Source: Verrucomicrobiaceae bacterium
GTDB taxonomy: Bacteria; Verrucomicrobiota; Verrucomicrobiia; Verrucomicrobiales; Akkermansiaceae
Assembly: GCA_009937455.1 (NCBI GenBank)
Contig: JAACFN010000004.1
Location: forward strand, 1 to 33,899
Reading direction: 5' to 3'
DNA length: 33,899 bases
The translations under genes and the position numbers were made by a program. Under the pieces are notes generated by a model. That model ran no database searches. It had not been told where the DNA came from and saw only the letters and a program-made list of their open reading frames with translations. How positions within the stretch are numbered: the first letter of the stretch is position 1; each line of letters begins with the position of its first letter. Shown in pieces: positions 1 through 33,899 of the stretch.

Positions 1-594
1 AGCATTAACTGGAGGGAACTTTACCGCAGGCACTTACTCTTCCTACGTAGCATACGCGAAGGTCTCACTGATGAGAGGTTATGTGGACAAGCACTTGATT
101 ACGGCCAGAGCGTGCCTGTAGCCGACGTGGTTGCTCCAATTACCGAAGAGCTGGGTTGTTTCCAGTGGATTGGGGAAGAGAAGTCTGAGACAGGTTGGCC
201 TGGCTCCGTAGAATCAATACAAGCAGAGGTAAGGCCTTTCCTGAAGGCAATCACCAGTGTTATGCGTGATGCAGGTGTGATTCTCATTTCTCAGACTCAG
301 GGCGGTGTTGAATTCAGTCTTTCATCACGCCTATTGGCTAAAAATCTTGAGCCGTTACGCACGGCGACAAAAGATGCTCCTTCTGATGCCAGCATCGCAC
401 TTTGTGCGGCCTTTTTCCGCATGGCTCACGCAGGTGCCATGTTTGAGGTTGTTCCCGAGGCTAATCGTGAAATGATACGTTTGAAGGTCTTGTTTGATCT
501 CACCAAGCGCGTTGACGTTACTGAGAGCGGCTGGGACTCATTAGTTGTGGCGCTGACAGGTAATGATATTTTCTGGTCGCGCTACGGGGCCTGA
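1..594 (+). CDS. hypothetical protein, 5'-truncated by window edge; possibly a histidine-phosphotransferase-like fold (very tentative)
   Basis: Frame 1 is open from base 1 (SINWRELYRRHLLFLRSIREGLTDERLCGQALDYGQSVPVADVV...) to TGA at 592-594; the track's start at GTG 112 is an internal codon. Confidence 0.6.
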   Translation, partial: SINWRELYRRHLLFLRSIREGLTDERLCGQALDYGQSVPVADVVAPITEELGCFQWIGEEKSETGWPGSVESIQAEVRPFLKAITSVMRDAGVILISQTQGGVEFSLSSRLLAKNLEPLRTATKDAPSDASIALCAAFFRMAHAGAMFEVVPEANREMIRLKVLFDLTKRVDVTESGWDSLVVALTGNDIFWSRYGA

Positions 595-757
595 GCCTGG
601 CTGAATTGAAAAGTAGCAACTGCCCGGCACTACGGGGTAAGTGACGAGTTGGTGACCAGCCTCACGCTGGCAACACAGTAGTCCTTGTGACTGTATTTTG
701 CAGCCACTGGCGCTAAACCAATGTTTGAGTGCGCTTGGCGCAGCATGATGAGTGGGC

Positions 758-979
758 CTAGAAGCCTCCGTGCCCATATGCCTGACTACCTCTGCCATGT
801 TGGGGCCCGACAGTGTCACCTGCTTTTCTCAATTCTGATGCTGTCAGAATGTCCTGATCCATTTGTCTCTGGAGCTGGGGGTCAGGCGCACAAGAGGATA
901 ACGATAATGCAGTGGCTGAGAGTGCTGTAAAAAAGAGGCTTTTGATGAAGAGTTTATTTGAGCGGGTAGTAATTTTCAT
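758..979 (-). CDS. small lipoprotein
   Basis: MKITTRSNKLFIKSLFFTALSATALSLSSCAPDPQ...: basic N-terminus, hydrophobic stretch, LSSC lipobox. Start taken at the second Met of the 758..1018 ORF. Confidence 0.6.
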   Translation of the reverse strand: MKITTRSNKLFIKSLFFTALSATALSLSSCAPDPQLQRQMDQDILTASELRKAGDTVGPQHGRGSQAYGHGGF

Positions 980-1111
980 AACAAGCTGTATTATGCTACT
1001 GGGACTAGCTAATTTCAAGCGGCTAATTTTTCAGCGAGCGGCGTCTTGGCTGTTTTAGATGTTGGCTCTTTAGTGTTGCCTAAATGAGTCACCCGTATCA
1101 TATCCCCTGGC

Positions 1112-2800
1112 ATGGCAAATGCTAGGATGGATCGCTTGAGGAGGTTAGGCATATTAATTCCCGTTTTTTCTTTGCGTCGAGATGATGACTTGGGAATTGG
1201 TGACACTCGGGCACTCCTAGAGATGATTAAATGGGCTGCGATCAACAAGATCGGATTTCTGCAGCTGTTGCCGATCAATGAAACAGGGGCAGATAATAGC
1301 CCCTATAACGCGATAAGCTCGGTTGCCTTGGACCCGCTTTTAATTGATCTAGAGGCCATCCCTGAGATTGAGCTCAGTGATATTAAGGCGACGGCCGAGG
1401 AACTTGGAATTGATGCAAACACCGAAAATCTGGTTGATTACGAGACAGTAAGAACCGCTAAGTGGGGACTGCTGGCCAAGGGTTTTGATGATTTTTGGGA
1501 GGCCGAGCTCGTGAATACGGAATTTGATGCGTTCTGTATTGAAGAAGCGGAGTGGCTGGTGCCCTATTGTAAGTTTCGGTGGCTGATGGAGATATCTGGA
1601 ACCGAAGAATGGGAACTTTGGCCCGAGCAATATAATACTCCTGAAGATGCGGAGACATACCTTACGACTTTACCTGTAGAGGAAGTTGAGCGTAATCTGA
1701 CTTTCTTTGCATGGGTGCAGTGGCATGCCTTTACCCAGTGGCGAAAACTCAGAGATTGTGCACAACAGCTTGATGTTAAGTTGATGGGCGATATTCCGAT
1801 TGGGATTTCCTACAGCAGTGCGGATGTGTTTTTTGAGCCCGAGTGGTTTGATCTTACCTTATCAGGTGGATCGCCTCCAGAGACGGTATTCAAGGATGAT
1901 GCTTTTGCTTGCCAGTGGGGTCAGAACTGGGGAATTCCGATTTACCGCTGGGATGTCCTAGAGCAAAATGATTTTTCATGGTGGCGCCGTAGAATTGAAA
2001 AGCTGACGGATATTTTCCATATTTTCAGAATTGATCACATTCTCGGATTTTACCGAATTTATAGCTTTCCTTGGAGACCAAGGCGCAACGAAGAGTTTGT
2101 TGGTTTGAGTGACAAGCAGGCAAAAAATATTACAGGGGGACCACTGCCAGAGTTTTTTCCACGCTCAGATGATACCGATAAAAACAGAGCCGCTAACCTA
2201 GCAGACGGCGACAAGTATCTTAAGGTGATACAAGATGCTGCTGGTGATGGCGAAGTGGTGGGAGAAGATTTGGGCTGTGTGCCAGATTACGTCAGGCCCA
2301 ATATGGAGGATCTAGGTATCGCAGGGTTTAAAGTTTGTCACTGGGAAGTTCGAGGCCATGGGGAAACCGTTCCTGGCTCTGATTATCCTGAGTGTGCCTT
2401 TGCAACATACGCCACCCATGATCATGAGTCTATTCCGGCAATGTGGAATACCCTCAAGGGGATGTTGGGTGGCCATGATCATGATGGGGCTATTAGAGGT
2501 TTGGAACTGTTGAGCGACTTTGCAGGCTTGCCGAAAGGGGGCAGTGCCGACTGTTATGCCGACTATGGCCCAGTGGTGAAATGGGCATTGTTTGATCGGT
2601 TACTCAAATCGAATGCTGATTACGCATCGTTGATGATCACAGACATCATTGATAGCACCGAACGTATCAACATTCCTGGCACCGTGGGGGGTAAAAACTG
2701 GCGCTTCCGCTTACCTTGGAAGCTTGAGGATATGCCGGAGACTATACAGGGGGAATGCTCACGTCTACGAGAGCTAATCCATATCTCGAAGCGCGGCTAG
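1112..2800 (+). CDS. malQ: 4-alpha-glucanotransferase (amylomaltase, GH77)
   Basis: 562 aa; LGIGDT, LQLLPINETGADNSPYNAISSVALDP, FRIDHILGFYRIYSFP and VVGEDLGCVP are typical MalQ motifs. Confidence 0.92.
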   Translation: MANARMDRLRRLGILIPVFSLRRDDDLGIGDTRALLEMIKWAAINKIGFLQLLPINETGADNSPYNAISSVALDPLLIDLEAIPEIELSDIKATAEELGIDANTENLVDYETVRTAKWGLLAKGFDDFWEAELVNTEFDAFCIEEAEWLVPYCKFRWLMEISGTEEWELWPEQYNTPEDAETYLTTLPVEEVERNLTFFAWVQWHAFTQWRKLRDCAQQLDVKLMGDIPIGISYSSADVFFEPEWFDLTLSGGSPPETVFKDDAFACQWGQNWGIPIYRWDVLEQNDFSWWRRRIEKLTDIFHIFRIDHILGFYRIYSFPWRPRRNEEFVGLSDKQAKNITGGPLPEFFPRSDDTDKNRAANLADGDKYLKVIQDAAGDGEVVGEDLGCVPDYVRPNMEDLGIAGFKVCHWEVRGHGETVPGSDYPECAFATYATHDHESIPAMWNTLKGMLGGHDHDGAIRGLELLSDFAGLPKGGSADCYADYGPVVKWALFDRLLKSNADYASLMITDIIDSTERINIPGTVGGKNWRFRLPWKLEDMPETIQGECSRLRELIHISKRG

Positions 2801-3433
2801 ATTGACGGCGTGCTCGAGAATAATATGGCTGAGGTGTTGTTTTGACGCCTTTGCTGGTTGCTCAATATAATCAGCTGAAATGAGGAGTATCTCGTTTTGG
2901 TTGCTGTCAAAGCCTATGTCTTTACGGGAAACGTCATTGGCGACAATGAGATCACAGCCTTTACGCTGTAGCTTTTCACGCGCATTGGCCTCAAGGTTTT
3001 CTGTTTCTGCGGCAAAGCCAACTAATACGCCTTGATAGCCGAATTTTTGTTTCGCAGAGCCAAGGATATCTGGAGTTTTGACGAGTTCAAGAGTGGTGGT
3101 TTCGGCACCCTTTTTAATTTTTTGCTCGGAGATGTTAGCCGGCTGGTAGTCGGCAACTGCTGCAGCAAAAATTGCGATATCCGCTTTTTTGATCCAGTGC
3201 TCGACGGCATCATACATTTCCTGAGTGCTTTCTACGGGAACGTAGTCGACCAGGTCAGGGACATCCAAATGGGTGGGGCCAGAAATGAGGATGACGCGGT
3301 GGCCTTGTTGGGCCGCTGTCTTGGCGATGGCGTATCCCATTTTCCCGGAGGACTTGTTAGTCAGGAAGCGGACAGGGTCGATGGCTTCGCGAGTAGGCCC
3401 AGCGGTGATGAGAATAGTCATCGGAGGAATCAT
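2774..3433 (-). CDS. coaB: phosphopantothenate--cysteine ligase (CoaB, stand-alone)
   Basis: ILITAGPTREAIDPVRFLTNKSSGKMGYAIA and AAVADYQP...KIKK are CoaB hallmarks. Confidence 0.9.
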   Translation of the reverse strand: MIPPMTILITAGPTREAIDPVRFLTNKSSGKMGYAIAKTAAQQGHRVILISGPTHLDVPDLVDYVPVESTQEMYDAVEHWIKKADIAIFAAAVADYQPANISEQKIKKGAETTTLELVKTPDILGSAKQKFGYQGVLVGFAAETENLEANAREKLQRKGCDLIVANDVSRKDIGFDSNQNEILLISADYIEQPAKASKQHLSHIILEHAVNLAALRDMD

Positions 3434-3990
3434 CAGCGGGGTGGTTTTGATGAGGTGTGGAGCAGCTTTTCTGCAGCATCAACAACCTTGGATTCTTCCA
3501 TGAGTCTGCCAGGCCCCGAGTAGCCACATGCGAGCATGCCTTCTTTTTCTGGCCCAATAAATTGGCAACCATCTTGCTCTAAGCGGGCAATGTTACGTTG
3601 GGTGGCTGCGTGCATCCACATTTTACCATTCATGGCTGGCGCGATAAGGACGGGGGCTTCCGTAGCGAGGTAGATGCTGGAGAGTGGGTCGGGGGCAAGA
3701 CCATTGGCAAAGTTGCCCAAGGTGTTTGCAGAAGCGGGCGCGATAATTACGAGGTCCGCGCGGTCAGCAAGATCGATATGTCCCGGTTTCCATGCTTGTT
3801 TTTCATCTTCTAAGCTGACGAGAACCGAATGTTGAGAAATGACCTGAAGGGTGAGGGGGGTAATGAACTCGGTGGCTGATTGAGTCATCACACAATGAAC
3901 AAGATGGCCATTTTTAACCAACTGCGAGGCAATGGTCGCGGCTTTGTAGGCGGCTATGGATCCGGTAATTCCTAGGATGATCGTTTTCAT
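3433..3990 (-). CDS. coaC: phosphopantothenoylcysteine decarboxylase (CoaC flavoprotein, stand-alone)
   Basis: ILGITGSIAAYKAA, VIIAPASANTLGNFANGLA, APAMNGKMWMHAATQRN; stop overlaps coaB start (TGATG). Confidence 0.9.
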   Translation of the reverse strand: MKTIILGITGSIAAYKAATIASQLVKNGHLVHCVMTQSATEFITPLTLQVISQHSVLVSLEDEKQAWKPGHIDLADRADLVIIAPASANTLGNFANGLAPDPLSSIYLATEAPVLIAPAMNGKMWMHAATQRNIARLEQDGCQFIGPEKEGMLACGYSGPGRLMEESKVVDAAEKLLHTSSKPPR

Positions 3991-4610
3991 GAATCGAGAG
4001 GAGGCTGGAGGTTTTTGAGTCGAGAAACCTTGAGTCGCTCAGCAAGCATGAGTGACTTAAATTGGTGGTAATCTTGCTCACGTGTGTCTGAGAGTAAACG
4101 GTAGGTGTATTTTGGCCAGTTGCCAATTTCCCCTAGAGCGTTTTTCATACGTAATTCGATGACCTCTTGTGCGTCTGAGCCGCGTCCGGTTAAGCGCTTG
4201 AGGAGTTCGTCCTCGGTCTGGGGCATGACAAACAGATCAACTAACGCAGCCTGTATACTTGCGTCATCGCAGCCGCGCACTTGATCAGCTCCTTGTACGT
4301 CGATGTCCATGACCACATCAGTGCCTGCTGCAAGATGATTGAGGACTTCTATTTTCAGTGTGCCATAAAAATTACCATGAACTTCAGCATATTCGAGGAA
4401 CTCCCCATTGGTGACTTTTTGTTCAAATGTCTCCCTATTAAGAAAATGATAGTCATGACCGTCACGTTCACCCTCTCTGGAAGGTCGGGTCGTGCAGGAG
4501 GTAGAATAAATGGCCTCGCCTTCGTCTGCTAGTCGCCGGCAAAGCGTTGTTTTGCCGGAGCCTGATGGCCCGGACACCAATAGGAGAATGCCTGTTCGCT
4601 CAATGGTCAT
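3987..4610 (-). CDS. gmk: guanylate kinase
   Basis: LLLVSGPSGSGKTTL P-loop, TTRPSREGERDGHDYHF, VVMDIDVQGADQVR; ATGA overlap with coaC. Confidence 0.95.
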   Translation of the reverse strand: MTIERTGILLLVSGPSGSGKTTLCRRLADEGEAIYSTSCTTRPSREGERDGHDYHFLNRETFEQKVTNGEFLEYAEVHGNFYGTLKIEVLNHLAAGTDVVMDIDVQGADQVRGCDDASIQAALVDLFVMPQTEDELLKRLTGRGSDAQEVIELRMKNALGEIGNWPKYTYRLLSDTREQDYHQFKSLMLAERLKVSRLKNLQPPLDS

Positions 4611-4648
4611 AATTTGATCGTGATGGTTCTTATGCGGGTTGTGATAGT

Positions 4649-5768
4649 TCAGCTGTCACGGGTCTTACCTTTAAGCATGGCTTCAATGAAGGGATCGAGA
4701 TTGCCATCCATTACGGATGAGATATTGCCAGTTTCTTCACCCGTTCGCAAGTCCTTGACCATTTGATAGGGCTGAAAAACATAAGACCGGATTTGGCTGC
4801 CCCAGCCAATTTCTCCTTTAGCAGAGTATTCGCGATCGGCTTCTGCACGATGTTTGTCTTCTTCAATCTGGTAAAGCTTGGCACGCAACAAGGACCATGC
4901 GTTTTCACGATTTCGGAGCTGAGACCGCTCTTGAGTTGAGCGAATCATGATGCCGGTGGGTTTGTGCTTTAGGATAACGGCGGTCTCTACCTTATTGACA
5001 TTTTGGCCGCCGGCGCCGCCTGAGCGGGCGGTGCTGATTTCAACATCAGAGTCGGGTATTTCGATATTGATGTCCTTGGATATTTCCGGGGTGACATCGA
5101 TTGCTGAGAATGACGTGTGGCGTTTACCGGCAGCGTCAAAGGGGGATATGCGAACGAGACGATGAACTCCACGCTCGTTTTTGAGATAGCCGTAGGCGAA
5201 GGGCCCATCAATTTTAAGAGAGGCGGTGCGACAGCCGGCCCCATCTCCATCTTGGTAGTCAACATTGGTGACGCTGAAGCCCTTACTCTCTGCCCAACGG
5301 GTGTACATACGAAGCAGCATTTCCGCCCAGTCACAGGCCTCAGTGCCACCTGCTCCCGCTTGGATGTTGAGGTAAGCGTTTGAAGCATCGGTGGGTTTGT
5401 CTAGAAGGGTGATCAGCTCAAATTTATCCAATTCCTTGGTGATGGAGTGAAAGTCATCATTGGCCTCTCGTGCAAATTCGATATCGTCCGTTTCTTTGGC
5501 GAGCTCGATCACCTCATTGAGATTATTAGCACGATCCTCTAAAGCAAGGAATGGGATGAGGCGGCCTTTAACCAAGTTGGCCTCGCTAACGATACTTTGT
5601 GCTTTGTCGGGATCATCCCAAAAAACCGTATCGGACATGATGGTGTCGTATTCGGCAAGTTTTTGTTCCAAGGTCGGAACGTCAAAGGTACCTCCTGAGT
5701 TCAGATAGGCGGCTTTTTAGGGCCCCGGTATCCAGCGCCAGGAGGTCAGCGATATTTTGTTCACTCAT
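4649..5768 (-). CDS. prfB: peptide chain release factor 2, expressed by +1 programmed frameshift
   Basis: The zero frame starts at ATG 5768 ([28 protein letters not shown]) and ends at in-frame TGA 5684-5682. A +1 shift at CTT continues as [25 protein letters not shown]... with the GGQ motif ([16 protein letters not shown]). Stop at 4649. Confidence 0.95.
5681..5696 (-). promoter_or_regulatory. prfB programmed +1 frameshift site
   Basis: Minus strand reads AGGAGG-TAC-CTT-TGA-C, matching the E. coli prfB layout (SD-like hexamer, one codon, CUU slip codon, UGAC). Confidence 0.93.
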
Positions 5769-5883
5769 GCGTGGCAGATTCTTAGCCGCTGGCACATAAG
5801 ATTCAAACTCCAAATAGCAAAAAGGCGACAAGATAAAGGCAGAGGCAAATTTGTTGTTTAGTGTGAGGCTAAATAGCTTCACT

Positions 5884-6429
5884 ATGGAGTGGCAGATGGA
5901 GAAATCAGAGGGTATCATTATTCGGCTTACCAAGCTCACGGAGACGAGCTTGATTGTGCATTGGTGTACTCACGACCATGGCTTGATCAAGACGGTGGCT
6001 AAGGGTGGTCGCAGGGCTAAGGGTTCGTTCGCCGGAAAGCTAGATTTGTTTTTCGAAGCAGAGCTTAACTGGGTGCGGAGCCGAAAGAGCGAGCTTCATA
6101 CTCTAAGCGAGATAGCCGTTCTTGATTACCGTGAAAATATCAGAAAGAGATATAAGGATACGCTGGTGGCCTCCTATTTTGTTGAACTATTAGCACACGT
6201 GGTGGAACCAGAGCATCCTGTTCCTGAGCTTTACGACCTGCTGAAGAGAGGGTTGCGTTATATCGGAGATCATGGTGCTGATCAACGCGGGGTTTTGCAC
6301 TTTGAGCATGAGTTAGCTCGTTTGCTAGGAGTTGCTCATGAGCGCTCTAGTGCGGCCATGGCTTTGGAGCAGGCATTTGGTAGTATGCCTCGAGCTAGAG
6401 CGGCTTGTATCGGCGAGCTTGGTGGTTAG
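5884..6429 (+). CDS. recO: DNA repair protein RecO (short form)
   Basis: MEKSEGIIIRLTKLTETSLIVHWCTHDHGLIKTVAKGGRRAKGSFAGKLDLFFEAEL is a RecO OB-fold N-terminus. Start could also be the Met at 5896. Confidence 0.8.
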   Translation: MEWQMEKSEGIIIRLTKLTETSLIVHWCTHDHGLIKTVAKGGRRAKGSFAGKLDLFFEAELNWVRSRKSELHTLSEIAVLDYRENIRKRYKDTLVASYFVELLAHVVEPEHPVPELYDLLKRGLRYIGDHGADQRGVLHFEHELARLLGVAHERSSAAMALEQAFGSMPRARAACIGELGG

Positions 6430-6552
6430 GCGAGGCGCTGATTTATGTCTGGTCATGAGGTTTGACCTAGTGTTAAATGCGCACATACAGATCTCACACG
6501 AAATATGATGGGTGTGACTGTAATTTAGCTCACCAGACGCTCACCAGAATAA

Positions 6553-7446
6553 ATGGACTCAGGAACAGACAATTTACTGAACATGCTACATGATCGCGTG
6601 AGGCAACTTTGCCGAGCCGGTCGATGGGATGAGGCTAAGAATACGGCCAGCGCGGCAGTCGAAAAATCTCGTGCAAAATATCAAGAGGATCCCGAGAATA
6701 TTGATGAGTTCTCATTTTCACTTGAGATCCAAGGTGATTTTTATCGCCAATATGGGAATCTCGAAGAGGCTAGAAAGTCCTATTTCGAGGCACTAGAACT
6801 TCTCGAAGGTGATAGTTCCAAAACGGAGGCCTTAGCTCGTCTCAGCGCCAGTGTGGCAGTGGTCTATGAAACAGATGGTAACACAGACGAAGCCATCACT
6901 TTTTACGAGCGTAGTATTGAGCTGTTTGAGCGGATGGATCCGCCCTCAGCGATCGATATCGCAAGCTTATGTAACAATCTAGCCTACATCTATAAGAGTT
7001 GTGGGGATTTTGACACCGCAGAAACTTTATACCTAAAAGCACTCGAGCTATATAATGAGAATCTAGGTTCAGAAGACGAAGAGACCGCAGCAATCTGTAA
7101 CAATATTGGAGCTCTTTATTTGGCGGCAGGGTGTTATGACCAAGCTCGTGAAATGTTTGTCATGGCCCTCGATGCACGCCGCAAGGTGTTCGGCGAGAAA
7201 CATCTGGAAACAGCCCAGGCATATGCCAACTTAGCAGTCGCTCTCAGTCACACTGGTGAAGAAGGATGGGCAAAAGAAAACTACCAAACTTCACTTAAAA
7301 TCTACGAGGATAAGGTGAAAGAGGCGCCTATGGATTACGCCACTGTGTCAGCTAACTTTGCTGAGTTTCTCCGTGCTCATGAGGATGATAGGTCTGCATG
7401 CTCAGTGGAAAAACGGGCCAGTAAGATGCTCAAGAAGGCACACTAA
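6553..7446 (+). CDS. tetratricopeptide-repeat protein (kinesin-light-chain-like TPRs)
   Basis: Repeated TPR units: LCNNLAYIYKSCGDFDTAETLYLKALELYNENLG / ICNNIGALYLAAGCYDQAREMFVMALDARRKVFG / AYANLAVALSHTGEEGWAKENYQTSLKIYED. Confidence 0.88.
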   Translation: MDSGTDNLLNMLHDRVRQLCRAGRWDEAKNTASAAVEKSRAKYQEDPENIDEFSFSLEIQGDFYRQYGNLEEARKSYFEALELLEGDSSKTEALARLSASVAVVYETDGNTDEAITFYERSIELFERMDPPSAIDIASLCNNLAYIYKSCGDFDTAETLYLKALELYNENLGSEDEETAAICNNIGALYLAAGCYDQAREMFVMALDARRKVFGEKHLETAQAYANLAVALSHTGEEGWAKENYQTSLKIYEDKVKEAPMDYATVSANFAEFLRAHEDDRSACSVEKRASKMLKKAH

Positions 7447-7515
7447 ATTGACTGCCAGGTATTCTCAATAGCTCGCTATGGCAGCTAGGCTTGGATTACG
7501 TAGACCCTTTAGCTA

Positions 7516-8820
7516 TCAGGAATTTATTGCAGGCTGAGACATCAGTGTCTCGATCTCATCAGCTTCGATGGGAATGTTAGACATGAGATCTAGGTTTTCT
7601 TTTTCTCCAATAAGAACGTTGTTTTCAAGGCGTATGCCTATTTTTTCATCCGGAATATAAATGCCAGGCTCGATGGTGAGGACCATGCCCGCGGCATACG
7701 GTTCATCAGGTGGGCAAACATCATGGACATCGAGGCCCAGGTGATGTGATGTGCTGTGCATGAAATATTTTTTTACCAGAGGTTTGCTGGAGTCTTGTTG
7801 TTTAGCCTCATCTTTATCAATGAGCCCTAACTCGATAAGTTCACCTTCCATAAAATCAATGGTTTGATTTTGATAGTCCTTAGGAGTGAGACCAGGGCGT
7901 AAGATCTTATTGGACTTCCTGAGAACTCGAAGAACGGCGTCATAGACGGCTCGTTGCCGTTTGGTGAATTTGCCGTTAATGGGAACTGTCCGAGTCATGT
8001 CTGAGTTCCAATTGCCATATTCTGCGGCAACATCCATGAGTAATAATTCGCCATCCTGGCAGCGTTGGTTATTCTTTATGTAGTGAAGTGTACAGCTGTT
8101 TTTGCCGCTGGCGATGATCGGGGTGTAAGCAAATCCTGTGGATTGTCGCTTGATGAATTCATGGATAAATTCAGCTTCAATTTCCCATTCGCCCACGCCT
8201 TGCCGGATAAAGCCAAGCACGCGCCTGAAGCCCGCTTCGGTGATATCACAGGCTTTCTGTATCATCTTAATCTCCAGGGGGTGTTTGATGACTCTGAGTT
8301 GATGCATCAAGGGAGCGAGCCGTTCATGTTGATGATGAGGGTATTTTTGACGGCATTTTTCTAGTAATCGGATGTCACGAGTTTGCACGGTCATGTCAGC
8401 TCGTGGGTGCTCATTAGCGTTGAGGTAAATATGCTCAGCTTGTTGAGTGAGGCGCTCCAAAACAGTATCGAATTGACAGTTCCACTGGACATTAGAAATG
8501 CCAGATAGCTTAGTCGCTATTTGCTGGGAGAGTTTTTCACCTTCCCAAATGGCAATGTGCTGGCTGGTTTCTTTGATAAATAGAATCGCTCGATCTATTT
8601 CTTCAATTGCATCAGGGAATAAGAGTAAAGTGCTCTCCTCTTGATCGATACCAGAGAGGTAATAAAGATCTGAGTTTTGCCGCCAAGGAAGGGTGCCGTC
8701 CGCATTGGTGGGCATCAAGTCATTGGAGTCAAGTATCGCCATGCTGTTGGGTTTGAGCATTGCCGATAATCGGGATCGGTTATAGACGAAAAGTTGTGAG
8801 TCGGCGGGGTCGTATCTCAT
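7516..8820 (-). CDS. pepP: Xaa-Pro aminopeptidase (M24B)
   Basis: 434 aa; MRYDPADSQLF..RSRLSAMLKPNS N-domain; LLMDVAAEYGNWNSDMTRTVPINGKFT, HSTSHHLGLDVHDVC, MVLTIEPGIYIP metal-binding motifs. Confidence 0.88.
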   Translation of the reverse strand: MRYDPADSQLFVYNRSRLSAMLKPNSMAILDSNDLMPTNADGTLPWRQNSDLYYLSGIDQEESTLLLFPDAIEEIDRAILFIKETSQHIAIWEGEKLSQQIATKLSGISNVQWNCQFDTVLERLTQQAEHIYLNANEHPRADMTVQTRDIRLLEKCRQKYPHHQHERLAPLMHQLRVIKHPLEIKMIQKACDITEAGFRRVLGFIRQGVGEWEIEAEFIHEFIKRQSTGFAYTPIIASGKNSCTLHYIKNNQRCQDGELLLMDVAAEYGNWNSDMTRTVPINGKFTKRQRAVYDAVLRVLRKSNKILRPGLTPKDYQNQTIDFMEGELIELGLIDKDEAKQQDSSKPLVKKYFMHSTSHHLGLDVHDVCPPDEPYAAGMVLTIEPGIYIPDEKIGIRLENNVLIGEKENLDLMSNIPIEADEIETLMSQPAINS

Positions 8821-8881
8821 GCTGTCGGTATCAGTGGTAGAGGTATCAGATGCGAGTTTTGACGTTACGTTTCAAATCAAT

Positions 8882-9736
8882 TCAATCTCGCCCCCAGCCT
8901 AATTTTTGCCGCAGTGTTGAGTAGAAATTACGGCCTTCTAGGCGAAGTAGCGGCAAAGCGTGCCCAGCTTGCTCGACTTGGATGCGATCGCCTTGATTAA
9001 TCGCCATGACATCACGACCATCTACGGTGAGAAACATCGGGCATTCTGCATTCTCCGCGGGGGCAAGCTCAACCAATGAGCTGTGTGAAACCACCAGAGA
9101 CCGGTTGCTCAGTGAGTGAGGGCAAATTGGGGTGATCACAAAAACTTCAGCTTTTGGAGCTATGAGCGGCCCACCTGCAGAGAGCGAATATGCTGTTGAC
9201 CCTGTAGTGGTGGCAACAATCAAACCGTCTGCACGATAGTGGTTGAGTAACTCGCCGTCTACCCAGGCATCCAGCTCAACAAGGCGCCCAGTTTGACCAC
9301 GCGCAAGGGTGACCTCATTGAGGGCCCGAAAGCTCTTCTGTTCACCATTAGCCGATGTAATGGTTGCGCGTAGTTGCATGCGTTTGATCAGGGTGTAGTC
9401 TTTTTGAGCGACGGCTTTGGCAAAGATATCGAGCTCGCTGTCAGTGCATGTCGTGAGGAATCCCAACGTTCCCACATTAATTCCCGCGACAGGGATGTCA
9501 GCTGGTCCGAGCTGATTGGCGGCATTCAGCATGGTGCCGTCACCTCCTAATACGGCGACGAGGTCGCAGGTGGCTGCCAGCTCCTTGGGCGCGATACCTC
9601 CAGCTGCATTGATTATTTCCGCAGTGGCGGTTTCAAGTACCGGCGTAAGTTTTTCACGCTCAAGAGATCTACAGAGATTCTTGATGATTTGATCTACCCC
9701 TTTTTTATTCGGGTTTGCGAGGATGCCTACTTTCAC
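8882..9736 (-). CDS. nadK: NAD kinase
   Basis: VAVLGGDGTMLNAANQL (GGDG), NVGTLGFLT, GLIVATTTGSTAYSLSAGGPLIAP. Confidence 0.93.
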   Translation of the reverse strand: MKVGILANPNKKGVDQIIKNLCRSLEREKLTPVLETATAEIINAAGGIAPKELAATCDLVAVLGGDGTMLNAANQLGPADIPVAGINVGTLGFLTTCTDSELDIFAKAVAQKDYTLIKRMQLRATITSANGEQKSFRALNEVTLARGQTGRLVELDAWVDGELLNHYRADGLIVATTTGSTAYSLSAGGPLIAPKAEVFVITPICPHSLSNRSLVVSHSSLVELAPAENAECPMFLTVDGRDVMAINQGDRIQVEQAGHALPLLRLEGRNFYSTLRQKLGWGRD

Positions 9737-9845
9737 AGGCGCAGGCTAAGATGTTTTTGGGCAAAGTTACAGATTAAATCCATGTTGTGAATTTAAACGA
9801 AATCAGCATCTTGTAAAAGTTAAGTAATTATGATAATTAAAACCC

Positions 9846-10424
9846 ATGAAACATTGTAGATCTGCTTCTAAACCAACAAATAAGTTTACACATCGAAGGG
9901 CGGTTCTTCTGGGCGCAACATGTCTTCTCACAATGAGTTCCTGTAACAAAATGAGCGAGCTGGTGGATCGTATCAAGGATATGGGAGGCCAGGGGAGTAG
10001 TCATTCGACGGTGGACGCCATGAATCAGAAGGAGGCGCAGGCTCTGATTGCTAATGAATCAAAGCTGGTGATGGTGGAATTTTACACCGATACGTGAGGA
10101 CCCTGTAAATCTTTTGCTCCCGTGCTGGAGCAGCTCGCAAAGGTGAACGCCAAAAAAGTTCGTATTGTAAAAGTGAATGCAAACCAAAATCTTGAATGGA
10201 TGAGGCAAGAAAATATTCGTGGAGTGCCAACGGTTCAGTTTTATCTCAAAGGAAAGAAAGTGCACCAGTTTTCAGGCTCTTATCCCAAGGATGTTGTCCA
10301 GCAGCAGATTGACCTGCATGCTGCTTCTTGGGGAAAGGAGACCGATGAAGACGGCAACCCCATCATGCCTGCCATCCAGCCAATGCCCAAAGAATGGATG
10401 CCTCCCGGAGTGACGCCGGAGTGA
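9846..10424 (+). CDS. candidate selenoprotein: thioredoxin-fold lipoprotein with UGPC active site (TGA at 10095-10097 read as Sec), 192 aa
   Basis: ORF 9846..10097 (MKHCRSASKPTNKFTHRRAVLLGATCLLTMSSCNK...SKLVMVEFYTDT) and its in-frame continuation (GPCKSFAPVLEQLAKVNAKKVRIVKVNANQNLEWMRQENIRGVPTVQFYLKGKKVHQFSGSYP...) form one complete thioredoxin domain. The TGA falls on the first Cys position of CGPC. Confidence 0.78.
10114..10133 (+). promoter_or_regulatory. putative bacterial SECIS hairpin
   Basis: U-UGCUCC-[CGUGCU]-GGAGCA-G: 6 Watson-Crick pairs plus one closing U-G wobble, 6-nt loop with G in the first two positions. 23 nt separate the UGA and the loop. Confidence 0.65.
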
Positions 10425-10565
10425 TTAGAGCTGCATGTAGAGTTGTATGAGCTGGTGTTTTCTCTCTTTCATGGGTGATTATAAGCTCTGAGCTTGCGCA
10501 ACTACGCCATTGACCCCATGGGGCATAGTGTCTAGCTTCCGCGCCTCTAGAAGCCACCATATCCA

Positions 10566-13274
10566 ATGAGCGAGGAAGCAAAAAACTACAAGGACACCCT
10601 TAGTCTGCCTGAGACTACTTTCCCCATGCGCGGGGATTTGGTAAAAAATGAACCCAAGCGTCTTGAGCGCTGGAATGATCAGGGTCTTTACCAAAGCATT
10701 CAGAAACGCCGTAAAGATCAAGGCGCGCCACGTTTTATTCTTCATGATGGACCGCCCTTTGCGAATGGTGATGTGCATATGGGCACAGCTTTGAACAAGG
10801 TGCTCAAGGATCTGGTGTTGAAATCTAAGACAATGGCAGGCTTTGAGACGCCTTATATCCCGGGTTGGGATTGTCACGGACTTCCCATTGAGTTCAAGGT
10901 GATGCAAGACGCGAGAAATGAGGAACCTGCTGAGGTGCGCCGGCGTTGTTCCGAATTTGCCCGTGGTTTCATTGATATTCAGCGAGAGAGTTTTCGCCGC
11001 CTCGGAGTATTTGGTGATTGGGAGAACCCTTATTTGACACTCGATCCTACCTATGAGGCCGACATCATCAGGACTTTTGGTAAGCTTGTTGAAATGGATG
11101 CTGTCTACCAGAGTCGCAAGCCTGTGCTTTGGAGTTATGGGGCAGGAACGGCACTTGCTGAGGCCGAGGTGGAGTATTTAGATAAAAAGAGCATGGCGGT
11201 ATACGTTCGCTTTGCACTTAACGATGCCAGCGGCGATCTTGCTGGCGCCTCTATGGTGATATGGACCACGACTCCATGGACTCTTCCCGCTAACCTTGGT
11301 ATCGCCGTTCACGAGCAGTTCAATTATGTATGTGGAACTTTTGTGCATGAGGATGGGCGCAAGCAGAAGCTCATTGTGGCCAAGGATTTGATCGATGATT
11401 TTGCAGCCAAGACGGGCTTTGTATTGAGCGAAACGCATTCCGGCTTCAAGGGCGGTGAGCTAGAGGGAATGCAAGCATCCCATCCATTTCTGCCACGCTC
11501 GGCGAAGATCATATTGGCGAATTTTGTGACGACGGAGACCGGAACGGGTGCCGTTCACATCGCTCCGGGTCACGGTGCAGATGACTATGTGGCTGGCCAG
11601 CAGAACGACCTAGGCCTCTTGTCCCCAGTGGATGCCGATGGTAAGTTTACAACGGAATGTGGTCTGGATGAATTGGTAGGACAGCACGTCTTCAAAACCA
11701 ACAAGCGTATTACAGAAATCCTCGAAGAGGGAGGGAACCTGCTTGGTAGTGAGCTCTACGAGCACCAATACCCGCATTGCTGGCGGTCGAAGACACCGAT
11801 TATTTTCCGTGCTGTTGAGCAATTCTTTATTTCGCTCAAAGACATTCGAGGCAAAGCCCTAGAGGAAATCGACAAGGTAGAATGGTTGCCTAAATGGGGC
11901 CGTAACCGCATATACGGCACGGTGGAGTCTAGGCCTGATTGGTGTATTTCACGGCAGCGTACCTGGGGTGTGCCATTGCCTGTTTTTTTCAATAAGGAGG
12001 GTGAAGCAATCATCAGCACTGAGCTGATTGCTAAAGTGGCTGATCTGGTTGAGCGTGAAGGAACCAATATTTGGTTTGAGCTTGATGATGCAGAGCTAGC
12101 AGCGCGTCTAGGCTTGCCAGAGGGCTGCACTAAATGCCGCGATACGCTTGATGTCTGGATCGACTCTGGCTCAAGTCATGTTGCGGTTATGGATCGGCAC
12201 CCGGAGCTTTCTGCGCCTGCAGATCTTTATTTGGAGGCAACAGACCAGCACCGTGGATGGTTCCAGAGTTCGCTCATGCTTAGTGTGGCCGCTCGTGGTG
12301 CGGCCCCATACAAGGCGGTCATGACCCACGGATTTGTGGTGGATACCTCAGGTAAAAAAATATCGAAGTCCGGCAGCAAGCCGATTAATGCAAAGCATTA
12401 TTACGATCAGTTTGGCTCTGATATCGTGCGCCTTTGGGCGGCCTCGGTTGACTGGCAGACTGAGGTTCCTTTTTCAGACAAACTCTTCAAGCAAGTCACG
12501 GATCCATATCGCCGTTTGCGCAACACCCTGCGTATTTTATTGGGTAACATCAATGGCTTTGATGCGAATACTCAGTCTGTTTCGAAGGAGGAAATGACCC
12601 TGCTTGATCGTTGGGTTCTTGAGCGTCTCAACGGGGTGATTTCAGAATGCAGTAAGGCCTATGACGCATATCAGTTCCGCAAGGTGTTCAATGAGATTAA
12701 CCAATTCTGTGCCCATGAGCTCAGTGCGCTCTATATTGATATCACCAAAGATAGAATGTATTGTGATGCTCTAGATTCTAAGCGCCGTCTTGCAGCGCAG
12801 ACAGTCATGTATCGTGTGTTTGATGCAGTGTGTCGCTTGATAGCGCCAATTCTTGCATTCACAGCGGATGAAGCGTGGGAGCATGCTGGTAATGAGGGCA
12901 GTATTCATGAGCAGGATTTCCCAGTAGTCGATCCAGATTTTCAATCTGGTGAGGCGGTAGCTCAGATTGATGTGCTCTTGGAATTACGAGCAGTCATTCA
13001 GACGGCGATCGAGAGGGAAGTGCAGGCCAAAGCTTTCAATAAAAACAATGAAGCGCACGTCACGGTGACCCTTCCCGAAACCCACCCTAGTCGAGCGCTT
13101 TTGGCGGACAGAGATTTTGTCACTGAGTTTTTCATACTGGCGGATCTTCAGCTAGAGATTGGAGCTGACATCACAGCCACGGCTAAAGCCACGGATCACT
13201 CCATGTGTCCACGATGCCGTAGGTATGAGCCACTGGTTACTGAGCTCTGCAGCCGTTGTAGTGAGGTTGTCTAG
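10566..13274 (+). CDS. ileS: isoleucyl-tRNA synthetase
   Basis: 902 aa; LHDGPPFANGDVHMGTALNKVLKD (HIGH region), PGWDCHGLPIE, KKISKSGSK (KMSKS), C-terminal CPRC...CSRC zinc motif. Confidence 0.97.
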   Translation: MSEEAKNYKDTLSLPETTFPMRGDLVKNEPKRLERWNDQGLYQSIQKRRKDQGAPRFILHDGPPFANGDVHMGTALNKVLKDLVLKSKTMAGFETPYIPGWDCHGLPIEFKVMQDARNEEPAEVRRRCSEFARGFIDIQRESFRRLGVFGDWENPYLTLDPTYEADIIRTFGKLVEMDAVYQSRKPVLWSYGAGTALAEAEVEYLDKKSMAVYVRFALNDASGDLAGASMVIWTTTPWTLPANLGIAVHEQFNYVCGTFVHEDGRKQKLIVAKDLIDDFAAKTGFVLSETHSGFKGGELEGMQASHPFLPRSAKIILANFVTTETGTGAVHIAPGHGADDYVAGQQNDLGLLSPVDADGKFTTECGLDELVGQHVFKTNKRITEILEEGGNLLGSELYEHQYPHCWRSKTPIIFRAVEQFFISLKDIRGKALEEIDKVEWLPKWGRNRIYGTVESRPDWCISRQRTWGVPLPVFFNKEGEAIISTELIAKVADLVEREGTNIWFELDDAELAARLGLPEGCTKCRDTLDVWIDSGSSHVAVMDRHPELSAPADLYLEATDQHRGWFQSSLMLSVAARGAAPYKAVMTHGFVVDTSGKKISKSGSKPINAKHYYDQFGSDIVRLWAASVDWQTEVPFSDKLFKQVTDPYRRLRNTLRILLGNINGFDANTQSVSKEEMTLLDRWVLERLNGVISECSKAYDAYQFRKVFNEINQFCAHELSALYIDITKDRMYCDALDSKRRLAAQTVMYRVFDAVCRLIAPILAFTADEAWEHAGNEGSIHEQDFPVVDPDFQSGEAVAQIDVLLELRAVIQTAIEREVQAKAFNKNNEAHVTVTLPETHPSRALLADRDFVTEFFILADLQLEIGADITATAKATDHSMCPRCRRYEPLVTELCSRCSEVV

Positions 13275-13309
13275 GCTCTCACTATGCCTCACACTAATAG
13301 AAGCATCCG

Positions 13310-13960
13310 ATGAACAAGAATTTATCCAACGAAAAATTGGTAAGGCAGGTGCTATACATCACTGTTCCGCTTTATATTCTGGATCAGATATCGAAGTGGT
13401 GGGTGGTCATGAGCTTTAAGGTTCCTTTTGTCCTTCATGAGGGAAACAAATATTTTGTCCAAGAGGACACACGCCCAGTCATTGAAGGGTTTTTCAACCT
13501 AGTAAGGCGTCACAATCAAGGAGTTGCTTTTGGTATAGGCAATGGCACGACGTGGGCTCCTGTTGTATTCCTTCTGGCGCTGGTCATCGCGCTTTTTCTG
13601 ATTATGTTTTTTTGGAAAAGGGGCGCTTTTGAGGGCCCGTCGCGTTGGTCTGCGCCTCTGCTTTTGGCCGGCATTCTCGGTAACTTAACAGACCGTTTGT
13701 TCCAAGGTTTTTGGCTTGAGGCATATTCAGATGCCGGCTTCTGGCAACGTCTAGGGCAGGGCTATGTAGTTGATTTTCTCGATTTCAAGCTGCCTCTTTA
13801 TGATAAAATCATGCCCTCGAGTGGCGGCCACTGGCCGGCGTTCAATGTGGCAGACAGTTGTATATCAGTCGCGGCAACGCTCTTATTTTTGACAGCGATC
13901 ATTGAGATTAAAAAAGAGATGGCTGAGAAAAAAGCGACCAAAAACAAGCCGGTTCAATAA
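13310..13960 (+). CDS. lspA: lipoprotein signal peptidase (signal peptidase II)
   Basis: LDQISKWWV, NLVRRHNQGVAFGI, GILGNLTDRLFQGF, VVDFLDF..FNVADSCIS (catalytic Asp motifs); directly downstream of ileS. Confidence 0.92.
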   Translation: MNKNLSNEKLVRQVLYITVPLYILDQISKWWVVMSFKVPFVLHEGNKYFVQEDTRPVIEGFFNLVRRHNQGVAFGIGNGTTWAPVVFLLALVIALFLIMFFWKRGAFEGPSRWSAPLLLAGILGNLTDRLFQGFWLEAYSDAGFWQRLGQGYVVDFLDFKLPLYDKIMPSSGGHWPAFNVADSCISVAATLLFLTAIIEIKKEMAEKKATKNKPVQ

Positions 13961-14032
13961 ATTAAGGGATCCATTCTTGATTCTCAATTCAAGTCAATTA
14001 GTATCAAGGTCGTGAAATGGGATAGGTTAGCA

Positions 14033-14869
14033 ATGAATAGGCAACTCAAGGCTTATTGGAAAGTTGCCCTTGTCTGTTTATGCGCCTTTTGGGTAAGCAT
14101 CGATATTCCCTGTCAGGCGCAGCAGCAAGAACCAGGGGACAAATCAGCCAGCAATATTACATCACCCCCGGATAACCAGGTGTTAGATCAGGCCAATGTT
14201 TTCCTTGAACACCCGGAGGTCTTAGCCGAAATGGTAGGTCGCCTATTAAGGATGAAGGATGACTATGAATATCCTGTCTATCTCGCAGTTTATTACAATG
14301 TGTTGGATGCTAGTCTTCGGGAACGAGCAGATCAGCTTTATGAGTCATGGATCGGTGATTCGGGGCGAGGCATGGTGATCGTGTATCAGCTCGATCCGGT
14401 GGTCTATGGTGACAACCCGGCGATGGCATATCACAAGGGGGATGGTTTGGATCCGCAGTTCGGAGGTGAATTTTCTCCGATTCCTGAGAGGGATATGATT
14501 GCTATGCTTACAAAGATTTCACCGCAGGTTGATAGTAATGCTGATGGGCATCATGCATCGATCAGCGCACTTGTCTCAGCTCTTGAGACTGAAATAACCC
14601 GTTATCATGATATTCCAGCTGCAAGCTGGAAAGATTCCGACAGTTTGCTCATGATCGCCGTATTCTCAGGATTTGTGATTGCGATACCCTTGATCGGTAT
14701 GCTGATACGGCGCTTGTTATTGAGCTCCAGCAATCAGTCCAGAAAAACGTATTATTTCCCCGATGTCCAGGTCGCCTACAGGCTTGGTGCTCCTTATGGT
14801 GGAGGTTGGGTCAGTGAGAAGGGTTTTGCTCCACCTTCTCCGCAGCAGTCAAACGTTTCCCCCGGTTAG
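14033..14869 (+). CDS. exported membrane-anchored protein with possible TPM-like domain
   Basis: N-terminal signal (ALVCLCAFWVSIDIPCQA), region DNQVLDQANVFLEHPEVLAEMVGRLLRMKDDYEYPVYLAVYYNV resembling TPM domains, C-terminal TM helix. Confidence 0.55.
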   Translation: MNRQLKAYWKVALVCLCAFWVSIDIPCQAQQQEPGDKSASNITSPPDNQVLDQANVFLEHPEVLAEMVGRLLRMKDDYEYPVYLAVYYNVLDASLRERADQLYESWIGDSGRGMVIVYQLDPVVYGDNPAMAYHKGDGLDPQFGGEFSPIPERDMIAMLTKISPQVDSNADGHHASISALVSALETEITRYHDIPAASWKDSDSLLMIAVFSGFVIAIPLIGMLIRRLLLSSSNQSRKTYYFPDVQVAYRLGAPYGGGWVSEKGFAPPSPQQSNVSPG

Positions 14870-15428
14870 GAAAAAACATCGATACACCATATACAATGGG
14901 GTAGGCAAGGATGCTTAAAACAATGCCGCTAGCGAGGAACCCTACCACAAAGTCAGCAGGGCTACCCTCTACCTTGACGCCAAGAAAGGAAACTTCTGTG
15001 ACTTTATCAAAAGGCAAAGGAATGCGGATATGCTCGCGAATCCAATGACCAAAATTGATTTGTAGCGCGATAAGAGGGGGGTGGGTGAATGGATTGGTTA
15101 CCCAGCATGCCGCCATCGACACAGGAATGTTGACCCTTGCCCTCATGCTGGCAAGTGCGGCCAATAGCATTTGAAAAGGTAGCGGAAGCATTGCACAAAA
15201 TAAACCGATCGAAAGTGCTCCCGAGACGGTGTGTCTGCATGGGTGCCACAGATCACGTTGGAATAGAGGTTTAATCAGAGCGGTGAGCCATGGACGCTTT
15301 CTGATATGAGGGTGGCGCAGATAGCGATAGGCTTTCCTAACCATTTTAAGGTATCTGCGCTTCATGGTTGAGAGAATAAGGGTATGAGATGGTCTGGTCG
15401 CTTTTTCGAGGTAAGGCGTGCCACACAA
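14811..15428 (-). CDS. DUF2062 membrane protein
   Basis: GALSIGLFCAMLPLPFQMLLAALASMRARVNIPVSMAACWVTNPFTHPPLI is the typical DUF2062 core. The start may be one of the later Mets. Confidence 0.8.
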   Translation of the reverse strand: MCGTPYLEKATRPSHTLILSTMKRRYLKMVRKAYRYLRHPHIRKRPWLTALIKPLFQRDLWHPCRHTVSGALSIGLFCAMLPLPFQMLLAALASMRARVNIPVSMAACWVTNPFTHPPLIALQINFGHWIREHIRIPLPFDKVTEVSFLGVKVEGSPADFVVGFLASGIVLSILAYPIVYGVSMFFPNRGKRLTAAEKVEQNPSH

Positions 15429-15492
15429 AGTGAATGTTTGTAGTTAGTATAGATCAATGAATTTGTATACCCTACATGTTGGCAGTGGGTAT

Positions 15493-15523
15493 AAAAAACC
15501 CGCCACTGTGGTTCAGGGCGGGT
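15493..15523 (-). terminator. Rho-independent terminator for the 15571-16017 gene
   Basis: Minus strand: ACCCGCC-CTGAACCACAGT-GGCGGGT-TTTTT; 7 bp perfect GC-rich stem followed by a T-run. Confidence 0.85.
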
Positions 15524-15570
15524 CTATAAAGTAGGTTGCTCAAGTAGCAATTAAGCGTTGAACGAATCAA

Positions 15571-16017
15571 TTACCACTTCTGAGTGCGGCTGTGATAGTA
15601 ACGGTCAAATCCCAATGTGGGTGGGAATTCAGACAAACCATCGTGAGGATTCATTTCAATGCGGTGATCTTCACCACATCGCTCATAGGGTGGCTTAAAG
15701 GTTCCTTTATAGGTCGGGCAGTGAAAAGTGAAGAGCTCGTAAAATCCATAACCGATGCGCTTGAATGCACGACGGGATCCGTCCATCACACCGTATGTCC
15801 AACCGGCTGAGGGCCCGTATCGCTCAGTCTTGCGTACCATCTGTTCTGGGATTTCGACAAGGCCATGGAGAATGTTGCTGACGGCACGACCCAGCTTGCG
15901 GGATGAGGTGTAAGTGGATCCAGGAGGAGCCTGAATGTCTGCCATTACACCTACACTGGTGACGACAAATGCTGTAAGGATGCATAATGAACGTTTCATG
16001 ATAAATTTATAATGCAT
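15571..16017 (-). CDS. secreted protein resembling the exosortase-associated TIGR04073 family
   Basis: Signal peptide (MKRSLCILTAFVVTSVGVMA) and RKLGRAVSNILHGLVEIPEQMVRKTERYGPSAGWTYGVMDGSRRAFKRIGYGFYELFTF; family recalled from pattern only. True start may be MKRSL at 15999. Confidence 0.55.
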   Translation of the reverse strand: MHYKFIMKRSLCILTAFVVTSVGVMADIQAPPGSTYTSSRKLGRAVSNILHGLVEIPEQMVRKTERYGPSAGWTYGVMDGSRRAFKRIGYGFYELFTFHCPTYKGTFKPPYERCGEDHRIEMNPHDGLSEFPPTLGFDRYYHSRTQKW

Positions 16018-16071
16018 CTATTTTTATAATCTTGCAATGGGAAAATTGTTTTTTTCATTGTCTCAATAGCT

Positions 16072-18459
16072 TTATTTTGAGTCGTTTGCATTTGGTTCGT
16101 TGTTGCCGACTGCTTTTTCTACCTTACGAATGGCTCGTTCCGCATAGTCAATAATACGGTCACTCTCACCTTTGGTGAAGGGGCTGAGTAGAGGAATCGC
16201 CCATTCGTATTTCTGCATAGCAAGTCCTCCGATGATGAATTCTTTTTCAGCATCAGTTTCCGCTGTATTAGTCAGTGCTTGCCATAGATTTTTCAGTTCA
16301 TCAGAATCTCGGTCACGCGCGGTATTGAGAATTTCATCAATGGTTTTATACGCATCCTTGCGCATCGTTTTGTTTTTTGGATTCTTTAAAAACTCGATAA
16401 GGGTAGGTATTTTTTCGTCATTTCCCAATTTGCCAAGTGCAGTAAGGGCCGCATTTTGATAGGCCGGATTCCCTGAATTGAGGGCATCATTGATCGCATT
16501 CTCTGCCAAATCATCACCTGTGGCGCCGAGGATACGCAGCATTGAAAGTTTGATGTTTTCGTCCTGGGCACTCTCATAGGAATCATAAATATCGCTTTCA
16601 TAGCTTGCGCCTTTGGAAGATGCTTGAATGATTGAGAGCAAGGCCATCTCTGCAGCTCTACGTACTGAGGGATATTCTGAATTCTTGACCAAGCCGAGAA
16701 GGTCTTTGACATAATCGCCAGCTTTCGGGTCAGCGTGGCATGACCGGATAGCGTAGATTGCGGCAGCAGCGGAATCTTCCTCGGAGCTTTCTTTGGCGTA
16801 ATCAATAAGGGCCTGGAGATTTTTTGACTTTGCTTGGAATCCGATGACATCCTTTAGCAGACCAGAACGTATGCTAGACGGACATTTTGCATTAAGGGTG
16901 TGATTAAGGATGATAGTGGAGAGATCGTAGCCGCCGTCAGCTTTCGCAAAACGCAGGACTTGCAGTATGAGTGGCTTCTGCTTGTTTTCTTGCATGCTTG
17001 TAGCCTCGTTGAGAATCCGTTTGAGCTCTGGCTCGGTCAAAAGAATGCCATCGAGCGCTAGTTTACTTATGCCTTCATCGCTTTCATCATCATTGAGGGT
17101 TTTTGCCTCTTTCATCACCTCATTATAGAGGTTATCAAGTTTGCGTTTTTCCATGTAAGACCTGCCCAAAACACCAGCAAGGATGACCACGGCTATGAGC
17201 ATACTGATGAGAGCCCATTTTGCACCATTGGAGAGGGTCCTCTGTGCGCTATCCATGCCCAGTGCTGAATCGCCTGGGATGGAGCCTCCGCCCTGAGCTG
17301 CGCTTGCAGGTTTTGTCATGGGCTGGGCTTTGATCTTAGCCGTTTGGGCGCCCTTTGTGTCAGCTTCTGTTGGCTTGTTGACCTTGATGGTAGGTGGGGC
17401 AGCTTCCATTTCAACGGTAGGCGTGGCCATTTTAACCGTTGGGGCAGCCATTTTAACGGTTGGGGCAGCCATTTTAACCGTTGGGGCAGCCATTTTAACC
17501 GTTGGGGCGGCCATTTTAACGGTAGGTGCTGCTTGGGCAACTGGATCAGTGGTCGTCTTGGCAACGGGAGTTTGGTTAGTAAGAAGCTTGGCCGTGGGGA
17601 CGGGTCCGGTTGGCAGGGTGGCTGACATGGGCTCATTTTCCATGGCGAAGAAGCGTTCCAGTGCTTCACGTGCGTTGAACGGCCTTTGGTCCACTTGGCG
17701 CTCGATATGCCACATGATCCAATCAGCGCCCCATTGAGGAATGTCTTGCCTCAGTTCTTGGATCGGAGTGACGTGGTGCTGAAGGTGGCTGATCATGACC
17801 TGGGCGGCACTCTCTCCATCAAAAGGATGTTTGCCGGTAAGTGCATAATAAAAGAGGCAGCCGAGAGCATACATATCGGTGCGCTGGTCCAGAGGTGTAC
17901 GTTCAAATTGCTCTGGGGCCATGAAGAAAATTGAGCCAAATACAGCATCGCCATGGTCAATGGTCTGTAAGGACGGAGATGATGAGAATTTAGCGAGTCC
18001 AAAGTCTACGATTTTGACCTGAAACTTTCCGGATGGTAGCCAGCATATCATGAGATTGCTGGGCTTAAGATCACGGTGGATAAGATTCAGATTCTGTGCT
18101 GCGGCCAGTGCTTCCTCGGATTGTAAGATGATCTCGCGCAGGTCGTCCCAGGTGAGTGTGTTTTCTTCAACCATCTCATCAAGAGTGCGGCCGTTGATGA
18201 GCTCCATGACCACGTAGGGGCCATCGTCATCTATTCCGGCATCATAGATCGTTACGATGTTTGGATGCTGAATAGAAGAGAGTGCGGTGGCTTCTTTGAG
18301 GAGGTTTTTGGTGGCTTCCTCTTGGTCTTCGTGTCCTCCGTCGGCGAGCACGCGCTTGATGGCGACTTCTCTATTTAGCTGTGTATCGAAAGCCCGATAA
18401 ACAGAACCAACCCCCCCCTGGCCAATTTTCCCTTTAATTTCGTATCGCTCTTTGCTCAT
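16072..18459 (-). CDS. transmembrane Ser/Thr protein kinase with C-terminal HEAT-like repeats
   Basis: YEIKGKIGQGGVGSVYRAFDTQLNREVAIKRV, LIHRDLKPSNLMI, IVDFGLAKF, APEQF; TM helix WALISMLIAVVILAGVLG; C-terminal helical repeats (NAALTALGKLGNDEKIPTLIEFLKNP). Confidence 0.92.
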   Translation of the reverse strand: MSKERYEIKGKIGQGGVGSVYRAFDTQLNREVAIKRVLADGGHEDQEEATKNLLKEATALSSIQHPNIVTIYDAGIDDDGPYVVMELINGRTLDEMVEENTLTWDDLREIILQSEEALAAAQNLNLIHRDLKPSNLMICWLPSGKFQVKIVDFGLAKFSSSPSLQTIDHGDAVFGSIFFMAPEQFERTPLDQRTDMYALGCLFYYALTGKHPFDGESAAQVMISHLQHHVTPIQELRQDIPQWGADWIMWHIERQVDQRPFNAREALERFFAMENEPMSATLPTGPVPTAKLLTNQTPVAKTTTDPVAQAAPTVKMAAPTVKMAAPTVKMAAPTVKMAAPTVKMATPTVEMEAAPPTIKVNKPTEADTKGAQTAKIKAQPMTKPASAAQGGGSIPGDSALGMDSAQRTLSNGAKWALISMLIAVVILAGVLGRSYMEKRKLDNLYNEVMKEAKTLNDDESDEGISKLALDGILLTEPELKRILNEATSMQENKQKPLILQVLRFAKADGGYDLSTIILNHTLNAKCPSSIRSGLLKDVIGFQAKSKNLQALIDYAKESSEEDSAAAAIYAIRSCHADPKAGDYVKDLLGLVKNSEYPSVRRAAEMALLSIIQASSKGASYESDIYDSYESAQDENIKLSMLRILGATGDDLAENAINDALNSGNPAYQNAALTALGKLGNDEKIPTLIEFLKNPKNKTMRKDAYKTIDEILNTARDRDSDELKNLWQALTNTAETDAEKEFIIGGLAMQKYEWAIPLLSPFTKGESDRIIDYAERAIRKVEKAVGNNEPNANDSK
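17426..17530 (-). repeat. 21-bp tandem repeat encoding (M/A)AAPTVK units in the kinase linker
   Basis: gccattttaaccgttggggca repeated about 5 times at 21-bp spacing (starts at 17426, 17447, 17468, 17489, 17510). Confidence 0.92.
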
Positions 18460-18624
18460 AGCAGTTGTGTAAACCTATTTCTTAGGGTTCGGCAAAACAA
18501 GCGGTGGTGCAATCATCAATTTCATTATTCAAATAAAGCAGCGTCCCAAAAGCCTGGCGACACCATGTGTCATGGCAGCAAGTTTCGGTTGCGCATCAAC
18601 TAGTGCTAAGGGATAGTCGCCTTA

Positions 18625-20301
18625 ATGAGTGACAAAAAAGATAAAGATTTCCCAGATCCAGACGAGCTGCAGAAGATGCTCAAAGACATGTTTGGCAAGA
18701 TGGGCGCTTCTGTGACGATGCCTGGTTTTTCACAGGGTGATATGCCTGCACCATCTCAGGGGGATTCAAGTGGGCCTTCAGAGGTGAAGCGTGCCGATGA
18801 AATTTTCGATTTTAATTACAAACCACGCGATATCAAAGCTCACCTTGATCGCTTTGTGATTCGCCAAGACGAGGCTAAAAAAGCCCTCTCTATTGCGGTG
18901 TGTGATCATTATAATCATGCCAAGTACATGCGTTCTTACGAGCAAGAGCATGGGAAAACTCCTGATGGGATCGAGTATCAGAAGCAGAATGTGATTGTGG
19001 TGGGCCCAACGGGTGTTGGAAAAACCTATCTTGTGAAGCATATCGCCGAGATGATGGGCGTTCCATTCGTGAAAGCGGATGCGACTAAATTTTCAGAGAC
19101 GGGCTATGTCGGTGGCGATGTTGATGATCTTGTTCGGGAATTGGTTCAAAAAGCGGAGGGGGATATGGAATTGGCGGAGTATGGCATTATTTATATCGAT
19201 GAAATCGACAAGCTTGCCAGTAGCGGCGGTAATAGCATGGGGAGAGATGTCAGCGGGCGCGGCGTTCAGACCACCTTGCTTAAGCTGATGGAGGAAACGC
19301 AGGTGGCGGCTAGAAACCCCAATGATATGAAAGGCCAAATGATGGCGATGATGGATATGCAGAATGGTGGTGATGGTGGCAAGGACACCATTAACACGCG
19401 GCACATTCTTTTCATTGTAAGTGGTGCGTTTTCAGGACTTGAAAAAGTGGTTAAAAAGCGCCTGCGTTCTGGGCAGATTGGATTCGGGGCGGATGTGGCT
19501 AAACCTCTGCATGAGGGTGAATTGTTCAGTGAGGTTAATACCCAGGACTTTATTGATTATGGCTTTGAGGCTGAATTCATCGGCAGATTACCGGTGCGTG
19601 TGGTTTGTGAGAAATTGGAGGCCAAGGATTTTGTTAATATTATGCAAAATTCGGAAGGTAGTTTGTTGCGTCAGTATGAGCGTGAATTTGCCGCCTACGG
19701 CATTCAAGCTAAGTTTGAGGATTCAGCAATCGAGCGTATTGCGGAGCGCGCGGAGACCGAGAATACAGGTGCGAGGGCTTTGATGACCGTTTGTGAAAGC
19801 TTGTTGCGCGATTTTAAATTCGAGCTTCCGGGCACGGCTGTCAGTGAGTTGACGATTGATGCGGATCTGATTGATAAACGCGATGAGGTGTTGGCGAAGT
19901 ATCGAGAGCTTGGAAAGAGGGGGGACGTTGCCAAGACCAAGGAGGAAGTAGAGCTTTATTGCCGTGAATTTTACGAACAGCACGAGATCAAAATCGTCTT
20001 CACCGACGAGGCCATAGAGCTTCTGGGTGCAGAAGCAGCCAAGCAGGCGCGTAGTGCTCTGCAGATATGTCAGCAGCGTTTCAAAGATTATCAGTTTGGT
20101 TTGAATCTGATTCAGAAAAACACGGGCAGATGTGAGTTTGAATTAGGCATTAAGGCGGTGGCCGATGCCGACGCATTCCTGAGTGAGTGTATTGTGCAAT
20201 CCTATAAGGATGTCGCTGAGCGAGCTGATAAGAGTGCTGATAAGGATGCTGATAGTGCTACAGGAATTGGTGATGGCAAAAATGGTGTTGATGATATTTG
20301 A
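18625..20301 (+). CDS. ClpX-like AAA+ ATPase (variant, no N-terminal zinc-binding domain)
   Basis: VVGPTGVGKTYLVKHIAEMMGVPFVKADATKFSETGYVGGDVDDLV (Walker A, GYVG pore loop), IIYIDEIDKLA (Walker B), SGQIGFGAD (IGF loop), AEFIGRLPV. Confidence 0.88.
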   Translation: MSDKKDKDFPDPDELQKMLKDMFGKMGASVTMPGFSQGDMPAPSQGDSSGPSEVKRADEIFDFNYKPRDIKAHLDRFVIRQDEAKKALSIAVCDHYNHAKYMRSYEQEHGKTPDGIEYQKQNVIVVGPTGVGKTYLVKHIAEMMGVPFVKADATKFSETGYVGGDVDDLVRELVQKAEGDMELAEYGIIYIDEIDKLASSGGNSMGRDVSGRGVQTTLLKLMEETQVAARNPNDMKGQMMAMMDMQNGGDGGKDTINTRHILFIVSGAFSGLEKVVKKRLRSGQIGFGADVAKPLHEGELFSEVNTQDFIDYGFEAEFIGRLPVRVVCEKLEAKDFVNIMQNSEGSLLRQYEREFAAYGIQAKFEDSAIERIAERAETENTGARALMTVCESLLRDFKFELPGTAVSELTIDADLIDKRDEVLAKYRELGKRGDVAKTKEEVELYCREFYEQHEIKIVFTDEAIELLGAEAAKQARSALQICQQRFKDYQFGLNLIQKNTGRCEFELGIKAVADADAFLSECIVQSYKDVAERADKSADKDADSATGIGDGKNGVDDI

Positions 20302-20338
20302 TCTTCTTTGAAGAATCTCAGGCATCTACAGCCCAGCT

Positions 20339-20944
20339 ATGAACACACAACATCACGCAGCTCAGCCTTATCCGCCTGGTAGGATAGGTAGCTCTTGCAT
20401 GCTCTATGGAGGAGTGAGCATGGCCTTGGCTCTGGCGATGCAATTATTGGGTTTGTTTGAGCAGGGCGATGTCAGGCTGCAACAATCACTATCAGGGATA
20501 TTACCCTATTCATTCCAGACCGTTGTCTCTGAGCCTGTGCTGTTTATGGTGGCGGCTATATTTTCTTTTGGTATTGCTTTTGCGGTGCTTGATTCACCAG
20601 CAGTATGGCGGCGTATTGTGCTTGGCTTGACCGCCTTGGTGCTTGTGCTGGCAGTGGTTCCCGTGTGTGCGCTTTGGCAGATATATTTCTCCCCGTTTTT
20701 TGTGGTCGTGGCCTTCTTTTGGGCGTGGTTTTGTACGATGATGTATACCAGCCACCACGTGATGCCTTGTGAGATCACCGTTGCAAAGAAAACGCATGAG
20801 CCTCATGCTCAAGTTCATTCGAAGTCAGATATATTAGCAGGTTCATCAGCGCAGAATCCGGCAAGGTCTTCCGATGCGGAAGGGGGTCATGAAGTGGTAA
20901 AACCAAGGAATGATCCAGACACTAAGTATCAACCTAAGGATTAA
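20339..20944 (+). CDS. integral membrane protein of unknown function
   Basis: Several hydrophobic helices (MALALAMQLLGLF; LFMVAAIFSFGIAFAVL; IVLGLTALVLVLAVVPVCALW; FFVVVAFFWAWFC), polar C-terminal tail. Confidence 0.55.
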   Translation: MNTQHHAAQPYPPGRIGSSCMLYGGVSMALALAMQLLGLFEQGDVRLQQSLSGILPYSFQTVVSEPVLFMVAAIFSFGIAFAVLDSPAVWRRIVLGLTALVLVLAVVPVCALWQIYFSPFFVVVAFFWAWFCTMMYTSHHVMPCEITVAKKTHEPHAQVHSKSDILAGSSAQNPARSSDAEGGHEVVKPRNDPDTKYQPKD

Positions 20945-20951
20945 AAATCAA

Positions 20952-21563
20952 ATGGCTAAAGCAGATTATCCAGAACCCGTTGTTGAGTTGATTGCCGAGT
21001 TGAAGAGACTTCCAGGTATAGGGCCGCGTAGTGCTGAACGCATCGCGGTTTGGCTTTTACAACATCCTAAGTCTAACGCCATTGAGGTGTCAGAGGCTGT
21101 GCTCATGGCAAAGCAAAAGGTGAGTTCTTGTGATGTCTGCGGCTTTTTTTCTAGTGATGATGGTTGTCCCGTGTGCAGCGACGATCAGCGTGATGTTAAC
21201 GAGCTTTGTGTCGTTGAGCAGGCCACCGATGTGCTGCCTCTTGAGCGCTCAGGTGTCTTTAAGGGTTACTACCACTGCCTGGGCGGGAAGTTGTCACCCT
21301 TGGATAATGTAAGCCCGGAGAATTTACGTATTACCCCTCTCATTAAAAGAGTCGAGGCCAACCCTGGGGTAGAGGTTATTCTGGCACTGGGCTCCGATGT
21401 GGAGGGCGAGGCTACAGCTAACTATCTCGCTGAGGCCTTGATTAGTCGTGAGTGCCAAGTGACCCGCATTGCTCAGGGCTTGCCCGCTGGAGGAGGACTT
21501 GATCATGCTGATGATCTCACCCTGATGCGTGCGCTCCAAGGACGCAGGAAGATGGGGGAGTGA
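20952..21563 (+). CDS. recR: recombination protein RecR
   Basis: LIAELKRLPGIGPRSAERIAVWLL, CDVCGFFSSDDGCPVCSD zinc motif, Toprim YHCLGGKLSPLDNVSPENLRI. Start taken at MAKADY. Confidence 0.95.
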   Translation: MAKADYPEPVVELIAELKRLPGIGPRSAERIAVWLLQHPKSNAIEVSEAVLMAKQKVSSCDVCGFFSSDDGCPVCSDDQRDVNELCVVEQATDVLPLERSGVFKGYYHCLGGKLSPLDNVSPENLRITPLIKRVEANPGVEVILALGSDVEGEATANYLAEALISRECQVTRIAQGLPAGGGLDHADDLTLMRALQGRRKMGE

Positions 21564-22535
21564 TCAATCTTTTGCTGCTTTCGGGTCAAGCGCGTCGCGC
21601 AAGCCATCACCGAGGAAGTTCAAGGCGAGTAAGGTCAGCGAGAATGTGATCGAGGGGATAATAAGTAAGCGTGGGTGGGTTTCCATGTAGTTTGCACCTT
21701 CGCTAAGAAGAATGCCCCAAGAACTGTTGGGAGACTCTACGCCGAGTCCAAGAAATGAGAGGGTGGCCTCAGTCAGGACAAAACCTGGAACAGTAAGGGT
21801 GGCATAAACAATAATAGGGCCAAGCATGTTGGGCATGATATGACGCATGAGTATCTGGCGATGGCTGAGTCCCAGGGATACGGCGGCTTCGACAAATTCC
21901 TGCTTCTTGAGAGAGAGGACCTGAGCTCTAGCGACACGTGCCATAGTGAGCCAACCGAGTGCACCTATAGCGATGAATAAAGGCACTAAGTTGATGAATT
22001 TTTTGATGAATACTTCCTGCCCAGGCCACAGACTGACAAGCTGATCGGTAAGCTCCTTGGCGTGTTCTGAGATCAGTAAGGAAAACAAAATAACCAGAAC
22101 GAGAAAAGGTAGCCCGTAGAGGATGTCGACAATGCGCATCATCAGGCTATCAGTCTTGCCGCCAGCGTAACCAGCAATAGACCCATAGATAAGGCCAATG
22201 ATGACGGATACTGTAGTGGCAATGATACCTACGAGGAGCGAAATTTGCCCGCCATAAAGTAAGCGAGCAAGAAGGTCTCTGCCGGATTGGTCTGTGCCGA
22301 GCCAGTTATTTTTGTTAGGGTCTAGGAAAGTGTTATTTAAGTTCTGATTGTTGGGGTCTGCGATAATGGAGAAGGCTGGCAGGATAAAACATAGGACGCC
22401 GATCACAAATAAAACGACGAGGCTCGCCATCGCCATCTTGTTTTTCTTGAGACGAGCCCAAGCATCAGACCACAAGGATTGGCCTTTGCTGAGATCTTGG
22501 CTCTGTGTTTGGTTGCTCATGATTGATGGTGGCAT
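21564..22535 (-). CDS. oligopeptide ABC transporter permease, OppC-type
   Basis: NNWLGTDQSGRDLLARLLYGGQISL, REFVEAA-like KKQEFVEAAVSLGLSHRQILMRHIMPN (EAA motif), C-terminal GDGLRDALDPK. Confidence 0.93.
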   Translation of the reverse strand: MPPSIMSNQTQSQDLSKGQSLWSDAWARLKKNKMAMASLVVLFVIGVLCFILPAFSIIADPNNQNLNNTFLDPNKNNWLGTDQSGRDLLARLLYGGQISLLVGIIATTVSVIIGLIYGSIAGYAGGKTDSLMMRIVDILYGLPFLVLVILFSLLISEHAKELTDQLVSLWPGQEVFIKKFINLVPLFIAIGALGWLTMARVARAQVLSLKKQEFVEAAVSLGLSHRQILMRHIMPNMLGPIIVYATLTVPGFVLTEATLSFLGLGVESPNSSWGILLSEGANYMETHPRLLIIPSITFSLTLLALNFLGDGLRDALDPKAAKD

Positions 22536-22544
22536 ATAGTTCCG

Positions 22545-23456
22545 TCAGGCTCTGATGCGAGGGTTGAGCATGACGAGCACAATGTCAGCGGCGAGGTTGG
22601 CAAAAACAATCAGTGAGCCGAATAGAATCACGACCCCCTGCAGGAGAAAGTAATCACGGTCTTTGGTGGCATTGACAAAGTGTTGTCCCATGCCCGGCAC
22701 TTGAAAAATGGTTTCGATAATAAAAGACCCAGTGATTAATGCCGCAAATGCTGGGCCAATATAGGCGACAGCGGGAATAATGCCTCCGCGAATGGCATGC
22801 TTAGTGACCACGATGGCAGGGTGCACCCCCTTGGCATGTGCCGTGCGTATATAGTCCTGATTGAGTACTTCGAGCATGCCGCCGCGGGTGATCCTAGCTA
22901 GATAGGCGGCTGTTCCCAAGCCGAGGGTGAGCGCCGGTAGAATCCAGTCAAAGGGGTCACCCCAGCCGGCGACTTTAAGAAATGGAACGCGTGTCGCTAT
23001 ATGACCTGCTAGTAATGGGGCAATGACAAAGGAGGGGATGCTAATGCCAGCCATGGCGATGATCATGGTGCCGTAGTCGATATAGGAATTTTTTTTCAGG
23101 GCTGAGAGAATGCCGGCGGGGATGCCGATGAGTATGGCGATGGTGATGCCCGCGATACCGAGTATGAGCGAGGCGGGAAAAGAATGCTCGATGATCTTGG
23201 CTACTGGTTGTTCTTTGACCGGTGAGTCGCCCATATCACCCTGTATGAGTAAACCTAGATAAACGCTAAATTGCTCAGGGTAGGACTTGTCGAGGTGGAA
23301 GCGCTCTTTGTTTTTTTCAATGATATGAGCTGAGTGAGCTTTTTCTCCAGAAAAGGGGTCTCCGGGCATGAGCCTGACGAGTACAAAGGTGATCAGAAGT
23401 AGGCAAAAAACCACAACGATTCCCTGGAGTAGGCGGCTGACGATGGTGCGGAGCAT
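22545..23456 (-). CDS. oligopeptide ABC transporter permease, OppB-type
   Basis: LLQGIVVVFCLLLITFVLVRLMPGDPF, GDMGDSPVKEQPV, DYIRTAHAKGVHPAIVVTKHAIRGGIIP (EAA motif). Confidence 0.93.
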   Translation of the reverse strand: MLRTIVSRLLQGIVVVFCLLLITFVLVRLMPGDPFSGEKAHSAHIIEKNKERFHLDKSYPEQFSVYLGLLIQGDMGDSPVKEQPVAKIIEHSFPASLILGIAGITIAILIGIPAGILSALKKNSYIDYGTMIIAMAGISIPSFVIAPLLAGHIATRVPFLKVAGWGDPFDWILPALTLGLGTAAYLARITRGGMLEVLNQDYIRTAHAKGVHPAIVVTKHAIRGGIIPAVAYIGPAFAALITGSFIIETIFQVPGMGQHFVNATKDRDYFLLQGVVILFGSLIVFANLAADIVLVMLNPRIRA

Positions 23457-23477
23457 GCGGGCTGTGTTCTCGATGGG

Positions 23478-25100
23478 TTAGTTCGCATCCGAGAGTTCTA
23501 GGTCGACGAACTTGTAGGGATGATTGTTGAGCAAGAGGGGATGCCAGCCTTTGACGGAGGTGTGTAGGAGGTAGTTGGTGGTGTACCAATAGACAGGAAT
23601 AATAGGCATTTCAGAGAGGAAGAGGGCTTCGGCCTGTTCGAGAATACGTAGACGTGCATCTGGGTCCTTGGTTTGCTCTGCGGTGGCGAGCAGCGCCTCG
23701 TATTGCTTGTTGGACCAACCTGTGCGGTTATTGCCATCCCCAGTTTTCCACATGTCGAGGAAGGTGGTGGGGTCTGGGTAGTCACCGATCCAGCCTCCAA
23801 GCGCCAGCTGGTAATCAAGTTCCGACATACGGCTGAGGTAGGTTTTCCACTCCCGTTGTTCGATTGAGACTTCAGCATCGAGATGTTTTTTCCACATGTC
23901 CTGATAAGCTTCGCTGAGTCGCTTGGAGACTTCTCTGTCTGTGGAGAGCAGTGTCACGCGTAGTTTCTTGCTGCCTTCGTAGCCAGCTTCTTGCAGTAGT
24001 TGCTTGGCGCGTATCGGGTCAAAGGAAACCGCGTTTGGCGTGTGGTAATCTTCAGTCGGAGGTACCATGCCGTAGGCAGGTTTCTGCCCTCCTTTCAAGA
24101 TATGGGTGATGATCGCCTCTGAGTCGATGGACAGCGCGAGCGCTTGCCTTACTTTTAATTCCTTGAGCGTGGGGTCGGTGACATTGAAGCGGATGAAATT
24201 GGTTCCCAGGTAGGTTTCTTGGCGGAGATATTTTTTATAGTGATTAGATGCATGCTCGATCATTTCTGGCGCCAGCCCATAGGTGGCATGAAGTTGTTCA
24301 TTAAAAAACATCCGCGCCTCAGTGTATTGGTTGGAGACAGGCAGAAAACGAATGCCCTTGAGTTTTACCGTGTCCTTGTCCCAGTAGTTGGCGTTTTTCT
24401 CCGCATGGATATAATCGTTGAGACGCCACTGCTTGAGAATGAACGGACCATTGGAGACAATGTTTTCAGGTTCCGTCCAGGGGGTATTGCGCTGGTCAAT
24501 GCTGCCGTGCTTAAGGATGATGTGTTTAGGCACAGGATACCAGGTGTAGTGCTTGGTGAGATCGGGAAGAAAGGGGATCGAGGCCTTGAGCTTGATTTTA
24601 AGCGTGTATGGGTCAGGGGCACTGACTCCGACGGACGAGAAGTCCTCAGTTTTGCGCTTGTTGTAGCTTTCAGCCCCCTGGATGTAGTAGAGCATGCCAG
24701 CGTACTCGGCACCGAAGTCGGGATGCAGAATGCGCTGGTATGAGAACAGAAAATCCTCGGCAGTAAGTGGCGTGCCATCAGACCATTTGCCATCTTTACG
24801 GAGTTGGAAGGTCCATTCGGTAAAATCATCATTGGCCTGCCATGATGCTGCAGCTCCCGGGAGATGAATGCCTTGTTTGGAGGGGTGCTCAACACAGAGG
24901 CCCTCGAACAGAGCCCTGATGATATTACTCTCGATGACTCCGGTAACAATTTGCGGATCGAGGCCTTGGGGTTCCGTGCTGTTTCCCAACACGAGGATTT
25001 TTTTCTCCGTGTAGGTGTCAATGGGAGGGTCACCCTTGCATGAGACCAAGGCGAGGCCACATGCAGTGAGTAAAAGGTAAACCATGTGAGCAAAGCTCAT
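23478..25100 (-). CDS. oligopeptide ABC transporter substrate-binding lipoprotein (OppA/MppA-like)
   Basis: LLLTACGLALVSCKGDPP lipobox; LDPQIVTGVIESNIIRALFEGL, DGKWSDGTPLTAEDFLFSYQRILHPDFGAEYAGMLYYIQGAESYN. Start placed at MSFAHM (25100); the track ORF extends to 25217. Confidence 0.88.
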   Translation of the reverse strand: MSFAHMVYLLLTACGLALVSCKGDPPIDTYTEKKILVLGNSTEPQGLDPQIVTGVIESNIIRALFEGLCVEHPSKQGIHLPGAAASWQANDDFTEWTFQLRKDGKWSDGTPLTAEDFLFSYQRILHPDFGAEYAGMLYYIQGAESYNKRKTEDFSSVGVSAPDPYTLKIKLKASIPFLPDLTKHYTWYPVPKHIILKHGSIDQRNTPWTEPENIVSNGPFILKQWRLNDYIHAEKNANYWDKDTVKLKGIRFLPVSNQYTEARMFFNEQLHATYGLAPEMIEHASNHYKKYLRQETYLGTNFIRFNVTDPTLKELKVRQALALSIDSEAIITHILKGGQKPAYGMVPPTEDYHTPNAVSFDPIRAKQLLQEAGYEGSKKLRVTLLSTDREVSKRLSEAYQDMWKKHLDAEVSIEQREWKTYLSRMSELDYQLALGGWIGDYPDPTTFLDMWKTGDGNNRTGWSNKQYEALLATAEQTKDPDARLRILEQAEALFLSEMPIIPVYWYTTNYLLHTSVKGWHPLLLNNHPYKFVDLELSDAN

Positions 25101-25245
25101 GTCGAGAAAAGTGGCGGTTTTACCAAGAATGTGGAGACTTTTTTGGATGAAAATGAGATTGCAGCCGATTTGCAGAGATTGGCACGTGTCAGCTGAAGGC
25201 TCTTTTTTATGGGGCAAATTTCTAGAGTGAGTCTCTTAAGAAGAC

Positions 25246-26358
25246 TCATGCGCTGCCTTTATCGATTTTGACACGGGGTTTGTTCATGATTTTAGCGATA
25301 AAGGGTGAGGTCATGGCGCGTAGCAGTGCGCTGTAGTTGAGTTGGAAGGGGATTTGAGCTCCCAATTTCATGCTGCCTCGATAGTGGCTCGTGTCGACCA
25401 CAAGGTGATCGCTACTTGCTGCAAGGATCTTGAGACCAGGGGGAGGCACGAGCCCGTCTGGGTCCGTGTCTTGTCTGCCAATCGCCAGGATGGCCTGAGT
25501 AATGCTTCCTCCGTCGCGGCTTGGAACCACCGTGCCAAAGGCCGCCTGTGCAATCTTACCCCATGGCTTGGATGGTTTGGTTTTCAACTCGATGACCTCA
25601 GCAAATAAGGTGATGGCGTCGGTGTGTAGACCTTTGATCCTCTGGCGATGCAGCGGTTCGCATCCGAGGAGTAGAGATTCACCTAATCGTAAGTTATTGA
25701 TACGTCCGGTGTCGGCTCCACTGAGTGCCCATGCTAGATTTGCCGAATTGCCACCAGAGACCGTGTTCACAATTGGGCCGAATGTTGCATCGATTGAATC
25801 CGCCAGCGCGGAGAGTTCGGCCATATTGTGACGGTCGGGCGCGACGCCACTTCTGCATGCGAGGTTCGTGCCAATCCCCATAAAGATAATATTGGGGAGG
25901 CGGAGGACCGCGCGGACCGTTTTCTCGATTAGTGGGGGCATAATTCCCTCACGAAGATCTCCGAGTTCCACCATGAGTATAATAGCATGAATACGGTTTA
26001 GCCTCTTTGCCGTTTCTGAAAGTTTGCGGATCACCTTAATCTCCGTATTAAAGCTCACATTGGTTAGTTCTACCACCTGATCAAGCTGACTGAGCATCGG
26101 AGTGCGGATGAGGGTCATGGACGCGCCCATCTGCGCACCGCGCATGGTTTTTATGTTTTCAACTCGTGAATCTCCCAGTCCAATGACACCAGCTCTGAGC
26201 CATGCATTGGCAATCTCAGGAGCTCCCAAAGTTGCCTTGGTGACACCAGTGACCGAGATTCCTTTCTCGTGAAGGCGCGTTACCAGCGTCAGCGCATTGT
26301 GTGAGATCTTCTCGAGATTGATTTCCAGGCGTGGTGCAAGCTGGTGGACTAAGTTGAT
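25246..26358 (-). CDS. alanine/ornithine racemase-family PLP enzyme (non-canonical start suspected)
   Basis: In-frame N-terminus upstream of the track start reads (I)NLVHQLAPRLEINLEKISHNALTLVTRLHEKGISVTGVTKATLGAPEIANAWLRAGVIGLGDSRVENI. VTK carries the expected PLP lysine. No ATG/GTG/TTG lies between the upstream in-frame TGA and that Lys. Confidence 0.78.
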   Translation of the reverse strand: MNLVHQLAPRLEINLEKISHNALTLVTRLHEKGISVTGVTKATLGAPEIANAWLRAGVIGLGDSRVENIKTMRGAQMGASMTLIRTPMLSQLDQVVELTNVSFNTEIKVIRKLSETAKRLNRIHAIILMVELGDLREGIMPPLIEKTVRAVLRLPNIIFMGIGTNLACRSGVAPDRHNMAELSALADSIDATFGPIVNTVSGGNSANLAWALSGADTGRINNLRLGESLLLGCEPLHRQRIKGLHTDAITLFAEVIELKTKPSKPWGKIAQAAFGTVVPSRDGGSITQAILAIGRQDTDPDGLVPPPGLKILAASSDHLVVDTSHYRGSMKLGAQIPFQLNYSALLRAMTSPFIAKIMNKPRVKIDKGSA

Positions 26359-27533
26359 ATTTCAGCTCCGATCTGGGGGAAGACGGAGAGAACCATCTGA
26401 ACTAAACGCTCGGGAGATCGAGTCAGCACATCCGTGGACGGAATTCCTAATTCATTCTCGTATTTGATGATAGCTTCAGAAACTTCGGCATCGGTCATGT
26501 TTTCATGATTGAGGGTGAGGCCGATGACCTTCGTTTTTGCAAAGGTTTCGATGAGCTCGATTTCAGATGCTGGGGTGGGCATCGGCATGTCGTCAAAATC
26601 GCATCGATGCTTCCTTCCTGGAGCATGCTGCAGCACTACGGCCTGGGGGCAACTTCCACGGAGAATGAAGCTAGAAGTTGAGTAAGCCGGATGACTCAAG
26701 GAACCTTGGCCTTCTATTAAAATGACATCTGGGTTTTCGTTCTCGATAGCTTCCAGGATCGTGGCTTCCAATTCTCCTGCGCAAAATTGAGAGGGCACTG
26801 CATCGAGGGCTAGGCCGTAACGAGCCCCTTGGATTAGTCCTGTCTGACCAGTGCCAATCATGATGGCCTTGATACCGCGTGCCTTGAGTTCACTTGCTAG
26901 GATGGTGGCTGTGGTCCGTTTGCCAATGGCGCAGTCAGTGCCAAGTACTGCGATGCGCGGGCAGCTGGCTTGTGTGATGCGACCGCTGAATACTCTTAAA
27001 TCTTTCTTGGCCCGAGGTTTCCTGACATCACGAATAATGACTCCGGATTTGGCGCAAGCGGCTTTGAATTCGGGGTCATCGTTGAGGAACTCATGGAGCC
27101 CGTTGACAATGTTAATTCCATAACCGATGGCGCGTAGAAGCAGCCGCCTCTCCGCGGGCGAGAGCATTCCGCTTGCAGGAGCGATTCCGAAAATGAGATG
27201 ATTCGGAGCGCGGCCAGCGTGTGCTAAGGCGGTGCCTAGATCACGGTAGATTGGAATGCCGCTTTTTTTGCCGTCTAAAACTTCGCCGGCGTCTTGCCCC
27301 TCCTTTGCACTGTCGATGATCGAGAGAATTTTGTATTTTTCCGAATGCCGAGCTAAGCCATTGGCAGTCTTTCCGTCAATCCCGCCGAAGTTGCCTTCAC
27401 AATAAACGATCGCGGTTTCTGGGCGAACCTCTTTGATCTTGGGAGACGACTCCGCTGGTTTGGCAAATAGGTCGGATTCGGTTTGCGAACCAAAAAAATT
27501 CGGCTTCGCGGTTGAGTGTGTATTTTTAGACAT
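26349..27533 (-). CDS. DUF1611 (DgcN-like) P-loop protein
   Basis: AIVYCEGNFGGIDGKTANGLARHSEKYKILSIID, VLGTDCAIGKRTTATILASEL, IMIGTGQTGLIQGARYGLALDAVPSQFCAGELE, LIEGQGSLSHPAYS are DUF1611 hallmarks. Confidence 0.82.
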   Translation of the reverse strand: MSKNTHSTAKPNFFGSQTESDLFAKPAESSPKIKEVRPETAIVYCEGNFGGIDGKTANGLARHSEKYKILSIIDSAKEGQDAGEVLDGKKSGIPIYRDLGTALAHAGRAPNHLIFGIAPASGMLSPAERRLLLRAIGYGINIVNGLHEFLNDDPEFKAACAKSGVIIRDVRKPRAKKDLRVFSGRITQASCPRIAVLGTDCAIGKRTTATILASELKARGIKAIMIGTGQTGLIQGARYGLALDAVPSQFCAGELEATILEAIENENPDVILIEGQGSLSHPAYSTSSFILRGSCPQAVVLQHAPGRKHRCDFDDMPMPTPASEIELIETFAKTKVIGLTLNHENMTDAEVSEAIIKYENELGIPSTDVLTRSPERLVQMVLSVFPQIGAEIST

Positions 27534-27770
27534 AGGCGTTCCTCGAGCTGGACTCGGAGGAGCGACGGGTTCGTGTTAGCCAGAAGTAGCTAAAAGTCAA
27601 CGAGAGGTCCCAGCCAAGATAAACATGCAGATTTTTTATGATAACACGGATCTTGGTCTTAGATAGGATTTTTTTTTACAACAGGAATAGAGGGCTTGCT
27701 TAGCCAGATGTGGTATCATAAAAAACAACAGGTAATCTGGTGAGTATTCAGCCAGCTGACTGCTCTTTTT

Positions 27771-29114
27771 ATGAAGGCATACTTTATCCGCAGGTTCATG
27801 CTTGTACCCATCACCTTGTTGGGGGTGACCTTGATTGTGTTTACCCTGACACGATTTATGCCGGGTAGCCCAATCGAGCGTGCGATGCAGCGTGCCGCGC
27901 AGAGTGATGAGAATACCAAGTCCTCGTCAGACAATCAAAATCAGGCAGGGCTCAGTGACGAAGATCTTGAGGTTCTGGAAGAGGAATACGGCTACGATAA
28001 GCCGATTCCTGTGGCATACATTCAGTGGCTTGGGCTTTGGCCGCGTGAGCGCCAGATCAGCAAGGCTGAAATTCGTGCCCAGCGAGAGGATGTGATCGGT
28101 CATAAACTCATTGAGGACCCTGAGAATGAAGCTCTGGTTGTGCTGAAGGGGAGTGGTCGCCAGGTTCTGGTGAATAAAAAAGCTCTAGGTGACGCGGTGT
28201 TTGTAGACAATGGTCAAAAGATTACCGAAGCGGGGTGGCAGGTGCGCATTGAGTCCCCAGAAGACCGAGCGCAGCGCTGGGCCAGAAGAAATGAGCAACC
28301 AGCGGCTAGTGCGCCTGCTAAGCCTTACCGCGCAGTGGTCTATAAAGAGCGCATCTCTGGATTGTTTCAAGGGGATCTGGGGAGGTCATCCACCTACCAA
28401 GACAAGGTCTCGGATATGATTCTCGAGCGCATTCCCATTGCGGTCTACTTTGGGTTGCTATCAACAATCATTATTTACTCGGTTTGTATTCCACTGGGAA
28501 TTCTCAAGGCGATTAAGCATCGGACGTTTATTGATAACGCCAGCTCGGTTCTCGTTTTTGTCGGTTACTCAATCCCGGGCTTCGCACTTGGGGCCTTGTT
28601 GTTGGTATATCTGGGAGCTCGCATGGGCTGGTTCCCACTCTTTGGTTTGACCAGCCCTGGAGCTGAGGATCTCAGCAGGTGGGAGCAGATCAAGGACTTG
28701 GCACATCATACGGTGCTGCCACTTTCATGCTACATTGTCGGAGGTTTTGCCTACACAACAATGATGATGAAAAATAATCTTATGGATAATCTTGCGGCTG
28801 ACTATGTGCGCACGGCGGTGTCCAAGGGGGTGAGTTTTCGCTGGGCGGTATTCAAACATGCCTTTAGGAACTCCTTTATCCCGATTGCTACGAGTTTAGG
28901 AGGCTTGGTGACCATTTTTGTCAGCGGAAGCATGCTTGTGGAAACAGTATTTGATATTCAAGGTTTTGGTTTGTTGCAGTTCCAGGCGATTATGGATCGT
29001 GATAATTCGGTGATTATGGGCACTCTGACCATCGCGGCTTTTCTGATGCTGATCGGTAATATTCTCTCTGATATCATCGTTGCGATGATTGATCCACGTA
29101 TCAAATTCCACTAA
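27771..29114 (+). CDS. peptide ABC transporter permease, YejB/OppB-like, with a large insert
   Basis: RRFMLVPITLLGVTLIVFTLTRFMPGSPIERAM; YGYDKPIPVAYIQWL ... GLFQGDLGRSSTYQDKV; EAA-like DYVRTAVSKGVSFRWAVFKHAFRNSFIP. Confidence 0.9.
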   Translation: MKAYFIRRFMLVPITLLGVTLIVFTLTRFMPGSPIERAMQRAAQSDENTKSSSDNQNQAGLSDEDLEVLEEEYGYDKPIPVAYIQWLGLWPRERQISKAEIRAQREDVIGHKLIEDPENEALVVLKGSGRQVLVNKKALGDAVFVDNGQKITEAGWQVRIESPEDRAQRWARRNEQPAASAPAKPYRAVVYKERISGLFQGDLGRSSTYQDKVSDMILERIPIAVYFGLLSTIIIYSVCIPLGILKAIKHRTFIDNASSVLVFVGYSIPGFALGALLLVYLGARMGWFPLFGLTSPGAEDLSRWEQIKDLAHHTVLPLSCYIVGGFAYTTMMMKNNLMDNLAADYVRTAVSKGVSFRWAVFKHAFRNSFIPIATSLGGLVTIFVSGSMLVETVFDIQGFGLLQFQAIMDRDNSVIMGTLTIAAFLMLIGNILSDIIVAMIDPRIKFH

Positions 29115-29115
29115 C

Positions 29116-30741
29116 ATGATGTTTCGCAAAATAGGCTGGCTGCTTGTGTTGGGAGGGGTGTTATCCGCTCTTGGTGAGTTGCTGTTATTGCAACTCCCCA
29201 CTCTGCGCTGGCCCTTTGATGTCAGTAGGGAGCTGGGCTGGTTAAATACTGGCGGTGATGAAAGTCCATTGCTTTGGTTCGGCTGGCTCAGCGTGATGCT
29301 GATGATAGGAGGCGGGGTATCGTTACTGATTAAATTCCCCAGAGGGTTTCAGTTCACACCGATTACCCAGCGCCGCATTGATCGCTTTTGTTCGATCAAG
29401 CGTGGCCACCGTGCCTTTGTCATTGTCGGTGTGCTTGCATTGATTGCTGCTCTAGATCAACTCATTGTTGGCAATGAGCCGCTGCTGATGAAGTATGATG
29501 GCCGTTATTATTCTCCTGCGCTAGAGCGTTATTATGAGACAAGTGAGAGTGGTGATCATGTGATGTTTAAAGGCAGGCACTTTGGGCTTTCCGGTGATGC
29601 TGCCGAGTCAAAGCCCGATTATCGCTTGCTTAACAAAAGCTTTGAAGAACAGGGAGGGGGAGATTGGATTTTAATGCCTCTTGTTCCATACGCCGCGACG
29701 CAGGACACCGTCCGGGTGCCAACCCTGGAGCTCGAAATACGGGATGATGGCCTGCTCTACCATCCCAGTGCCAAACAGCCCTTCTCAGGATTGGCTACCA
29801 AGGTTTATGATCTGAACGACCCAGGTAAAATGCATCTGCGCTACCGATACCGCCAAGGGCTTAGGGAGGGTGTGGCAGATGGATGGGATGAAGGTCGGGT
29901 CCGTATCTACGGAGCTCAGTATCGTGCCGGTGAGCTCGTCTCCGATCAGTTCATGGGCGAGGGCAGCAAGGATGATTTCCTCAATAGGGAGAGCTCAGCG
30001 CTGAGTATGATCTATTATGCCCCCTCACCACCCAGCTTGAAAATGAATCATGTTCTGGGCACTACTCCGCAGGGTTATGATGTGCTTGCCTACCTCTACG
30101 GTGGCCTGCAGGTAAACTTTAAAGCAGCGATTTTTTACATTCCTGCTGTTTACGTCATTGGTATTACGGTGGGGCTTTTGATGGGGTTTTTTGGCGGGGT
30201 GTTTGATCTGGTTGTGCAGCGTTTGATTGAGGTGTTTTCCAATATCCCATTTTTGTTTGTGATCATCATTGTGAGTTCTTCTGTGCCCATTGCGATCAAG
30301 GAAAAATCAGGCCTAGGTGTGATTCTATTGATTCTTGTGGTGTTTGGTTGGATGGGCATGACCTACCTCATGCGGACAGCAGCATTGAAAGAAAAAGCCC
30401 GTGATTATGTGGCCGCGAGTCGCGTGATTGGCTGTGGCACGCCGCGCATTATTTTTAAACACATCCTTCCCAATGCGGTGGCCATCCTGGTGACCTTGGT
30501 TCCCTTTTCTATCTCGGGACTCATCATGGGTCTGACCTCGCTTGATTACCTCGGCTTTGGCTTGCCACCAAAATACGCGACTTGGGGTACACTGCTTAAA
30601 GAGGGGTTGGGCAATCTTTCTGCTCCATGGCTGGTAAGCTCGGCTTTCGTTTGCCTGGTTGCTTTATTGATCCTCGTCACTTTCATCGGGGAGGCAGTGA
30701 GGGAAGCGTTTGATCCCAAAAAATTCACCTATTACAAGTAA
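29116..30741 (+). CDS. peptide ABC transporter permease, YejE/OppC-like, with a YwqK/MORN-like insert
   Basis: MKYDGRYYSPALERYYE...PDYRLLNKSFEEQGGGDWILMPLVPY (YejE-like), YAPSPPSLKMNHVLGTTPQGYDVLAYLYGG, EAA-like DYVAASRVIGCGTPRIIFKHILPN. Start placed just after the upstream stop; the track ORF starts at 29089. Confidence 0.87.
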   Translation: MMFRKIGWLLVLGGVLSALGELLLLQLPTLRWPFDVSRELGWLNTGGDESPLLWFGWLSVMLMIGGGVSLLIKFPRGFQFTPITQRRIDRFCSIKRGHRAFVIVGVLALIAALDQLIVGNEPLLMKYDGRYYSPALERYYETSESGDHVMFKGRHFGLSGDAAESKPDYRLLNKSFEEQGGGDWILMPLVPYAATQDTVRVPTLELEIRDDGLLYHPSAKQPFSGLATKVYDLNDPGKMHLRYRYRQGLREGVADGWDEGRVRIYGAQYRAGELVSDQFMGEGSKDDFLNRESSALSMIYYAPSPPSLKMNHVLGTTPQGYDVLAYLYGGLQVNFKAAIFYIPAVYVIGITVGLLMGFFGGVFDLVVQRLIEVFSNIPFLFVIIIVSSSVPIAIKEKSGLGVILLILVVFGWMGMTYLMRTAALKEKARDYVAASRVIGCGTPRIIFKHILPNAVAILVTLVPFSISGLIMGLTSLDYLGFGLPPKYATWGTLLKEGLGNLSAPWLVSSAFVCLVALLILVTFIGEAVREAFDPKKFTYYK

Positions 30742-32933
30742 TGTCGATGCTGCACCAATCCATTTTGAAAGGCTCGTTGACGATCATGCTTGCCTGTTGT
30801 TTCTCTGGTTGTGATCGAAAAGAGGAAGTGGTTGAGCGCAGTCTTGGTTTGGAAGCATTCATTCCCCAATACAATCGTTATATTAAGGATTGGCTTGCCA
30901 CGGAGAAGGCGGGGTTTGAAAAGATCATCGAGGAGTCGGTGCAGGCACTAGCCGCTGCTACGGAGAAGGAGAGGCCGGGTATTGAAGACCAGATTGATGA
31001 AGCCCAGAGAGCCAAGAGTAGAATCGAATACCGGCAGGCCTTGGGAGATTATTTTGCAATCAAGCAGGAGTCTGATCTGCCCGCCGGCCTAGTGTGGGAA
31101 GACGGAATGGGTGAGCCAGAGATCGGTGACCCGAGAGCAACCAAGGGAGGGGTGTTTAATTTTTATATGCTGCAATTTCCGCCCACGGTTCGGCCTTTTG
31201 GTAAGGAATCTAATAACAACTTTCGGGGAAGGCTATATGATGAGATCGAAGTGTCTTTGGTTGGTATGCATCCTCTGACGAATAAGGTTATCCCCGGAGT
31301 AGCACGTAAGTGGGCAGTAAGTGAGGATGGCCAGACTGTGTATTACGAGCTGGATCCAGATGCGAAGTTTAATGATGGCGTTGCTGTGCGCCCGCAAGAT
31401 TTTCACACCTTTGTCTATATACGTGTTTCAGATAATGTCTCTGATCCCTATGCAAAGCAGTATTTTAGAGCTCAGATAGCCCAAGTGGCTACTTATGGTG
31501 ATCGTTATGTATCGGTTACCCTGCCCGAGCCCAAACCTCTGATGCCATTGTTCGCCTCGATAAGTCCTGCCGCATCTCATTTTTACCAAGATTATGGCGC
31601 TGACTATGTAGATCGCTACCAGTGGAAAGTAGCACCGACTATGGGCGCCTATTACGTCAGGGATGAGGACATCCAAAAAGGGGTTTCGATCACCTTGACG
31701 CGTGCCAAAGATTGGTGGGCTAAGGATAAGAGGTATTACCAGCACCGTTTTAATCCTGATAAAATCGTCTACACGACGATCCGGGATGACTCGAAGGCTT
31801 TCGAACTTTTCCGTGCCGGTCAACTCGATGTGTATTATCTCACCCGTCCTGACCTCTGGTATGAGAAAACAGAGATCAGGCCGGTTTACGAGGGTCACAT
31901 AGAACGCTACAAGTTCTACACTCAATACCCGAGGGTGCCACGTGGCGCCTACCTAAATGTGATCAGGCCGATGCTCAAGGATGTGGATACTCGAAGGGGT
32001 ATCGCTCACGCATTAAATTGGCAGAAGGTGATTGATGTGATTTTCCGTGGGGATTTCTCACGCCTCCAGCAAATGAGCCAGGGCTTCGGCCCTTATACCA
32101 ATCCTGATGTGAAAGCGCGTGAGTTTTCCCCTTCAAAGGCGCGTGAGTACTTTGCTGAGGCGGGATATACGGAGGAGGATTCGGACGGAATCCTGCGCAA
32201 GCCGTCTGGAGATCGGCTCGCGATAAATATGACCTACCCTCGGGCTTCTGATTACCCGAAGATTGTGGCAATTCTCAAAGAGGAGGCGCAAAAAGCAGGC
32301 ATGGAGCTTCGAGCTGACGGCCAGGAGGCTACGGTGTTTTATAAAACAGTCATGAAAAAAGAGCATGATATGGTGATCTGGGGCTGGGGGGCGACACCTC
32401 CTTTTCCTCGCTACTATCAGTTTTTTCACTCTAAGAATGCCGTTGATATCGATGGCAAAGCAAAACCACAGACCAACAATATCAACAGTTACTCCGATCC
32501 TCATATGGATAAAATCGTCACTGCATTACGCAATGCCCGCACTACGGAGGAGGTTAAAAAATATAGCTGGGAAGTGCAGCAAATGGTGCACGATGAGGCG
32601 CTGTTCTCACCCGCGTGGATGACGGACTACGTGCGTATTGGTTCCTGGCGCTGGGTGCGTTGGCCGGACACCGAGCATACGCCATTTAATGTGCCCACTA
32701 TCTATGAACCCTTGGAGAGCTATGTGCTCTGGATTGACGAGGAGCGCAAGCAGGAGACGCTCAAGGCAATGCGTAAAAAGCAAAGCTTCCCAGAGGTGCA
32801 GCGTGTAATTGATGTCTTCAAAGACGGCATCAAGCTAAAGGAGTCGCCGCCTGCACCAGAGCTGAACGATCAAGAGCAGCAGCCCCTCGACACAGAAGTA
32901 TTTGATGATGAGAAAGGAGCTCAAGGTGAGTGA
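30741..32933 (+). CDS. peptide ABC transporter substrate-binding lipoprotein, YejA-like, with N-terminal helical extension
   Basis: LACCFSGC lipobox; FNFYMLQFPPTVRPFGKESNNNFRGRLYDE, NDGVAVRPQDF, PRVPRGAYLNVIRPMLKDVDTRRGIAHALNWQKVI; TAATG overlap with the preceding permease. Confidence 0.87.
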   Translation: MSMLHQSILKGSLTIMLACCFSGCDRKEEVVERSLGLEAFIPQYNRYIKDWLATEKAGFEKIIEESVQALAAATEKERPGIEDQIDEAQRAKSRIEYRQALGDYFAIKQESDLPAGLVWEDGMGEPEIGDPRATKGGVFNFYMLQFPPTVRPFGKESNNNFRGRLYDEIEVSLVGMHPLTNKVIPGVARKWAVSEDGQTVYYELDPDAKFNDGVAVRPQDFHTFVYIRVSDNVSDPYAKQYFRAQIAQVATYGDRYVSVTLPEPKPLMPLFASISPAASHFYQDYGADYVDRYQWKVAPTMGAYYVRDEDIQKGVSITLTRAKDWWAKDKRYYQHRFNPDKIVYTTIRDDSKAFELFRAGQLDVYYLTRPDLWYEKTEIRPVYEGHIERYKFYTQYPRVPRGAYLNVIRPMLKDVDTRRGIAHALNWQKVIDVIFRGDFSRLQQMSQGFGPYTNPDVKAREFSPSKAREYFAEAGYTEEDSDGILRKPSGDRLAINMTYPRASDYPKIVAILKEEAQKAGMELRADGQEATVFYKTVMKKEHDMVIWGWGATPPFPRYYQFFHSKNAVDIDGKAKPQTNNINSYSDPHMDKIVTALRNARTTEEVKKYSWEVQQMVHDEALFSPAWMTDYVRIGSWRWVRWPDTEHTPFNVPTIYEPLESYVLWIDEERKQETLKAMRKKQSFPEVQRVIDVFKDGIKLKESPPAPELNDQEQQPLDTEVFDDEKGAQGE

Positions 32934-33899
32934 TAACCTTTTAGAAGTCAAAGATCTCATCACCGCCTTCCGCATGGAAGATGGCGATTGGTTACGCGCT
33001 GTTGATGGTGTCTCCTTCCGAGTGCCCAAGGGCAAAACCGTGGGTATTGTGGGTGAGTCTGGCTGCGGCAAGAGTGTGACGGCAATGTCGATAGTCGGTC
33101 TGCTACCCAAGCCTATGGGACATATTCTGGAAGGTGAGGTGATATTTAAGGGTGAAGATTTACGCACAGCCAGTGATGGACGAATGCACCAGATTAGGGG
33201 CGGAGAAATTGGAGTTATTTTCCAAGAGCCTATGATGGCGCTCAATCCATGCCATCGTATTGGCAAACAAATCAGCGAGTCACTTATTTTACATCGAGGT
33301 TTGAGTAAGCGTGAGGCGCTCGTGGAGTCTATTAGCTTACTTGAGAAGGTCGGCATCCCAGCGCCTGAAAGACGTGTGATGGAATACCCACACCAGCTCT
33401 CTGGCGGCATGCGTCAGCGAATCGTTATCGCCATCGCCTTGGCATGTAAACCCGACTTGCTGATTGCCGATGAGCCGACCACGGCCCTGGATGTCACTGT
33501 GCAGTCTCAAATTTTAGAACTCATTGAGGACTTACAACGTGAAATGGGCATGTCCACGATTCTTATTACTCATGATCTCGGGGTGATTGCTGGTCATTGT
33601 GATGAGGTGGTGGTCATGTATGCTGGCAGGGTGGTGGAGCGTGCGCCGGTTAAAGAACTCTACGGCGCACCGCAGCACGCCTATACTAAGGGATTATTGA
33701 GCGCGATTCCAACACTTGAAACACCGCGTAAATCGAGACTCAAAACCATCGAAGGGCAGGTGGCGTCCATTCGTGAATTTGTCCTCGGTTGCCGCTTCTG
33801 CCAACGCATGGAGCGAGATGGGGAAACGCTGACCGAGCGTGCGCCATTCATAGAAATATCGAAAGATCACTGGGTGGAGGCTTGCCCCAAGTGTGTTGA
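32926..33899 (+). CDS. oligopeptide ABC transporter ATP-binding protein, OppD-like (runs off window end)
   Basis: GTG start with AAGGAG six nt upstream; MSDNLLEVKDLITAFRMEDGDWLRAVDGVSFRVPKGKTVGIVGESGCGKSVTAMSI (Walker A), YPHQLSGGMRQR (signature), LLIADEPTTALDVT (Walker B), C-terminal GCRFCQRM...ACPKC. Not in the supplied ORF track. Confidence 0.92.
   Translation, partial: MSDNLLEVKDLITAFRMEDGDWLRAVDGVSFRVPKGKTVGIVGESGCGKSVTAMSIVGLLPKPMGHILEGEVIFKGEDLRTASDGRMHQIRGGEIGVIFQEPMMALNPCHRIGKQISESLILHRGLSKREALVESISLLEKVGIPAPERRVMEYPHQLSGGMRQRIVIAIALACKPDLLIADEPTTALDVTVQSQILELIEDLQREMGMSTILITHDLGVIAGHCDEVVVMYAGRVVERAPVKELYGAPQHAYTKGLLSAIPTLETPRKSRLKTIEGQVASIREFVLGCRFCQRMERDGETLTERAPFIEISKDHWVEACPKCV

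Follow-up and report, generated by a model that had tools for sequence, protein, structure and literature searches.

A probable selenocysteine-containing thioredoxin lipoprotein in a genus of Akkermansiaceae

The gene at positions 9846-10424 of the window, by which we mean the whole stretch of 33,899 nucleotides analysed here, is very probably a selenoprotein gene. The UGA at 10095-10097 would be decoded as selenocysteine (Sec) by SelB and tRNA-Sec, directed by a hairpin beginning 16 nt downstream of it. The product would be exported and anchored by a lipid at Cys33, and would serve as an extracytoplasmic thiol/disulfide (selenol/disulfide) reductase of the thioredoxin type, in which Sec84 would attack the substrate and Cys87 would resolve the mixed selenosulfide. 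A DsbD-type membrane reductase would most likely carry out the re-reduction. This reading draws on the frame, the conservation of the UGA, the covariation of the hairpin, the decoding machinery, the lipobox pattern and the predicted thioredoxin fold, all of which are seen in the sequences. The features of the locus are as follows.

8882-9736, minus strand: NAD kinase, the divergent neighbour (Pfam)
9846-10424, plus strand: predicted Sec-thioredoxin lipoprotein gene, 192 codons and a stop (frame through the TGA, Pfam Thioredoxin, genus orthologs)
9846-9944, plus strand: predicted signal peptide with lipobox CLLTMSSC, the predicted lipidated Cys33 being encoded at 9942-9944 (lipobox pattern; Ser32 and Cys33 invariant in alignment A3)
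10095-10097, plus strand: in-frame TGA, predicted Sec84, the nucleophile of UGPC (TGA in orthologs of 12 other genomes, TGT for Cys in G013, TCT for Ser in G003)
10104-10106, plus strand: resolving Cys87 of the UxxC motif (invariant in A3)
10114-10133, plus strand: SECIS-like hairpin UUGCUCC-CGUGCU-GGAGCAG, apical loop at 10121-10126 (RNAalifold, covariation, invariance of the loop codons)
10227-10229, plus strand: cis-Pro128 (GVPT), a thioredoxin signature (invariant in A3)
10383-10412, plus strand: codons of the C-terminal tail MPKEWMPPGV (A3; kept in Sec and Cys members of this thioredoxin family)
10422-10424, plus strand: true stop codon (TGA in the window, TAA or TAG in several orthologs)
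10566-13274, plus strand: isoleucyl-tRNA synthetase gene ileS, the downstream neighbour (Pfam class I tRNA synthetase)
13310-13960, plus strand: lspA, lipoprotein signal peptidase II (Pfam Peptidase_A8, E 1e-31)

Direct translation from the ATG at 9846 to the terminal TGA gives a single frame of 192 residues, of which the TGA at 10095-10097 is the sole interruption. When this codon is read as Sec, the frame contains neither a frameshift nor a further stop, and the translation is MKHCRSAS...LTMSSCNK...VEFYTDT-U-GPCKSFAPVLEQLA...GVPTVQFY...PMPKEWMPPGVTPE. The TGA occupies the nucleophilic first Cys position of the thioredoxin active site, which reads TUGPC. An earlier note on this DNA had described one reading frame, free of frameshifts and interrupted once, with the TGA exactly at the catalytic Cys, and the reading of the window agrees; its assignment of a WCGPC-type site holds for the nucleophilic position and fails for the residue in front of it, which is Thr and not Trp. 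The ORF list splits the gene into 9846-10097 and 10122-10424, as the note had also remarked, and gene callers would truncate this gene at the UGA. The terminal TGA was considered as a second Sec codon and rejected on account of the TAA and TAG codons at that site in several orthologs.

In the following, G000 denotes the genome of the window, G000-G013 its genus, and G026 and G223 two further genera. Among 57 related genomes, orthologs with one internal TGA are present in G000, G001, G002, G004-G010 and G012 of the genus, and in G026 of another; the TGA lies at the identical column in each ortholog that was read out, as UGPC or UPPC. A wider survey, covering 262 genomes of the family, together with one read-out, added G223, which represents a third genus and carries a UPPC form of the thioredoxin lipoprotein (L145, G223:C3:37700-38900). 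In total, 13 genomes from three genera carry UGA here, with protein identity down to about 33%. A chance stop is excluded: orthologs in 12 further genomes share the TGA, and their frames are otherwise undamaged. Many of the single-TGA flags raised in the broad searches, some of which were inspected, are probably the terminal stops of ordinary thioredoxins.

The column is not occupied by Sec in every relative. In the congener G013 the codon is TGT (Cys, CGPC), and Cys encoded by TGT or TGC is found at the aligned position in G013, G019, G025 and others, including the wider Akkermansiaceae. Homologs with Cys or UGA at this column, proposed in the earlier note as a sign of a selenoprotein, are therefore both found among the orthologs. 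The congener G003 (L023, G003:C124) has TCT (Ser, SEPC), though its genome keeps selA, selB and a Sec-containing SelD; the function of this ortholog is possibly altered. In a maximum-likelihood tree sampled from the genus members and G026, with G223 left out, the 13 Sec, Cys and Ser members form one group with full support, apart from the outside Cys family. The tree requires three changes of state, and these fit a single gain of Sec with two losses. Two other genes with an in-frame TGA were encountered: a WUGPC thioredoxin, distinct from this one, in a separate family of the order (L080, G049:C69:36059-36337), and a paralog in G026 whose TGA lies off the usual active-site column (L076, G026:C45:96521-97099; CYKNR-U-GVLV).

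The protein belongs to the thioredoxin family by sequence and by predicted fold. The match to Pfam Thioredoxin (PF00085, E 1e-23) covers residues 59-156 and bridges the TGA break, whereas the score for Thioredoxin_2 is far lower. The AlphaFold2 model is confident in the thioredoxin domain, with pLDDT >90 for about residues 61-160, and it superimposes on solved thioredoxins with a TM-score of up to 0.94, normalized by target length. The UxxC motif, the Cys87 and Pro128 invariant in A3, and the match of the fold to solved thioredoxins place the protein in PF00085. None of the NCBIfam models of June 2026 reaches its own cut-off on the window protein; the score for the TrxA equivalog TIGR01068 is 80.9 bits, below the curated cut-off of 96.8. 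Thr precedes the nucleophile in the UGA members of the genus, in G026 and in G223, in place of the Trp of the classical WCGPC site and of most Cys relatives. Compared with TrxA, the protein shares the fold, the CxxC position and the cis-Pro, but it is predicted to be exported and lipid-anchored.

The lipobox pattern, PROSITE PS51257, is matched by the window protein and by every UGA member tested, and Ser32 and Cys33 do not vary among the 12 aligned members (A3), whether these carry Sec, Cys or Ser. The conserved lipobox supports the membrane-anchored lipoprotein that the earlier note had deduced from LTMSSC. The lipobox signal peptide is accompanied by lspA, the gene of signal peptidase II, within the window, and LspA could process the predicted lipoprotein. 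A real Sec thioredoxin might instead have an ordinary cleaved signal peptide or another membrane anchor at its N-terminus, and would then be soluble in the periplasm or otherwise anchored. The localisation is a pattern prediction, and the residue at -3 in the window is Met, which is less usual in a lipobox; nevertheless, the retention of Cys33 and its preceding Ser in 12 of 12 members, together with the pattern in every UGA member tested, leaves this alternative only a small chance.

The neighbourhood of the predicted lipoprotein gene is conserved across the genus. The order NAD kinase, thioredoxin, ileS is common to the congeners with fully read flanks, the Cys form of G013 (L022) included, and the Ser form of G003, which lies on a short contig, keeps ileS. 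G007 and G013 have a second, apparently related lipoprotein gene between the thioredoxin gene and ileS, on the strand of the former and with the same C-terminal tail motif (L020:2081-2770 and L022:2053-2739). Elsewhere in the window, a Ser/Thr kinase-like protein encoded on the minus strand (16072-18459) carries in its linker a tandem repeat of APTVKMA-type heptads, at 17316-17737.

The hairpin downstream of the UGA is conserved in structure. RNAalifold, applied to 12 orthologs, gives one helix that starts 16 nt past the UGA and pairs columns 20-26 with columns 33-39 around the six-base loop CGUGYU. When G223 is added, 94% of cells are paired, in comparison with 27-50% in slid versions. Compensatory changes, with both sides altered, occur in four of the seven stem pairs, and a few orthologs break one pair. 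The stem of G223 is almost wholly rewritten (UUUCCUC/GGGGAAA) with its pairing intact and the CGUG loop kept. The codons that hold the loop and the closing pairs are fixed, Pro92 being CCC and Val93 GTG in 12 of 12 orthologs; they are the only single-codon cases among the invariant four-fold degenerate residues, with between two and four codons found for each of the remaining invariant Pro, Val and Gly positions. Synonymous resampling of the fully paired rows tested yields the full stem in 1-3% of cases. The folding energy of the UGA region as a single sequence is not significant (z 0.48), and the hairpin alone is not unusually stable; the informative signal came from the cross-species comparison alone. 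In the Cys form of G013 the stem is retained and the loop is CACG, as expected of a decayed element.

In SECIS elements of the E. coli fdhF type, the hairpin lies shortly past the UGA and presents G and U in a small apical loop. The placement and the small G/U loop are alike in the window; the loop itself is CGUGYU here, GGUCU type in fdhF, and GGUU type in the SelD genes of the same genomes. The 16-nt spacing and the CGUGYU loop also agree with the description of the bacterial SECIS as a hairpin just past the UGA with a G in a small apical loop (PMC1088965).

The earlier note had suggested that the genome be searched for selA, selB, selD and selC, and the outcome is favourable. G000 is a metagenome-assembled genome (MAG) of 2.04 Mb in 244 contigs, 84% complete. 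It encodes SelA and a tRNA-Sec (selC, 56.4 bits, anticodon TCA). Its SelD (L065, G000:C182:2974-3900) itself contains an in-frame TGA followed by a hairpin of its own, and is by sequence a selenoprotein. SelB scores above the cut-off in the 13 congeners; neither selB nor the SelB wing domain was found in the G000 assembly. The neighbours of selB in G004 match contig C138 of G000 as far as its last base, 13360. As C138 ends beside the selB locus, selB would lie beyond the contig break, and its absence from G000 most likely reflects an assembly gap.

Bacteria show near-cognate readthrough of UGA, and the codon could conceivably have a general new meaning, such as Cys or Trp, or be passed by readthrough that inserts no selenium. 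We consider this very unlikely. Of the 20 long window ORFs checked, 11 end in TGA as their normal stop, and the codon is hence not generally reassigned; a dedicated tRNA-Sec, SelA and SelD are present in G000; a specific hairpin is under selection; and thioredoxin lineages without Sec use the Cys codons TGC or TGT.

A lone in-frame stop within an otherwise ordinary thioredoxin gene might also mark a pseudogene with a recent nonsense mutation. This is highly improbable, since the TGA is fixed at one codon over a divergence that reaches 33% identity, other lesions are absent, the hairpin covaries, and dN/dS is as low past the TGA as before it. In comparisons of G000 with its nearest relatives, dN/dS is 0.17-0.18 downstream of the UGA and 0.25-0.28 upstream, and the low downstream value indicates that this half is translated and useful. 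The scattered disabling mutations in relatives that the earlier note had named as a mark of a pseudogene are absent, and purifying selection is found instead. A TGC or TGT miscalled in sequencing or assembly, conceivable in a MAG of so many fragments, has a negligible probability as the source of the TGA, because the identical TGA occurs in 12 other separately assembled genomes, two of which are named public Akkermansiaceae MAGs of different origins (L010, L011).

A candidate electron donor for the predicted Sec thioredoxin is encoded on contig C126 of G000. By Pfam, this DsbD-like protein comprises DsbD_N, DsbD_TM and a thioredoxin domain. In its C-terminal thioredoxin domain, the position of the first Cys is taken by an in-frame TGA (DYTADW-U-LLC; L146:1861-1863, i.e. 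G000:C126:2860-2862), with a hairpin whose loop, CGUGU, is of the same CGUG type as that of the thioredoxin gene and unlike the GGUU-type loop of selD. Within the genus, six members have the Sec form of DsbD (G000, G003, G005, G009, G010 and G011) and six the Cys form (G002, G006, G007, G008, G012 and G013). The Sec/Cys states of the two proteins do not co-vary: G003 combines Sec-DsbD with a Ser thioredoxin, and G008 combines Cys-DsbD with a Sec thioredoxin. As there is no joint switching across the genus, the coupling of DsbD to the thioredoxin as its donor is conjectural. Tentatively, extracytoplasmic reduction in part of the lineage might depend on selenium twice in succession, electrons passing from a DsbD-like membrane reductase, Sec-bearing in the C-terminal thioredoxin domain, to a lipid-anchored Sec thioredoxin, with one CGUG loop type, distinct from that of selD, common to the two genes.

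Sec thioredoxins of the PF00085, UxxC type were reported in the Sargasso Sea selenoproteome in 2005 (PMC1088965). By 2006 several bacteria were listed as having them (PMC1794560), and an inventory of 2026 includes them as well (PMC13188914); Treponema denticola and Geobacter are among the examples (PMC1088965, PMC1794560, PMC13188914). Word searches of these three papers returned no mention of Verrucomicrobiota. A phrase search of the open literature for a UGPC thioredoxin with selenocysteine found no paper, and a search of it for Verrucomicrobia or Akkermansiaceae selenoproteins returned mostly gut-microbiome papers, with none on this gene by title. The description of a new selenoprotein in the earlier note thus applies to the exported, lipobox-bearing lineage, which is well supported by the sequence comparisons and absent from the lists covered here, and not to the Sec-thioredoxin kind, established since about 2005. 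The lineage and the known Sec thioredoxins have in common an N-terminal Sec, a resolving Cys, widespread Cys homologs and a SECIS directly downstream; the lineage adds the lipobox signal peptide, the tail MPK-[DE]-W-[LM]-PPG, Thr for Trp before Sec, and UPPC besides UGPC. The Sec "thiol:disulfide interchange protein" (PF13098, UxxC; PMC13188914) is similar in its UxxC motif and in the extracytoplasmic thiol/disulfide chemistry implied by its name, but represents a different thioredoxin subfamily; the window protein scores far better on PF00085 than on Thioredoxin_2. The DsbD-like protein of G000 may be closer to this PF13098 protein.

The gene adds a predicted selenium-dependent exported oxidoreductase to the Akkermansiaceae. 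At this one gene and locus, the genus provides a small natural experiment, in which Sec is kept in most species and replaced by Cys in one and by Ser in another, and in which the Cys species retains the hairpin stem with the CGUG loop gone. The evolution of Sec use, and the benefit of selenium at the cell surface, become directly testable in this genus.
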